A DNA stretch of 64,000 nt from Terriglobia bacterium (GTDB lineage Bacteria > Acidobacteriota > Terriglobia > Bryobacterales > Bryobacteraceae): assembly GCA_020073345.1 (NCBI GenBank), contig JAIQFI010000006.1:62001-126000 (forward strand), in the 5' to 3' direction. A program made the translations under genes and the position numbers. The notes under the pieces are model-generated. The model did no database searches. It was not told where the DNA came from and saw only the letters and a program-made list of their open reading frames with translations. Below, in pieces: positions 1 to 64,000 of this stretch (position 1 is its first letter; every line of letters starts with the position of its first letter).

Positions 1-748
1 GGCGGGCGGCTCGGGAATAACGCTGCCTAGCGCTCTTTCGGGGCTTACCTCAACACAGCTCGACGCCGCGGGGAACATCAGCGGTGCCAGCTATCTGGGG
101 CAACCGGGCTACACACCGGACTTTATCGCGAAACTCGCTTTCGATTACCCTCGCGTCCATTTTGAAGTCGCCGGCATCGAGAGTAACTTTAAGACCACTA
201 GTCTTTCCGCGCCGTTCATTTCGCATACCACCCAGGGTGCCGGAATTGAGGTCGGCTTCAATGTCCTGGTCACCAAGAACGCCCGTTTCATATCGAACAA
301 CTTCTTTAGCGATGGCGAGGGCCGGTATCTGTTTGGACAGGCGCCTAACCTCATTGTTCGAGCCGACGGCTCCCTTAGTGCCGTCCACTCCAGTAGCACC
401 ATCGAAGGTTTTGAGGCCAGGATGAACAAGAATAACCTTCTTCTGTACGGCTATTACAGCGCAATCTACATCGGCCGCAATGCCGCGTTTGACACCAACG
501 GTACCAGCAAAATCGGCTATGGCGTCACACCCAACACCCAGAACCGCGTGATCAACGAAGGTACGTTCGGGTTCAACCAGACCATGTGGTCGAGTCCGCG
601 CTACGGCGGAATCAATGTGATGGGTCAATATGAATATCTGGAACGCAGTCCCTGGGCCATATCCGCAGGGAACCCGAAACAGACCCACGATAACACCATC
701 TACTTCAATATCCGGTACACTCTGCCGGGAGGCATGCCCAACTTCTAA
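1..748 (+). CDS. Outer-membrane porin-like protein, C-terminal part
   Basis: The reading frame is open from the first base to a TAA at 746-748, giving about 248 residues of a protein that starts upstream of the window. The visible part is rich in Gly, Asn, Ser and aromatic residues with alternating hydrophobic/polar stretches, and it ends in a terminal Phe (NIRYTLPGGMPNF). That pattern is typical of the last strand of an outer-membrane beta-barrel. It lies directly before the pst genes on the same strand, so it may be a phosphate-starvation porin; this role is inferred from context only. The family cannot be named from the fragment. Confidence 0.6.
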   Translation, partial: AGGSGITLPSALSGLTSTQLDAAGNISGASYLGQPGYTPDFIAKLAFDYPRVHFEVAGIESNFKTTSLSAPFISHTTQGAGIEVGFNVLVTKNARFISNNFFSDGEGRYLFGQAPNLIVRADGSLSAVHSSSTIEGFEARMNKNNLLLYGYYSAIYIGRNAAFDTNGTSKIGYGVTPNTQNRVINEGTFGFNQTMWSSPRYGGINVMGQYEYLERSPWAISAGNPKQTHDNTIYFNIRYTLPGGMPNF

Positions 749-783
749 ATGGCCCGTTTAAGTATCTAACTCAATGAGCGGCT

Positions 784-810
784 GGGCGGGCCTCGGAACC
801 CGCCCGGGAC
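784..810. repeat. GC-rich palindromic repeat (family B) after the porin gene
   Basis: A 7-bp stem (GGGCGGG 784-790, CCCGCCC 799-805) closes an 8-base loop and is followed by GGGAC. The same core, GGCGGG-(C/T)CTC(G/C)GAACC...CGGGAC, occurs again at 10488-10526. There is no T-run after it, so it is a dispersed palindrome rather than a clear intrinsic terminator. Confidence 0.5.
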
Positions 811-811
811 C

Positions 812-829
812 GTAATCTGTTTGTAACAC
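812..829 (+). promoter_or_regulatory. Probable Pho box upstream of pstS
   Basis: GTAATCTGTTTGTAACAC contains two direct repeats, GTAAT at 812 and GTAAC at 823, with an 11-bp period, as expected for PhoB dimer half-sites. The core GTAATC-NN-TTTGTAA is identical to the one at 12043-12057 before phoB. It sits about 30 bases before the pstS start. Confidence 0.6.
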
Positions 830-857
830 AAGACTGAGATGATAGGAGGCTGGAAAA

Positions 858-1889
858 ATGACTCGAAGAATCTTCATCGTTAGTGCCGCGCTGGCAGCCG
901 CTCTTACAATGGGAGTGGCATCCGCGCAGCAAGTTCTGATCAACGCGGGAGGGGCGACGTTCCCGTACCCGATGTACTCCAAGTGGTTCGATGAATACCA
1001 CAAGAAGTTCTCGAATATTGCGATCAACTACGCGTCGATTGGCTCCGGCGGCGGCATCGCGCAGGTGACGGCGGGTACGGTCGACTTCGGCGCCAGCGAC
1101 GGACCGATGACCGATATGCAGTTGAAGGACTTCCAGGACAAGCGGGGATCGGCAATTCTGCACTTCCCCACCGTTCTGGGCGCGGTGGTGCCGACCTACA
1201 ACATTCCTGGAGTCACCGGGAGCCTCAACTTCACTGCGGAGGCATTGGCGGGAATCTTCCTGGGTAAGATCACCAAATGGGACGATCCGGAATTAACCAA
1301 AGCCAACCCCGGGATCAAACTTCCGAGCAACAACATTGTTGTGGTCCATCGTTCCGATGGCAGCGGCACGACCTACGTGTGGGTGGATTATCTCTCCAAG
1401 ATCAGCAAAGAGTGGGAGACGAAAGTCGGCAAGGCTACTTCCGTAAACTGGCCAGTCGGGCTGGGCGGCAAGGGCAACGAGGGCGTTTCCGGATCGGTCC
1501 AGCAGACCGCGAACTCCGTGGGATACGTGGAGTTGATCTATGCCGTGCAGAACAAAATGACGTACGGAAAAGTGAAGAACGTGGCGGGTGAGTTCGTCCA
1601 AGCCAGCTTAGCCAGCGTGACGGCGGCCGCCGCTGGAATGAAGGACATGCCCGAGGATTTCCGCGTCTCGATTACGAATGCGCCCGGCAAGGGAGTCTAT
1701 CCGATTTCCAGCTTCACCTGGCTGTTGATTCCCTCCAAGATTGCCGACCCCGCGAAAAAGAAGGCCATCAAGGACTTCCTCACGTGGATGCTGGCGGACG
1801 GGCAGAAGATGACCGAGGCTCTTTCCTACGCCCAGTTGCCCAAGGCGGTCGTCGCCAAAGAGGTCAAAACGATCGACAAGATCCAGTAG
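858..1889 (+). CDS. pstS: PstS, periplasmic phosphate-binding protein
   Basis: This is the substrate-binding protein of the high-affinity phosphate ABC transporter (343 residues). A signal peptide covers about residues 1-24, ending ASAQQ. Phosphate-site motifs are visible in order: GGATFPYPMYSKW, SIGSGGGIAQV, DFGASDGPM and HRSDGSGTTYVWVDYL. The ATG at 858 has a strong AGGAGG ribosome site at 844-849, and a probable Pho box lies just upstream. It is the first of pstSCAB; pstC follows after 20 bases. The length is ordinary for the family. Confidence 0.97.
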   Translation: MTRRIFIVSAALAAALTMGVASAQQVLINAGGATFPYPMYSKWFDEYHKKFSNIAINYASIGSGGGIAQVTAGTVDFGASDGPMTDMQLKDFQDKRGSAILHFPTVLGAVVPTYNIPGVTGSLNFTAEALAGIFLGKITKWDDPELTKANPGIKLPSNNIVVVHRSDGSGTTYVWVDYLSKISKEWETKVGKATSVNWPVGLGGKGNEGVSGSVQQTANSVGYVELIYAVQNKMTYGKVKNVAGEFVQASLASVTAAAAGMKDMPEDFRVSITNAPGKGVYPISSFTWLLIPSKIADPAKKKAIKDFLTWMLADGQKMTEALSYAQLPKAVVAKEVKTIDKIQ

Positions 1890-1909
1890 CCGCTTCAACA
1901 CAACCGCGA

Positions 1910-2884
1910 ATGTCAGTTACCGCACCCAACGTTTTTGACGCCCGCCCTTCGGGGCGGGTGTCTGCGTTCTTGCGTCGCTTGCGAAGTGGTGACGAAATTG
2001 CGTATGTCGTCACACTGACTTGCGCGTTGACCATCCTGGCCATCACGGCGCTGCTGGTTTTCGAGCTTTACGCGAACTCAGGCCAGGCGCGGCATAAGTT
2101 CGGGTGGTCATTTCTCACCACCTCGACCTGGGACCCGGTCGTGGAGCAGTTCGGCGCACTTCCGTTTATTTACGGTACGGTGGTGACGTCCGCGCTGGCC
2201 TTGCTGCTCGGGATCCCGCTGGGCGTGGGGGCGGCAATCTTTCTGGCCGAGCTCGCTCCCACTAGGATTTCGAACGCTCTTACCTTTCTGATCGAATTGC
2301 TGGCCGCCGTCCCCAGCGTGATTTTCGGATTGCTCGGAATCTTCATTCTGGTGCCTGCTTTGATCTCCTTGGAGCCGGCGATTCGGGCAGTTTTGGGGTG
2401 GACGCCTTTGTTCTCGGGACCGTTCTACGGTGTCAGCATGCTTTCGGCCGGCGTGGTGCTGTCGGTCATGATCGTTCCGTTCATCATCTCGATATCGCGC
2501 GAAGTGATTCTCGCGGTCCCCACTGAACAGCGCGAAGGAGCGCTGGCGCTGGGGGCGACGAAGTGGGAGACCACGTGGGATGTGGTGATCCCTTTCGCGC
2601 GAAAGGGCATTATGGGCTCGATTTTCCTGGCGCTGGCGCGATCTCTGGGGGAAACCATGGCCGTGACAATGGTGATCGGCAATGAGCCAAAGATCCACCA
2701 ATCCCTGTTTGCTCCAGGCTATTCGATCGCTGCCATAATCGCCAATGAGTTCGCCGAAGCGCCGGGCGAGCTGTATCGGGGCGCGCTCATTGAACTCGGC
2801 CTGGTTCTGTTTGGCTTGACTATCGTCATCAACGGGCTGGCCCGCATGCTGGTTGTCAGCACGACCAAGAAGGGAGCGAGCTAA
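1910..2884 (+). CDS. pstC: PstC, phosphate ABC transporter permease
   Basis: Inner-membrane permease of the Pst system, 324 residues from the ATG at 1910 (MSVTAPNVF). The frame is open further upstream inside pstS, but translation from there is not credible. About six membrane segments are visible, beginning VVTLTCALTILAITALLVF. The permease loop EGALALGATKWETTWDVVIP is the ABC-contact motif, and the segment SLGETMAVTMVIG is typical of PstC. A stable hairpin at 1937-1962 is embedded in codons 10-18. pstA follows after 3 bases. Confidence 0.95.
   Translation: MSVTAPNVFDARPSGRVSAFLRRLRSGDEIAYVVTLTCALTILAITALLVFELYANSGQARHKFGWSFLTTSTWDPVVEQFGALPFIYGTVVTSALALLLGIPLGVGAAIFLAELAPTRISNALTFLIELLAAVPSVIFGLLGIFILVPALISLEPAIRAVLGWTPLFSGPFYGVSMLSAGVVLSVMIVPFIISISREVILAVPTEQREGALALGATKWETTWDVVIPFARKGIMGSIFLALARSLGETMAVTMVIGNEPKIHQSLFAPGYSIAAIIANEFAEAPGELYRGALIELGLVLFGLTIVINGLARMLVVSTTKKGAS
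1937..1962 (+). promoter_or_regulatory. cUUCGg hairpin in the first codons of pstC
   Basis: An uninterrupted 11-bp stem (1937-1947 with 1952-1962, one G-U pair) closes a TTCG tetraloop with the C-G closing pair, one of the most stable RNA hairpins known. It lies 48 bases past the pstS stop and 27 bases into pstC. No T-run follows. It could protect the 3' end of pstS mRNA or reduce pstC translation relative to pstS; that role is inferred. Confidence 0.55.
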
Positions 2885-2887
2885 CTG

Positions 2888-3730
2888 ATGTTGAGCTTGC
2901 GCAGGAAAGCAGTGAACGCGGTCATGCTGAGTCTCACGGGTGTTTGCACCTTCTTGGCGGTGGGGACGCTGCTGTTTGTCCTGGGGTATCTGTTCTTCCA
3001 CGGCGGCACCAGCTTGACGACGGATTTCTTCACCAAACTGCCGACGCCGGTCGGCGAACCGGGCGGCGGCATGGCCAATGCGCTGCTGGGCAGTGCCAAG
3101 TTACTACTGCTGGCTACCTGCATCGGCGTGCCGATCGGATTTTTGGGCGGAGTATACCTGGCGGAATTCGGCGGGTCGGCGTTTTCCTTCGTGGTCCGGT
3201 ACACCACCGACCTCCTCAACGGCGTGCCCTCCATCGTGATCGGGATATTCGCCTACACGCTGATCGTGCTTCCGCAAGGGCATTTTTCGACACTCGCCGG
3301 CGGGCTTGCTCTGGGCGTCATGATGATCCCCATCGCCATCCGCAGTTCGGAGGACTTTTTGCGCGCCGTGCCGGTGTCGTTGCGTGAGGGTGGAATGGCT
3401 CTGGGAGCTTCGAAGGCCAAGACCATTCTCACCGTGGTGATTCCGGCCGCTAAAGCCGGCCTCATTACAGGCATTATGCTGAATGTGGCTCGCGTGGCCG
3501 GAGAGACAGCGCCGCTGATCTTCACCAGCTTCGGGAACCGGTTCTGGAGTCCGGGCTGGGATCAGCCGACCGCCTCGCTGCCGGTGATGATCTGGACCTA
3601 TGCCATTTCTCCCTACCCGGACTGGAAACAGCAGGCTTGGTCCGCGGGCTTCGTGCTCTTGATGCTGGTACTCGTGATCAACGTCTTCGCGCGAATGATT
3701 TTGTCGAAGAGAGGATCTGTTTTAAGATGA
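2888..3730 (+). CDS. pstA: PstA, phosphate ABC transporter permease
   Basis: Second permease subunit, 280 residues. Six membrane segments are visible, with the loop [20 protein letters not shown], the ABC-contact motif that matches the loop of pstC. The stretch [12 protein letters not shown] is characteristic of PstA. It starts 3 bases after pstC, and its TGA (3728-3730) overlaps the ATG of pstB in an ATGA arrangement, so the three genes are translationally coupled. Confidence 0.95.
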
Positions 3731-4581
3731 CTCCCATGCAAGCGCCAAGCCCGCAACCCACCCCGGAAATTAGAATGAGAGAGCAGAGCTTTCCTATGCA
3801 GATGGGCGAGGAAAAGAAGCCGGCGGTAGGCGAACAATCCAAGTTCAGCGCGACCAATCTAGTTTTTCACTACGGATCGTTCAAGGCGCTGCACGGAATC
3901 TCGATGCAGGTGTACGACAAGAAGGTAACTGCGTTTATCGGGCCCTCCGGATGCGGCAAATCGACGTTCCTGCGGACGCTGAACCGGATGTACGAAACCA
4001 TTCGGACCGCCCGCGTGGAAGGCGAAATTCTCCTGGATGGCGAGGATATTTTCAAGCTGGAAGTTTCCGCACTGCGCCGGCGCGTCGGCATGGTGTTTCA
4101 GAGGCCCAATCCGTTCCCCAAGTCGATCTTCGACAACATTGCTTACGGGCCGAGGATTAACGGCTCGGTCAGCCGGTCCGGCATTAAGGACCACGTGGAG
4201 CAGAGCCTGCGCCGCGCGGCCCTGTGGGAAGAAGTAAAGGACAAGCTAAATGAGTCGGCTTACGGGCTTTCCGGCGGCCAACAGCAGCGGCTGTGTATCG
4301 CGCGCGCCCTGGCTGTGAATCCGGAAGTCCTGCTGCTGGATGAACCGTGCTCCGCTCTGGACCCCATCGCGACCGCAAAGATCGAGGATCTGATCTTCCA
4401 GCTCAAGGACAGTTGCACGATCGTGATCGTCACGCACAACATGCAGCAGGCCGCGCGCGTGGCCGATTACACCGGGTTCTTCCTGATGGGCAAGCTGATC
4501 GAATTCGACAACACCACGGTGATCTTCAAGAATCCGGCTAAGAAGGAAACCGAAGACTACATTACGGGCCGATTCGGTTGA
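3727..4581 (+). CDS. pstB: PstB, phosphate ABC transporter ATPase
   Basis: ATP-binding subunit that drives phosphate uptake; it should sit on the cytoplasmic face of PstC/PstA. Walker [11 protein letters not shown]-loop [12 protein letters not shown], signature LSGGQQQR, Walker [14 protein letters not shown] and switch H in THNM are all present. The ATG at 3727 overlaps the pstA stop (284 residues). The roughly 40 residues before the ABC domain ([16 protein letters not shown] and on) are longer than usual, so internal ATGs at 3736 or 3796 are possible starts. phoU follows 25 bases later. Confidence 0.97.
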
Positions 4582-4606
4582 TGCTGCGCGCTGAGGTCAT
4601 ACGACA

Positions 4607-5290
4607 ATGCAAACGGGAGCCAAAATCGTGCGCCACTTCGAACTGGAGTTGGAACAGCTAAAAGGCAAACTGCTGGAAATGAGCGCGCTGGTGGAAGCGG
4701 CCGTTCAGCGGAGTGTCGCTGCGGTCACCCAAAAGGACCGGAGCGCGGCGGAGCAGGTCCTTCGCGACGAGGCCCGCATTAATGAACTCGAAATGGAAAT
4801 CGACGAGTTCGCCATCACTCTGTTGGCGACCCAGCAGGTGGTGGCGGCGGACCTGCGCCTGGTAGTCGCTGCTCTCAAGATCAACACCGATCTGGAGCGC
4901 ATGGGAGATCTGTCCGTCCACATTGCGCAGAGGGCGGTCTCCTTGCTTTCCGAACCGGTGATCAAGCCCATGGTGGACATCTGCCATATGTCTTCCTTGG
5001 TGGAGTCCATGGTCCGAAAGAGCCTGGACGCCTTCGTGCAGAACGACGCGGACATGGCTCGCAGCGTCCTGGCTTCCGACGATGCCGTGGATAGTCTCCG
5101 TACGGCCTCCTACCACGAACTGGTCAGTTTCATGGAAAAGGACCCGCAGAATATCCCGCAGGCCCTCGATCTGATCGGGATCACCAAGAGCCTGGAGCGA
5201 ATCGCGGACCACTCCACCAACATCGCCGAGGACGTGCTGTTCCTGGTCAAAGGAGTCGACGTCCGCCATCACGCCGAAGCCCGCCAATAG
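4607..5290 (+). CDS. phoU: PhoU, phosphate signalling regulator (copy 1)
   Basis: PhoU links Pst transporter activity to PhoR and represses the Pho regulon when phosphate is plentiful. The protein (227 residues) is two repeats of a three-helix PhoU domain. It has the metal-binding stretches INTDLERMGD and LERIADHSTNIAED. The ATG at 4607 has GAGG about 10 bases upstream. It is the last gene of the pst series and is followed by a second phoU that aligns along its whole length. Confidence 0.95.
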   Translation: MQTGAKIVRHFELELEQLKGKLLEMSALVEAAVQRSVAAVTQKDRSAAEQVLRDEARINELEMEIDEFAITLLATQQVVAADLRLVVAALKINTDLERMGDLSVHIAQRAVSLLSEPVIKPMVDICHMSSLVESMVRKSLDAFVQNDADMARSVLASDDAVDSLRTASYHELVSFMEKDPQNIPQALDLIGITKSLERIADHSTNIAEDVLFLVKGVDVRHHAEARQ

Positions 5291-5358
5291 TGTGTTGCTG
5301 GTGTACGATTGTGATGGACGACCCATACGGGTAGATTTGGCTAAAGAGGTATCTGGCT

Positions 5359-6024
5359 TTGCGTCACTTTGCAGTCGAGCTCGAGGAACTCAACCAAGCC
5401 ATTCTGGAGATGGGGGCCTTGGTTGAGTCCACCATCCATTGCAGTGTCCAGGCGCTGGTCGACCGCGATGAGCGCATGGCTCTCCGGGTCATCGAAGACG
5501 AGAACCGTATCAATCAGATGGAGCTGGACGTCGACGCCCGCGTGACGCGCCTTCTGGCGCTCAACCAGCCCGTTGCCGGCGACCTTCGCCTGCTCATCAT
5601 GGCTCTCAAAATCAATACTGATCTGGAACGCATGGGGGACCTGGCCGTCAATATTGCCGAGCGGGCTATCTCGCTCTCCAAGGTTCCGCCGGTCAAACCC
5701 CTGATCGACACGCCCCGCATGGCTTCCTTAGTCGAAGACATGCTGCACCGGAGCCTGGATTCCTTCGTGAAGCGGGATGCCGCACTGGCCGCCAAGGTGC
5801 TTCCGGCCGACGATGAAGTGGATTCCCTCCGCGATAGGATTTATTCCGAGCTGCTGGAGGTCATGCAGCTGAATCCTACCGTCGTCCCTGCCGCGATTCA
5901 CCTTATGTTCGTGGCGCGGAACCTGGAGCGCATCGCCGATCACACCACTAACATCGCCGAGGACGTTATCTTCCTGGTGCGCGGCATCGACGTCCGCCAT
6001 CACGCCACCGAAAACAAGGTCTAG
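5359..6024 (+). CDS. phoU: PhoU-like regulator (copy 2)
   Basis: A 221-residue PhoU paralogue next to copy 1. The two share the motifs INTDLERMGDL and LERIADH-TNIAED, and both end near VRHHA. The start is TTG at 5359 with AAGAGG (5344-5349) as ribosome site; the frame has no better ATG. The pair looks like a tandem duplication that has diverged. The two copies may respond to different partners, for example PstB/PhoR versus polyphosphate enzymes (inference). It converges with sixA on the other strand. Confidence 0.93.
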   Translation: MRHFAVELEELNQAILEMGALVESTIHCSVQALVDRDERMALRVIEDENRINQMELDVDARVTRLLALNQPVAGDLRLLIMALKINTDLERMGDLAVNIAERAISLSKVPPVKPLIDTPRMASLVEDMLHRSLDSFVKRDAALAAKVLPADDEVDSLRDRIYSELLEVMQLNPTVVPAAIHLMFVARNLERIADHTTNIAEDVIFLVRGIDVRHHATENKV

Positions 6025-6038
6025 CCGGAAACCCGCAG

Positions 6039-6521
6039 TTACTCCGATTTCGCCAGCTTGGTGGTGATCATCCACTTCAATACTCCCCGTGGCGGCCCCA
6101 GCTTTCCGTGTGTCTCGATCCGCACCAGCGTGCCCTTCTTCAGATCCACCACGATGGCAGCCTCCAGCAGCAGCCCGATCAGGCTTCCCAGGTGGGGCTG
6201 ATGACCGGCCAGCAGGATGTTCTCCGCCTTGTAGTCGGTGCCGATCTCTTTCCATATCTGCTCCGGACTGGCGCCCGGAAGCAGATTCCGCGTTTCCACG
6301 ACGTCCTTGCAGCCCAGGATCTCCGCCGCGATTGCCGCCGTCTCCTGAGCGCGCCGGAGCGGGCTGGTGAGAATCACATCGGGCGCAACGCCGGCCTTCC
6401 GCGCGACCTTGAGCACGTCCTTCAAGTCCCGCTTGCCCTTGGCGGTCAGCTTCCGGTCGCGGTCCGCAAGTCCCGTTTCCCGCTCTTCGGCTTCCCCGTG
6501 CCGTAGAACATAGATGTCCAT
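6039..6521 (-). CDS. sixA: SixA-type phosphohistidine phosphatase
   Basis: A 160-residue histidine phosphatase that would remove phosphate from phosphohistidine in signalling proteins. The catalytic RHGEA is at residues 7-11 (nucleophile His8). TSPLRRAQETA and LLAGHQPHLGSL carry the other active-site Arg and His. It is the third gene of a reverse-strand operon after ppx and the CHAD gene, 1 base after the CHAD stop. SixA, CHAD and Ppx together are a recurring polyphosphate/phosphate neighbourhood; the substrate here is unknown. Confidence 0.88.
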   Translation of the reverse strand: MDIYVLRHGEAEERETGLADRDRKLTAKGKRDLKDVLKVARKAGVAPDVILTSPLRRAQETAAIAAEILGCKDVVETRNLLPGASPEQIWKEIGTDYKAENILLAGHQPHLGSLIGLLLEAAIVVDLKKGTLVRIETHGKLGPPRGVLKWMITTKLAKSE

Positions 6522-6522
6522 T

Positions 6523-7362
6523 TCACTTTTTCCTGTCCGCCGCGCCCAGCACGGCCATCCATCGCACTTTTTCCCGTGGCCCGAAGTGCTTCTTCCAATA
6601 CGCTCGGAACTCCGCCTCCCGTTCGGCGGCCAAACTCCGCACCGCCGCTGCGGCGCCCCGGTCCCGGTGGACCATCTCCAGTGTGGTGGCGCAGTCGTTA
6701 ATCGCGCCCAGCTTTTCTTGCAGCCCTTTCAGCGACTCCATGACTTCTTTGGTCCGCTTTGCGCATACCGGTTCGAAGAGTTCCAATGTGTACCGCACTT
6801 GCTTCGTCTTCAGCCGGAACTGATGCATCCTCTGGCGGCTGGAATCCGGCTCCGCGGCGGCCTGTCCCGCGCGAAACAGGTCCTCCGTCATCGCCTGCAG
6901 CATCCGGCCGGCGACCTCCGCAGCGCTCTCCTCGGATTCGGACTGTTTCACTCTCAGCTGTCCGGGCCATTTCCGGACTCGGCCCCGCCGGCGCCAGCTT
7001 TCGAGCTTACGAGCCAGTTCCTCGCGCGTGTGCCGGCGCTCCTCCCCCAAAGCCGCAGTCAGCTCCCGGTCCTGCCACCGGGCCGTCCGCAGCACCTTGA
7101 CGGCGATATCGCAGTTTCGCACGGCGGCACACTGGTCCATCAACTTCTTTAGACTCCCCCGGATTTTCTTCACGTGCCCCGGCTCGAACCACGCCTCAAA
7201 TGCTCTCAATACTTCCGTCAGCCGGCGGATCGACACCCGCAGATCGTGGATGGCGTCCGCGTCCCCGCGTTTGCTCGCACCACGCGGAAGCACACTGCTC
7301 TTCAGCTCGGTATCCAGTTTCTTCAGCCGCTTCGCGGTCTGCGATCGTACTAGCTGTCTCAT
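6523..7362 (-). CDS. CHAD domain protein (polyphosphate-associated)
   Basis: CHAD domains are alpha-helical, rich in conserved His and basic residues, and bind polyphosphate granules. The protein has 279 residues from ATG 7362 (MRQLVRSQTAKRL), which overlaps the ppx stop in an ATGA. Visible CHAD motifs are DAIHDLRVSIRRLTEVLRAF near residue 40 and MHQFRLKTKQVRYTLELF near residue 190. Net charge is strongly basic, which suits binding of an anionic polymer. The frame stays open 24 codons further upstream, inside ppx, but the overlap start fits better. Confidence 0.85.
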   Translation of the reverse strand: MRQLVRSQTAKRLKKLDTELKSSVLPRGASKRGDADAIHDLRVSIRRLTEVLRAFEAWFEPGHVKKIRGSLKKLMDQCAAVRNCDIAVKVLRTARWQDRELTAALGEERRHTREELARKLESWRRRGRVRKWPGQLRVKQSESEESAAEVAGRMLQAMTEDLFRAGQAAAEPDSSRQRMHQFRLKTKQVRYTLELFEPVCAKRTKEVMESLKGLQEKLGAINDCATTLEMVHRDRGAAAAVRSLAAEREAEFRAYWKKHFGPREKVRWMAVLGAADRKK

Positions 7363-8888
7363 CGCTTGACCCGCACCGCCAGCGGCAGACCATACGCCTC
7401 GCGAAACACCGCAGCTACCTGCTCCGCCTGCCATTGCTCGATGTCCACGTCGTGCTCGGAAAACAAACGCAGTTCGACGGTGTTCTCCTGCACGGCCGCC
7501 TCCACCCGCTCCACTCGTTGTTCCTGGCTCTGATCCAGCGCTACTGCCAGCCGCAGCAGCGGCGTCATCAGCACGACGCTGTTCCGGTCCTCCGGATCCA
7601 GCGCCTGAAACGTTTCATGCGAGACCTGCGGCATCGACTTGCGGTGGTACCGGCACAAGGTCGCGATCACCATCCGCTCCCGATCCTCGAACCCCGGCAG
7701 ATCCGAGTTCGCCACCAGGTACTGCGAGTGGCGATGATGTCGCGATTCGTTCACGAAGTGTCCGATGTTGTACAGATACGCCGCGGCTTCGAGCAGCCGC
7801 CCCTTCGCCAGCGGCAAGCGATGCAATGGCCGCAGCCCTTGGAAGAGCATCCCCGCCAGATCTGCCACCTTCCGCACGTGCAGCGCCGATACCCCGTAGT
7901 GGCGCCCCATGGCGCGCACCGCCCTGCGCTCATCGGCAGTCAGGCGAGCCTGCTCCATCCCGACCTGGCGATGCGAAAGATCCGCGATGATGCCCTCGCG
8001 CACGCCCGCCACTGAATAATACAGACGACTCAGCCGCAGCTCCTGCACCACCTCATTGAGCACCGCTACGCCCGCCACGATGATCTCCGCTCGCTTGGGA
8101 CCGATCCCCGTGATCTTGGCGCGCCCTCCCGAATCCCGGGAAGAGACATCGCGAAACAACTGCCGCAACTGCGGACCAGTAGCCTGCAGCCGGTCCGCGC
8201 GATCGCGCCGCGAGCGGCGTACGTGATTCACCGCGCACACCGCCGCCGCCGCCGTGGCCGACGTCGCGATCATCCTATCGACACGCGAGGTCCCGAACCG
8301 TGCCACCGGACCCGCGATTCGCTCCTGGATATATTTCTGCATCCGCGCCAGCTCGCGCGGGTTGGGTGGATCGCTCTTCAGGAAGACTTCCGTCAGCCGC
8401 AGCGCGCCCAAGGGTTTCGAAAACGCTTCTACCAGCCGTCCGCCTTCGCTCAGGATCAGCTCCGCGCTCCCGCCGCCGACGTCCATCATCAGTACCCGCT
8501 GCTTGGGATGCGGCCACACGCTTTGCACGCCCAGATGAATCAGCCGGGCTTCTTCCAGCCCCGAGATGACTTCCACTGGATGCCCGATGATGGCCGCGGC
8601 CCGCGCCAGGAACTCGTCGCGGTTGGACGCATCCCGCAAGGCCGCTGTCCCCACCGCGCGCACACCCATCACGTCCAGCTTGCGGTACTGCTCTGTCATG
8701 CGCGTCAGGACCTGGCACGCCAGCTCGATTTCGGAGGCCGCCAGCCTGCCTTCCCGGAATACCGTTTTCCCCAAACGCACCACTTGCCGATCCGCTGCCA
8801 GCACGTGCATCAGTTGCGATGAATGCACGTCGGCGGCCAGCATGCGGATGGAATTGCTGCCGATATCGATGGCTGCGTAACGGGACAT
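7359..8888 (-). CDS. ppx: Ppx/GppA-family exopolyphosphatase
   Basis: Cleaves terminal phosphate from polyphosphate, or pppGpp to ppGpp. The 509-residue protein has the ASKHA phosphate loops AIDIGSNSIRM (residues 6-16) and MDVGGGSAELIL, and an HD-like helical C-terminal half (LYNIGHFVNESRHHRHSQY). It is the first gene of the ppx > CHAD > sixA operon and is divergent from the thymidylate-kinase-like pair, sharing an 84-base intergenic region. Ppx and GppA cannot be told apart with confidence; CHAD and PhoU as neighbours favour the polyphosphate role. Confidence 0.92.
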   Translation of the reverse strand: MSRYAAIDIGSNSIRMLAADVHSSQLMHVLAADRQVVRLGKTVFREGRLAASEIELACQVLTRMTEQYRKLDVMGVRAVGTAALRDASNRDEFLARAAAIIGHPVEVISGLEEARLIHLGVQSVWPHPKQRVLMMDVGGGSAELILSEGGRLVEAFSKPLGALRLTEVFLKSDPPNPRELARMQKYIQERIAGPVARFGTSRVDRMIATSATAAAAVCAVNHVRRSRRDRADRLQATGPQLRQLFRDVSSRDSGGRAKITGIGPKRAEIIVAGVAVLNEVVQELRLSRLYYSVAGVREGIIADLSHRQVGMEQARLTADERRAVRAMGRHYGVSALHVRKVADLAGMLFQGLRPLHRLPLAKGRLLEAAAYLYNIGHFVNESRHHRHSQYLVANSDLPGFEDRERMVIATLCRYHRKSMPQVSHETFQALDPEDRNSVVLMTPLLRLAVALDQSQEQRVERVEAAVQENTVELRLFSEHDVDIEQWQAEQVAAVFREAYGLPLAVRVKR

Positions 8889-8917
8889 GTTTTCGTAGTA
8901 TCCTAATGAGCCAGGGG

Positions 8918-8935
8918 CTGTAACGCATTGTTCAC
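8918..8935. promoter_or_regulatory. Weak Pho-box-like sequence in the ppx/kinase divergent region
   Basis: CTGTAACGCATTGTTCAC resembles the two better boxes: TGTAAC followed 10-11 bases later by TGTTCAC. The second half-site matches poorly, so this is only a candidate. If real it could serve both divergent operons. Confidence 0.25.
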
Positions 8936-8972
8936 AGGCGCGTCGCTGCCCCTCTCGTTATCATAGGGAACC

Positions 8973-9689
8973 TTGGTGCCCTTCTTCTTGCCTAATCGTG
9001 GACCGGGCCGATTAATCATCGTCGAAGGAATCGACGGCTCGGGTAAATCCACGCAAATCGCCCTGCTTTCGCAGTGGTTGCGCCTCCGCGGCTTCGCTGT
9101 AGCCTTCAGCGAATGGAACTCCTCTCCCCTGGTGAAAGAAACCACCCGCCGCGGCAAGAAGAAGGAGATGTTCACGCCCACCTCCTTCAGCCTGATCCAC
9201 GCCACCGACTTCGCCGACCGCATGGAGCGCTACATTCTTCCGCTACTCAAGGCCGGCGCGGTGGTTTGCGCCGATCGCTACGCCTACACCGCCTTCGCGC
9301 GCGACGTAGTCCGCGGCGTCGACCGGGCCTGGGTGCGTAACCTCTATCGCTTCGCGCTCAAGCCCGACCTGGCCTTCTATTTTAAGGTGCCGCTCGAAAC
9401 CGCCCTCGGGCGCATTTTAGGCGGGCGCAACGCTCTCAAGTATTACGAAGCCGGCATGGACCTCGGACTCAGCCGCAACATCGAGGAAAGCTTCCGGATT
9501 TTTCAGGGCCGCATCCTGGCCGAATACGAATCCATGATCGAAGAGATGGGCTTCCACGTGATTGACGCCACCAAGTCCATCGAATCGCAACAACAAGAAA
9601 TGCGCCGCATCGTGCTGCGCGAGTTCGGACTGGTGCGGCCGCCCGGTGTCCTCGGGGTGGACCTCAACGCGGCCCGCTTACATGCCTGA
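8973..9689 (+). CDS. Thymidylate-kinase-like P-loop kinase, copy 1
   Basis: A 238-residue member of the dTMP-kinase P-loop family. Walker A GIDGSGKST is at residues 19-27, and ADRYAYTAFARDVVRG matches the DRY segment of Tmk. The LID-side motif RNALKYYEAGMDLGLS is shared with the next gene and is not ordinary Tmk. The start is TTG 8973 (or GTG 8976) behind AGGGA. Adjacent genes are ppx/CHAD/sixA on one side and phoR/phoB on the other, so a nucleotide or phosphate-donor role within phosphate metabolism is likely. It is not a PPK2: the PPK2 motifs are absent. Confidence 0.75.
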   Translation: MVPFFLPNRGPGRLIIVEGIDGSGKSTQIALLSQWLRLRGFAVAFSEWNSSPLVKETTRRGKKKEMFTPTSFSLIHATDFADRMERYILPLLKAGAVVCADRYAYTAFARDVVRGVDRAWVRNLYRFALKPDLAFYFKVPLETALGRILGGRNALKYYEAGMDLGLSRNIEESFRIFQGRILAEYESMIEEMGFHVIDATKSIESQQQEMRRIVLREFGLVRPPGVLGVDLNAARLHA

Positions 9690-9706
9690 TTACCATGCCT
9701 GATTAC
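9681..9706 (+). repeat. Perfect tandem 13-bp duplication at a gene junction
   Basis: CATGCCTGATTAC occurs at 9681-9693 and again at 9694-9706. The first copy contains the stop of kinase copy 1 (TGA 9687-9689), and the second supplies the ATG of kinase copy 2 (9695). With a single copy the two genes would overlap by several bases. Confidence 0.85.
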
Positions 9707-10489
9707 AAAGCCCGGCCGCCGCTGTCGTACTACCGCACGGCGCTACCCGGCGTCGATTACTCCGAGCTCCAGGGCAAGCTGATCGTCATCGAGGGGCCGG
9801 ACGCTGTCGGCCGCAGCACCCAGATCCGCGGCTTGAAACCGTGGCTTGAAGAGGCTGGCCACGCGGTACTCGATACCGGAATGGCGCGCTCCGCCTTGGC
9901 CGGCAAGGGGATCAAGGAAGCCAAACAAGGCAACACGCTCGGGCCCGTCACTATGACGATGTATTACCTGACCGACTTTGCCGACCGTCTGGAAAACGAA
10001 ATCATTCCCGCTCTCCGCGCCGGCGTCGTCGTTCTCACCGATCGGTACATCTACTCCGTCATGGCCCGCGCCATCGCACGCGGCGAGAATCGCGCCTGGA
10101 TCGAGAAGACCGCGGGATTCGCTCTGGTGCCGCACGCGGTCTTCTACCTGCGCGCTGAAGTGCAGGATCTGATCACGCGCGTGGTGGTCGGCCGCGGCGC
10201 TTTCGATTATTGGGAAAGCGGCCTCGACAACGGCTTTGGCCACAATATGTACGACAGTTTCGTCCGCTACCAGTCGCGTCTGATTCGCGTGTTCGACAGC
10301 CTGGCCGTTCCCTACGGATTCGAGGTCATCGACGCAACCCGCCCGCCTGTCGAAGTCTTCGAATCCCTGAAGACTTCCGTCTCGCGGATCTTCGAGCCTC
10401 AGGAGAAATCCCAGGCCGAGCATCCCCGCAAACCCGCGCAGCGGGTCGATGCTCTCCCCAACGTCAAGTCCGCATCCGGCCGCAAGTAG
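9695..10489 (+). CDS. Thymidylate-kinase-like P-loop protein, copy 2 (altered Walker A)
   Basis: A 264-residue paralogue of the preceding gene with the same plan: DRYIYSVMARAIARGENRAW and GRGAFDYWESGLDNGF align with DRYAY and RNALKYYEAGMDLG. Its P-loop reads GPDAVGRST (34-42), so the invariant Lys is Arg40. This could lower or change catalysis, or make it a regulatory partner in a heterodimer. An N-terminal extension of about 27 residues and a basic C-terminal tail (PRKPAQRVDAL) flank the kinase fold. Five bases separate it from copy 1, so the two are co-translated. Confidence 0.72.
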   Translation: MPDYKARPPLSYYRTALPGVDYSELQGKLIVIEGPDAVGRSTQIRGLKPWLEEAGHAVLDTGMARSALAGKGIKEAKQGNTLGPVTMTMYYLTDFADRLENEIIPALRAGVVVLTDRYIYSVMARAIARGENRAWIEKTAGFALVPHAVFYLRAEVQDLITRVVVGRGAFDYWESGLDNGFGHNMYDSFVRYQSRLIRVFDSLAVPYGFEVIDATRPPVEVFESLKTSVSRIFEPQEKSQAEHPRKPAQRVDALPNVKSASGRK

Positions 10490-10526
10490 GCGGGTCTCCG
10501 AACCGCGCGGGACTCTAGCCCCGCCT
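10488..10526. repeat. GC-rich palindromic repeat (family B), second copy
   Basis: AGGCGGG (10488-10494) pairs with CCCGCCT (10520-10526). The left half GGCGGGTCTCCGAACC is nearly the same as the copy at 784-810. It overlaps the stop of the upstream kinase gene and ends 20 bases before phoR. Confidence 0.5.
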
Positions 10527-10546
10527 TTCCAATGCCATAATGAGGT

Positions 10547-12043
10547 TTGACCGCTCGCATCTTCAGTAAGCTCATCCTGAGCCTCGTGGCGGTTCTCGCC
10601 TTCGCTCTCATCGCCGTCGATTATCTCGTCACACAGCGCGTAGAGCACGCTTTTTTCGATCAACTCCGCCAGGAGCTCGCCGAAAAAGCCCGTACCGTTG
10701 CGCTCATGCTTCCCCAGCAGGAGAGTGAATTCGATCGGCTCGCCAAAGCCACCGGCGCCCGCGTCAGCTGGGTCGACGCCACCGGCCGCGTTCTGGGCGA
10801 GTCCGATGGGGATCCTGCCGCGATGGAGAACCACAGCGCACGTCCCGAAATTGCCGCCGCAATCAAAGGGCAAGTCGGCTCCAGCCTGCGCCTCAGTCCC
10901 ACCCTTGGCGTCAGGCTGTTTTATGTCGCGATTCCTTACCGGGGCGGCGCGCTTCGCCTGGCCGTGCCGGCCGCCGCCATCGACGCGCAGGTCCACGCCA
11001 TCCGCAATGAGGTCCTGCTCTCCACCGCCCTGGCGTTCTTGCCCCTCGTGATCTTGGCTGCCGTCTTTTCCCGCTACGTCTCCGGCCGTATGGGAGCCAT
11101 CATCGAATTCACCCGCCAGTTGGCCGAAGGCAACTTCCGGGCGCGCCTCCCCGGATCCTCCCGCGGCGTGCTCGGATTACTCTCCGCCAAGCTCAACGAA
11201 ACCAGTGAAAAACTCGAGTTCATGCTCGACCGTCTGGAAACCGAGCACACCGAACTGGAAAAACTGGAGAACATCCGCAAGGATTTCGTCATCAATGTCT
11301 CGCACGAGTTGCGCACGCCCCTCGCCTCCATCCAGGGCTACACCGAAACGCTCCTCGACGGAGCTATTCATGACCCCGTCAACAATCTCAAGTTTCTGAA
11401 CATCATCCGCCAGAACGCGGAGCGGCTCGCCCGCCTCACTGCGGATCTGCTCACCCTTTCCCGTGTCGAACTCGGCCAGCAGGAATTCAAGTTTGCTTCC
11501 TACTATGTGAACCGCATCCTTACCGATAACCTCGACGGCATGCGGCCGATCGCGGCGCGCCGCGGCATTCAACTCGTTTTGGATCCCGTGGAGCCTGAAA
11601 ACGCGGAGGTCTTCTGCGATGCCGAGGCCGTCCACCAGATCCTGACCAATCTCCTCGACAACGCCATTAAGTACACCCCCGACGGCGGAACCGTGACCGT
11701 CGGCGCCAGGCAGCGGGGCACCCCGGGCGAGGCTCCAGGTGGGCCAGCGGGCCGCGTCGAGTTCTTTGTGCGCGATACCGGCTCCGGCATTCCCGCCGAC
11801 GATCTACCCCGCCTCTTCGAACGCTTCTACCGCGTCGATAAAGCCCGCTCGCGGGCTCTCGGCGGCACCGGCCTCGGCCTGGCGATTGTGAAACACCTGG
11901 CCCGCTCCCAGAACGGCGAAGTTCGCGTGGAAAGTCAAGTAGATAAAGGGTCTACGTTCTTTGTGACCCTGCCCGTCCAGGACCTGGGCACGGCCGGGGG
12001 AGCCCCCGATCAGACGCTTGTTCAACGAGAGTTAACTACGTAG
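10547..12043 (+). CDS. phoR: PhoR-type membrane sensor histidine kinase
   Basis: Partner kinase of PhoB (498 residues). Two membrane segments (about residues 8-27 and 160-178) frame a periplasmic/PAS-like sensor region. A HAMP-like linker follows, then the H-box NVSHELRTPLASIQGY with His253, and the ATPase boxes NAIKYT, DTGSGIP and GGTGLGLAIVKHL. The start is TTG 10547; a TGA in frame just before it blocks anything longer. It precedes phoB, the reverse of the usual phoB-phoR order, with a probable Pho box at its stop codon. Confidence 0.88.
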   Translation: MTARIFSKLILSLVAVLAFALIAVDYLVTQRVEHAFFDQLRQELAEKARTVALMLPQQESEFDRLAKATGARVSWVDATGRVLGESDGDPAAMENHSARPEIAAAIKGQVGSSLRLSPTLGVRLFYVAIPYRGGALRLAVPAAAIDAQVHAIRNEVLLSTALAFLPLVILAAVFSRYVSGRMGAIIEFTRQLAEGNFRARLPGSSRGVLGLLSAKLNETSEKLEFMLDRLETEHTELEKLENIRKDFVINVSHELRTPLASIQGYTETLLDGAIHDPVNNLKFLNIIRQNAERLARLTADLLTLSRVELGQQEFKFASYYVNRILTDNLDGMRPIAARRGIQLVLDPVEPENAEVFCDAEAVHQILTNLLDNAIKYTPDGGTVTVGARQRGTPGEAPGGPAGRVEFFVRDTGSGIPADDLPRLFERFYRVDKARSRALGGTGLGLAIVKHLARSQNGEVRVESQVDKGSTFFVTLPVQDLGTAGGAPDQTLVQRELTT

Positions 12044-12060
12044 TAATCAATTTGTAATGG
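12043..12060 (+). promoter_or_regulatory. Probable Pho box between phoR and phoB
   Basis: GTAATCAATTTGTAATGG has GTAAT at 12043 and 12054, an 11-bp period. It shares GTAATC-NN-TTTGTAA with the pstS site. A further related unit, TTAAC at 12032, stands 11 bases upstream, so there may be three half-sites. The box begins at the last base of the phoR stop and lies about 40 bases before the phoB ATG, suggesting autoregulation. Confidence 0.55.
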
Positions 12061-12099
12061 CTTCTGCGTTACTGTGGATCTAGCGATTGGAATTAGCGC

Positions 12100-12798
12100 A
12101 TGAAGAAGATTGTACTCATCGAAGATGACGCCGACCTGTTCTCGCTGATCCAGTACAACCTGGAGAAGGAAGGCTTTGCCTTTGCGGGCTCCAGGACGGG
12201 CAAAGGCGCCATCGATCTCTGCCGGCGTGAAAAGCCCGACCTGATCATTCTCGACATCATGCTCCCGGATTCAGATGGCCTGGAGATCTGCAAGTCCATT
12301 CGCGCCCATCCCGAGCTTTCGCACACGCCCGTTATTTTCCTGACAGCGCGCGCCTCGGAGACCGACCGCATCGTGGGTCTGGAACTCGGCGCCAATGACT
12401 ATATCGTCAAGCCCTTCTTCGTCAGGGAACTGGTGGCCCGCATCAAGATTCATTTCCGCGGGCAGCCGTCTTCCAACAAGCTTCTGAAGATCGGAGATCT
12501 CGAGCTCGACCGCACTCGCTGCCAGGTGCGTTTGGGCGGCCACGAAGTCTCGCTCACCGCCACCGAATTCCGTCTGCTCGAATTTCTCATGAGCCGGCCC
12601 GGCGTGGTCTTCAGCCGCGAGCAGTTGCTCGATGCCGTGTGGGGCCACGATCGCGCAGTGACCGACCGCACGGTCGACGTCTACATTTTGCGTCTGCGCC
12701 AGAAGATCGAAACTCCCGATGGCGTTGCCTTCCTGCGCAGCGTCCGCGGCTTCGGCTACAGCTTCGAGCCCGGCGTCGCCCAAACGGCTACCACCTAG
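12100..12798 (+). CDS. phoB: PhoB-type response regulator
   Basis: DNA-binding response regulator of the OmpR/PhoB family (232 residues). The receiver domain has the acidic pair IEDDAD and the phosphorylated Asp52 in LDIMLPDSDG, then T-switch LTARAS and K in IVKPF. The winged-helix domain spans about 130-225 and ends VRGFGYSFEP. It should bind the 11-bp-period repeats before pstS and before itself. The name is given from position beside pst, phoU and phoR as well as domain order. Confidence 0.9.
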   Translation: MKKIVLIEDDADLFSLIQYNLEKEGFAFAGSRTGKGAIDLCRREKPDLIILDIMLPDSDGLEICKSIRAHPELSHTPVIFLTARASETDRIVGLELGANDYIVKPFFVRELVARIKIHFRGQPSSNKLLKIGDLELDRTRCQVRLGGHEVSLTATEFRLLEFLMSRPGVVFSREQLLDAVWGHDRAVTDRTVDVYILRLRQKIETPDGVAFLRSVRGFGYSFEPGVAQTATT

Positions 12799-13064
12799 GA
12801 ACTGGGGGGAGGTACCACGGCCACTCCCTCCCGCCGCCGTCGATCGCGCTGCAGCTCCTTGCCCGCGGCCGCTTCTTTGGCCCGCTGAGCCCCCAACTCC
12901 TCTTCGCTCGCCACGCGGTGCGATTTCGCCAGCAACAGCTGCGCCGCCCTCGCCGCCGACACTTCTACCGGAGCCGAACCTTCCACATCCACCAGCCAGA
13001 CGAACTCCGGCAAGGTCGCTTCCAGATCCCGCACTTCTTTCCAATAGCGCCGAATATCTCTCAC
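12795..13064 (-). CDS. Hypothetical small protein, second gene of an unknown operon
   Basis: An 89-residue protein I do not recognise. The N-terminal half is a compact sequence (WKEVRDLEATLPEFVWLVDV) and the C-terminal half is very rich in Arg, Lys, Glu and Ala, probably helical. The GTG start at 13064 overlaps the stop of the upstream coiled-coil gene (GTGA), so the two are coupled. Its 3' end overlaps the 3' end of phoB by a few bases on the opposite strand. Confidence 0.6.
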   Translation of the reverse strand: MRDIRRYWKEVRDLEATLPEFVWLVDVEGSAPVEVSAARAAQLLLAKSHRVASEEELGAQRAKEAAAGKELQRDRRRREGVAVVPPPSS

Positions 13065-13744
13065 CCCGCCCTCCGATCGCCGTTCATAACGCCGTGCATA
13101 ACGTGATACCCCCGCTCGATCCGGTCGGCATTCTCGGAAACCTGCACCGCCAGACGCTTCAGTCCCGCCGCCCGCGCCAGCAGCGCCCCCGCGACTCCCT
13201 TGGACATGTCCACCGGTAGCACCATTTCCTCGCTGACCGCGCCGCGAAGCTGCTCCAGCACCTTCTCCGCCCGCTCCTGCGCGATCCGTTCCAGCGCCCG
13301 AGCCCTCGCCTCCAGCGCGTGCGCCTCCTCCCGAAGGCTCTCGATCTGCGCCCGCGGAATCAGGTGCTCGGCGAGTCTTCCAATAGCCTGCCCCAGCGTC
13401 CGGATCTGCGCTTCTCCCGCCGAAACCTCGTCCAGCTTCTTGAATTCCAGCTTTTTCCCGGAGGCTGCCGCTTCCACTAGGTTCTCCAGCGCCTTCTCAG
13501 ACAGCACCGCAATCCGCTCGCGCGATTCCTTCGCGGACTGGTTCAGCGCCCGCTCCGCCGCTCGTAGATGATCCAGGCGATCCTGCGCCTGCTGCTGGGC
13601 GCTGGCTGCCTCGCATACCAGTGCTTGCGCCTCGGCCTGCTGAACTGCTTCGGCTACGCGAGTCTGCAGATCCTCCGCCAGTACCCGTTCGTCTTCCGTC
13701 GCCACCGCCTCGAGCGTGGGCGTCTCCGCCAGATAGAAACTCAT
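13061..13744 (-). CDS. Coiled-coil protein of unknown function
   Basis: A 227-residue, Ala/Glu/Arg-rich protein with heptad-like patterns over residues 25-175, probably a long coiled coil. There is no signal peptide or membrane segment, and no catalytic motif is seen. The C-terminal part (GVAGALLARAAGLKRLAVQV) is less charged and may form a small helical domain. An AGGG ribosome site stands 4 bases before the ATG. It heads a two-gene operon with the 89-residue gene. A cytoskeletal, scaffold or secretion-chaperone role would be a guess. Confidence 0.65.
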   Translation of the reverse strand: MSFYLAETPTLEAVATEDERVLAEDLQTRVAEAVQQAEAQALVCEAASAQQQAQDRLDHLRAAERALNQSAKESRERIAVLSEKALENLVEAAASGKKLEFKKLDEVSAGEAQIRTLGQAIGRLAEHLIPRAQIESLREEAHALEARARALERIAQERAEKVLEQLRGAVSEEMVLPVDMSKGVAGALLARAAGLKRLAVQVSENADRIERGYHVMHGVMNGDRRAG

Positions 13745-13886
13745 GACGCCCTATCTTGCGTTCCTGCAGTGGAGGAACCCGCGGGACGCGCCGCTAACTT
13801 GTTGACACTCGCTCTATTTGCGTCCGGTTTAAGAGGTGATCGGAGGGGGACAACGCGTTTCTGTTAAGCTGGCCTGAAACCGCCCC

Positions 13887-15857
13887 GTGAATCGGAAATC
13901 GTCGGCCCTGTACTGTATACTCGCGCTGCTCGTTCTGAACGTCGGTATCTCAGCCCGCTTGTTCCGAACCGAGTTCACTCCTTTCATGTTCTCGATCGAA
14001 GGCTCATACGTCGGCCTCGCTCGCTGGCTCACGGTGAACTGGGCTCACCCCGGATGGTTCCCGCTCTGGTACGGTGGCATCCCCATTGAAAATGCCTACC
14101 CGCCTCTGCTTCCTCACCTCGTTGCCCTGTTCTCGCTCGCGACAGGCATGACCGTCGCCCGTTCGGTCCACGCCGTAACGGCAGCGTTCTACTGTCTCGG
14201 ACCAGTGGCTCTGTTTTCACTTGTCCTGCGGCTCACGCAGTCGCAGTGGAAGGCGCTCGCCGCGGGATGGCTCTATAGCCTGATTTCGCTTTCGGCCTTT
14301 CTCCTTCCAAAGGAGCTGGAATGGATTCGCGTGGGCGCCGTCTGGAGTCCGGTGAGACTTTTCGCTCTCCTGACACACGACGAGGCTGCGAATATCGCTG
14401 CCATCGCCCTCCTGCTCGCCGCGCTGGCGGCCATCCACGCCGCACTCGAATATCCGCTCGGCTGGCGAACCGTCCTCGCGATCCTGGCGTCGGCCTCCGT
14501 CGTGCTGACCAACTGGCTAGGTGCGGTGGCGCTGGTCTGCGGTGCGCTCGCACTGCTGATCGCGCGAAAACGCGGGGAACACGCTAAGCCCGCGTTCGGC
14601 CGCCTGGTCCTGGTCGGCCTGCTCGCCTACGCCGTCGCGGCCCCGTGGGTTCCGCCATCCGACGTCGCGGTGGTGCAGAGAAATGCACAGGCTCTCTCTG
14701 GAGTATTTCCCATGGGCCGTCCGCAGTACGTTTACCTGGCGGCGTGGCTCGCCGCGGCCTTCGCGATCGGCCTGCTTCTGAAGAGAAAGACGTCTGTTCC
14801 GGAAGCTGGCCGCTTTGCTCTTGTTTTCCTCTTCCTGATGGCAGTTCCGCCCCTGGGATTTGAATACCTCAAAATTTATCCGCTCCCGCAGCCCAACCGC
14901 TACTTCCTTGAAATGGACGCCGCCTTCGCCTTGGCGGCCGGCATCGTTCTCGGGTCGCGGCGTCTCTGCTCGAAGTGGGCGTGGTCGCGCGTGGTCACCG
15001 GGATGGTGCTCGCATGTCTGGCCATCGTTCTGGTCCCACCCTCACGCAGGGAAGTTCGCACCCGGCTTCCGCGGTTCGATATTACGAAAACGGTGGAGTA
15101 CGAACAGGCCGTGTACATCAACGCGCACTATCCCGGCCAGCGCGTCTTCGTCGATGGTTCGACTCGATACTGGTTCAACGCCTTCGCCGACAATCCCCAA
15201 CTCGGGGGAGGCGTCGACCAGGGCCGCTCCAACCCCGCCATCGCCGCCATCACCTTCGGCATTCCTTATATGCTCGGAAACGGCCCCGACACCGTGGCGC
15301 TGCTCAAAGCTTGTGGCGTGCGCGCCATCGCCGTAGGCGGCGAACACACTCGCGACGCCTATCGCGACTATCGCGATCCCGCGAAATTTGCCGGCATCGT
15401 CCCCGAAGTCTGGCGCGACGGCGACGACGTCATCTACGAAATCCCCGGTTCCGGCTCCCTAGCCCACATCGTCAGCAAGGGCGCTCTGGTCACCACCGAC
15501 CCGCTCGACTATCCCGCTCTCACTCGCTACGCGGCCGCTCTCGACGCCGACGCCAATACTCGAATCGTCTGGAGCGGCCCTAACCGTGCAACAATCAAGG
15601 GCAGTCTGGCCAGGCCCCAGGTCCTCTCCCTCCAGATCAGTTACGACCCGGGCTGGCGCGCCACAGCCAACGGAGCCGCCATCCCCACGCAGAAAGATGC
15701 GCTCGGCTTCCTCGTCCTCAAACCTGACTGCCACGGAAGCTGCACAATCGACCTCATCTACGACGGCGGCCTGCAGCGCCGCGTGATGGATTTTCTGTGC
15801 GTCCTCGGCTTCACCGCCTGCGCCTGGATGTTGTATCGACAATATAGGCAGGCATAA
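13887..15857 (+). CDS. Polytopic membrane protein with YfhO-like C-terminal module
   Basis: 656 residues with about ten membrane segments in the first 400 residues and a soluble, probably periplasmic C-terminal part. The first loop contains acidic and aromatic residues (SIEGSYVGLARW) as in GT-C-fold lipid-linked sugar transferases. Near residue 590 the motif YDPGWRATANG recalls FAPGWRAAVDG in the YfhO-like protein at 32536-34404, so both share a C-terminal module. The start is GTG 13887. The likely role is transfer of a sugar or other group outside the inner membrane; the substrate is unknown. Confidence 0.7.
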   Translation: MNRKSSALYCILALLVLNVGISARLFRTEFTPFMFSIEGSYVGLARWLTVNWAHPGWFPLWYGGIPIENAYPPLLPHLVALFSLATGMTVARSVHAVTAAFYCLGPVALFSLVLRLTQSQWKALAAGWLYSLISLSAFLLPKELEWIRVGAVWSPVRLFALLTHDEAANIAAIALLLAALAAIHAALEYPLGWRTVLAILASASVVLTNWLGAVALVCGALALLIARKRGEHAKPAFGRLVLVGLLAYAVAAPWVPPSDVAVVQRNAQALSGVFPMGRPQYVYLAAWLAAAFAIGLLLKRKTSVPEAGRFALVFLFLMAVPPLGFEYLKIYPLPQPNRYFLEMDAAFALAAGIVLGSRRLCSKWAWSRVVTGMVLACLAIVLVPPSRREVRTRLPRFDITKTVEYEQAVYINAHYPGQRVFVDGSTRYWFNAFADNPQLGGGVDQGRSNPAIAAITFGIPYMLGNGPDTVALLKACGVRAIAVGGEHTRDAYRDYRDPAKFAGIVPEVWRDGDDVIYEIPGSGSLAHIVSKGALVTTDPLDYPALTRYAAALDADANTRIVWSGPNRATIKGSLARPQVLSLQISYDPGWRATANGAAIPTQKDALGFLVLKPDCHGSCTIDLIYDGGLQRRVMDFLCVLGFTACAWMLYRQYRQA

Positions 15858-15903
15858 GAGTCGGCCGTGCGGCCGTCGCGATCAGTAAACTGAAGGGAAC
15901 GGC

Positions 15904-16098
15904 TTAGCCTCCCATGGGATCTCCCCGCCGGAAACAGCTCGATGAAGCAGTGTCCTCCCGCATCCCGCGGCACCAGTAGGCGTACAACCAGACCAGGACG
16001 GCCACATAGCACGTGGTCAGCGCCTGCTCCCGTCTCGTCATGCGAGTTGCTTGCGGAGGAATCCGCGTGGTCCGTTTCCACTCAGGTCCACTGATCAT
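15904..16098 (-). CDS. Possible small membrane protein
   Basis: A 64-residue frame with one predicted membrane segment (LTTCYVAVLVWLYAYWC) and a Cys-containing tail. The ATG at 16098 has TAGGAC about 9 bases upstream; a longer start at 16143 lacks a ribosome site. Codon third positions are mostly G/C, as in neighbouring genes, which supports coding. No family is recognised, and another frame of the same strand is also open, so this is uncertain. Confidence 0.35.
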   Translation of the reverse strand: MISGPEWKRTTRIPPQATRMTRREQALTTCYVAVLVWLYAYWCRGMREDTASSSCFRRGDPMGG

Positions 16099-16204
16099 TG
16101 AAAACGTCCTACCAGCCCTGAAACCAGTATCTTTATCAACCATTGCCCCGGGAGTCCATCAGGTTTCAGCCTGTGTGGGGCTGTGATACGCTCGATGGAC
16201 AACT

Positions 16205-18886
16205 ATGCCGTTATCCGCAGGCGACGCTCTCGGCCCCTACGAAATCCTCGCTTCCATCGGCAAAGGCGGCATGGGTGAGGTCTACCGGGCGCGCGACAAG
16301 CGTCTCAATCGCGATGTCGCCATCAAGACTTCCGCCGAGCGGTTTACCGAGCGCTTCGAGCGGGAAGCGCGTGCCATTGCTTCCCTCAATCACCCCAACA
16401 TTTGCCATGTCTACGACGTCGGGCCAAATTATCTGGTCATGGAACTGGTTGAGGGGCCGACGCTGCAAGAGCACCTCAAGCAAGCGGCGCTCCCTCTCGA
16501 GGAATCCCTGAATATCGCCCGGCAAATCGCCGACGCGCTCGAGGCCGCGCACGAGAAAGGCATCACGCACCGCGATCTGAAGCCCGGCAACATCAAGATT
16601 AAGCCCGACGGAACCGTAAAGGTGCTCGACTTCGGCCTGGCGAAAATGGGCGGCACACCGACCGCGTCCAGCGACCACTCGCCCACCATCACCATGGGCC
16701 AGACCGAGGCAGGCGTGATCCTGGGCACCGCCGCGTACATGTCGCCGGAACAGGCCAAGGGCAAGGAGGTCGACCAGCGCGCCGACGTTTATTCCTTCGG
16801 CGTGGTGTTGTATGAGATGGTCACCGGCACGCGCCTGCATCATGGCGAAACCACCACCGAGGTGCTGGCTTCGGTGCTCAAGGAAGAGCCGCAGTGGCAG
16901 AAGGTTCCCCCGCAAGTGCAGCGTCTCCTGCGGCGGTGCCTCGAAAAAGATCCGCAGAAGCGGCAGCGCCACATCGGCGACGTGATGGGGCTGGTGGATG
17001 AGGGTGGGGCAGGCTTTCAGCCTGCTGCCGGACTCCGGTCCGGCTCGCGCCGCCGGTGGTTATGGCCGAGCGTGGCCATTGCCGGGATCGCCATCGCTGC
17101 TTCCGTGGCTCTGTGGGCGCCCTGGCGGACGACCATCAGCGGGCCGGCGATCCGCTTTGAGATCCAGCCCACGGAAAAGATCACCTTCATTAACGGCAGC
17201 TATCCCATGGTCTCGCCCAACGGCAAGTGGGTGGTGTTTCCCGCCATCGGTGCCGACGGCGTCAGGCGGATGTGGCTGCGCTCCCTGGACTCCGTGGAAG
17301 TCAGACCACTGTCAGGCACGGAAAGCGACAACCCCATTCAACCGCCAGTGTACTGGTCTCCCGATAGCCGATTCATCGTGTTCTCCTCGAACCCGGGGCC
17401 GTTTGCCTCGGGACAGCTCAAGAAGCTCGATATTTCCGGCGGACCCCCGACCATAATCTGCGATGTGCGCGGCGTTACGGTGGGCGTCACATGGAACCGT
17501 GACGGCGTAATCGTTTTCGGAGACAATGCGATCGGCGGCCTGATGCGAGTTTCCGCCGCGGGCGGGGTTGCCACGCCGGTAACGGTGAGAGACCCGTCTC
17601 GAGGCGAGAACTTTCATCTCTATCCGCAGTTCCTGCCGGACGGCAAGCATTTCCTGTACTATCGCAGCGGGAACAAGCCGGAATACCAGGGGACTTACGT
17701 CGGCTCCATCGAGGCCAAGCCGGAAGAACAGAGCTTGAAGCCGGTGATGCTGAGTGACCGGCAAGCAACGTACACGGCTTCGCTCATCGGCGGCCCCGCG
17801 AGGCTGCTGTTTCTGCGCGAAACCACGCTTTTCGCGCAGCCGTTCGATCCAGGCAGCTTCCAGCTTACGGGCGAGTCGGTTCCGGTGGCGGACCAGGTGG
17901 GCTCCTTCGCGCCCGCGAACGCCGGTTTGTATTCCGTTTCCGAGAACGGCGTGCTGGCGTACCGGGTGGGCCCCGGAGGGGACCACGTGCAGCTCACCTG
18001 GTACGATCCACAAGGCAAGGTAACGGGCACACTGGGCGACAAGGGCGCTTACCGGAATCCCGCGGTGTCTCCGGATGGAACGCGGGTCGCTGTCACACAG
18101 CTTGACCGCTCGACGAGCGGGGGTTCCAATATCTGGGTGCTGGATATCGCGCGCGGGAATAACATCAAGGTCACGTTCAATGCGGGCCGGAACGACTTTC
18201 CCGTTTGGTCTCCGGATGGAAAGAGCATCGCATTTGCTTCCAACCGCGCCGGCCATATGGATCTGTATCTGAAAGGCGCCGACGGTTACGGCGAAGAGCG
18301 CCTGGTGCTCCAATCCGAAGTAGACAAGCGTCCGACGAGTTGGTCGAAGGACGGCCGCTTTCTGCTTTTCCAGAGTGTCGATCCGAAAACCCGCGAGGAT
18401 ATTTGGGTACTGCCTGATCCGTCCGGCTCCGCGGGCAAGGCGAAACCAGTTCCTTACCTTCGAACCGAGTTCCAGGAAGGGTTGGCTACATTTTCTCCGG
18501 ATGGGCGCTGGATCGCCTACCTGTCCAGTGAGTCCGGTTTAGTGGAGGTGTACGTCCGGCCATTCTACCCGGATAAGATTGCCGAATCTGCCGCCGGAGG
18601 CAGGTGGCTGATTTCTAAAGGCGCCTTTGGCCATCTCCCGCGATGGCGCAGCGATGGAAAGGAACTCTTGTATCGCGCGCCATCTCTGGAAGTGATGGCC
18701 GCGGAGGTTCGCACGGAAAAGGCCTTCGAGAGCAGCCCGGCGCGGCCTTTGTTTTCGACGCCGCTCCAATTCCCTGGAGATGTCACCTCCGACGGCAAGC
18801 GGTTTCTGTTTCCCTCGCCCGAAGGCACGAACGCTCCATCGCCCTTCACGGTGGTGACCAACTGGCAGGCGGCGCTGAAGAAGTGA
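16205..18886 (+). CDS. Membrane Ser/Thr protein kinase with PD40 beta-propeller
   Basis: 893 residues. The Hanks-type kinase domain (about 10-265) has G-loop SIGKGGMGEVY, Lys41, HRDLKPGN, DFGLAK and SPEQAKGK, all catalytic residues intact. A linker is followed by one membrane helix (VAIAGIAIAASVALW, about 290) and then a C-terminal propeller of PD40/TolB-like blades (WSPDSRFIVFSS, FSPDGRWIAYLSS). The propeller should be outside the inner membrane and may sense ligands. The linker (GGAGFQPAAGLRSGSR) is encoded by a palindromic repeat absent from the paralogue at 22425-25055. Confidence 0.93.
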   Translation: MPLSAGDALGPYEILASIGKGGMGEVYRARDKRLNRDVAIKTSAERFTERFEREARAIASLNHPNICHVYDVGPNYLVMELVEGPTLQEHLKQAALPLEESLNIARQIADALEAAHEKGITHRDLKPGNIKIKPDGTVKVLDFGLAKMGGTPTASSDHSPTITMGQTEAGVILGTAAYMSPEQAKGKEVDQRADVYSFGVVLYEMVTGTRLHHGETTTEVLASVLKEEPQWQKVPPQVQRLLRRCLEKDPQKRQRHIGDVMGLVDEGGAGFQPAAGLRSGSRRRWLWPSVAIAGIAIAASVALWAPWRTTISGPAIRFEIQPTEKITFINGSYPMVSPNGKWVVFPAIGADGVRRMWLRSLDSVEVRPLSGTESDNPIQPPVYWSPDSRFIVFSSNPGPFASGQLKKLDISGGPPTIICDVRGVTVGVTWNRDGVIVFGDNAIGGLMRVSAAGGVATPVTVRDPSRGENFHLYPQFLPDGKHFLYYRSGNKPEYQGTYVGSIEAKPEEQSLKPVMLSDRQATYTASLIGGPARLLFLRETTLFAQPFDPGSFQLTGESVPVADQVGSFAPANAGLYSVSENGVLAYRVGPGGDHVQLTWYDPQGKVTGTLGDKGAYRNPAVSPDGTRVAVTQLDRSTSGGSNIWVLDIARGNNIKVTFNAGRNDFPVWSPDGKSIAFASNRAGHMDLYLKGADGYGEERLVLQSEVDKRPTSWSKDGRFLLFQSVDPKTREDIWVLPDPSGSAGKAKPVPYLRTEFQEGLATFSPDGRWIAYLSSESGLVEVYVRPFYPDKIAESAAGGRWLISKGAFGHLPRWRSDGKELLYRAPSLEVMAAEVRTEKAFESSPARPLFSTPLQFPGDVTSDGKRFLFPSPEGTNAPSPFTVVTNWQAALKK
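17004..17044 (+). repeat. Double-hairpin repeat (family A) inside a kinase gene
   Basis: The sequence starts GTGGGGCAGG. Hairpin 1 pairs GCAGGCT (17009-17015) with AGCCTGC (17019-17025); hairpin 2 pairs GCCGGAC (17027-17033) with GTCCGGC (17038-17044). The same start and two-hairpin plan recur at 25091-25141. Here it is in frame and encodes part of the linker between kinase and membrane helix. Confidence 0.65.
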
Positions 18887-18931
18887 AAGCTGCCCAGCTA
18901 GACTGAAACTAGACGATCCCGTCCTCGCCCC

Positions 18932-22423
<3,492 letters not shown>

Positions 22424-22424
22424 T

Positions 22425-25055
22425 ATGCCCTTAACGGCGGGCGATCGTCTGGGCCCCTACGAGATCCTCGCGCAAATCGGCGCGGGCGGCATGGGCGAGG
22501 TGTATCGCGCGCGCGACACGCGCCTGGGCCGTGAGGTCGCCATCAAAGTTTCCGCCGAACAATTTAACGAGCGTTTCGAGCGCGAGGCGAAAGCCGTAGC
22601 GGCACTGAATCATCCCAACATTTGCAGTCTCTTCGACGTCGGCCCGAATTTCATCGTGATGGAGCTGGTGGAGGGTCCCACCCTGGCCGAGCGGATCACC
22701 GAAGGCCCCATGCCGATGGACGAAGCGCTGCACGTGGCCGGGCAGATCGCCGACGCCCTCCAGGCCGCCCATGACAGCGCGATTGTCCATCGCGATCTGA
22801 AGCCCGGAAACGTGAAGATCAAGCCGGACGGCGTCGTAAAGGTTCTCGATTTCGGTCTCGCGAAAGTCGGCCCGACTCCCTCGGCTCCCTCCGAAAATTC
22901 GCCGACTCTCTCCATGGCGGCAACGCAAGCGGGCATGATCCTGGGCACCGCGGGATACATGAGTCCAGAGCAAGCTCGCGGCAAGCCCGTCGACAAGCGC
23001 GCCGACATCTGGGCCTTCGGCGTAGTGCTGTACGAGATGCTCACCGGCCATCGCTTGTTCGAAGGCGAGGACGTCGTCGAGACGCTCGCGGCCGTAGTGC
23101 ACAAAGAGCCCGATTGGAAACTGGCCCCGCCCCGCGTCCAGCGTGTGCTACAGCGCTGCCTGGTGAAAGATCCCAAGAAGCGCCTGCGCGACATCAGCGG
23201 CGTGGGTCTGCTGCTGGAGGAGGGCGAACCCAAAACATCACGCGGGTGGAGTCCCGCTCTTCTCTGGGGAGGCTGGGCCGCTGCGGCCGTGGCGGCGATC
23301 GCGGCCATCGTCGTTTGGGCGCCCTGGCGCACGGCAGCGACACCGGAAGTCGTCCGCTTCCAGGTTCCGCCGCCGGAAAAAGCGACCTTCCTAACCTCCC
23401 CGCCGGTTCTCTCGCCCGACGGCAAGAAACTGGCGTTCATCGCCAATAGCGGAACGCAGATGGTGTGGGTCCGGCCGCTCGATACACTCGAAGCCCGCCC
23501 GCTGCCGGGAACCGAAGGTGCAGCCGCCGCGCTGTTCTGGTCGCCGGACAGCCGCTCCATCGCCTATTGGAATACTCCGGCGCCCTTCAAGCTCAAACGG
23601 GTCGAGGTCGCCGGCGGCCCGCCGCAGACGCTGTGCGAGACTCCCGCGGATCCGTCGACCGGGGCGTGGAGCCCGGACGGCGTGATTATCTTCCATAACC
23701 GCGGGCTCATGCGAGTCCCCGCGGGCGGTGGCGAGTGCACCCCGCTGACTGCGCTCGACGCAGTCCGTGACGAGGCAGGGCACCGTTTCCCTTCCTTCCT
23801 GCCGGACGGCCGCCATTTCGTGTACCTGCGCGAGTCTGGCAAGCCGGAGAATGCCGGCATTTACGTCGGGTCGCTTGACGCCAAGCCTGAACAGCAGAGT
23901 TCCAAGCGGGTACTGGCAGCCGACGGCACCGTTGTCTACGCCGCGGTACCCGGTTCGAAGAATGGCTACCTGCTGTTCCGCCGCGAGGGCACGCTGATGG
24001 CCCAGCCCTTTGACCCTGGGCGGCTAGAGCTGTCGGGTGACGCTGTTCCGGCGGCCGAACAGGTGGGCGGCGGTAATAACTTTACTGGCGGGTACTTCTC
24101 GGCCTCGGCAACCGGCGCCCTGGCGTTCCGTACCGGCGCAGCAGGCGGCGTCGGGAACCTGCAAGTCACCGTCTTCGACCGGCAAGGGAAAGTTACCGGA
24201 ACGGCGGGAGAACTGGGCAATTACACCGAACCGGCTTTCTCCCCCGACGGAACTCAGGTGGCGTTTGTGCGCTTCGACAACTCGGGCGGCGCCGATATCT
24301 GGCTGCACGAGTTCGCCCGCGGAGTCAGCACCCGGTTCACCTTCGATCCCGCGCGGGATCGGCTGCCGGTGTGGTCTCCCGATGGCAAACAGATCATCTA
24401 TTCGTCCGAACGCGACGGCGGACGCAACCTGTACCGTAAGGTGGCCACAGGCGCGGGCACGGAGGAGCTGGTGTTCAAATCGAACGAGCCCAAGCAACCG
24501 ACCGACTGGTCCCGAGACGGCCGCTTCCTGCTGTTTACCAACGTGGATTCAAAGACTGTCGACGACATCTGGGTGTTGCCCGTGGGGCAGACGATCTCCT
24601 CGTCTGCCAAGCCGGAAGTGTACCTCAAGACAGAATTCCTGGAAACCAACGCCAAGTTCTCTCCCGACGGGCGCTTCGTCGCGTATCAGTCGAATTCGTC
24701 CGGCGGTGCGGAAGTCTACGTACAGACATTTCCGGACCCGAAGCGCGGAAGGTGGCAGGTATCGAAGGGCGGCGGCGTGCAGCCGCACTGGAGGCGCGAC
24801 GGCAAAGAGCTGTTCTATCGCGGGCCAGCCGGGGGCGGAGGCGCGCTGATGGCCGTGGACATCATGTTGGCTCCCGCCTTCAAGGCTGGCATCCCCAGAA
24901 TGCTGTTTACGTTTCCGCCGGGCCAGAACCCCTGGGACGTGACCGCCGACGGCCAGAAGTTCATCAGAGCGGTGCAGCCCACAGCGGCCGCTTCCGGCGC
25001 GCCGCCCGAACCCATCACCATCGTCCTGAACTGGGCCGCCGGGTTGAGGAAGTAA
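22425..25055 (+). CDS. Membrane Ser/Thr protein kinase with PD40 beta-propeller (paralogue)
   Basis: 876 residues from ATG 22425 (MPLTAGDRLGPYEI), chosen because it matches the start of the paralogue at 16205; the frame also opens 57 bases earlier, inside metH. The kinase motifs QIGAGGMGEVY, Lys41, HRDLKPGN and DFGLAK are intact. The membrane helix (about 282-303) is followed by PD40 blades (SPDGKKLAF, WSPDGKQIIYSSE, FSPDGRFVAYQSN). It begins 1 base after the metH stop and has no clear ribosome site of its own, so translation probably couples to metH. Confidence 0.93.
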   Translation: MPLTAGDRLGPYEILAQIGAGGMGEVYRARDTRLGREVAIKVSAEQFNERFEREAKAVAALNHPNICSLFDVGPNFIVMELVEGPTLAERITEGPMPMDEALHVAGQIADALQAAHDSAIVHRDLKPGNVKIKPDGVVKVLDFGLAKVGPTPSAPSENSPTLSMAATQAGMILGTAGYMSPEQARGKPVDKRADIWAFGVVLYEMLTGHRLFEGEDVVETLAAVVHKEPDWKLAPPRVQRVLQRCLVKDPKKRLRDISGVGLLLEEGEPKTSRGWSPALLWGGWAAAAVAAIAAIVVWAPWRTAATPEVVRFQVPPPEKATFLTSPPVLSPDGKKLAFIANSGTQMVWVRPLDTLEARPLPGTEGAAAALFWSPDSRSIAYWNTPAPFKLKRVEVAGGPPQTLCETPADPSTGAWSPDGVIIFHNRGLMRVPAGGGECTPLTALDAVRDEAGHRFPSFLPDGRHFVYLRESGKPENAGIYVGSLDAKPEQQSSKRVLAADGTVVYAAVPGSKNGYLLFRREGTLMAQPFDPGRLELSGDAVPAAEQVGGGNNFTGGYFSASATGALAFRTGAAGGVGNLQVTVFDRQGKVTGTAGELGNYTEPAFSPDGTQVAFVRFDNSGGADIWLHEFARGVSTRFTFDPARDRLPVWSPDGKQIIYSSERDGGRNLYRKVATGAGTEELVFKSNEPKQPTDWSRDGRFLLFTNVDSKTVDDIWVLPVGQTISSSAKPEVYLKTEFLETNAKFSPDGRFVAYQSNSSGGAEVYVQTFPDPKRGRWQVSKGGGVQPHWRRDGKELFYRGPAGGGGALMAVDIMLAPAFKAGIPRMLFTFPPGQNPWDVTADGQKFIRAVQPTAAASGAPPEPITIVLNWAAGLRK

Positions 25056-25090
25056 TCCACGCTGCTTCCGCAATCCTGATGCGCCTCACG

Positions 25091-25141
25091 GTGGGGCAGG
25101 TCCTAGACTGTCCTAGACCTGCGGCGGACTCTCAGTCCGCC
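25091..25141. repeat. Double-hairpin repeat (family A), intergenic copy
   Basis: It starts GTGGGGCAGG. Hairpin 1 pairs GCAGGTC (25096-25102) with GACCTGC (25116-25122); hairpin 2 pairs GGCGGACT (25123-25130) with AGTCCGCC (25134-25141). It lies between two convergent genes and could act as a bidirectional transcription barrier, though no T-run is present. Confidence 0.65.
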
Positions 25142-25160
25142 AGACTTCCTCGAAGCATCA

Positions 25161-25706
25161 CTATTGCGGGACGCAGTAGAACGGGAATGAAAGCGCCGCA
25201 GTCATGCAGATGCCCGGACGATAGAACGTCAGCATCCGGCCCGCGATGATCACGCCGATCCACATCGATAGCGACACCGCACCGATCAGCTTGGCCGAGA
25301 GCGGCGTGCTGACGCCCGGCGGCAGAACCCGCACCTTCCAGAACACCACGGAGTAAAACGCCAGCACATTCAGCCCCGCCACCGTCATGAACAGAATCTT
25401 GAAATGGAACGACGGGTTGTAGATGTACTGATCCGGCTCGGTCATCAGGAACATCAAGCCGGTACAAATGTTCAGAACGTATCCCGCGATCCCCCAAGGA
25501 ATCACACGATGCAATTCGGCGATCGGGATCTTTTTCCCGATGCCCATGAGCCGCAGATCGAACGTCCCGATGGCGCCGATCAGCATGGATAGCCCCAGGA
25601 AGTGCAGCGACTCGCAGATCGGCCAGGCCCAGTGCGTGCGCATCAGGTGCGCCACGGGTTTGACGCTTCGCAGGGTATCCACAAGCCAGGGTTGGAAGGC
25701 TTCCAT
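25161..25706 (-). CDS. Small polytopic membrane protein (DUF6644-like), copy A
   Basis: 181 residues with four or five membrane helices. The first helix region CESLHFLGLSMLIGAIGTFDLRL has a conserved-looking His, and loops carry Arg/Asp pairs. It is paralogous to the next gene upstream (25720-26226); both have ESL, a helical His, a DLRL/DMRIL segment, and a penultimate helix ending AGR-L. I recall such pairs as DUF6644 proteins, function unknown; helix His residues could bind haem (inference). Confidence 0.65.
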   Translation of the reverse strand: MEAFQPWLVDTLRSVKPVAHLMRTHWAWPICESLHFLGLSMLIGAIGTFDLRLMGIGKKIPIAELHRVIPWGIAGYVLNICTGLMFLMTEPDQYIYNPSFHFKILFMTVAGLNVLAFYSVVFWKVRVLPPGVSTPLSAKLIGAVSLSMWIGVIIAGRMLTFYRPGICMTAALSFPFYCVPQ

Positions 25707-25719
25707 CTAGTGCTCCGGC

Positions 25720-26226
25720 TCAGCCATGCTCGAGCGAGGTTAACTTCGAATAAGTGTACGCCAGAAAGCGGCCCGCAAAGATGACGGCCGCCCAACTGAA
25801 GATCGACCATCCTGCCAGCCGCCTCTCGCTAAGTGTCGGGACACGGGGATGAGGCGGTGTTTCCGCGAATACCTGCCGCTGGATGCGTCGGAGAAGCACC
25901 ACGGCGACCGCGATGAACGCCAGCTTGACGTAAAAGAGCGGATTGGTCAGCGCCTTGGTCGGATACCCGATCAAAAGTGCGACGCCCGAGACCGCATTGA
26001 GCCAGAATCCGAACCACATCACCGGAAAGTAACGCCGCATCTCGAACAACGGAACCTTGGGCACGACGCCCAGGATTCTCATATCGACCAGGGTGTTCAT
26101 TCCGGCCACTAATCCCATGCCGATGGTATGAGCGGTGAGGATACCTGGGAACGCAAACATCGAAAGCGACTCGCGCACCCACACGCTGAAGGCGCTGGTT
26201 TCGATCCACAGGAAGAATTGGTGCAT
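25720..26226 (-). CDS. Small polytopic membrane protein (DUF6644-like), copy B
   Basis: 168 residues, four or five membrane helices, the first gene of a two-gene unit with the paralogue at 25161-25706 (13 bases apart). Matching features are RESLSMFAFPGILTAHTIGM, VDMRILGVVPKVPL and AVIFAGRFLAY. The two are probably subunits of one heteromeric membrane complex. No enzymatic motif is recognised. It follows the Sel1 gene by 2 bases, so the three may be one transcript. Confidence 0.65.
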   Translation of the reverse strand: MHQFFLWIETSAFSVWVRESLSMFAFPGILTAHTIGMGLVAGMNTLVDMRILGVVPKVPLFEMRRYFPVMWFGFWLNAVSGVALLIGYPTKALTNPLFYVKLAFIAVAVVLLRRIQRQVFAETPPHPRVPTLSERRLAGWSIFSWAAVIFAGRFLAYTYSKLTSLEHG

Positions 26227-26228
26227 AG

Positions 26229-27275
26229 TCAGCGGGATGTCTGTTTAGCCGCTTCCTTGGCCTGCGCGATTTGTTCGGCCGTCAGGCGCTTGGCCACTTC
26301 TACTAGCTGCTTGCGCGCATCCAGATTGCCTTGCGCGGCAGCGAGGCTGAACCACTTGTAAGCCTCGACGTCACTTTGCCGCGTCCCCTTGCCGGCCGCG
26401 TACATCCGTCCCAAGTTAAACTGTCCGGCGGCGAATTTCTGTTCGGCGGACTTGCGATACCAGTTCACCGCTTCGGCGTCAATCTTCAGACTCCCCCATC
26501 CTTTTTCGTACGTGAGTCCGAGCTCGTTCTGCGCGGGAGCGTAACCTTCTTCGGCCAAACCGCGGAGGCTTTCTTGTCCCTGGGAAATACCCTGCTGCGC
26601 GGCCTTGCTCGACCATCGGACCGCCTCGGCCGGATTCTTCGCGACGCCCAGGCCGATGGCGTAGGCCATTCCCAGATTCGCCTGCGCTTCCGGAACTCCT
26701 TGCTCGGCGGCTTTGCGGAACCAGTTCATGGCTTCGGCTTCATTCTTCGCGACGCCCATCCCGTTGGCGTACGCCACGCCCAAACTGTATTGGGCTTCCG
26801 CCATGCCCTGGTCGGCCGCCTTGCGATACAACGTCACGGCTTGCTGCGGGTTCTTCGGAATGCCCTTTCCGCTGGCGTACATCGACGCGAGGTTGGCCTG
26901 CGCTTGCGGATCGTTCTGATCGGCGGCCTTGCGCAACCAGTTCAGCGCCTCGGTGTAACTTTGCTTCACGCCCTGGCCGCTCAGATACGCGAGGCCGAGG
27001 TTGCCCTGGGCGACGGGATGCCCCTGCTCGGCGGCCTTGCGAAACCAGTTCACCGCCTCCGTGTCGCTACGCGAAACTCCAAAGCCGAGCGCGTACATGC
27101 CGCCCAACATGGCTTGCGCCGTGGGATCGCCACCTTGAGCCAGTGGCCGGACGATCCGCAAAGCGGTGGCGTAGTCCTTGCGGCCGATAGCGGATTGCAC
27201 ATCCTGAAGAGGCTGCGACGACTGGGCGATGGCCAGACCTGCCAGCAGAAGTAAACTTGCCGCCCAGAATTTCAT
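26229..27275 (-). CDS. Secreted Sel1-repeat protein
   Basis: 348 residues from ATG 27275 (MKFWAASLLLLAG), with a signal peptide to about residue 17. About eight 36-residue Sel1/TPR-like repeats follow, each with AxYxxGxGVxK and A-NWFRKAAEQG signatures. Such solenoids bind partner proteins in the periplasm. One repeat (GISQGQESLRGLAEEGYAPA) is irregular. The frame is open 83 codons further upstream across the DUF192 gene, but that part is a shadow with no signal peptide. The regular 108-base DNA repeats here reflect the protein repeats. Confidence 0.85.
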   Translation of the reverse strand: MKFWAASLLLLAGLAIAQSSQPLQDVQSAIGRKDYATALRIVRPLAQGGDPTAQAMLGGMYALGFGVSRSDTEAVNWFRKAAEQGHPVAQGNLGLAYLSGQGVKQSYTEALNWLRKAADQNDPQAQANLASMYASGKGIPKNPQQAVTLYRKAADQGMAEAQYSLGVAYANGMGVAKNEAEAMNWFRKAAEQGVPEAQANLGMAYAIGLGVAKNPAEAVRWSSKAAQQGISQGQESLRGLAEEGYAPAQNELGLTYEKGWGSLKIDAEAVNWYRKSAEQKFAAGQFNLGRMYAAGKGTRQSDVEAYKWFSLAAAQGNLDARKQLVEVAKRLTAEQIAQAKEAAKQTSR

Positions 27276-27298
27276 CAGCCCTATTGTACTCTCTGCAA

Positions 27299-27655
27299 TC
27301 AGTCGTACTTCTCGAGTTCCAACTGGTCGCCGCGCACGGTCCCGGTCTGCTCCAGCGTCCCGGCGGGGAGTTCCAGCACCGAGTGCGCCAGCAGGCTGAG
27401 GGCGATCCGGCCGCGGACCATATTCGGCCGGATCTTGAGAATCTTGCGCTTCTTGCTCAGAAACACCACATCGATCGCGAACTTCATGGCAAAGGTGTGG
27501 ACGCCTTCGCACGGGACGATCCACAGACCTTCGCCAGGAGCCAGCCCCTTATGCTTCAACAGGCCCGTCCGGCGCTTGGCGCTGGTATCGGCGATATCGG
27601 CCCGGTTGGCCAGAATTCGCCCGCGTGTCTGATTGGTTACACGAAGCTTCGGCAA
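27299..27655 (-). CDS. DUF192 protein
   Basis: 118 residues matching the DUF192 beta-barrel family: TSAKRRTGLLKHKGLAPGEGLWI, then HTFAMKFAIDVVFL with the family Phe/Met/Asp pattern, and SVLELPAGTLEQTG near the end. Function is unknown; most members are secreted, but no signal peptide is seen here. It is divergent from msrA with a short 38-base gap. Confidence 0.8.
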   Translation of the reverse strand: MPKLRVTNQTRGRILANRADIADTSAKRRTGLLKHKGLAPGEGLWIVPCEGVHTFAMKFAIDVVFLSKKRKILKIRPNMVRGRIALSLLAHSVLELPAGTLEQTGTVRGDQLELEKYD

Positions 27656-27693
27656 AACCCAGACTATCGGAGCGGGGGCGGTACAATCAAGGT

Positions 27694-28170
27694 ATGGAAG
27701 CGCAACTCAGCAAGGCCAGTTTCGGCGCCGGCTGTTTTTGGGGCGTGGAAGCCGCGTTTCGACGCCTGGCTGGAGTGAAGTCGACGCAAGTCGGTTACAT
27801 GGGCGGAACCATGAAGAATCCCACCTACGAAGACGTCTGCACCGACCGCACCGGCCATGCGGAAGTTGTCGAAGTTACCTACGACCCGCAGGTGATCAGC
27901 TACCACGACCTGCTCGAAGTGTTCTGGAGCAATCACAATCCCACGACGCTCAACCGCCAGGGTCCGGATGTGGGCGCGCAGTACCGCTCGGCCATTTTCT
28001 ATCATTCGCCGGAGCAATTGGTGGAAGCGCGCGCGTCGCGGGAAGCGGCGCAGGCGAAGTTCCCCAAGCCGATTGTGACCCAGATTGTCCCGGCCACCGA
28101 ATTCTGGCGCGCGGAAGAATATCATCAGCAGTATCTCGAAAAGCGCGGCCTGGAGACCTGTCATTTATAA
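27694..28170 (+). CDS. msrA: MsrA, peptide-methionine (S)-S-oxide reductase
   Basis: Repairs oxidised methionine in proteins. The catalytic GCFWG lies at residues 13-17 (Cys14). YDPQVISYHDLLEVFWSNHNPTT and GAQYRSAIFYHS are standard MsrA segments, and a resolving Cys156 is near the C-terminus. It is 158 residues long, a compact form. The start is ATG 27694; the upstream open frame overlaps the divergent gene. A 20-bp palindrome covers its stop codon. Confidence 0.95.
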   Translation: MEAQLSKASFGAGCFWGVEAAFRRLAGVKSTQVGYMGGTMKNPTYEDVCTDRTGHAEVVEVTYDPQVISYHDLLEVFWSNHNPTTLNRQGPDVGAQYRSAIFYHSPEQLVEARASREAAQAKFPKPIVTQIVPATEFWRAEEYHQQYLEKRGLETCHL

Positions 28171-28177
28171 ATGACAG
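28158..28177. promoter_or_regulatory. Perfect 20-bp palindrome at the msrA-rimO junction
   Basis: CTGTCATTTATAAATGACAG is its own reverse complement across all 20 bases, with an AT-rich centre. It contains the msrA TAA (28168-28170) and ends 10 bases before the rimO ATG. It could be an operator for a dimeric regulator or an RNA hairpin that affects rimO translation. Confidence 0.5.
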
Positions 28178-28187
28178 TTTGTCGTCC

Positions 28188-29573
28188 ATGAAAATTGGTT
28201 TCGTTAGTCTGGGCTGCCCCAAGAACCTGGTCGACACCGAGGTGATGATGGGTCAGCTCACCGCGCAGGGTCACGAACTGACGCCGCATCCCTCCGATGC
28301 CGACGTTATCGTGGTCAACACCTGCAGCTTCATCGATCCGGCCAAGCAAGAATCAGTGGACACGATCCTGGAGATGGCGGAGTACAAGAAAACCGGCCGC
28401 GCGCGGAAGCTCATCGTAGCGGGCTGCCTGGTGGAACGCTACCGCGGCGACATCCAGAAGAACATGCCCGAGGTGGACGCCGTGATCGGCACCAATGAAT
28501 TGGAGCAGATCACTAGTCTCTGTGAGGGAGTGGAGCCGGCCGAGCGGAATCCGTTCGAGCCGTACCTCTATCACGACGCGACGCCGCGTGTGCTGGCTAC
28601 TCCTCGTCATTACGCGTATATCAAGATCGCCGAGGGCTGCGATCATCCCTGCACGTTCTGTGTGATCCCGCAGTATCGCGGCCAGTTCCGCAGCCGCCGC
28701 TTCGAGAGCGTCATTTCGGAGGCCACGCGGCTGTTTTCGCAGGGCGTGCGCGAGATCAACCTGATCGGCCAGGACACCACCTGCTACGGCGAGGATCTCG
28801 GATTAAAGGACGGTTTGTCGCTGTTACTCGCGCGGCTGGCCGGAATCGAGACAGAACACGCCAAATGGGTCCGGTTCCTGTATTGCTACCCGAACAAGGT
28901 CACGCAGAAGCTGCTGGATACCATCGCGGAGCACGCCGCCCTGGTGAAGTACATCGACATGCCGCTGCAGCATGCCAGCGCTTCGGTGCTGAAACGCATG
29001 AAGCGCGGATCACATGGAGACATCTTCCTTCGACTACTCGAGAGGATTAGGCAGACCATCCCCGGCGTTGCCATTCGCACCAGCATGATCGTCGGATTTC
29101 CGGGCGAAACCGAAGCAGATTTCCAGGAGTTGTGCGCGTTCGTCGAAGCCGCTCAGTTCGACCGCATGGGGGCCTTCTCCTATTCGGACGAAGACACCAG
29201 CAAGAGTTTCGCGCTGGACGCCAAAGTGGACGGGCGCACAATTCAGAACCGCAAGCGGCGGCTGATGGCGATCCAACGCAAGATTTCCCGCACGCGTAAT
29301 CGGGAGCTGGTTGACCGCGAAATGGACGTGCTGGTGGAAGGTCCGTCAAACGATTCCGAACTGGTCTGGCAGGCGAGACTTTCGACGCAGGCTCCTGATA
29401 TCGACGGCGTCTGCTACATTTCAGACCCCGGCGAAGCGCCTCTGCGGGCAGGCGAATTCCGGCGCATGCGGATCACCAAGGCGCACGACTACGACTTAAC
29501 GGGCGAACTGGTCGATACAGCCGGCCTGGAGGCCGGCCCTACTGCCCGTCCTGCGTTGGTAATGATTAGATAG
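28188..29573 (+). CDS. rimO: RimO, ribosomal protein S12 methylthiotransferase
   Basis: Radical-SAM methylthiotransferase that modifies Asp89 of ribosomal protein S12 (461 residues). The N-terminal MTTase domain begins [18 protein letters not shown]. The radical-SAM cluster motif is Cys151-x3-Cys155-x2-Cys158 (CDHPCTFC), with a TRAM domain at about 375-440. The frame is open far upstream over msrA, but ATG 28188 gives the canonical start. The last 20 or so residues ([14 protein letters not shown]) are encoded by a palindromic repeat and look like an added tail. Confidence 0.95.
29520..29537. repeat. Palindromic repeat in the 3' end of rimO
   Basis: GCCGGCCT (29520-29527) pairs with AGGCCGGC (29530-29537) over a 2-base loop, followed by CCTACTGCCCG. 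It is in frame within rimO and encodes its unusual C-terminal tail. Confidence 0.5.
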
Positions 29574-29577
29574 GGCT

Positions 29578-29763
29578 ATGCAGTGCCCGATCTGCCGGAA
29601 AGAAGTCCCATCTGACTCTCCCTTCATCCCCTTTTGCAGCGACCGCTGCCGGATCATCGATCTGGGCAATTGGGCGTCAGAGAAGTACATGATCTCGACG
29701 CCTGTTGATACCCAGACGCTCGAGGAGATTCCCGATCAGGAACTGGAAGACGACAGCGAATGA
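29578..29763 (+). CDS. yacG: YacG-like zinc protein (DNA gyrase inhibitor family)
   Basis: A 61-residue zinc-binding protein. The four Cys ligands are C3 and C6 (CPIC) and C20 and C24 (CSDRC), followed by the family stretch [15 protein letters not shown]. The C-terminal tail is acidic. E. coli YacG binds gyrase and blocks its DNA binding. It begins 4 bases after rimO and overlaps pgpA by ATGA. Confidence 0.9.
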
Positions 29764-30224
29764 GCGCTCTGGCTCGCCTTCTTGGAACGTTCTTCTATTT
29801 TGGATATTTTCCGAAAGGACCCGGGACCGCCGGGTCGCTGGGAGCGTTGGCGATTGCCTCGGCCTTGCACACTTACCTCGGCACTTCCGGAGCATGCATC
29901 GCGCTATTCGGGGCGCTGCTGATCGCTCCGTCCATCTGGGCCGCCGGGCGGATGGCGAAGGACACCGGTAGCAAAGATCCACAAATCGTGGTCATCGACG
30001 AAGTAGTCGGCCAGTGGATCGCGCTCGCAGGAGCTTCCACGCTCAACTGGAAGAGCTGGCTCGCTGCCTTTGCGCTGTTCCGGTTATTCGATATCTGGAA
30101 GCCGCCGCCGGTGCGCCAGCTGGAAAAAATACCCGGGGGCGCGGGCATTGTGCTCGACGACGCGATGGCCGGAATCTACGCCGCACTTGTGTTGTACTTC
30201 GCTGGGTGGTTCAATCTGTATTAG
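29760..30224 (+). CDS. pgpA: Phosphatidylglycerophosphatase A
   Basis: Removes phosphate from phosphatidylglycerophosphate to form phosphatidylglycerol in the inner membrane (154 residues). Conserved family segments are [26 protein letters not shown] with the catalytic acidic residues, [16 protein letters not shown] and [13 protein letters not shown]. Three or four membrane helices are present. Its ATG overlaps the yacG stop; cinA is two genes further on, a grouping often seen in bacteria. Confidence 0.95.
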
Positions 30225-30234
30225 CTGCTCGCTT

Positions 30235-31257
30235 ATGGCCCTTCGCAAGAATTCCGAATCCCGTCCGCAGATTTCAGACGTTTCCCCGCCGGCGGCTATC
30301 CCGGGCGGCGAGTTCCGCATCCGCGGCAAGGGCCTGGCCGGCGCGGAACGGCCCACCGCGCGATTCGGTGAACTGTCAGCGCCGGTCGTGATCGGCTCGG
30401 ATTCGCTGGTGATCGTGCGCGTGCCGGAAGGCGCCTCGCGCGGCGAACTGAAGCTCGGCAAGGACGAAGATACGGCCTGGACCTGCGATATCGGAATCCA
30501 GATCGCGGAGGGGATGCATCCCGTTTCCAACCCGGCCATTGACAAGCTGGGAACCATCTACACCACCTTCAGCGGATCGGCCGGGCAGAAAACCGCCGTT
30601 TCGATTTACAAGATCGACACCAGCCTGGTGGCCAAGCCGCTGGTCACGGACATGATGAACGCCACCGGCCTCGCGCTGGACGCCGAGGGAGGGCTGTACT
30701 GCTCCAGCCGCCATGACGGCATAGTCTACCAGGTGTCGCCCTCGGGCAACACGTCGACTTATGTCGAGGGCATGGGTGTGGCCACCGGGATCGTCTTCGA
30801 CCGCGACGACAATCTGTTTGTCGGCGACCGCAGTGGAACGGTTTTCAAGATCAGCCGGCAGCGGCAAATTTACGTGTTCGCCACGCTGGAACCATCGATT
30901 GCCGCGTATCACCTTGCATTCGGTCCGGATGGCTATCTCTACGTCACCGGCCCAACCACTTCGAGTTTCGATGCCGTCCATCGCATTGACAAGGACGGCC
31001 ATGTGGAAACGTTCTATCGCGGGCTGGGACGTCCGCAGGGCATGGCGTTCGATGTTCACGGAAACCTGTACGTAGCGGCATCTCTCGGTGGGCGTCGCGG
31101 TGTCGTGCGAATCTCTCCCGATCGAAAGGCCGAGCTGTTTCTATCCGGACCGGCCATCGTTGGACTGGCGTTTTCGCCGTCGAAGTCGGTGATCGTGGCC
31201 ACCAACAACTCGCTGTTCAAAGTGGACGCCCGCATCGAGGGCTGGCCGGTTCCTTAG
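30235..31257 (+). CDS. IPT/TIG plus NHL-type beta-propeller protein
   Basis: 340 residues from ATG 30235. An N-terminal IPT/TIG-like fold (about 10-85: SPPAAIPGGEFRIRGKGL) precedes a six-blade NHL/SMP-30-like propeller with repeated motifs such as GLALDAEGGLYCSSR, GIVFDRDDNLFVGDRSG and GMAFDVHGNLYVAAS. No signal peptide is seen, so it may be cytoplasmic or use another route. Some propellers of this type are lactonases, but the metal ligands are not obvious here. It sits between pgpA and cinA. Confidence 0.75.
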   Translation: MALRKNSESRPQISDVSPPAAIPGGEFRIRGKGLAGAERPTARFGELSAPVVIGSDSLVIVRVPEGASRGELKLGKDEDTAWTCDIGIQIAEGMHPVSNPAIDKLGTIYTTFSGSAGQKTAVSIYKIDTSLVAKPLVTDMMNATGLALDAEGGLYCSSRHDGIVYQVSPSGNTSTYVEGMGVATGIVFDRDDNLFVGDRSGTVFKISRQRQIYVFATLEPSIAAYHLAFGPDGYLYVTGPTTSSFDAVHRIDKDGHVETFYRGLGRPQGMAFDVHGNLYVAASLGGRRGVVRISPDRKAELFLSGPAIVGLAFSPSKSVIVATNNSLFKVDARIEGWPVP

Positions 31258-31275
31258 GCGGTCTCACTAACACCG

Positions 31276-32526
31276 ATGCAGGACGCCGAGATCATCGCGG
31301 TGGGGTCGGAGATGCTGACCTCGCAGCGCATCGATACCAATTCGCTGTACATCACCGATCAACTGAATGCGCTCGGCATCGAGGTGCGCCGGAAGCTGAT
31401 CATCGGCGACGATCGGGAGCTGCTGACCGACGCCGTGCGCTCCGCCCTGCGTCATCCGGAAACAGGCATCGTGATCCTCACCGGCGGCCTCGGACCCACC
31501 GAAGACGACGTGACGCGCCAGGCGGTGGCCGACGCTTTGGAGCGCGAACTGGTCTTCAGCCAGGAAATCTGCGACGGGATCGAAGAACGGTTCCGTCGCC
31601 GCCAGCGCAAGATGGCCGAGATCAACAAGCGGCAGGCATATCTCGTCGCCGGCGCGGAAGTGCTGCCGAACACCAACGGAACGGCGCCGGGGCAATGGAT
31701 GGTAAACGACGGCCGCATAGTGATCATGCTTCCCGGGCCACCGGGCGAGCTGAAGCCGCTGTTCGCCACGGAATGCGTCCCGCGGCTGGAGCGGCTTCTC
31801 CCGGCGCAGGTGATCCGCGCGCGATTCTACCGGGTCACAGGGCTGACGGAATCCGATCTCGACGCGCTGATCGCGCCGGTGTACACGAAATACGCGAATC
31901 CGTCGACGACAATCCTGGCGTCGCCGGGCGACATCCAGATACACCTGCGCGCCCGGTGTAGATCGGAGGAAGAAGCCGAGCGGCTGCTGGCCGAGGTTGG
32001 CGGACCCATCGAAGAACTACTCGGAAGGCATCTGTTTTCTCGTAACGGCGATCCGCTTGAGGCAATTGTCGGCACGTTACTTCGCGAACGGGAGGCGACC
32101 CTTAGCATCGCCGAAAGCTGCACCGGAGGCATGGTGGGCGAGCGCGTCACATCTATTGCGGGGAGTTCAGACTACTTTCTGGGCGGTTTTGTCACCTATA
32201 CGGACCGTATGAAAACGGACCTGCTGGGCGTGGACCCGAAGCTGATCGCGCAGCACACCGCGGTGAGCAAGGAAGTCGCTCGGGCGATGGCTGAAGGTGC
32301 GCGAGCACGTACGGGCTCGACATTTGCCATCTCCATCACGGGGGAAGCGGGGCCGGAGTCGGGCTCGGGCGCTCCGGTGGGCACCATCTTCGTGGGCTTC
32401 GCGGGTCCCGACGGGCCGCCGGAAGCGCTGCGTTTCGCGATGCCCGGGGATCGGCCTCGCATTCGCGGATTCGCCACGCAAGCGGCACTCGATCTTCTGC
32501 GCCGGCGCCTGCTGAAACTGGATTAA
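31276..32526 (+). CDS. cinA: CinA, nicotinamide-nucleotide amidohydrolase / ADP-ribose pyrophosphatase
   Basis: A two-domain protein of 416 residues. The N-terminal MoCF/COG1058 domain (about 1-170) has EIIAVGSEMLTSQRIDTN and TGGLGPTEDDVTR. The C-terminal CinA amidase domain (about 255-410) has SIAESCTGGMVGERVT, with the Ser/Lys-type active site, and SITGEAGPESGSGAPVGT. It recycles NMN made by NAD-consuming reactions such as bacterial DNA ligase. It starts 18 bases after the propeller gene. Confidence 0.95.
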   Translation: MQDAEIIAVGSEMLTSQRIDTNSLYITDQLNALGIEVRRKLIIGDDRELLTDAVRSALRHPETGIVILTGGLGPTEDDVTRQAVADALERELVFSQEICDGIEERFRRRQRKMAEINKRQAYLVAGAEVLPNTNGTAPGQWMVNDGRIVIMLPGPPGELKPLFATECVPRLERLLPAQVIRARFYRVTGLTESDLDALIAPVYTKYANPSTTILASPGDIQIHLRARCRSEEEAERLLAEVGGPIEELLGRHLFSRNGDPLEAIVGTLLREREATLSIAESCTGGMVGERVTSIAGSSDYFLGGFVTYTDRMKTDLLGVDPKLIAQHTAVSKEVARAMAEGARARTGSTFAISITGEAGPESGSGAPVGTIFVGFAGPDGPPEALRFAMPGDRPRIRGFATQAALDLLRRRLLKLD

Positions 32527-32535
32527 AACGGCCTG

Positions 32536-34404
32536 ATGCCAGCCACTCGATTCATTTTGGCGGCGCTGGTGCTCGCGACCATTCTGTTCTGGGCCATCCC
32601 GCTGTTTCAGCCTCACGCGACCATCCATTGGGATCTGGCCGACGTCAGCTATCCTGCGCAGAAGTATTTCTCTGATTCCGTGCACGCTGGCCGGCTGCCG
32701 TACTGGACGCCATTCCTCTATTCGGGGACGCCGTTTCTGTCGGATCCGCAGACCGGCGCGTGGTATCCGCTGCATTGGCCGTTTTACTTGATCGGAATCA
32801 CCCCGCGCATCCTGTTCTGGGAGCTGGCGCTGCACTCGTTCCTCGCGCTGGCCGGAGCGTTCTTGCTCGCTCGCAAGCTGTTCGAAGATCCCGTGGCCGC
32901 CGTAATCGCGGCGATGTTCTACGCCTGGGGCGGGTTCTTCGCCGCGCACAGCTCGCAGCTGGGAATGTTCGAAGCCGCGGCTCTGCTGCCTTGGCTGTTG
33001 TGGGCATCACTGGCCGACCGGCGGAGTTGGCTGCTTTCCGGAACATTCGCCGGGCTCATCATTCTAACGGGCAATTTCGATGCAGCCGTGTACTGCTTCT
33101 TAGCGTCTGCGTGCTTCCTGATAACGCGGCCGTGGAAACGTGCGGCGGTGCTGGTAGTAGCAACGCCCGCCATCGGATTTTGCTTGAGCGCGGTGGTGAT
33201 GCTGCCCTGGCTCCAGATCGCCCATTACACCACGCATCCTCTCACTTCGCCGGCCGCGTCCTTGCGGCCGATCGCGCTGGCCGCCGTGATGTCGGCCGAC
33301 TATTTCGGTCTGATCTCCGGGAACTATCGGGGCCCGGAAGAGATTCGCCAGTTCTATCTGTACGGCGGTTTGCTGCTGCTGCCGCTGGCCATCGCCGGAC
33401 TCATGCGGAAGTTGCAAATGCGCCCGATCATGGCCTTGATCGTGCCAGGGCTGTGGTACGCGTTCGGTCCGGCCGGGGGGCTCGCACGCCTGCTCAAAAT
33501 GCTGCCGGGGTTTCGCGACGCTCACGCGCCGGTCGAGATCTGGTTCGTGCCGGCGCTCGGCCTCGCGCTCGCAGCCGGGTCCGGAGCTGCATGGGCGGCG
33601 GAAAAAATGGGGCAGAAGCGCCTGCCCTTCATCCTGATGGTGATCATCGCGGCCGATTTGTGGCATTTCAATATGTACAAGAGCCCGCTGGTGTACGCCT
33701 CCACCACGTTCGAGGAACTGTACGGGAAACGCCAGGAGAACTTCGAGGACCGGATTCGCGAGGTCAAACAGCAGCCGTTCTACCGGTTGTGGATGTCGAA
33801 CCCCAGCATCACAATCGGCGCTCTGGACGGATCGCTGGCGACGCGCACTGAAGTGAGCTGGGGCGCGGGATTGCTCGAATTGAATCGCTATGCCGAATAT
33901 ACCCGGGCGATCCCGTCGAATCCGCTGTTGTTGCACGGACTGGGCGCGAATTATCTGGTGGACTCGCGGGGACGATTGGAATTGAATCCTTCCGCTCTGT
34001 CGCGCGTTTCGGTGCCCCAGAGAGTGACTTCAGGGGGCTATGCAGAGCTGGCTTCCCTTGATCCAGCCCGGGGTTCCGTGGTCGAAGGTTGGACCAAAAC
34101 CCTGACTCAGCAGCAGCCCTCGGAGCTGACGGTCACGGGTTATCGCGAGGATTTCTATCAGATTCGTTATTCCGCCGCGGCGGACACGCTCATCCGCATT
34201 GCGGTTCCATTCGCGCCTGGATGGCGCGCCGCTGTGGATGGAATGCCGGTGGCAGTCTTGCCGGTCGACTACGCGCTGAGCGGCGTCCTGGTTCCGGCCG
34301 GGCAACACCAACTGACACTGGAATTCCGACCGAAGTACTTCCTGGTTGGGGCTGCGCTGAGTATCGCCACGGCCATTGGCGTTATCCTTCTTTCTTTGTG
34401 GTGA
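32536..34404 (+). CDS. YfhO-family polytopic membrane protein
   Basis: 622 residues with about ten membrane helices. The first periplasmic loop (HWDLADVSYPAQKYFSDSV) and GRLPYWTPFLYSGTPFLSDP are hallmarks of YfhO, a GT-C-like family that glycosylates cell-envelope polymers in Gram-positive bacteria. A soluble module near residue 560 (FAPGWRAAVDG) is followed by a last membrane helix. The gene starts 9 bases after cinA. Substrate is unknown; a lipid-linked sugar donor is expected. Confidence 0.85.
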   Translation: MPATRFILAALVLATILFWAIPLFQPHATIHWDLADVSYPAQKYFSDSVHAGRLPYWTPFLYSGTPFLSDPQTGAWYPLHWPFYLIGITPRILFWELALHSFLALAGAFLLARKLFEDPVAAVIAAMFYAWGGFFAAHSSQLGMFEAAALLPWLLWASLADRRSWLLSGTFAGLIILTGNFDAAVYCFLASACFLITRPWKRAAVLVVATPAIGFCLSAVVMLPWLQIAHYTTHPLTSPAASLRPIALAAVMSADYFGLISGNYRGPEEIRQFYLYGGLLLLPLAIAGLMRKLQMRPIMALIVPGLWYAFGPAGGLARLLKMLPGFRDAHAPVEIWFVPALGLALAAGSGAAWAAEKMGQKRLPFILMVIIAADLWHFNMYKSPLVYASTTFEELYGKRQENFEDRIREVKQQPFYRLWMSNPSITIGALDGSLATRTEVSWGAGLLELNRYAEYTRAIPSNPLLLHGLGANYLVDSRGRLELNPSALSRVSVPQRVTSGGYAELASLDPARGSVVEGWTKTLTQQQPSELTVTGYREDFYQIRYSAAADTLIRIAVPFAPGWRAAVDGMPVAVLPVDYALSGVLVPAGQHQLTLEFRPKYFLVGAALSIATAIGVILLSLW

Positions 34405-34413
34405 GATAAAGAT

Positions 34414-34956
34414 ATGCGAATCCGAAAAGCAGTTTTAGTCATGGTCGCGTTGGTTGGTGTTTCGCAAGCGCAGACGCCCGCACCAGCCAAGGCGGCCGCC
34501 AAGGCCCCCGCGCCCGTGCGCCAGAATCCTGCGACCCTGGCCCAGCTCATGAAGGGGAGTCTCTATCCCAGCTCGAACGTGATCTTTGCCGCTCAGGGCG
34601 ACAATCCCGCCGATGTGCCGCCCGCCAAGGATCCGGCGACGTCCGTCAATCCTCTCGCCAGCTCGTATGGCAAATGGGAAGCGGTGGAAAATGCCGGCTT
34701 GGCGATCGCGGAGGCCGCCAACCTTCTTACAACTCCTGGACGCAAGTGCTCCAATGGCCGGGCGGTTCCCATGACGAATGCAGACTGGCCGAAGCTGGTC
34801 CAAGGGCTGCGGGATGCGGGAATGGCGGCCTACAAGGCAGCTCAGTCGAAGAATCAGGACAAGATCCTGGACGCCGCCGACGTGATGACTACGGCGTGCG
34901 CGAACTGCCACGACAAATATCGCGAGAAGCCCACTCTGGCAGACCGCTGCAAATAG
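34414..34956 (+). CDS. Periplasmic cytochrome c'-like protein
   Basis: 180 residues with a signal peptide to about residue 19 (VALVGVSQA), an Ala/Pro/Lys-rich linker, and a four-helix-type domain. The single haem site CANCH is at residues 162-166, near the C-terminus, as in class II cytochromes c' and cytochrome c-556. Two other Cys residues (in GRKCSNG and DRCK) might form a disulfide. Electron partner unknown. It is 9 bases after the YfhO gene. Confidence 0.8.
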   Translation: MRIRKAVLVMVALVGVSQAQTPAPAKAAAKAPAPVRQNPATLAQLMKGSLYPSSNVIFAAQGDNPADVPPAKDPATSVNPLASSYGKWEAVENAGLAIAEAANLLTTPGRKCSNGRAVPMTNADWPKLVQGLRDAGMAAYKAAQSKNQDKILDAADVMTTACANCHDKYREKPTLADRCK

Positions 34957-35013
34957 GGCAGATCCTGACGCTGTAGTATTTCCTGGTTTCGGCCGATAGT
35001 GAAGGTAAGTCTC

Positions 35014-35904
35014 ATGGTCGAAACGACTTCCGCCCAAGCTGTATCAACTCCGGATGCCAAACTGTCTGAACGCGCGATGGCGGCGCTGGGCAAACTGCCC
35101 CCCTTTTCGCCGATTCTGAACAAGCTGCTGGCCTCGCTGGCTGGCGAAGACGTATCCTTCGCCAAGCTGGGGGAACTGATCGAGAAAGACACCGTGGTGG
35201 CGGGAAATATCCTGCACCTGGTGAACTCGGCGCTGTACGCACGCCGCGCAACCATCACGTCCGTGCGCCACGCGCTGGCTCTGCTGGGAATGGACAAGGT
35301 CCGCAACACGCTGCTGGGGATGTCGATCTCGCGCATGTGGGGCCAGGTAAAGACACCTCCGACGTGGTCCATGGCGCGGTTCAACCGGCATTCGGCCGCA
35401 GTCGCGATTCTTAGCGATCAGATCGCGTCGCGTATACCGGTGGTGTATCCGGAGGGAGCGTTCGTGGCCGGGTTGCTGCACGATCTGGGCCGGTTGTTGA
35501 TCGCTTTGGGCCTGCCGGACGAATTTGCGCGACTGTTGAAGATTCACGAGCAGTCCGAGCGATCCTGGACGGAATGCGAGCGCGAACTGCTGGGGTTCAC
35601 GCACGCCGATCTTTCAGCCCAAGCTCTGGCAAAGTGGAAATTCCCAGAGCAGGTGCAGATTGCCGTGCGCGATCACCACCAGACACCGGCGTTTCAGGCA
35701 GGCGGAATCGTGCCTGTCAGCGTCGTGATCCATGCCGCCAATCAATACGTCAATTCGACGGGCGAATCGATCGTCGCCAGCAAGCTGGTGGCCGCCGAGG
35801 ACGCGGGAGCACTCGCGGCGCTGGGCATCTCGGAAGAGAACGTCGGCCGGCTGCTGGCGGACTTCACGGCCGAACACGCGGCCATGGCGGCATTTTTCAA
35901 ATAA
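35014..35904 (+). CDS. HDOD-domain signalling protein
   Basis: HDOD proteins are degenerate HD-phosphohydrolase folds used in bacterial signalling. Of about 296 residues, 30-230 form the domain: LPPFSPILNKLLASLAGEDVSF, HLVNSALYARRATITSVRHAL, LLGMDKVRNTLL and FVAGLLHDLGRLLIAL. The catalytic HD is retained in LLHDLG, but the full metal set is not clear. I place the start at ATG 35014, with AAGGT 8 bases upstream; GTG 34999 is possible. Confidence 0.85.
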   Translation: MVETTSAQAVSTPDAKLSERAMAALGKLPPFSPILNKLLASLAGEDVSFAKLGELIEKDTVVAGNILHLVNSALYARRATITSVRHALALLGMDKVRNTLLGMSISRMWGQVKTPPTWSMARFNRHSAAVAILSDQIASRIPVVYPEGAFVAGLLHDLGRLLIALGLPDEFARLLKIHEQSERSWTECERELLGFTHADLSAQALAKWKFPEQVQIAVRDHHQTPAFQAGGIVPVSVVIHAANQYVNSTGESIVASKLVAAEDAGALAALGISEENVGRLLADFTAEHAAMAAFFK

Positions 35905-36016
35905 ACATCGCGCAAAACGGAGCGCGGCGCGATCGTTTTTCTAGTTCTGCAACGTGTGCGCGCCGCGCCCTTTGCGCTCCGGAACAGCCGTCAAGTCTTT
36001 GGTGTAGCCTTAGAGT

Positions 36017-36199
36017 ATGCAGCTTCTGGAGACCATGAAGGCTGCGCTCAAGCGCATCAGCCGGAATGAGTCCGAGCGGAAGGAGCCCGAGCATCCGGAC
36101 GATCCCTACGCCTTGGTGGGCGCGCCCAAGAAACCCCGCACCCCGCTGCGCAGCTCGGCTGCGACCGTTCCCCTTCATTTCGAACAGCCCCCTGAATAG
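36017..36199 (+). CDS. Small hypothetical protein before nadA
   Basis: 60 residues, basic at the start (KAALKRISRNESERKEP) and Pro-rich at the end. Codon third positions are strongly G/C, as in real genes here, and it ends 36 bases before nadA on the same strand. No family is recognised and no signal peptide or membrane segment is present. Confidence 0.45.
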   Translation: MQLLETMKAALKRISRNESERKEPEHPDDPYALVGAPKKPRTPLRSSAATVPLHFEQPPE

Positions 36200-36235
36200 C
36201 TTGCGGTAAACTTGAAGTAACAGGACCTCCCCCGT

Positions 36236-37165
36236 ATGCCGGCCGTTCAGTCCATCGTCGACGAAATACTGGAGTTGAAGCAGCAGCGCCGCGCCATCAT
36301 TCTGGCGCACCACTACCAGGACTCCGAGATTCAGGAACTGGCGGATTCGATCGGCGACAGCCTGGAACTGGCCCGCAGGGCGCGCGACTTCGAAGGCGAC
36401 GTCATTGCGTTTTGCGGCGTCGTGTTCATGGCCGAAACGGCGAAAGTCCTGAACCCCGCGCGGACCGTGGTGCTGCCCGATCTGGATGCCGGATGCAGCT
36501 TGGTGGATAGCTGCACGGCCGAGCAGGTGCGGGCGTTCCGCCAGCGCCATCCCGACCACGTGATCGTCAGCTACGTCAACACCTCGGTGGAAGTGAAGGC
36601 GGAGAGCGACATTCTGTGCACTTCGCGCAACGCTGTGCGCATCGTGAACTCGATTCCGGCGGACCAGCCGATTCTGTTCCTGCCCGATATCAACCTCGGC
36701 AACTACGTAAAACAGCAGACCGGCCGCGAGAACATGACGATCTGGCAGGGCGCCTGTATCGTGCATGCGACGTTCGCGGCGCGACGGCTGACAACCGCGC
36801 GGGCGGAGCATCCGCAGGCCCTGGTAGCGGCGCATCCGGAATGCCCGCCGGACGTTCTCGCGATGGCGGATTTCATCGGATCCACCAGCGCGATCATCGA
36901 CTGGTGCGTATCGGCCCCCGCCAAAGAATACATCGTGATGACCGAGAGCGGCGTGAGGCATTCTCTGGAGCGGCTGGCTCCGCATAAGCGCTTCCACTTT
37001 GTTCCCAACGAAAACTGCAACTGCAGCGAGTGCCCGTACATGCGGCGCAACACGCTCGAGAAACTGCGCGATTGTCTGACCAACCTGACGCCGCGCATCG
37101 AGCTTTCCGAAGACATCATCCGGCGCGCGGCGCTGCCCATCGAGCGGATGCTCGCTGTTCGCTAA
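36236..37165 (+). CDS. nadA: Quinolinate synthase
   Basis: [4Fe-4S] enzyme that condenses iminoaspartate with dihydroxyacetone phosphate in NAD synthesis (309 residues). Substrate motifs AHHYQDSEIQELADSIGDS and GVVFMAETAKVLNP are present. Cluster ligands are Cys87 (DAGCSLVD), Cys174 (WQGACIVH) and one of Cys261/263/266 (NCSECP). nadC follows 11 bases after; no nadB is in the window, so iminoaspartate must come from an oxidase or dehydrogenase elsewhere. Confidence 0.96.
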   Translation: MPAVQSIVDEILELKQQRRAIILAHHYQDSEIQELADSIGDSLELARRARDFEGDVIAFCGVVFMAETAKVLNPARTVVLPDLDAGCSLVDSCTAEQVRAFRQRHPDHVIVSYVNTSVEVKAESDILCTSRNAVRIVNSIPADQPILFLPDINLGNYVKQQTGRENMTIWQGACIVHATFAARRLTTARAEHPQALVAAHPECPPDVLAMADFIGSTSAIIDWCVSAPAKEYIVMTESGVRHSLERLAPHKRFHFVPNENCNCSECPYMRRNTLEKLRDCLTNLTPRIELSEDIIRRAALPIERMLAVR

Positions 37166-37176
37166 CGGGCCCGGTA

Positions 37177-37998
37177 GTGGCCTTCGACGTTTCGCACCCC
37201 GAAATCCAGAACGTAGTGCGGCTGGCCTTGGCTGAGGATATCGGCTCCGGCGACCTGACTACCAACCTGTGCGTCCCCACTGGCACTACAGCCACCGGTC
37301 GCATGATCGCGCGGGAATCGCTGACGGTTGTGGGCGTAGAACTGCTGCCGCTGATCTTTGCCGGCTGCATCGTGAGTCAGACTCGCCGTTCTGGAGATCC
37401 GCTTAAGAATGGCGATGAAATCGCCGTAGTGCGAGGTCCCGCACGGGCGTTGCTTACGGGCGAGCGCACTGCCTTGAACTTTCTCCAGCGCCTGAGCGGC
37501 ATTGCGACGCTGGCCGCAGCTTATGTCCGCGCTGTGGAGGGGACGCGCTGCCGGATTCTGGATACTCGCAAGACCACGCCGGGGCTGCGGCGCCTGGAGA
37601 AGATGGCGGCGGCGGCGGGCGGAGCGGTGAATCATCGCATGGGGCTGTTCGACGCGGTGCTGATCAAGAACAATCACATCACCGCAGCGGGCGGCGTCCG
37701 GGCAGCACTGGAGCGCACGCGAAACGCAGGGGTTCCGGTGGAGATCGAGGTCCGGACGCGTGCGGAACTGGATGAAGCGCTGGCCTGTGGCGCCACGCAT
37801 TTGCTGCTGGACAATCTTTCGCCGGCGGAAGCGAAAGAGTGGATCGCGCATATCAACGGACGCGCGACGGTGGAGCTGTCCGGAGGCATCACGCTAGAAA
37901 CCGCTCGAGCTTACGCGGAAACTGGCGCGGATTTCCTGTCGAGCGGAGCGATTACGCACTCGGCACGGGCTGTCGATATCAACTTCCGCATCGAGTAG
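37177..37998 (+). CDS. nadC: Nicotinate-nucleotide pyrophosphorylase (carboxylating)
   Basis: Converts quinolinate and PRPP to nicotinate mononucleotide (273 residues). Visible motifs include ALAEDIGSGDLTT, ERTALNFLQRLSGIAT, DTRKTTPGLR, HRMGLFDAVLIKNNH and ELSGGI. The start is GTG 37177 (VAFDVSHPEIQ), soon after the nadA stop; the open frame further upstream lies within nadA and is rejected. It forms a nadA-nadC operon. Confidence 0.95.
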   Translation: MAFDVSHPEIQNVVRLALAEDIGSGDLTTNLCVPTGTTATGRMIARESLTVVGVELLPLIFAGCIVSQTRRSGDPLKNGDEIAVVRGPARALLTGERTALNFLQRLSGIATLAAAYVRAVEGTRCRILDTRKTTPGLRRLEKMAAAAGGAVNHRMGLFDAVLIKNNHITAAGGVRAALERTRNAGVPVEIEVRTRAELDEALACGATHLLLDNLSPAEAKEWIAHINGRATVELSGGITLETARAYAETGADFLSSGAITHSARAVDINFRIE

Positions 37999-38000
37999 GC

Positions 38001-40052
38001 TTATCTCAGAAGTTCGTTCGCCAGAGCCTCCGCGCCATACAGCTTCCGCAGCGCTTCCGTAATCGCGGCCGTGTGGACCGCCACCGCACGATTCGTTTCA
38101 CCCTCGTAAACGAAATCTCCCACCAACGATTCGATGTTGCCATCGAAGATCAACCCCACGATCTCGCCGTTCTTATTGACCACGGGCGAGCCGGAGTTGC
38201 CGCCGATAATATCGTTGCTGCTGACGAAATTGAGGGGCGTCGACAAATCCAGCTTGTCGCGGCCCTCGACATACCGCTGCGGCAGCTCGAACGGACCCTT
38301 GTTGCCGAAGCTGGCCGACCGGTCGTACAGCCCGAACATCGTGGTCATGGGCGGAGCGATGGTTCCGTTCATCGGATAGCCCTTCACCTGGCCGTAGGAC
38401 AGGCGCAGCGTAAACGTCGCGTCCGGATATGTGGATTTTCCGAACGCCGCGAAGCGAGCCTTGCCGAGCTGCTCGCCGGCGCGCTGCTCCACACTCTGGA
38501 CGTTGTCTTCCAGCCACTTGGTCAGCTCCCGTCGCACCGGGTCGAGCTTGCGCGCCAGCACGATCATGGAATCGGTGGACGCGGCCACGGCGGACTCGCC
38601 GCCTTCGACCAGTTTCTTGCGCACCTCCGGATCGGTTAGCTTGGTTCCGTTAACCAGCTCCGCCGCAACGTCACGGGGTGACTTCCCGTTCATCACCAGC
38701 TTCACCCACGGGTCGTTCGAACCTGCCTCGGCCAGATCCAGCTCCAGGGCGCCGGTGATACGTGCGATCTCCATATCCGGGTAAATCGGCGCGGGAGAAA
38801 ACATCCCCAGTCTCAGCGATTCAAGCTGCGATTCGTGGTAGCCCGCTAAGCGCTCGCCATCCGGCTTCTTGATTTCGGCGACGTACTGCACCACCTGCTG
38901 CGCCAGGTTCGCCAGGGACGAGTTCAGGCCGTGGAAATATTGTTCCTTGAAGCGAGTCTGGGCCTTTTTCTCGGCTGCCGCGATCTGATCCCAGGCGTTC
39001 CCGTAGGCCGCTTTCCATTGCGGATTCGCCGCCACCTGGGCCTTGAACTTGGCTTCGTCGGCTCGCTTGGCATCCATCACGCGTTTATCCTGCAGCCCTT
39101 TGAGGCGTCCGTCGTAGGCCTTCAGGGAATTCTCCAGGCTGAAAATCTGGGCCATAGCGCGCCGGGTGGCCTCCGGGCCAGTGGCCGAATACTTCTTCAG
39201 AACGTCGATGCGGCTGTGATAAATCTTCAAGATGGAAGGTTCGTACAGGTCGCGCTCGGCTTCGAGCTGCGCCAGCGTGTCCAGCCTTTGCGTGGATCCG
39301 GGATGGCCGGAAACAAACACCAGCTCACCATCGGCCGCGCCCTTCGGATTCCACCTCAGAAAGTTCTGGCTCTGGATGGGCCGCCCGTTCTCATACACGC
39401 GGAACAGCGCGAAGTCCAGGTCGTAGCGGGGATAGGTGAAATTGTCGGGATCGCCGCCATAGAACGCGATCTGCTGCTCCGGCGCGAACACGATCCGCAC
39501 ATCCGTGTATTTCTTGTAGCGATACAGCCAGTATTCCCCGCCCTGATACAGCGTGACCACATCGGAGCGGAAGCCGGTCTTTTCCAGACTCTCGCGCTCG
39601 ATGGCGGCGATCACGTCCTTGCGCTTGGCGAATTCCTGCTCGGCGTTGCGCGCTCCCTTCAGAGCATCCTGCACGCGCGCCGTCACGTTCTCCATCGAGA
39701 CCAGGACGTTCACTTCCAGATCGGGCGACTTGATTTCTTCTTCGGACGTGCGCGCATAGAACCCCGACTTGACGTAGTCGCGTTCGGGCGTCGAATTCTT
39801 CTGCAACTGTCCCAGCGCGACGTGATGGTTCGTGAGCAGCAGACCGGTGGGGCTAACGAACGATCCCGATCCGCCATCGTTCAACCGGATGCTCGATAGC
39901 CGGACGTGATCGAGCCACTGCGGCGTGATGGCGAAGTTATATTTGTCCTGAACCAGCCGGGTAGGAGGATTGTCAAACGTCCACATCCCTTCCTCGGCTT
40001 GAAGAGTGGTAAAGGTAAGCGCAAGCAGAACAAGTCGCTTCATAGACACCAT
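38001..40052 (-). CDS. Secreted S46-family dipeptidyl-peptidase
   Basis: 683 residues with a short signal peptide (MKRLVLLALTFTTLQA, from the Met at codon 4; a start at 40043 is equally likely). S46 enzymes (DPP7/DPP11) have a chymotrypsin-like fold with a helical insert. Catalytic His is in LLTNHHVALG, Asp follows in the DPDNFTYPRYDLDFAL segment, and Ser620 is in GGNSGSPVVN. The start WTFDNPPTRLVQDKY is the family N-terminus. It would release dipeptides in the periplasm for nutrition. Confidence 0.92.
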   Translation of the reverse strand: MVSMKRLVLLALTFTTLQAEEGMWTFDNPPTRLVQDKYNFAITPQWLDHVRLSSIRLNDGGSGSFVSPTGLLLTNHHVALGQLQKNSTPERDYVKSGFYARTSEEEIKSPDLEVNVLVSMENVTARVQDALKGARNAEQEFAKRKDVIAAIERESLEKTGFRSDVVTLYQGGEYWLYRYKKYTDVRIVFAPEQQIAFYGGDPDNFTYPRYDLDFALFRVYENGRPIQSQNFLRWNPKGAADGELVFVSGHPGSTQRLDTLAQLEAERDLYEPSILKIYHSRIDVLKKYSATGPEATRRAMAQIFSLENSLKAYDGRLKGLQDKRVMDAKRADEAKFKAQVAANPQWKAAYGNAWDQIAAAEKKAQTRFKEQYFHGLNSSLANLAQQVVQYVAEIKKPDGERLAGYHESQLESLRLGMFSPAPIYPDMEIARITGALELDLAEAGSNDPWVKLVMNGKSPRDVAAELVNGTKLTDPEVRKKLVEGGESAVAASTDSMIVLARKLDPVRRELTKWLEDNVQSVEQRAGEQLGKARFAAFGKSTYPDATFTLRLSYGQVKGYPMNGTIAPPMTTMFGLYDRSASFGNKGPFELPQRYVEGRDKLDLSTPLNFVSSNDIIGGNSGSPVVNKNGEIVGLIFDGNIESLVGDFVYEGETNRAVAVHTAAITEALRKLYGAEALANELLR

Positions 40053-40082
40053 GGTAGCGCGCGCTAAAATGGGAACGCTTAA

Positions 40083-41303
40083 GTGACACCCGCCTGGCGC
40101 CGCTACGTCCGACCGCAGGATTTTGTCTGGTTGCTATTCTTCTCCGCGCTGGCGATCTTCAGCCCGGAGCGCCATCCCATCACCCTTGCCGCCCTCGGAG
40201 CGCTGGGAGTTGTCCAGGTCCTGGACCCGAGGCTCGGCGCGATTCCATCGGTGGTGCTGAAGCTGGCGCTGTGTTATCCGCTGATCGGCTACGGAGGCGG
40301 GATATCGAGCAGCTTTTACCTGGTTCTATTCCTGCCCGTGATTTCGGCTGCCACCAGCTTCGGCCTGCTCGGAACGGTGATCTCTTCACTAGCGGCTTGC
40401 GCCATGTATTTGTCGTTTCTTTTCTTTCTGGGTCCGGAATATGAGATTGACCAGACATATGAGCTGATCCTGCGCGGGCTTTTTTTACCCGCTGTCGGAT
40501 TCCTGACGAACCAATTGGCCCAAGCCAATCGTGACGAAATACGGAAGTCGCAGGCCGCCGCGGAAAAATTGGCGGAAGCCAATCGTCACCTGGAGGAAGC
40601 CGAAGCCCAGGTGCGCCGCACGGATCGGCTGGCCGCGTTGGGGCAGTTGACCGCGGGGCTGGCCCACGAACTGCGCAATCCGCTGGGCACCATGAAGACC
40701 TCGGCCGAGCTGCTGGAGCGGAAGGTGTCGGCCGACAACGAGATCGCGCGTGAAATGGCGGGATACATCAAGCAGGAAGTGGACCGCATCAATTCCCTGA
40801 TTACCCGCTTCCTGGATTTTGCGCGCCCGCGGAACCTGCGCCTGGAAAAGACCGACCTGCATGACATGCTGGATCACGCCATCGAACTGTTTGACCGGGA
40901 AAAGTCGGGCGCAGCCGCGGCGGTTACCGTGTTTAAGAACTATTCGCCGGACGTGCCGCCGGTGCGCGTTGAAGCGGAGCTGATGCAACACGTGATCACG
41001 AACTTGCTGTCGAACGCCGCGCAGGCCAGCCCACCGGGAGGCGTCGTGACGATCAAAACCCGCCTGGCGGAAACGGGGGAAGGGCAGAAGGCAGAGATCG
41101 CGGTCATCGACCGCGGTTCAGGAATTGACCCGAAGCATCTCGAAAGTATTTTCAACCCGTTCTTCACAACCAAGGCCGAGGGTGTGGGTTTGGGTCTGGC
41201 GATCGTGTCCAAGATCGTGGATGAACACGGCGGCCAGATCACCGTCGAAAGCACGCCTGGTGAAGGCAGTGTGTTTCGTGTGTACCTGCCTGTGGCAGAG
41301 TAA
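40083..41303 (+). CDS. NtrB-like membrane sensor histidine kinase
   Basis: 406 residues from GTG 40083. About five membrane helices (20-150) have no large periplasmic domain, so the signal is probably in the membrane or cytoplasm. A coiled coil (AAEKLAEANRHLEEAEAQVRR) leads to the H-box LAHELRNPLGTMK with His195, then ATPase boxes NLLSNAAQA, DRGSGID and GVGLGLAIVSKI. It is 8 bases before a sigma-54-dependent response regulator, its obvious partner. Confidence 0.9.
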   Translation: MTPAWRRYVRPQDFVWLLFFSALAIFSPERHPITLAALGALGVVQVLDPRLGAIPSVVLKLALCYPLIGYGGGISSSFYLVLFLPVISAATSFGLLGTVISSLAACAMYLSFLFFLGPEYEIDQTYELILRGLFLPAVGFLTNQLAQANRDEIRKSQAAAEKLAEANRHLEEAEAQVRRTDRLAALGQLTAGLAHELRNPLGTMKTSAELLERKVSADNEIAREMAGYIKQEVDRINSLITRFLDFARPRNLRLEKTDLHDMLDHAIELFDREKSGAAAAVTVFKNYSPDVPPVRVEAELMQHVITNLLSNAAQASPPGGVVTIKTRLAETGEGQKAEIAVIDRGSGIDPKHLESIFNPFFTTKAEGVGLGLAIVSKIVDEHGGQITVESTPGEGSVFRVYLPVAE

Positions 41304-41311
41304 AAGCAGAC

Positions 41312-42649
41312 ATGGCCGATAAGCAAACCGTTCTGGTGATTGAAGACGAAGAAAAACACCGCCGAGTAATCGGCCTGCATCTGTCGTCAGATGGCTATGG
41401 CGTGAAGGCCGCCGGCACGGCCGAAGAAGGGTTGAAACAGGCTGCGGACGTGGATCTGGTGCTCACCGACCTGAAGCTTCCGGGCATGGATGGCCTGGCT
41501 CTGCTCGAGCAATTGCAGGCGCAGAACGCGCATCTGCCGGTGATCGTGATGTCGGCCTTCGGAACGGTGGAGATCGCGGTGGAGGCGATGAAGAAGGGCG
41601 CCGTGGATTTTCTGCCGAAGCCGTTTTCTCTGGATCACCTGACGGTGGTCGTGGAGAAGGCCCTGGAAGTCCGCAAGCTGCGCGACGAAAACCGCGAGCT
41701 GCGCGAAGCTTTGGGCCAGCGCTATAAATTCGAAAATATCATCGGGGGCAGCGCGCCCATGCAGGAGATTTTCGCCACCATCACGCGCGTGGCGCCCACG
41801 CGTGCCACGGTGCTCCTAGCAGGGGAAAGCGGTGTGGGCAAGGATATGATCGCGCGCGCCATTCACCAGCATTCTCCGCGCAAAGATCGTCCGTTCGTGA
41901 AGATCAATTGCACCGCGATTCCAGAAAACCTGATGGAGAGCGAGCTGTTCGGATACGAGAAAGGCGCGTTCACCGGCGCCAATACATCGAAACCCGGCAA
42001 GTTCGAGCAGGCCGATACGGGTACCGTGTTTCTGGACGAGATCGGCGATGTGCCTGGGTCGGTGCAAGTGAAGCTGTTGCGCGTGCTGCAGGAGCGCGAA
42101 TTCGAACGGCTGGGCAGCAACAAAACGCAGCACACCGATGTGCGCGTGATCGCGGCGACCAACGTGGATTTGCGGGCGGCGCTCGAGCAAGGGACGTTTC
42201 GAGAGGACCTCTATTACCGCCTGAACGTCGTGCCGATGAACATTCCTCCTTTACGCGAACGAAAGGAAGACATCCCGTACCTGGTGGAGCATTTCGCCAA
42301 AAAGTTCGGCGGCGAAATCAGCGAAGGCGCGATGGAGCGGCTCATGAGCTACCACTGGCCCGGAAATGTCCGGGAACTAGAGAATGTGGTGGAACGCAGC
42401 GTCCTGCTCGCCCAGGGACCCAGGGTGGAAGAAGGCGACGTGAAGATCGATATGGCTCCCCGCCGTTCTACCGCCGCGGGCGGCGGGGATCACTTTCTTC
42501 CCGAAGGAATGACGCTCGATCAATACGAGCAGTCGGTGATTCGCGAGGCGCTCAAGCGCGCCAATGGGAACAAGAGCCAAGCCGCACGGCTGCTGGGGTT
42601 GACGCGCAACGCACTCCGTTATCGTCTCGCGCAGATGGGAATGGAGTGA
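41312..42649 (+). CDS. NtrC-family sigma-54-dependent response regulator
   Basis: 445 residues: receiver domain with Asp53 ([11 protein letters not shown]), then an AAA+ domain with Walker A GESGVGKD, the sigma-54 contact loop GAFTGA, Walker B VFLDEIGD and R-finger region LYYRLNVV. A Fis-type helix-turn-helix follows ([20 protein letters not shown]). It should activate sigma-54 promoters on a signal from the adjacent kinase. Targets are not evident. A complex hairpin element follows the stop at once. Confidence 0.94.
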
Positions 42650-42650
42650 G

Positions 42651-42738
42651 TGGAGCAGGCTTCGGCCTGCAACGGGTGCTTCAGCACCCGCGCGGAATCG
42701 GAGGCTAAAGCCTCCGTTGCAGGCTGAAGCCCGCTCCA
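42651..42738. repeat. Three-way-junction palindromic element
   Basis: Outer arms 42651-42673 and 42716-42738 are complementary at 21 of 23 positions. Inside are two perfect hairpins, GGGTGC/GCACCC (42674-42689) and GGAGGCT/AGCCTCC (42700-42715). It lies between the convergent ntrC-like and mdh genes and would fold as a cloverleaf-like RNA or a cruciform. It contains the same GCAGGCTTC-GCCTGC theme as repeat family A. Confidence 0.65.
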
Positions 42739-42766
42739 CCAAAACCGATTAGGTTGTGTTTAGTAT

Positions 42767-43702
<936 letters not shown>

Positions 43703-45016
43703 TTAAGATTCTTGTTTCTCAGCTTCCTTGCCGGCTTCTTTACGAGCTTGCTCGAACAGGAAGCCGAGTGTCTTGTCGGTGCGGATATGGCCGGCGATGC
43801 GGGCCAGCGCTCCCTCTTTCTGGAGCTTCGCCCGCGTCACGGCTGCAGCTTCGCGCTGCTGGCGGGCGATCCGCTGTACTTCGCGATCCATTTCCTCCTG
43901 CGTAGCACCGATGGCTTCCCGTTCACCGATCTTATCCAGGATCAATGACGCTTTCACGTCACGCACAGCGCGATCTTTCTGCGATTCGCGCACTTTCTCC
44001 CAATCCAGTTTGATCTGCTTGGGATCCACGCCCTGAGCGGCCAGCGAGCGCAACTGATTTTCGACGTTGATCTGGATCTGCCGGTCGATATACGCGTCGG
44101 GGACCGGGAACTCATGCGCGTCCACCAGCTTGTCGATGAGCTGGCTCTTGGCTTCTTCCTGGGCGCGGTGCTCGCGCTCCTGAAGGATCGATTTGCGGAT
44201 GGTCTCTTTCAGCTCTTCGAGCGTCTTGAAATCACCCAGGTCCTTGGCGAACTCATCGTTCAGTTCGGGCAATTCCTTGCGGCGGACGGCCTTCACCACC
44301 GCGCGGAATTTGACCGTCTTGCCGGCCAGCGCTTTGCGCTCGTAATCCTCCGGATAACTGACCCCGAATTCGCGCACGTCCTCGGGAGAGGCGCCGCGCA
44401 GATTGTCGCTGAACTCCTTCATGGTGGCCTCGTCGCCGATCTTGAGCATCAGCTCGTCCTGCGAGACCTTCTCCTCGACGCCCTCCAGGCTTTCGAGCGA
44501 TACGACTCCGTAATCGCCGTCAACCAACGCGCGCGGCTCTTCGTTAACGTACTGAGCTTTCTGGTCGCGGATCTGCTCGACGCGCGCGTCCACGTCGGCG
44601 TCGGTCACTTCAGGTTCGTTGTAGGTGATGGTGATGCCGCGATACTCGCCCAGGTCAAAAGTCGGCGCGACCTCGAATTCGGCCTTAAAACGGAGCGGCT
44701 CCCCGGCATGAAAATGGACATCGGAAATCCCCGGCCGGCCCACCAGCTGGAGATTCTCCTTCTCCACGGCAGCCTGCAGGAAGCGCGGCACCAGAGCGTC
44801 CAGGACCTCCTGGCGGATATCGCCAGCAAAGCGGGTCTTGACGATCGAAAGCGGCGCCTTGCCCGGCCGAAAACCCGGCAGGCGTGCCTTACCTTGAATC
44901 GCGACGGCGGCACGCTCGGTTTCCTGGTCCACCTCGGCTACGGGAACAGAAATCTCCAGAGCGTGCTTGCAACCTTCAACTAGCACGGAATTCCGGCGCT
45001 CAGCGACGGGCAGCAC
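43703..45016 (-). CDS. tig: Trigger factor
   Basis: Ribosome-bound chaperone and peptidyl-prolyl isomerase (up to 437 residues). The ribosome-docking signature [10 protein letters not shown] lies near residue 45. The PPIase domain (about 155-240) is recognisable but diverged ([16 protein letters not shown]). The C-terminal helical arms complete the usual plan. The longest start is GTG 45016, overlapping metK by 17 bases. GTG 44986 (reading [12 protein letters not shown]) aligns better with the usual N-terminus and may be the real one. Confidence 0.93.
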
Positions 45017-46169
45017 CGGCGGGCTGCGCGGCTTCTTTAAGCGCGTGCGCCTTGTCGGTAGCTTCCCAGCTGAATGTGTCTTCGGTACGGCCGAAGTGGC
45101 CGAACGCGGCGGTCTTGCGGTAGATCGGGCGGCGCAGCTTCAGCGTGTCGATCATACCTTTGGGCGTGAGGCTGAAGTTGGCCCGAACCAGTTCCACCAG
45201 ACGCTCTTCGGGCAGCGTGCCGGTGCCGAAACAGTTCACCATCACCGATACGGGCTCGGCGACGCCGATCGCATACGCCAACTGCACTTCGCAGCGCTTG
45301 GCGAGACCCGCCGCGACGATGTTCTTCGCGACGTAACGCGCCATATAGCAGGCCGAGCGGTCCACCTTCGTCGGATCCTTGCCGGAGAACGCCCCGCCGC
45401 CGTGACGGCCCATGCCGCCGTAGGTATCGACGATAATCTTGCGCCCGGTGAGACCGGTGTCGCCATGAGGTCCGCCGATCACGAACCGGCCAGTCGGGTT
45501 GATGTGATATTTGGTGTTGGAATCCACCATGTTCGAGGGAACGATGGGATCGATGACGAACTTCTTCACGTCGGCGCGGAGCTGCTCGGTGGTGACGTCG
45601 TCATCGTGCTGGGTGGAAATGACCACGGCGTCGATGCGCTTAGGCTGGCCGTCCACGTACTCCACGCTGACCTGGCTCTTGCCGTCGGGGCGCAGGTAAG
45701 TGAGCTTGCTGGTGCGGCGGATGTCGCTCAACTGCTTCACCAGGTGGTGCGCCATCTGGATGGGGAGAGGCATCAGCTCGGTGGTTTCGTCGCAGGCGTA
45801 GCCGAACATCAAGCCCTGGTCGCCGGCGCCGCCCGTATCCACGCCCATGGCGATATCGGGCGACTGGGTCTGGATCACGTTCAGGATTCCGCACGTCTTG
45901 GCGTCGAAGCCCATCTTTGCGTCGGTGAATCCGATGTCGGCGATGACCTGGCGCGCCAGCTTGGGGACGTCCAAAGTCGCTTTGGTGGTGATTTCGCCAG
46001 CCACCATGCAGATTCCCGTGGTGACCAGCGTTTCGCAGGCCACGCGGCTGGTGGGATCCACGGTCAGCGCCGCATCCAGTACGGCGTCCGAGATCTGGTC
46101 GGCCATCTTATCGGGGTGACCTTCGGTCACCGATTCCGACGTGAAAATATGTCGCATTCGTTCAGACAC
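45000..46169 (-). CDS. metK: S-adenosylmethionine synthetase
   Basis: Makes AdoMet from methionine and ATP. The motifs [32 protein letters not shown] and [16 protein letters not shown] are all canonical. I choose GTG 46169 because GGAGG lies 9 bases before it; TTG 46175 is only 3 bases away from that site, and ATG 46157 gives the commonest family start (MRHIFTSE). Length is about 389 residues. It heads the metK-tig-mdh block. No SAM-riboswitch fold was recognised in the roughly 100 bases upstream. Confidence 0.95.
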
Positions 46170-46274
46170 TTGCAATATCCTCCAAAGGGGTGTTTATGCA
46201 GTATTGGTGAGGAAAACCAAAACTGTGAGTATAGCATGGCCCCGTCCGCAGCGCGCTAGAGCCAGGCGGGAGGA

Positions 46275-47279
46275 CTAAATCCGAACGGGGACGGCCGCCG
46301 GCGGCTGGACCTTGCCCGAATCGGCCTTGCGCTCTTTCCGGAACCGCGCTGGAGGCGAGCCGAATTCCCGCTTGAACGCGCGGTTGAAGGACGCTTCGGA
46401 CTCGTAGCCTACCTCCCGGGCGATCTCCGCCACGCTATGCGAAGTGGATCCGAGGGCGCGCGCCGCCAGTTGCAGCCGCCACCGGGCCAGATACGCCATC
46501 GGGGGCTCGGACAGGTAGCGGCTAAAGCGATCTACCAGCGCGGAGCGGGACAAACCCACTTCCCGGGCCAGCTCGGCGATGGTCCAGGGGTGCTGCGGCC
46601 GTTGGTGCAAGATGGCCAGGCTCTTGCCGACGATCGGGTCCCGGGTTCCAGCCAGCCATCCGGTCTGTTCGGCAGGCAGGCTCGCGACGTAGCGCCGCAG
46701 AGTTTCGACAAAGAGGGCCTCGGACAGTTTCGCCAGCATGGCACTGCTGCCCGGGCTCCCGCTTTCGGCTTCCTGGACCAGATGCCGGATGGAATTCTCG
46801 AGCCACTGGCCCGATGCATCGGCGTGAATGTTGACCTTGATCACGGCGGGCAAGCCTCCCAGAATGGGCTGGCTAAGGCGCGGATCGCAGGCCATAAAAC
46901 CGCACACAAAGCGGGTGACGTCGCCGCCCCCGCCCGTGCACCTGGGACCCGGGTCGCGGCAAAGAATCAGCTTCAGAACGGCATCCTGGTCCATGAGCTG
47001 CGGCGGCGAACCGCAGGTCAGGTAATGAGGATCCCCATGCGGGATGACCACGAGGTCGCCAGGAATCAAGGAAACGGTTTCACCGCTCTCCGTGCGTACG
47101 CTCGCCGACCCTTCCAGAACGAAGTGATAGATCACCAGTCGTTCGGCGCCCGGCACCAGGTGAGGCGCCAGGAAATCCGAACGGGGAGACAAGAAACCCC
47201 AGGGAGCCGAGAATTCAGCGTTGAAAAACAGTGCGCCCTGAAGCTTAAGGGTGCTCAAGACTTCCGAGAAAGCATCCAC
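46275..47279 (-). CDS. AraC-family regulator with cupin-type sensor domain
   Basis: 334 residues from GTG 47279 (VDAFSEVLSTLKLQG), preceded by AAAGGAG 7 bases upstream; a longer open frame lacks such a site. The N-terminal cupin domain (about 1-180) has VIYHFVLEGSASVRTESGE and LIPGDLVVIPHGDPH. Two AraC helix-turn-helix motifs follow: WTIAELAREVGLSRSALVDRF and SVAEIAREVGYESEASFNRA. It is divergent from the methyltransferase gene at 47467, which is the likely target. Confidence 0.92.
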   Translation of the reverse strand: MDAFSEVLSTLKLQGALFFNAEFSAPWGFLSPRSDFLAPHLVPGAERLVIYHFVLEGSASVRTESGETVSLIPGDLVVIPHGDPHYLTCGSPPQLMDQDAVLKLILCRDPGPRCTGGGGDVTRFVCGFMACDPRLSQPILGGLPAVIKVNIHADASGQWLENSIRHLVQEAESGSPGSSAMLAKLSEALFVETLRRYVASLPAEQTGWLAGTRDPIVGKSLAILHQRPQHPWTIAELAREVGLSRSALVDRFSRYLSEPPMAYLARWRLQLAARALGSTSHSVAEIAREVGYESEASFNRAFKREFGSPPARFRKERKADSGKVQPPAAVPVRI

Positions 47280-47466
47280 GGAGCAGCTCCTTTCGGCCTC
47301 CCGGCAAAAACTCGCGGACGATCCGTCAACTGCAATGCGGCCGCCGGACGCCCGGACAAAAACTCCGGACTCTCGGACGGTCTGTAACCGCGGGCGGTGA
47401 ATCAAAACTATCACGATCCCACGGCCCCGCGGCAAACGCCGCTAGCCGGGGTAGAAGAGGAGAACT

Positions 47467-48234
47467 ATGAAGAAACTTCTGTCAGCGGTTTATAGCGTCG
47501 TGGCGTATGTTCTGTTTCTCGGCGCATTTCTGTATCTGATCGCGTTTTCCATGAATATTGGCCCGAGCCTGATCAACGGACCTGCGTCGCTCCCGCCACT
47601 CGCGGCGGGCGCAATCGACCTGGGACTGATCACGATGTTTGGCTTACAGCACAGCATCATGGCCCGGCCGGGATTCAAGAGTTGGTGGACGCGCATCGTT
47701 CCGCAGCACCTGGAGCGGAGCACGTATGTTCTGATCTCGGCCGGCCTGGTTGCGCTGGTCCCGGCGGCTTGGCAGCCCATCGAAGGCACATTGTGGATGG
47801 TGAGCGGCGCGGGGATGATCGCCTTGCACACCCTGGCCCTGCTGGGATTCCTGATGGTGCCGCTGTGCAGTTTTCTTACGGACCATTTCGAACTGTTCGG
47901 CCTGCGTCAGGCCGCCGAGCATGTGTTCGGCTGGCAGCAATCCAAGCCCGAGTTCAAACAGCGCTCTCTGTACAAGAGAGTGCGGCACCCCATGATGGTG
48001 GGATTTCTAGTGGCGTTCTGGGCCGTGCCCTTCATGACGGTAGGTCACCTGTTGTTCACCGTGACGATGAGCGCCTACATCCTGGTGGGGATCCACTTCG
48101 AGGAGCGCGATCTGGCGCGCAAGCACGGTCAGGCCTATCGCGACTATCAGGCACGCGTGCCGAAGCTCATACCAATTCCCTCCGCCCAAGGAGCGGCCCT
48201 GGCGACGGGAACGGAAGCCACACGAAGCAACTAA
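47467..48234 (+). CDS. mddA: Probable methanethiol S-methyltransferase (MddA-like)
   Basis: 255 residues, about six membrane helices, of the NnrU/isoprenylcysteine methyltransferase superfamily. Features that fit MddA are GLQHSIMARPGFKSWWTRIVP, then RSLYKRVRHPMMVGF, with the superfamily RHP, and HFEERDLARKHGQAYRDYQ near the C-terminus. MddA makes dimethyl sulfide from methanethiol and AdoMet. The ATG has GAGGAG 6 bases upstream. The divergent AraC gene is its probable regulator. The assignment is from recall of family motifs; other methyl acceptors are possible. Confidence 0.72.
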   Translation: MKKLLSAVYSVVAYVLFLGAFLYLIAFSMNIGPSLINGPASLPPLAAGAIDLGLITMFGLQHSIMARPGFKSWWTRIVPQHLERSTYVLISAGLVALVPAAWQPIEGTLWMVSGAGMIALHTLALLGFLMVPLCSFLTDHFELFGLRQAAEHVFGWQQSKPEFKQRSLYKRVRHPMMVGFLVAFWAVPFMTVGHLLFTVTMSAYILVGIHFEERDLARKHGQAYRDYQARVPKLIPIPSAQGAALATGTEATRSN

Positions 48235-48306
48235 AAGGACTTCGCACGGGGCACCAGCCCGCACCCGCATCTGTAGCGCCGGCCAGGAATTGCCGATGGA
48301 AAGAGC

Positions 48307-49356
48307 GTGGAATCGGGCAAATCCCTGGTCATTCTGATCCCTAGCTACAACGATTGGGAATCGCTGCGCCTGCTGCTGCCCCAACTCGACCAGGCCGTCC
48401 AGAATCAGGACCGGCGGGTGGCCGTCCTGGTGGTGGATGACGCCTCCAGCGATCCGATGCCGGAGGGCTGGCCCGGACTAAACTTCACGACGCTCGATTC
48501 GGTGGAGGTTCTTCACCTGCGCGCGAACCACGGGCACCAGCGCGCGATTGCGCTCGGACTGTACCACATTCACGAGTTCACGGACGCCGAAGCCGTGGTG
48601 GTGATGGACGCCGACGGCGAGGATCGTCCCCAGGATGTAGCCGAACTGCTGCGGGTCTTCTCGACCGAGGGCAACCGCAAAGTGGTGTTCGCCGCCCGGA
48701 CCAAGCGGATGGAGAGTCTGGGGTTCCGGCTCTTCTACCAGGCGTATCGCTTGGTCCATCACGCGCTGACCGGCGTGGTGGTTCAAGTCGGAAATTTCAG
48801 CGTGGTTCCACGGCATGCGCTGGCGCGGCTGATGGCGGTTCCGGATCTGTGGAATCACTATGCGGCTTCGGTCTATCGCGCCAAGCTGCCGCGAACGTTG
48901 GTTCCCCTGCCCCGCGGCAGGCGCTTGGCCGGCCAATCCAAGATGAACTTCGTGAGCCTGCTGATTCACGGGCTGAGCGCCATGTCCGTATTCAGCGATC
49001 AGGTGAGCGCGCGGCTGTTGACCGCGGCCGTGACCTTCGCGGCGCTGGTCATGGGGTTGATGGGCGTGACGGCGGGCGTCCGCTGGTTTTCGGATCTGAC
49101 GATTCCGGGATGGCCTGCCTTCTCCGTCGGCGTGCTTCTCTTGCTGGTAGTTCAGTTACTCAGCTTCGCGGCGCTGTTCGCGTTCCTGATCGCCGGCCGC
49201 CGCAGCTCGTTGAACTTTCTGCTGCCGCGCGACGCTCCCTATTTCATCCTCGGAAAGACCGTGGTGTACGGTAACGCAACGGGTCAGGAGCTTCGACAGA
49301 TGAGCCGGGCGGTGGCGGATTCCGAACTCACGAGCATTACGCCGCGCGAGGCATAG
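48307..49356 (+). CDS. Family 2 glycosyltransferase (GtrB/dolichol-phosphate-mannose type)
   Basis: 349 residues from GTG 48307. The GT-A domain starts VILIPSYNDWESLRLLLPQL, and the metal/nucleotide site VVMDADGEDRPQD is at about residue 100. Two C-terminal membrane helices (about 240-265 and 275-300) resemble GtrB-type polyprenyl-phosphate glycosyltransferases, which make lipid-linked sugar donors. It is 1 base before a GT-C membrane protein that could use the product. Confidence 0.85.
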   Translation: MESGKSLVILIPSYNDWESLRLLLPQLDQAVQNQDRRVAVLVVDDASSDPMPEGWPGLNFTTLDSVEVLHLRANHGHQRAIALGLYHIHEFTDAEAVVVMDADGEDRPQDVAELLRVFSTEGNRKVVFAARTKRMESLGFRLFYQAYRLVHHALTGVVVQVGNFSVVPRHALARLMAVPDLWNHYAASVYRAKLPRTLVPLPRGRRLAGQSKMNFVSLLIHGLSAMSVFSDQVSARLLTAAVTFAALVMGLMGVTAGVRWFSDLTIPGWPAFSVGVLLLLVVQLLSFAALFAFLIAGRRSSLNFLLPRDAPYFILGKTVVYGNATGQELRQMSRAVADSELTSITPREA

Positions 49357-49357
49357 C

Positions 49358-50932
49358 GTGACGCGCCCCGATACCGCCGTCCATAGCAGGGTCGCGTTAT
49401 TTATCTTTGCCGGGGTTGCCGCGCTGCTGCTCGCGATGCACGGCCAACGGATGGTGCTCACCAACGATGAGGGCATCGTGCTCGAATCCGCGCAGCGCAT
49501 GGCGGCCGGCGGGCGCATTTACGTCGATTTCTTCGGCTACATGAGCCCGGGGAGTTACTGGATACAGGCGCTGGTGTTCCGGCTGCTGGGAGTCGCGCTA
49601 TGGACCGGACGCCTGATCGTGATCCTGGATTTTGCGTTCCAATGCGCATTGGTGTATTGGCTCGCGGCCAAACTCGCGTCGTGGCGAGCGGCCACGGCGG
49701 TGACGCTCACGTTCGCCGGGTTTCAGCTAGCCGACCCGTCGTTCCTCACTTCGGCGCATCGCTGGGATAGCGCCACGTTCGCGCTCGCGGGATTGTGTCT
49801 GGCGGTGAGTGCGTTCATGAACGGCGCGGGACGCGGGCGATGGCTCGCGAGCGGAGCTGCACTGGCCGCAGCCGCGTGGTGCACGCCGTCCATGGCGATA
49901 GTGCTGGTGGTCGTGGCAGCGTGGCTGGCGGTTTCTCGCGAGCGCCGAAGTAGTCTTGTTCCTCTGCTGGGAGGCGCCGCGGCGATCGGATTGGCCGGCG
50001 TCGCCCTATTGATGTCAACGGGAAGCCTGGGGGCGTTCTTCGCCCAGATGGCCTGGCTGCGCCAGAACTATTCCGGTGTGAACGTGCTGCCCTACGGCTC
50101 GATCATCGGTGGCTACCGCGCGCTGCTCGATGGCAGCCACGGAATTCCTGAAACCACCGTGCGGCTCGTCCTGATCGCTTGCGTGGCTCTGCCCGCGATT
50201 CTTCCTCCCTTGGCGATTCTGCTGGGCGGGCTCACCCTGTGGCTGGGGAAGGCACGACAACAACGCGAGGTTCTGTTTCTGCTCTTGCCGGCCGTGGCGG
50301 CGCTGGCGATCACCGCATTTCCGCGCGCGGACGTGATGCATCTGGCGTTCATCGCGGCCCTGCCTTACGTGCTGGTGAGTTGCGCACTTGCGAGCTTGTT
50401 ACCCGCGCGCGCCGCGAGCTGGCTGTCGATCGTCTCGATCCTGCTGGCCGTGGTCTTCGCATCGAACGATGTCCGAGGCTGGCGGGAGTCATCGCCCGTG
50501 TCTTCGCCGGCCGGAATTTTGCAAGTGGCCCGCGATCAGGCGCCGGACGTCCAGCGACTGATGCAACAAGTGCATCCCGGCGATAGCCTGTTCGTGTATC
50601 CCTACATGCCGGTGCAGTATTTCCTCACGCAGACGCGGAATCCCACGCGATTTCCGTATTTGCAGCCGGGAATGATGACCCGCAGCCAGGAGACCGAGGC
50701 ACTGGGGGAGTTAGAGGCGCGGCCTCCCGAGTGGCTGCTGTATATGCAGCTTTCCCGAGAGGAACTTCTGCGGGTGTTTCCGAATGGAGCCGGCCGCGAC
50801 TGGCGCTTTGCTGAGATCGAGTCCTGGATGCAGCGCAACTACGTTCCTGTAGAAGGACCCTCCGTGAACGTGGGCGGGTATCGGCTGTGGCAGCGCACGC
50901 CCGCGCCCGAAGCCGCCGCGCTCCAGCGCTAG
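49358..50932 (+). CDS. GT-C-fold membrane glycosyltransferase (GT39/ArnT-like)
   Basis: 524 residues from GTG 49358, about eleven membrane helices. The first periplasmic loop has the acidic pair LTNDEGIVLESAQRM, and FFGYMSPGSYW follows, as in lipid-sugar-dependent transferases. A small C-terminal soluble domain (about 375-520) completes it. It directly follows the GT2 gene, so together they probably make and use a lipid-linked sugar to decorate an envelope component. Confidence 0.78.
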   Translation: MTRPDTAVHSRVALFIFAGVAALLLAMHGQRMVLTNDEGIVLESAQRMAAGGRIYVDFFGYMSPGSYWIQALVFRLLGVALWTGRLIVILDFAFQCALVYWLAAKLASWRAATAVTLTFAGFQLADPSFLTSAHRWDSATFALAGLCLAVSAFMNGAGRGRWLASGAALAAAAWCTPSMAIVLVVVAAWLAVSRERRSSLVPLLGGAAAIGLAGVALLMSTGSLGAFFAQMAWLRQNYSGVNVLPYGSIIGGYRALLDGSHGIPETTVRLVLIACVALPAILPPLAILLGGLTLWLGKARQQREVLFLLLPAVAALAITAFPRADVMHLAFIAALPYVLVSCALASLLPARAASWLSIVSILLAVVFASNDVRGWRESSPVSSPAGILQVARDQAPDVQRLMQQVHPGDSLFVYPYMPVQYFLTQTRNPTRFPYLQPGMMTRSQETEALGELEARPPEWLLYMQLSREELLRVFPNGAGRDWRFAEIESWMQRNYVPVEGPSVNVGGYRLWQRTPAPEAAALQR

Positions 50933-51101
50933 ATTCCGGCCCGCCGCTTATCCCTCTCTCCCAGCTATCCCTGCGTAAAAAAACCCACTTACGATGGGCT
51001 GCCTCGCGCAGACCAGCAGCAAAAGGCGTGTTTTAGTCCTTTTTGCCTATGTTTTGCGTTGCGGCACTTCCCGTGCACTAGAGATGGCCAGAGACATCAA
51101 A

Positions 51102-52232
51102 ATGACCACCTCAACACTTACCGCAACCTCGGGAATCCTGGATAGCCATGCCATGAAGTTTCTTGCCGGATGCCGGGGTCCCTGCATCACCATTGTGGTT
51201 CCCTCCCATCATCCGGGCGCACAGGAAGGCTCCCGCAAGGCTCTGGTTCACGGCCTGGTCCGCACAGCCGGTGAACAAATGGCACGCGGAAAACTAGCCG
51301 GCCGCGCCTCGGAATTGCTGGCTCCTCTCGAAGAAATCGCCCAGGAATCGGGCGCCGAGGCAGGCGGAGCCGGATTCGCGATCTTCCGCTCACCGGAGTA
51401 CACGGCGCGATACTACCTGCCGGACAAGCCGGGGAAGACGCCGGCGGAAAAGATGGTGATTGCCGATCACTTTTATCTAACACCCTTCGTTAGCGACGCG
51501 TTCGCGCCGCACGAGTTCTTCGTTCTCGGGCTCAGCATAAAACATCTGCGGCTATTCCGTTACCTGAATGGAAAGTGCCAGGAGTTGCCCCTGCCGGCCG
51601 CCGTTCCCGCAAGCCTGGATGCCGCGGGCGGATTCGACAAGCCCGATCATCAATTGGAGAACCGGTCCGCCTCCGGGCCATCGACCGGCGCCATGCATGG
51701 CGTCCATGTTGGTACTCTTTCGGATCGCGAGGCGTTCCCCGAGTATCTTCATCATTTCTTCGAAATCGTGGACCGTGGGCTGAAGGCGACCGTAGACGGC
51801 AAGCCGCTCCTGCTGATGGGTGTCCACGAGGAAGTGGCTGCCTACCGGCGAGCCGCCAAGCACCCGCACATCCTAACGCCCGACTGCCTGGGCAACACCG
51901 AGTTTCTAACGGCCTCGAACATCGCCGTTAGTGCCGCGGACGCCTGCGGCAAGCACTATCAACTCCTGGCGGAGCGCGTTCTCGCGGAATATCTGGAAAT
52001 GCCGGACCGCGGGCGAACCCTGGCCGACGTCCCCGCCGTTCTGCGGGCGGCCGGCGAAGGCAGAGTACACCGGCTGTGTGTGCGCACCGGGGCGGAGATT
52101 GCCGGCCCGGGCGGCGAAGATCAGATCAATGCCGCGGTCGTCGAGACGTTGCGCAATGGAGGAGAAGTATTCATGCTGCCGCAGGATAAGATGACGGCCG
52201 CACAGCCACTGGCCGCAATCTTGCGCTATTAG
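51102..52232 (+). CDS. baeRF-family protein (bacterial archaeo-eukaryotic release-factor homologue)
   Basis: 376 residues from ATG 51102 (MTTSTLTATSG); starts at 51084 or 50994 are possible but less likely. The layout matches baeRF: N-terminal PCITIVVPSHHPGAQEGSRK, a middle domain FFVLGLSIKHLRLFRY, a central linker with HGVHVG, a second core PLLLMGVHEEVAAYRRA, and an eRF1-domain-3-like end (LCVRTGAEI, GGEVFMLPQDKM). No GGQ tripeptide is seen, so it should not terminate translation. Relatives include ribosome-hibernation factor Balon and mycobacterial Rv2629. It stands before two universal stress protein genes. Confidence 0.75.
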   Translation: MTTSTLTATSGILDSHAMKFLAGCRGPCITIVVPSHHPGAQEGSRKALVHGLVRTAGEQMARGKLAGRASELLAPLEEIAQESGAEAGGAGFAIFRSPEYTARYYLPDKPGKTPAEKMVIADHFYLTPFVSDAFAPHEFFVLGLSIKHLRLFRYLNGKCQELPLPAAVPASLDAAGGFDKPDHQLENRSASGPSTGAMHGVHVGTLSDREAFPEYLHHFFEIVDRGLKATVDGKPLLLMGVHEEVAAYRRAAKHPHILTPDCLGNTEFLTASNIAVSAADACGKHYQLLAERVLAEYLEMPDRGRTLADVPAVLRAAGEGRVHRLCVRTGAEIAGPGGEDQINAAVVETLRNGGEVFMLPQDKMTAAQPLAAILRY

Positions 52233-52265
52233 CACGTCTGAGCGAATCGTCAGGAGCCAGTCATC

Positions 52266-53123
52266 ATGAAGCTCTCAAAGATTCTGGTCCCGGTGGATTT
52301 CTCCGAGCAAGGAGCAATCGCCGCGCAACACGCAGCGGCGCTGGCGCGGCATTTCGGCGCCGGACTGGTTCTGTTGCACGTGAATCCGATCCTGGTTCCC
52401 GTGCTGACAGTGCCTGGCGACTTTAGCGGGGCGATCGATACCGGCTGGATCACGGCTCTGGAAGCCCAAGGGCGCAAAGAACTGGAGACCTATGATCAGG
52501 CCGAGTTTGGCGGAGTAGACGTGAGAAGGATGGTCGTGACGGGCGATCCTGCCGCGAGCATCGTCGAAGTCGCCCACATCGAAAGACCCGGCTTGATCGT
52601 GATGCCGACACATGGATACGGCCCCTTCCGCAGATTCCTGCTCGGCTCCGTTACCGCCAAGGTTTTGCATGATGTCGAGGTTCCCGTGTGGACGGGCGCA
52701 CACCTGCAGAAGACTTCGGCGACATGGAAGCGGATCGGCAGAGTGATCTGCGCCATCGAGCTCCATAGGGCCGAGCCGGCTTTGGTCTGGGCGCGCGAAT
52801 TCGCTTCTGAATTTGGAGCGGAACTGATTGTAGTCCATGCCGTTCCGGAGTCGGAACCCCGGGATCCAGCGGCCATGAGCGCCGGCCCCATGGGTTCACA
52901 AGCGCGCGAATACATCCGGTGCCTGCAACAGAAACTTTCCGCGGCCGGTGAAATTCTGATCGAGGAGGGAAATCCTGCCCAGGTGGTGCAAGCCGCGGCC
53001 ACCCGGCGCAATGCCGATCTGGTCGTGATCGGACGAAGCCCGCGGGAGGGAGTTTTGGGGCGTTTGCGGCCAAACGCCTATTCGATTGTGCGTGATGCTC
53101 CGTGTCCTGTTGTGAGTGTATAA
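52266..53123 (+). CDS. Tandem-domain universal stress protein 1
   Basis: 285 residues made of two Usp domains. The first begins KILVPVDFSEQGAIAAQHAA and has THGYGPFRRFLLGSVTAKVL, close to the ATP-binding GxxG-x9-GS pattern but with Pro for the first Gly. The second (from about 155) ends VVIGRSPREGVLGRLRPN and is degenerate. Such proteins accumulate in dormancy, hypoxia and starvation. It lies between the baeRF gene and the LPXTG protein gene on the same strand, 33 and 36 bases away. Confidence 0.9.
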   Translation: MKLSKILVPVDFSEQGAIAAQHAAALARHFGAGLVLLHVNPILVPVLTVPGDFSGAIDTGWITALEAQGRKELETYDQAEFGGVDVRRMVVTGDPAASIVEVAHIERPGLIVMPTHGYGPFRRFLLGSVTAKVLHDVEVPVWTGAHLQKTSATWKRIGRVICAIELHRAEPALVWAREFASEFGAELIVVHAVPESEPRDPAAMSAGPMGSQAREYIRCLQQKLSAAGEILIEEGNPAQVVQAAATRRNADLVVIGRSPREGVLGRLRPNAYSIVRDAPCPVVSV

Positions 53124-53159
53124 GCGGATGCGGACGGATGGAAGTTTGAAGGAGGAATT

Positions 53160-53867
53160 ATGCGTATCAAAGCAATCCCCGTCTTAAGTAGCTTGCTGCT
53201 GTTGGGAGGAATGGTTTTCGCCAGCGACTACGACAAGCGGACGGAAGTTAGATTCAATGAGCCGGTGATGATCGCCGGTGTTCCCGTGGTGACACTGGAA
53301 CCCGGTCTATACGTAATTCGTTTGATGAACCACGATCATAACCGGAACATCGTGCAGGTCTTCAATGAGCGCGAAGATCACTTGTTCACGACGGTTCTCG
53401 CGATTCCAAACTACCGGCTGTTTCCCAAAGACAAGACTACGTTCAGTTTCTGGGAAACCCCTCGGGGCAATCCGACCGCCCTCAAGGCGTGGTTCAGCCC
53501 GGGTGACCGTTGGGGCCAGGAGTTTGTCTATCCCAAGGGTCTGGCTGCGACCATCGCACGTGACGCCGGTGAGTCCGTTCTAACCACAACCGCGGAAACG
53601 GTCGCTGAATTCGATACCTCACCGGTTGCCGAAGTGACCAAGACGGGCGAGGAGCAACCGTTGGAGGAAGCATTTACTGCGCCGGAGCCCGTAGCAGCCG
53701 CGCCGGAACCGGCACCTGCGGTGGCAGAAGTTGCTGTAGCCGAGCCTGCGCCAGAGCCGGAAGCCTTACCGGCAACCGGAAGTCCCTTCTTCGCGATCGG
53801 ACTGGTCGGGTTGATGGCGGCCGCGGCCGGCCTATCGCTCAGGCGGCTGGCGTATCGCAAGTCGTAA
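53160..53867 (+). CDS. Secreted protein with LPATG sorting signal (sortase substrate)
   Basis: 235 residues. A signal peptide (about 1-21, ending VFAS) leads to a globular beta-rich domain (about 22-140) with PGLYVIRLMNHDHNRNIVQVF and TTVLAIPNYRLFPKDKT, a domain I have seen in acidobacterial secreted proteins without known function. A low-complexity Ala/Pro/Glu linker (about 165-202) follows, then LPATG at residues 203-207, a hydrophobic stretch (208-227) and the basic tail RRLAYRKS. This is a complete cell-wall sorting signal. The sortase gene follows after 42 bases. A GGAGG ribosome site is at 53151-53155. Confidence 0.88.
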   Translation: MRIKAIPVLSSLLLLGGMVFASDYDKRTEVRFNEPVMIAGVPVVTLEPGLYVIRLMNHDHNRNIVQVFNEREDHLFTTVLAIPNYRLFPKDKTTFSFWETPRGNPTALKAWFSPGDRWGQEFVYPKGLAATIARDAGESVLTTTAETVAEFDTSPVAEVTKTGEEQPLEEAFTAPEPVAAAPEPAPAVAEVAVAEPAPEPEALPATGSPFFAIGLVGLMAAAAGLSLRRLAYRKS

Positions 53868-53909
53868 GAGAGTCGTGAGTCGTTAGATCGGTCATAAGGA
53901 GTTGTTGTC

Positions 53910-54647
53910 ATGGTCGTGCGGGTCCGCCTTCAACCGGTATGGAAGCTGTTCCTACGGGTGACGGCGGACCTGCTTGTTTTGGTGGGCGTCGCCGGAGTCC
54001 TGGTGTGGCTCTGGGGTCTCTCAGACGGGGTTATCTATCAGTACACGCAAAGCGTGCATTTCAGTAAGGATGTCGGGAACGGCGACGCCGGGATTGCGGG
54101 GAGTCCAGCGATTCCTGAAGTCAGCCCGCTACCCGGCGTCGCACGGTGGATAGGCCCTGCATTACCCCAGCGCGATCCGCTGCTATTAGGCCGTCTCGAA
54201 ATACCGAGCATCCAATTGACCGTGATGATGCGCGAGGGCGTCGATGAGGCGAGCCTTCGCAAAGCGGCTGGACATTTGCCATCCAGCGCGCTTCCCGGTG
54301 AGTCCGGGAACGTCGTTGTGTTGGGCCATCGCGATACATTTTTCCGGCCGTTGCGCGGCATCGCACAGGGCGATCCCATTCGGGTGAAAACGCGGAGCGG
54401 CTCCTTTGATTATGTTGTGGACTCCATCCAGGTCGTAGCGCCGGAGCAGTCGCTTGCGTTCGATCGAGATATGCCTGCTAAGTCGATCACTCTGATCACC
54501 TGTTTTCCTTTCAACTACGTGGGGCCGGCCCCTCGGCGCTTCATCGTGCGGGCCCGAATGACTGCTTCTGGAAATGACCGCTCTGAAATGGACCCCGCCG
54601 TGCACGGAAACCTTCCGGAGACTCGTTCACTGGAGAAGATGCCATGA
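53910..54647 (+). CDS. Sortase (class D/E-like transpeptidase)
   Basis: 245 residues. An N-terminal membrane anchor (about 13-32, VTADLLVLVGVAGVLVWLW) is followed by a periplasmic sortase domain beginning near residue 90 (LLLGRLEIPSIQLTVMMREG). The catalytic residues are His140 (VVLGHRDTFF), Cys198 (ITLITCFPF) and Arg210 (PRRFIVRA). The TLxTC pattern suits class D or E. It should cleave LPATG between Thr and Gly and attach the neighbouring protein to an amine acceptor. Sortases are rare in diderm bacteria. An ATGA links it to the next gene. Confidence 0.92.
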   Translation: MVVRVRLQPVWKLFLRVTADLLVLVGVAGVLVWLWGLSDGVIYQYTQSVHFSKDVGNGDAGIAGSPAIPEVSPLPGVARWIGPALPQRDPLLLGRLEIPSIQLTVMMREGVDEASLRKAAGHLPSSALPGESGNVVVLGHRDTFFRPLRGIAQGDPIRVKTRSGSFDYVVDSIQVVAPEQSLAFDRDMPAKSITLITCFPFNYVGPAPRRFIVRARMTASGNDRSEMDPAVHGNLPETRSLEKMP

Positions 54648-55519
54648 AAGTTCTGATGGCCACCGACGGATCGAAGCATGCGGCCCGCGCGCTGACGACG
54701 GCTTGCCGTATCCTATCGCCCCAAGACCGTGAAATTGACTTGTTGTGTGCGGCGCCGGCCGTGGGCGCGAAAGAGCACGCCCACCGCGCGAAGCTTTGCC
54801 GCCGCGCCACGCGTATTCTGGACGCTGCCCGGGCAGCCTTAGCCGCCGACGGCGTCAGCGCAAAACCAGTCGTTCAAATCGGCTCGCCCGCGCGAGTATT
54901 GGTGGCTGCTTCTCTGAACTACGACGTCACCGTGGTGGGCGCGCAGAGCCATAAGAACGGATCCTCGGCGGGCCTGGGCCCCGTCGCAAGCCGCCTGGCC
55001 GAACATTCCAACGCCACTGTTCTCATCGGCCGGGGACTTCGCAGCGATACGGGCGTGAAAATCCTGGCGCCGGTGGATGGATCGGAAGGATCGCTACGGG
55101 CGCTGGACAAACTGGCGGCCCTGGTGGACCTATCCACGGCCGACGTGACTCTGGTCCACGTCATAGAAACGCCATGGCTGCATGCGGGCGAGGATCAGGA
55201 ATGGATCGGATACGAAGAAGAGAAAGAAGAGGAGATCGATCCGCAGGCGCAATTCGAGCGCGAGTTCGAACGGGAAGGCGATGAAATTCTCGAAAACGCC
55301 CGTGCCAGGCTACCCGTCCGGACCACGGTCACGACGCTCATCTATCGCGGGATTCCGTCTGAAGAGATCCTGGGGGAAGCCGAAACGGGAGACTATGACC
55401 TGGTGGTGATGGGCGCCAGCGGCGTCGTGGATCTGAAACACCAGATGCTGGGCAGCGTCTCGAGCAAAGTGGCCTGGAACGCGCCGTGCTCGGTGTTGCT
55501 GGTTCGTGCCACGGACTGA
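54644..55519 (+). CDS. Tandem-domain universal stress protein 2
   Basis: 291 residues, two Usp domains. The first (MKVLMATDGSKHAARAL) has a degenerate nucleotide loop; the second (from about 143, ILAPVDGSEGSLRALDKLA) has GASGVVDLKHQMLGSVSSKV, matching the ATP-binding loop. An acidic insertion (YEEEKEEEIDPQAQFERE, about residues 187-205) is unusual for Usp and might be a flexible protein-binding arm. Its ATG overlaps the sortase stop, so it is co-translated with the sortase. Confidence 0.9.
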   Translation: MKVLMATDGSKHAARALTTACRILSPQDREIDLLCAAPAVGAKEHAHRAKLCRRATRILDAARAALAADGVSAKPVVQIGSPARVLVAASLNYDVTVVGAQSHKNGSSAGLGPVASRLAEHSNATVLIGRGLRSDTGVKILAPVDGSEGSLRALDKLAALVDLSTADVTLVHVIETPWLHAGEDQEWIGYEEEKEEEIDPQAQFEREFEREGDEILENARARLPVRTTVTTLIYRGIPSEEILGEAETGDYDLVVMGASGVVDLKHQMLGSVSSKVAWNAPCSVLLVRATD

Positions 55520-55556
55520 CGCGAGATCGAACGGGACGTGATAAGCTTAGCCACGC

Positions 55557-56024
55557 ATGTCAAGAGCCGCGTCCGTTTCGTGCGCTGTTCTCATCCCGCT
55601 TTTGGCTGCCGCCGCCGCAGGGCAGGTTCTCACAGCGAACTGGGATAACGTGAGGATGATTGCCGCGGGGACGGACGTTCGCGTGGCCGCCGACAATTCG
55701 AAGCCGATTCAGGGAAAGCTGGACAGCATCACCGACAACAACCTCGTAATCAAGCAAGGGACGGGCACGCAATCCTTCGTGCGGGCGGAGATCCACAGCG
55801 TTGGTATCAGGAGAAACGGGCACCGCTTGCGTAAAGTACTCATTGGCATCGGGGTCGGAACTGCGGCCGGTCTCGCCATCGGGGGCGCGACAGCGAACAA
55901 CTGCACCGGTATCGGGTGCGGGGGAATGAGAGTGGCTACCGGCGGGCTCGTCGGACTCATTGGCGGAATGATCACTGGCCTGGTATGGTCCAGCGGCGAA
56001 TGGCGCCAAGTCTACGCGCAGTAG
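55557..56024 (+). CDS. Secreted glycine-zipper hypothetical protein
   Basis: 155 residues with a signal peptide (about 1-22, ending AAAAAGQ). A small beta-barrel-like domain follows (GTDVRVAADNSKPIQGKLDSI, about 37-57). Two Gly-rich hydrophobic segments then occur (IGIGVGTAAGLAIGG and ATGGLVGLIGGMITGLV), a glycine-zipper pattern. Two Cys lie between them. No function is known. The product is probably periplasmic or membrane-associated. Confidence 0.7.
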   Translation: MSRAASVSCAVLIPLLAAAAAGQVLTANWDNVRMIAAGTDVRVAADNSKPIQGKLDSITDNNLVIKQGTGTQSFVRAEIHSVGIRRNGHRLRKVLIGIGVGTAAGLAIGGATANNCTGIGCGGMRVATGGLVGLIGGMITGLVWSSGEWRQVYAQ

Positions 56025-56035
56025 GACGGAAATTT

Positions 56036-56112
<77 letters not shown>

Positions 56113-56187
56113 GCTATTTGGGCGCCGCGGAAGCGCGGCGTACGCCAGGTCGGCGATTTCCAGGATAACACAGGCAGCCACGACCCC

Positions 56188-58956
56188 TCAGAATTTAAGC
56201 CGGATTCCGCCCCAAGCGCCAATCGGAGCGCCCGGCGCGTAGAAGGTGGCGCGCACCACAGGGAATTCCCCGTTCACGGCCGGAAGGGGGCGTGCAATGA
56301 ACGTGCCGCTGTCGGTGAATCCAGTCGGCCCAAGCTGCGCCCCCGTATAGTAACGATGATCGAGCAGGTTGTTGATCTCGACGAACAGCTGCACCCGCGG
56401 GTGCACCTGGTAGTGCCCCCCGAGATTGACCACTCCGTATCCAGGCGACGTTCCGGGCCCCAGATAGTATTTTCCGTCGGGCTGGCTCAAGTTGTTTTCG
56501 TTCCCGCGTGCGTACGATGTCGATGCCGCCTGGAAATTGAGATCGATGGAAATCTTCTTGGTGGCCTGGAGCGCCGCGTAGGCCTTCAGCATATGGCGCG
56601 GAACCAGCGGAATGCGATCGCCTGGCAGGATCTGGATGGTGCCGTTCAATCCGCTGCTTCCGGCTAAAGCCTGGTCATTGGCGCTGTTGCTCGAGCCGTC
56701 CACGGTCTCAGGACTCTGGTACGTAGCGTCCAGAAAAGTGTATCCTCCACCCACAGTGACCCGCCAGATTCGGTCGCTGATATCGACCTCCAGCCCCTGG
56801 CGGCGCGTCGCGCCGAAATTCTTGAAATAGCCAAAGCCGGTCTGCGTCGATGCCACAAAAAGAATGTCGTCGTGGTTCTCGGCCCGGAACCACCCGGCGC
56901 TCCAGGTGAAACGGCTTTCCTGCCCACCTCGCAGTCCCGCTTCCAAGGTCCGGGCGACCACCTGTTGAAGCGGAGGATCGCCGGCCAGAGCGTTGGGCAG
57001 CTTGCAAGGCTGGTCCGGATCCGCGCAACCGAGCTCGATGGAAGTCGGCGCGCGGCTGCCTTCGCTGTAGCCGAAATAGGCATTCAGCATGCGCGCCGGA
57101 TTGAAGGTCACGCCGGCCGCGGGATTGAACCGGCCAAACGAATTCGTGCCGGTAAGCGAACCGCTGCCACTGGCGGGCTGGATCCGGTCATGGTTGACGA
57201 TGGTGGTGCGATTGTAGCGCCCGGACACCGTAAAATTCCATTTGCCAGCCGAAAGAGTGTCGGTCGCGTAGACGCTACCGGTGTTGATTCGTCCGTGCAG
57301 ATCCACGCGCGTGTCGAACGGCTCACCATCGACGGTGCCCCCGCTCACGCCGTCACCGAACGCGTTGACACCAGTGATGCTGCGATCGGGATTGAGATAA
57401 CCGAGTTGAGAAGATTGCTGGAAATTCACGACGCTGCCGTCAAAAGCCGCGCCGGCCGTGAATTGATTGCGGCTGCCCTTGGGCGATCCCAGCCAACTCA
57501 TTTGGGCGGACAGCCCGTAGTTGTTCTGTTGGGAGTGGGTGCGGTTGAGAAGTCCGTTGCATTTCTCCGCCGGCTCGTCGTTCTGAAGCGCTTGCGCGAT
57601 GCAGCGCCAGGACGGAAATGGTGTGTTGGTGGCATTGGCTCCACTGGTGGGGAATCCCGTGTAGCCCGCGGCAGTCAGCGTCCGGATGTCGGCAGCGCTC
57701 GGCTGATAGACCTGCTGATCAAGCGAGTCTTCGTTGAGATCGCCATTCAGAGTGTTCGTGCGAATGTAGCGGTAGTAGGCGTTCCCGGCAATCGACAGCG
57801 TACTGCGGAAACTGTGCGTCCCGTTGACGCTCAAAAACGGAGCGCGGTTGGCGGTGATATCGGGCAGCGTATAGATGCTCGCGTAGTCGCGGGCGAGAAA
57901 TCGCTGTTCCTGCAGACCATTGCCAATCAGCGCATTGTTGGCGTAGGCAAGAGTCAGCCCGAGCGTCGTCAGCCCATGTTGCCAGCGCAATTTGCCAAAG
58001 AATTGCCGCACGTCGGAAGGAGAGGCAGCTCGCCATCCATCCTCGAAGAACATATTCGCGGCGAGATACCAGTTCAGTCCTTTGGCGTTGGAGCCTCCAT
58101 GCTCGAATTCAGCGGCTTTGCGCCCGAAACTGCCTCCGCTGATCTGGAGTTCGGTCCCCGGATTACTGAGACCGTCGTTGGTCTCGATCGCAAGCGCACC
58201 GCCCAGGGTGTTGAGCCCGAACATCGGATTCGATCCCGGCATCAAGGTGGCTTCCGCGATAGCGACTCGCGGAATCAGGTCCCAGCTCACCACGTCGCCA
58301 AAGGGCTGGTTCAGGCGCACTCCATCCATGTAAACCGAGAGACCCTGCGGCGTCCCGAGCAGGGGCGAGGCGGTGTAACCGCGATAGTTCACATCGGCTT
58401 GGAACGGATTGCCCTGGACTTCATTGACGTGCACGCCATCCAGGCGCCGGTTCAGAAAGTCCGAGAGATCGAGCGCGCCGCTGTTCTCGATGTCCTGCTG
58501 GTTGGCTGTTTGGACCGGCGATGCTACTTCATTCGGCGCCAGATCGACTCCGGGCAGAGGCGTGGTCCCCACCACGTCGACTTTGAAAGACGCGGTGCCG
58601 AGCGCCATCGTAATGTTGCGCGATACCGGCACCTCGGAACGCACGTCCACTAAGACCGACTGCGTGGCGAATCCGTCCCTGGAGACGGTCAGCCGGTAAC
58701 GGCCGTAGGGCAAAGTCTCAAAGGTGTATTTACCCTGGGCATCGGTGTCGAAGCTCCGATTCACCCCTGCGGCCGGATCTTGCAGTTGGCCCGATGCTTG
58801 CATCGGTGCGCCGGAGGCGTCCTTGACTTCCAGTCGTATTTCACCGGCGGGGCGCTGCGCGGGCAACCTTCCGGTCACTGCCAGAAGGCCCAGGAGGATT
58901 GTGACTGAAAAGACCAAGCCTCTCCGGAAGCCAAGTTGAACTGAACCCATAAACAT
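56188..58956 (-). CDS. TonB-dependent outer-membrane receptor with carboxypeptidase-like N-terminal domain
   Basis: About 922 residues from ATG 58956 (a GTG at 58971 or ATG 58950 are alternatives). Signal peptide (about 10-33, [17 protein letters not shown]), then a CarboxypepD_reg-like beta-sandwich (about 36-110: [19 protein letters not shown]), a plug domain ([19 protein letters not shown]) and a large barrel. The end of the chain, GGIRLKF, closes with Phe. It takes up a substrate using TonB energy. The divergent ECF sigma/anti-sigma pair could regulate it, but no N-terminal signalling extension for FecR is seen. Confidence 0.92.
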
Positions 58957-58977
58957 AGAGTCCCGGAACACGCTTAT

Positions 58978-59027
58978 TGTTCACACTTTGTTCGGCCTAT
59001 TTTCGCTGTCGACCGAAACCGTGAACA
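58978..59027. promoter_or_regulatory. Widely spaced inverted repeat between receptor and sigma genes
   Basis: TGTTCAC (58978-58984) and GTGAACA (59021-59027) are perfect inverted copies, 43 bases centre to centre, about four helix turns. They lie in the 147-base divergent intergenic region and could bind a regulator of both sides. No other evidence supports a role. Confidence 0.3.
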
Positions 59028-59103
59028 GAATGGCGGCAAACGGAATACCTACTTAGAGCCCGTTGCACGAGAATCGGGAGAAGGCTACATTCGAAGATAT
59101 TCC

Positions 59104-59679
59104 ATGCCGACTGGTCCAGCAGCCTCGACCGCCTTGCCCGTTCTCGCGACGGCGAGCGATCCCAACGACCACCGCTCGCGGTTAGAACAAGAAGTCGTTG
59201 CTCTCTTCGATCAGTTCAGAGACCGGTTGCTGCGGTATCTTGTCGGTTTCGGCCTCACGATTCCGGACGGAGAAGAAGTCGTCCAAGAGGTATTCCTTTC
59301 CCTGTTTCAACATCTGCAACGCGGCAAATCGCGCGAAAATCTTCGTGGCTGGGTGTTCCGGGTGGCGCACAACCTGGCTCTGAAACGGCGTTATCAGACT
59401 CGCCGGAGTCTAGAAGTCTTGACTGAGGAGGGCGCCGCGGAAGCATTGGCCGTGGACCCGGCTCCGAATCCGGAGACACAGATGGTAAACAACCAGGCTC
59501 AGCAGCGGCTGCGGGCGGTTCTTCAGGCGCTGCCGGAACAGGCTCGCCGCTGTCTTGCGCTGCGGGCGGAAGGCTTGCAGTACCGGGAGATCGCCCAGGT
59601 TCTGGACATGTCCCTTGGCGCGGTATCGCTTTCCCTGGCGCGATCGCTGGCCCGCATGGCGCGGGCTGTCGAAAGGTGA
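59104..59679 (+). CDS. ECF-family RNA polymerase sigma factor
   Basis: 191 residues. Region 2 covers about 30-100 (FDQFRDRLLRYLVGFGLTIPDGEEVVQEVFLSLF, then LRGWVFRVAHNLALKR). Region 4 covers about 135-188 (LPEQARRCLALRAEGLQYREIAQVLDMSLGAV), ending in a helix-turn-helix. It is followed, with an overlapping stop and start, by its anti-sigma factor. It is divergent from a TonB receptor gene. Confidence 0.93.
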   Translation: MPTGPAASTALPVLATASDPNDHRSRLEQEVVALFDQFRDRLLRYLVGFGLTIPDGEEVVQEVFLSLFQHLQRGKSRENLRGWVFRVAHNLALKRRYQTRRSLEVLTEEGAAEALAVDPAPNPETQMVNNQAQQRLRAVLQALPEQARRCLALRAEGLQYREIAQVLDMSLGAVSLSLARSLARMARAVER

Positions 59680-60491
59680 ACTTTATGTGGCAATCGAATT
59701 CCCATCTTTCCGACCAACAGTTGCTCCTGGACGTGGAAGGAGAACTCTCGGCGCACGATGCGAAGCAGGTTCGGGCGCATCTTGAGGCGTGCTGGAAGTG
59801 CCGCACGCGCCGTCAGGAACTCGAGAGCGCCATTGCCGATTTCATTCGCGTTCACGAACGTGAGATGGACGTGGAGCTGCCGCCGATCGCCGGTCCGCGC
59901 GCGTTACTCAAGGCGCACCTGGCTCAACATGCGGCGGCTGCGCCGGACCGCCCTTCGCTGTGGTTTGCGGGGACCCGCGGATTTGCGTGGGCGCTGGGTG
60001 GGGCCGCCTGCGGGTTGCTGGTTCTTGGTTTATGGCTGGGGCGTTCAGGTGTGACACGCCCACGGTCGCGCCCGCCGGCTGCGGTGGTCTCGATTCCGGA
60101 TTCCAGACTCACTCCCGGCGCAGCCCTGCTGGTGAGCCGGCCGGCCGTGTGCTCACAAACGAATACGAATAACAAAACGGTTCCGATCGTGCTGCAGCGA
60201 AGAGTATTCGAGGAATACGGGATCGCGGGGGCGGAACCGCGAGCTTACGAGGTCGACTACCTGATCACACCGGCGCTAGGAGGGGCGGATGACATTCACA
60301 ACCTCTGGCCGCACTCTTACTCGGCTACGGTTTGGAACGCACAGGTGAAGGACGCCCTGGAGAACCGCCTCCGCCAGATGGTTTGCGACGGGAGCCTGGA
60401 TTTGACGGAAGCGCAGCAGGAAATCGCCACGAATTGGATCGCTGCTTATAAAAAGTATTTCCATACCGACAAGCCGCTATCGGACCACTGA
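59676..60491 (+). CDS. Transmembrane anti-sigma factor with degenerate HNH-like C-terminal domain
   Basis: 271 residues (GTG 59676 overlaps the sigma stop; ATG 59685 with AAAGG upstream is also good). The cytoplasmic anti-sigma zinc motif is His35-x3-Cys39-x2-Cys42. One membrane helix lies at 103-122. The external part (about 165-268) reads VDYLITPALGG (193-203), then NLWP (209-212), KDALENRLRQMVCDG and LTEAQQEIATNWIAAYKKY. This matches the secreted HNH-like domain whose core is normally DHLIPLELGG...NLWP, but the catalytic His is Tyr195. It probably senses rather than cuts. Confidence 0.78.
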   Translation: MNFMWQSNSHLSDQQLLLDVEGELSAHDAKQVRAHLEACWKCRTRRQELESAIADFIRVHEREMDVELPPIAGPRALLKAHLAQHAAAAPDRPSLWFAGTRGFAWALGGAACGLLVLGLWLGRSGVTRPRSRPPAAVVSIPDSRLTPGAALLVSRPAVCSQTNTNNKTVPIVLQRRVFEEYGIAGAEPRAYEVDYLITPALGGADDIHNLWPHSYSATVWNAQVKDALENRLRQMVCDGSLDLTEAQQEIATNWIAAYKKYFHTDKPLSDH

Positions 60492-60620
60492 AAACAGCGG
60501 CTGCCCGCATGAGATTTGCGTTCTGATATCCTGGTATTGGATGTTGTTCTTGCCTCCGCGCCCGCGGATGTTCGCCCGCCTGGACCTGACGAAGTTCGGT
60601 CCCAAAACGTCCCGCCTCGA

Positions 60621-61655
60621 ATGAAGTCTATTGTGCAGATCAGCCGCGGAATTGAGTCCTTGTTCGGGACGCGAGACGAGAATATCCGCCTGATTGAAGG
60701 CAGCCTGAACATCCGCACGCGGCTGCTGAACGACTCCCTGGAAATCGAAGGCGAGGAAGCCAGCGTAGTCCGGGCGTCGCAAATCCTCAATGACTATGTG
60801 ACGCTGGTGCGCGAAGGGTACACCTTCAACAACGGCGATCTCAACAGTTTTCTGCGCGTCGTGACCACCGACGCCGACACCTCGCTTCGCAATCTGGTCG
60901 AAAGCGGGAAGCAGCGCACCTTCGGCAAGAAAGTGATCGCGCCGAAGAGCATGATGCAGCGCCGCTACATCGACGCCATCGAGCGCTACGACCTGGTGTT
61001 CGGCATCGGTCCGGCGGGCACCGGCAAAACCTATCTGGCGGTGGCCATGGCGGTTTCGGCGCTGCTCTCGAAACGTGTCAGCCGTATTATTCTGACGCGG
61101 CCGGCGGTCGAAGCCGGCGAGCGCCTGGGCTTCCTGCCCGGAACCTTTCAGGAAAAAGTGGACCCGTATCTGCGCCCCTTATACGATGCGCTGTTCGACA
61201 TGCTGGAAGTGGAAAAGGTTGAAAAGCTCCTGGAGCGCAACGTGATTGAGGTGGCGCCCATCGCCTTCATGCGCGGCCGCACGCTCAATGACAGCTTCAT
61301 CATCATGGACGAAGCGCAGAACACCACGCCCGAGCAGATGAAGATGATCCTCACGCGCCAGGGCTTCAATTCGAAAATGGTAGTGACCGGCGATATCACC
61401 CAGATCGACCTGGCCATGGGACAGCGCAGCGGATTGATCGAAGTTGCCGACGTGCTTCGCGGAGTGGAAGGCATCCAGTTCGTCCAGTTCGACGAAAAAG
61501 ACGTGGTGCGCCACAGCCTGGTACAGAAAATCGTGAAAGCGTACGAGCGCTATAACGAGGTGATCGGCGCGAATCGCCAGTTGTCGCTGCGGCTGGCCGA
61601 ACCCGCTACCGAGGTCCCACCGGCAGATCCGGCCTCGCAGTTCCCGGTCGCTTAA
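60621..61655 (+). CDS. phoH: PhoH-family ATPase (PhoH-like/YbeZ)
   Basis: Cytoplasmic P-loop ATPase of the YbeZ type, linked with YbeY in rRNA and ribosome processing. From ATG 60621 (MKSIVQISRGIESLFG) it has 344 residues, usual for the family; the frame opens at TTG 60516 but those residues look non-native. Walker A GPAGTGKT, LTRPAVEAGERLGFLPG, Walker B FIIMDEAQN and VVTGDITQIDLAMG are all present. ybeY follows 10 bases later. Confidence 0.93.
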   Translation: MKSIVQISRGIESLFGTRDENIRLIEGSLNIRTRLLNDSLEIEGEEASVVRASQILNDYVTLVREGYTFNNGDLNSFLRVVTTDADTSLRNLVESGKQRTFGKKVIAPKSMMQRRYIDAIERYDLVFGIGPAGTGKTYLAVAMAVSALLSKRVSRIILTRPAVEAGERLGFLPGTFQEKVDPYLRPLYDALFDMLEVEKVEKLLERNVIEVAPIAFMRGRTLNDSFIIMDEAQNTTPEQMKMILTRQGFNSKMVVTGDITQIDLAMGQRSGLIEVADVLRGVEGIQFVQFDEKDVVRHSLVQKIVKAYERYNEVIGANRQLSLRLAEPATEVPPADPASQFPVA

Positions 61656-61665
61656 AGACCGTTTC

Positions 61666-62097
61666 ATGCCCGCCTACACCACGTCCCTTCTGTTTCAGCA
61701 CCCGTCACCTAAGGTGCGGCGAGCAGAGCTGCGCCGGTTTCTGAAAGATCTGGCGAGCAATGTCTTGCCCGGACAGAGTGTGTCGTGTTTGATTACTTCT
61801 GATGCGGAATTGCTAGATCTGAATCGGAAATTTCGCGGGAAGAATGAAGCTACCGACGTCTTGTCGTTCCCTCCCGAGGACATCGCGATTTCGTTCGATC
61901 GCGCCGCGGCACAGGCGTTCGAACTGGGGCATAGCGTCGAGGACGAATTGCGAATCCTGATGCTGCACGGGCTGCTGCACCTGGCGGGTATGGATCACCA
62001 TACCGATCATGGCGCTATGGCACGCGCCGAAGTTCGTTGGCGCAAGCGTCTGGGGCTGCCTTCCGGGCTCATCGAACGGGCTGGGGCAAGCGCATGA
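61666..62097 (+). CDS. ybeY: YbeY, rRNA-maturation endoribonuclease
   Basis: A 143-residue metal-dependent single-strand endoribonuclease for 16S rRNA 3' processing. The zinc motif HGLLHLAGMDHHTD has the three His of the H-x3-H-x5-H signature, and GKNEATDVLSFP is the other family motif. It sits between phoH and corC; its TGA overlaps the corC ATG (ATGA). Confidence 0.95.
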   Translation: MPAYTTSLLFQHPSPKVRRAELRRFLKDLASNVLPGQSVSCLITSDAELLDLNRKFRGKNEATDVLSFPPEDIAISFDRAAAQAFELGHSVEDELRILMLHGLLHLAGMDHHTDHGAMARAEVRWRKRLGLPSGLIERAGASA

Positions 62098-63338
62098 CGC
62101 TGCTGCTGACATTGGCGGCCGCAGCCGTCGCTCTTCTCGTCACGCTGGTCACCTGCATCCAGCTCCTGTATCTGGAAAGCCTGCGGGTCCGGACCCGCGA
62201 GCTGCCGGCTTTGCAGTTCTTCCGGGAAACGCTGGAACCGCGGATTGGCCTCGAAACCGAACGCGGCTCGCTGACGTTTTCCCTGATCAAGCACATCGGC
62301 CTGGGCATTCTCGGCTGCCTGATCCTGGCCATCACGCTGCCAAACTCCCCGCTCTGGGAAGCGCTGGCGGGCGCGTTCCTGGTCACCGGCGCCGCTACGG
62401 TGTTAGGTGCGCACCTGATACCCCAGATCGTGTATCGCAAGACCGCGGGGCACGGGCTGAAGGCGCTGGTGCCGGTGTTCCGCGTGCTGGCTGTATCGGC
62501 GCTCCCGTTGACCTGGATCGTGGAATTCCTGCAATCGCTGTTCGAGCTGGGCCGCCCGGCGCCCGATGAGGAAACCGCGGCCGAAGAACATATCGAAGCC
62601 CTGATCAGCGCCGGCGAAGAAGAAGGCATCATCGAGGAAGGCGACCGCGAGCTGATCCAATCCGTGGTGGCCTTCGGCGACAAGACCGTGCGCGAGGTTC
62701 TGACGCCGCGGCCGAGGATCGTCGCGATCAGCCAGGATGCGACGCTCGACGAACTGCGCGAGCTGGCCATCAACGAGCAGTACTCCCGCATCCCCGCCTT
62801 CGACGGCGATATCGATTCCATCACCGGATTCGTGCATGTCCGCGACATGTTCGAGCTGGACGAAGAAGTTCGCGCCAAGCGCAAGGTGCGCGACATTCTG
62901 CGGCCCATCCGCATGATCCCGGAAACCAAACCAGTCAACGACCTGCTGAAGGAAATGCAGGAAGAAGGCGCGCACATGGCTGTGGTGGTGGATGAGTACG
63001 GGTCCACTGCCGGCATCGTCACTCTGGAAGACATGGTGGAGGAGATTGTCGGCGAGATTCACGACGAACACGAGCCGGAGCGCGATTTTCGCGAGGATCC
63101 CGACGGGAGCTTCGTCGTTTCGGGCAGCTTCGACCTGGGCCGGTTGGGTGACCTGCTTGAATTCCGCCCGCAGGAGGGCACCGAATCGACGACCGTCGGC
63201 GGGCTGATCACCGAGTGGCTCGGGCACGTGCCCGCAGTGGGCGAGGAAGCCGAGCGCGACGGCATCCAGATTAAAGTGCTGGCCGCCAACAACCTGCGCG
63301 TGGATCAGGTGCGGGTGGCGAAGGCCGCAGGCAAGTGA
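62094..63338 (+). CDS. CorC/HlyC-type CBS-domain membrane protein
   Basis: 414 residues from ATG 62094, which overlaps the ybeY stop. N-terminal DUF21-like membrane domain (helices at about 4-22, 80-100, 103-120 and 138-155), then a CBS pair (about 210-325: PRPRIVAISQDATLDELRELAI, AVVVDEYGSTAGIVTLEDMVEEI). The C-terminal CorC_HlyC domain (about 340-408) has SFVVSGSFDLGRLGDLL. Family members are implicated in magnesium/cobalt export. The phoH-ybeY-corC order is widespread. Confidence 0.92.
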   Translation: MTLLLTLAAAAVALLVTLVTCIQLLYLESLRVRTRELPALQFFRETLEPRIGLETERGSLTFSLIKHIGLGILGCLILAITLPNSPLWEALAGAFLVTGAATVLGAHLIPQIVYRKTAGHGLKALVPVFRVLAVSALPLTWIVEFLQSLFELGRPAPDEETAAEEHIEALISAGEEEGIIEEGDRELIQSVVAFGDKTVREVLTPRPRIVAISQDATLDELRELAINEQYSRIPAFDGDIDSITGFVHVRDMFELDEEVRAKRKVRDILRPIRMIPETKPVNDLLKEMQEEGAHMAVVVDEYGSTAGIVTLEDMVEEIVGEIHDEHEPERDFREDPDGSFVVSGSFDLGRLGDLLEFRPQEGTESTTVGGLITEWLGHVPAVGEEAERDGIQIKVLAANNLRVDQVRVAKAAGK

Positions 63339-64000
63339 AACATCGAGCCGGGTTCGTTGCGATTCTAGGCCGGCCCAACGCCGGCAAATCGACGCTGTTG
63401 AATGCCCTGTTGGGAACCAAGCTGGCTATCGTCGCGCCGCGCCCCCAGACCACGCGCACCGCGATTCAAGGCGTGTTGAAGCTGCCCGGCGCGCAGATCG
63501 TGTTCGTGGACACGCCGGGAATCCACGAGTCTTCGACGTTGCTCAACAAGCGCATGATGGATCAGGTGCGGGCGTCGGCCGACGCGGACGTGGTGCTGTT
63601 TCTGGTGGATGCGACGGCTCATTTCAACGACGAAGACGCGGGCGCCGTTGACCTGGTGAAAAAAACCGGGGCCCCGGCCATCGCGGTATTCAACAAGATC
63701 GACAAGCTGCGCGAAAAGGCGAAGTTGCTGGCGCTGATCGAGCGGTACCGCGGGATGCACGATTTCGCGGCGTACATACCCATTTCCGCGCTCAAAGGCG
63801 ACGGCGTGGATCTCTTGCGGAAGGAGATCCTGGCGCGGCTTCCGGAAGGTCCCGCGCTCTATCCCAAGGATCACTTAACCGATCAGCCGGAACGTTTTCT
63901 GGCGGCGGAAATCATTCGCGAGAAAGTTCTGCACCTGACACGGCAGGAAGTGCCCCACGCCGTGGCCGTGATGATTGAACAGTGGGAAGATACCGCTACG
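63335..64000 (+). CDS. era: GTPase Era, 5' part
   Basis: The gene runs off the window end after 222 codons; the usual length is about 300. GTG 63335 overlaps the corC TGA. G1 GRPNAGKST (residues 12-20), G3 DTPG, G4 NKID and G5 SALKG are present, and RPQTTR is the Era G2 region. The KH RNA-binding domain starts near LAAEIIREKVLHLTRQEVPH and is cut. Era binds 16S rRNA during 30S assembly, matching its neighbour ybeY. Confidence 0.95.
   Translation, partial: MKHRAGFVAILGRPNAGKSTLLNALLGTKLAIVAPRPQTTRTAIQGVLKLPGAQIVFVDTPGIHESSTLLNKRMMDQVRASADADVVLFLVDATAHFNDEDAGAVDLVKKTGAPAIAVFNKIDKLREKAKLLALIERYRGMHDFAAYIPISALKGDGVDLLRKEILARLPEGPALYPKDHLTDQPERFLAAEIIREKVLHLTRQEVPHAVAVMIEQWEDTAT

Follow-up and report, generated by a model that had tools for sequence, protein, structure and literature searches.

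The window, by which we mean the whole 64,000-nucleotide stretch of Terriglobia bacterium DNA analysed, appears to encode a sortase and its dedicated substrate in a diderm soil bacterium. On balance, we favor a reading in which the substrate is sorted by the neighboring sortase, most likely onto peptidoglycan. Judged from sequence comparison, the pair is conserved among relatives, while its stress-gene setting is local.

Most of what is known about sortases comes from the walls of monoderms. In open-licence full texts, we found no description of this pair for sortases of Acidobacteria, Acidobacteriota or Solibacter, and no report of the acceptor for a diderm sortase's target. In the parts consulted, one source calls sortases unknown in strictly diderm phyla and treats them as a Gram-positive feature (PMC7203096), and another likewise treats them as a Gram-positive feature while mentioning that a few proteobacteria have an enzyme related to sortases (PMC1586193). 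A study of an armatimonadete reports no sortase (PMC4072686), and a table row lists six for Solibacter usitatus (PMC3174227).

Locus and substrate protein

The pair lies in a tight run of forward-strand genes. A baeRF-type (archaeo-eukaryotic release-factor-like) protein (50994..52232, +) is followed by a tandem universal stress protein, usp1 (52266..53123, +; 285 aa), the sortase substrate (53160..53867, +; 235 aa), the sortase (53910..54647, +; 245 aa) and a second tandem universal stress protein, usp2 (54644..55519, +; 291 aa). The first four genes are separated by 33, 36 and 42 bases, and the sortase stop and the usp2 start share a 4-base overlap (ATGA). PF00582 matches usp1 and usp2 in two stretches each, with 156.6 bits (7.7e-46) and 137.7 bits (5.3e-40) against a cut-off of 24. 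The original prediction described a usp gene, a secreted LPATG protein, a sortase and a further usp gene, and all four were found where it placed them.

The substrate consists of a signal peptide (read by eye), a β-rich domain at approximately residues 24–143, a Pro/Ala/Glu-rich linker and a C-terminal sorting signal (53766..53864, +). The latter has all three elements of an LPXTG signal: the motif (LPATG, residues 203–207), a membrane helix (209–234) and a basic end (RRLAYRKS). In the predicted model, mean pLDDT in ten-residue blocks is 86–98 over residues 31–170 and 58–70 over 171–210. The anchor gives a weak match to PF00746 (15.1 bits, under the cut-off of 20) and none to any NCBIfam model at E <= 1, TIGR01167 included; the β-rich domain has no Pfam match above cut-off, and neither Pfam nor NCBIfam gives the substrate a VIT or VWA match. 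Foldseek searches of PDB and BFVD returned nothing at E <= 0.001, though the disordered linker in the full-length query may have weakened them. The LPATG of the window differs from the LPxTA read in 62 of 79 tails of the substrate-first loci.

These features suggest the following route. The signal peptide would export the substrate and the C-terminal helix would keep it in the inner membrane, where the membrane-bound neighboring sortase would cleave LPAT|G and transfer the freed Thr terminus to an amine. The acceptor amine would most likely be the side chain of meso-diaminopimelate in lipid II or peptidoglycan, leaving the β-rich domain tethered to the wall in the periplasm via the flexible linker.

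Sortase identity and class

Membership of the sortase superfamily is supported by PF04203 (95.1 bits, cut-off 26.6) and by a predicted structure with the sortase fold, preceded by a long N-terminal helix. The catalytic residues His140, Cys198 and Arg210 are invariant across the 79 sortases aligned (alignment A9). The sequence scores over the general sortase model yet under every NCBIfam class cut-off. Its best class models are both class D (NF033746, 112.5 bits against 165; NF058671, 118.6 against 140), and class D is thus the nearest class by sequence. One of the three paralogs in the same genome, P0005, barely passes NF058671 (141.4 against 140). Among solved structures, the closest in sequence is 2ln7, which we take to be the Bacillus anthracis class D sortase. 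Foldseek with the sortase model gave a different picture, with sortase C titles on 21 of the top 25 matches and a sortase D title on one.

The substrates point in the class D direction as well, LPxTA being the commonest tail among substrate-first loci, although the window sortase falls under both class D cut-offs, its substrate carries LPATG and its host is diderm. According to the portions of the two reports consulted, LPNTA peptides are cut by the B. anthracis class D enzyme, which also attaches BasH to peptidoglycan (PMC3208642, PMC4498605). The original prediction allowed for an acceptor other than ordinary peptidoglycan; given the class D leaning, ordinary meso-diaminopimelate peptidoglycan would be the simplest acceptor. 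However, part of the same work describes a failure of B. anthracis SrtA to anchor an LPETG peptide to m-DAP (PMC3208642), implying that a linkage of this kind is not easily recreated.

The sortase might instead act mainly as a hydrolase on the tail, so that the domain would be released to stay in the periplasm or to cross the outer membrane. Relatives of the domain without a tail do exist, which indicates that it can work unanchored. The same relatives suggest, however, that the domain can be secreted with no need of a sortase, and the invariant triad and the fold are features of a transpeptidase. We therefore hold a releasing protease to be quite unlikely, and retain anchoring as the preferred reading.

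Four pairs in one genome and co-distribution in the phylum

The host genome bears the signs of a diderm, namely a BamA-type OM_YaeT protein (452 bits, cut-off 297) and a TonB-receptor-like frame in the window at 56188–58971 (read by eye). The idea of a diderm sortase adjoined by one substrate was thus upheld. It had also been presented as a one-substrate system, and here the genome proved richer: it encodes four sortases and four matching substrate tails, each sortase having one tail within ~2.2 kb. A tail-only model detected the four at E <= 5e-12, the next match being at E 0.054; the window tail scores 2.3e-13, being itself one row of that model. With this proximity and the clear gap to the next match, the pairing is not attributable to chance. 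Counting such tails with this model therefore added three to that of the window, each near its own sortase, and ruled out a single system in the genome. Of the outcomes named as contrary to the original prediction, two were looked for and not seen: the pair does not lack co-conservation in relatives, and the genome does not hold many unpaired LPXTG proteins. In the part of the source consulted, a dedicated system is one in which a sorting enzyme has a single target in a genome (PMC3237569); the present genome has one tail per sortase, but four such pairs. The three further pairs had not been noticed from the window.

The tail and the enzyme also travel together in a phylum sample of 297 genomes, as had been anticipated for relatives. 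A sortase is present in all 48 tail-bearing genomes, compared with 59 of 297 overall. Removal of the 18 genomes that supplied rows of the tail model leaves 30 of 30, although eleven further rows of that model are named records that may be among these 30 genomes. In the five genomes that have the domain but no sortase, the domain proteins lack an LPxT tail. At the level of loci, a sortase lies downstream of the substrate in 69 of 80 substrate-first loci. In a separate count of 69 tails, 57 have a sortase no farther than 4.5 kb away. The other 12 tails are at a greater distance or on another contig, and 27 of 83 sortases have no detected tail within 4.5 kb. Thus, the pairing has exceptions within the phylum. 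Substrate distances correlate with sortase distances over 71 loci (r 0.607; none of 2000 permutations as high), a correlation that vertical descent of the locus could explain alone. Cargo type tracks the sortase branches, with 6 changes against a shuffled mean of 18.8.

A three-gene module with VWFA

Many relatives carry an additional gene, which was not visible from the window alone. A secreted VWFA protein is encoded between substrate and sortase in 63 of the 69 substrate-first loci that have a sortase, the set most closely related to the window substrate. In the broader sortase-first sample, VWFA is present at 11 of the 31 loci with this substrate domain (the 30 DOM rows of the sortase tree and L080). 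The substrate–VWFA–sortase arrangement thus appears to be a common module, and a description of VWFA as usual for all such modules would be too wide. The secreted VWFA protein probably cooperates with the anchored domain in many relatives. The window pair, which sits in a baeRF/usp cluster, is a variant without VWFA; it would have lost that gene or never had it.

VWA domains are found in pilus tip proteins, and this counts in favor of another possibility, that the sortase joins substrate subunits, Thr206 to Lys126 of the next, into a pilus-like or periplasmic fiber. Residues 118–126 (W-G-Q-E-F-V-Y-P-K) resemble the pilin motif WxxxVxVYPK, as given in the part of the source consulted (PMC3516528). 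Of 81 sequences, 45 contain a loosened form of the motif and 49 contain VYPK; a loosened E-box matches FSFWETPRG of the window and 8 of the 81 overall. At the Lys126 position, 106 of 125 distinct tail-bearing domains have Lys, and the sortase C titles among the Foldseek matches are in keeping with a class C pilus enzyme. Unlike in Gram-positive pili, however, none of the 81 sequences contains the pilin motif or the E-box in strict form, the sortase reaches 70.8 bits with the class C model, far under its cut-off of 160, and none of ten aligned VWFA proteins has a sorting tail. Tail-less domains have Lys in 2 of 16 cases, but they drop the following helix columns as much, and the contrast with tail-bearing domains is therefore not discriminating. 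In the genome's own paralog on C93, the Lys126 column holds His, with Lys beside it. Taken together, we regard polymerization as unlikely. Its fuller form, a covalent sortase-built polymer in a diderm phylum in which the pilin-like substrate is linked Thr206–Lys126 and the VWFA protein of the three-gene module is the adhesive partner, has a slim prospect of being correct. Anchoring of single substrates to the wall remains our preferred reading.

The closest known system pairs the GN sortase (TIGR03784) with a VIT/VWA target (TIGR03788). Both have a diderm host, one substrate from an adjacent gene and an LPXTG-like tail, and a VWA domain is involved in the GN system and in many modules of the present set. 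In the GN system, however, VIT and VWA are on the anchored protein, whereas in the present modules the anchored domain is one protein and VWFA another, and no VWFA gene lies beside the window pair. The window sortase scores 78 bits with TIGR03784 (cut-off 158.25), and four GN-linked sortases fall on another tree branch (92% support). Cut-off, cargo and tree together exclude a GN-type system for the window. The modules put small, self-contained substrate and sortase sets, up to several per genome and often with VWFA, in a diderm phylum, and offer a simple setting for finding out what a diderm sortase uses as its acceptor. They also provide an initial clue to what the β-rich domain does, and to the role of part of the large VWFA family of acidobacteria (TIGR03436).

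Stress-gene setting

The original prediction saw the stress genes as part of the unit. The five-gene block baeRF–usp–substrate–sortase–usp is common to the window and one close relative (L119/L327), with protein identities of 75–83% (usp1 78% and usp2 83% to L119); DNA similarity to L119 stops shortly before the end of usp2. Apart from L119/L327, searches with the two Usp proteins of the window as queries at E <= 1e-4 detected no Usp in the other 79 substrate-first or the other 79 sortase-first loci; distant Usp genes could escape such a search. Of the order usp–LPXTG–sortase–usp, the pair is therefore conserved and the flanking usp genes are not, beyond this one relative, which leads us to reject a stress-linked system conserved across relatives. 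With Usp on both sides in two genomes only, the term "stress-induced" rests on the gene layout of those two.

A narrower proposal, compatible with the other readings, is that baeRF, the Usp genes and the pair form one co-expressed operon in which Usp regulates the sortase or the substrate. The tight spacing, the overlap and the retention of the block in L119 are consistent with it. Against it stand the lack of Usp on both sides at every other examined locus and the 28 Usp domain matches in the genome, which suggest that the setting may be incidental; we consider such an operon doubtful. A sigma-70 pattern scan found 0 promoter-like sites against a shuffled mean of 1.3, which speaks neither for nor against a stress operon, and terminator-like sites number 4 against a shuffled mean of 5.0.

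The baeRF gene, which had gone unnoticed, is the first gene of the block common to the window and L119. Its product matches PF18845 (77.8 bits, cut-off 31.5) and scores 79.7 bits with NCBIfam NF052287, below the cut-off of 330. It shares 79% identity with its L119 counterpart in an alignment that starts at residue 16, and its true start may lie slightly downstream of 50994.

A sortase and its substrate between stress protein genes

The window contains a compact run of five genes on the + strand. It begins with baeRF (50994-52232), followed after 33 bases by the first tandem universal stress protein gene (usp 1, 52266-53123), after a further 36 bases by the substrate (53160-53867) and, 42 bases later, by the sortase (53910-54647), which overlaps the second stress protein gene (usp 2, 54644-55519) by 4 bases. 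The order usp, LPATG substrate, sortase, usp across 52266-55519 is thus present as the original prediction described it. The substrate combines a signal peptide, identified by reading the sequence, with a beta-rich domain, a linker rich in Pro, Ala and Glu, and a C-terminal LPATG tail (residues 203-207). The sortase carries a long N-terminal helix, and its His140/Cys198/Arg210 triad shows no variation across the 79 rows of a sortase alignment.

The five-gene block is kept in locus L119 from Terriglobia bacterium SRVP_10, with 75-83% protein identity and DNA similarity covering 51051-55517 of the window. A sortase is found in 17 of the 23 genomes of the genus, the window's own genome counted. 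Among 31 further stretches from the genus, Usp genes lie on both sides of the pair in one, L327, which judging by its length is the same contig as L119; in L311 and in L318 a single Usp match lies elsewhere. We gathered relatives in two ways. The substrate-first set, the best 80 of 167 relatives from a contig scan with nine close substrates, leans to the window's kind because its queries were tailed proteins encoded close to sortases. The sortase-first set holds 80 loci: 76 of the 79 sortase places outside the window's own genome, three paralogues from that genome and the window. With the window's two Usp proteins as queries, no match was found in the other 79 loci of either set. The own genome contains 28 Usp domain matches. 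Among the loci examined, the four-gene order proposed as a unit did not extend beyond the window and its one relative, L119/L327, and the Usp neighbours of the pair are a local feature. Directly 3' of usp 2, and outside the DNA similarity common with L119, lies a gene for a small, probably secreted protein (55557-56024), which falls below every family cut-off in Pfam and NCBIfam.

Four sortase-substrate pairs in one genome

The genome (GCA_020073345.1; 6.23 Mb, 97.5% complete) is that of a diderm, since its BamA-type OM_YaeT match exceeds the cut-off (452 bits versus 297). PF04203 was positive in three of 14 control genomes (B. subtilis, C. glutamicum and L. lactis), and a diderm sortase is therefore unusual among these controls. 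Four sortases and four full-length substrate paralogues are encoded. With a tail-only model, four matches reached E <= 5e-12, all of them no more than about 2.2 kb from a sortase, and nothing else scored (next match E 0.054); since these tails are rows of the model, their high scores are built in, and the result is the absence of further matches. The tails read LPATG (window), LPKTA, LPDTA and LPATG. With four sortases, four tails and each tail near a sortase, the genome holds four one-to-one pairs. The dedicated pairing that had been proposed is upheld to this extent, but the pair is not the sole such system in the genome. In the pair on contig C68, a gene read from its sequence as malic-enzyme-like separates substrate and sortase. 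A truncated fifth substrate copy on contig C5 (L102, 4917-5237) consists of a 107-residue frame without a tail and is followed by stop codons, and no sortase was found in the 10 kb around it.

Co-distribution and correlated distances across Acidobacteriota

In a phylum sample of 297 genomes, each at least 85% complete, 59 carried a sortase, at 83 places tallied. The tail model matched 48 genomes at E <= 1e-3, all 48 with a sortase, and 57 of 69 tails lay within 4.5 kb of one; these co-distribution and proximity counts, like those that follow, are raw genome counts uncorrected for kinship. After removal of the 18 model-source genomes, a sortase was present in 30 of 30 tail-positive genomes versus 41 of 279, although a further eleven tails in the model were taken from named records, whose genomes may still be counted here. 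In nine additional genomes the match was no better than E 0.001-0.01; eight of these lack a sortase, and in those eight the LPxT part lies outside the match. Counted from the sortase, 56 of 83 have a tail within 4.5 kb and 27 do not. This supports the predicted conservation in relatives: the pair belongs to a dedicated type of sortase system, with one tail per sortase in its own genome, that is conserved in Acidobacteriota and occurs four times in that genome.

A domain-only model was positive in 35 of 297 genomes, 30 of them with a sortase (17 of 22 versus 46 of 284 once the model-building genomes are left out). The seven domain proteins or fragments in the five sortase-less genomes (G106, G112, G160, G164 and G217) have no LPxT tail. 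Tail-less domain proteins also occur in sortase-bearing genomes (L229, L235, L236, L237, L238, L243 and L244); the protein in L234 is truncated by the end of its contig. In L230, L231, L232, L233 and L245, a tail-bearing domain protein stands in a fetched stretch without a sortase, yet each of these genomes has one.

A full-length substrate model, built on the three own paralogues, matched 45 of the 80 sortase-first loci at E <= 1e-3, some of them through the tail alone (46 of 81 stretches when the sortase-less L102 is included). Manual sorting of the 79 rows of the sortase tree gave 30 with the window-type domain, eight with a second domain named by sequence reading (OB), four with a target of the TIGR03784/TIGR03788 (GN) type and eight with other tails; no cargo was recognised in 29. 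In eight loci (L048, L051, L053, L057, L059, L090, L114 and L117) the cargo is of a second type, which ends in LPKTA or LPKTG tails and has a domain unlike the window's. This type is linked with one sortase branch and lies downstream of the sortase in seven of the eight.

Substrate and sortase distances were correlated over 71 loci (r 0.607; top of 2000 permutations, 0.221), and both proteins had the same nearest neighbour in 28 of these. L119 is the first neighbour and L120 the second of both window proteins, and the pairs on C72 and C68 are mutually nearest for both. The correlation could be obtained from vertical descent of the locus alone. On the sortase tree, a quick build from few columns, cargo type requires six changes compared to a shuffled mean of 18.8 (50 labelled rows). 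All GN rows sit on a single branch (92% support), and the OB rows likewise on one of their own (90%); the window-type domain requires four changes and the mixed other tails five.

Sortase class, substrate fold and proposed anchoring

Against the NCBIfam class models, the window sortase scored highest with SrtD (118.6 bits, cut-off 140) and class D (112.5, cut-off 165); its scores with GN (78, cut-off 158) and class C (70.8, cut-off 160) are likewise below cut-off. All 79 sortases match all six class models at 1e-10, so matching alone cannot separate the classes. Among solved structures, 2ln7 is the closest in sequence. By fold, the top match is 5k9a, with sortase C titles in 21 of the 25 top matches and sortase D in one. 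The substrate model has block pLDDT values of 86-98 across residues 31-170 and no match at E <= 0.001 in the PDB or viral structures; none of five scanned family members passed a Pfam cut-off.

Acidobacteriota have meso-DAP. Sortases cut between Thr and Gly and then transfer the protein to lipid II, and the B. anthracis class D enzyme (called SrtC in that paper) cleaves LPNTA peptides, its anchored proteins being bound to m-DAP (excerpts of PMC3208642). This enzyme anchors BasH to forespore peptidoglycan (excerpt of PMC4498605). By analogy, the window sortase would transfer its substrate to meso-DAP peptidoglycan. It is improbable that the substrate is instead pilin-like: the stretch WGQEFVYPK (residues 118-126) is similar to the pilin motif given in an excerpt of PMC3516528, and loosened forms of this motif and of the E-box occur in 45 and 8 of 81 sequences, but the strict forms of both occur in none of the 81, and the Lys contrast of tail-bearing versus tail-less domains was unspecific.

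A VWFA gene accompanies the pair in many near relatives

All 80 substrate-first loci (best 80 of 167) bear tails, 79 by pattern and L165 as LPATT; LPxTA accounts for 62 of the 79 and LPxTG for eight. A same-strand sortase follows within 4 kb in 69 of these 80. In eight of the remaining 11 the sequence stops no more than 2 kb from the substrate, and L162, L165 and L171 have about 6 kb without a same-strand sortase after it, L171 having one on the opposite strand. Within the 69, a VWFA gene lies between substrate and sortase in 63 and a malic-enzyme-like gene in 14, alongside VWFA in 13; five have neither, three of them the window's nearest kin (L119, L120 and L121), and the window pair is itself VWFA-less. 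Thus, in many near relatives a VWFA gene accompanies the pair. The sortase-first set had a VWFA match in 13 of 80 loci, namely 11 of the 31 with the window domain (30 tree rows and L080), L072 with a GN-type target and the upstream-cut L103. Taken together, these counts indicate that the three-gene module of substrate, VWFA and sortase is common near the window's lineage but not general.

TIGR03436 matched all ten scanned VWFA proteins, hand-picked from ten loci, and exceeded its cut-off in the one match that was displayed completely. In the window's own genome there are 26 TIGR03436 matches, 25 above cut-off, none of them on the paralogue contigs C93, C72 and C68 or near the window pair. In L237 (4911-6426, genome G257), a relative of this domain that lacks the tail directly precedes a VWFA gene, which suggests a connection between domain and VWFA that does not depend on an adjoining sortase. 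Three of four scanned targets in the phylum sample exceed the cut-off of TIGR03788, a 'marine proteobacterial' model; these are VIT/VWA proteins (L058 5705-7735, L072 5552-7630 and L091 5579-7609). The common module, with VWFA on a gene of its own, may represent a split form of this architecture. The malic-enzyme-like gene, named by reading (for example L101, 8947-10767), would place a metabolic enzyme repeatedly inside the module. Two records carrying the acidobacterial module are probably misnamed: L121 (CALQCC020000029.1), titled Bordetella parapertussis, and L196 (JABDGM010000028.1), titled Planctomycetota bacterium.
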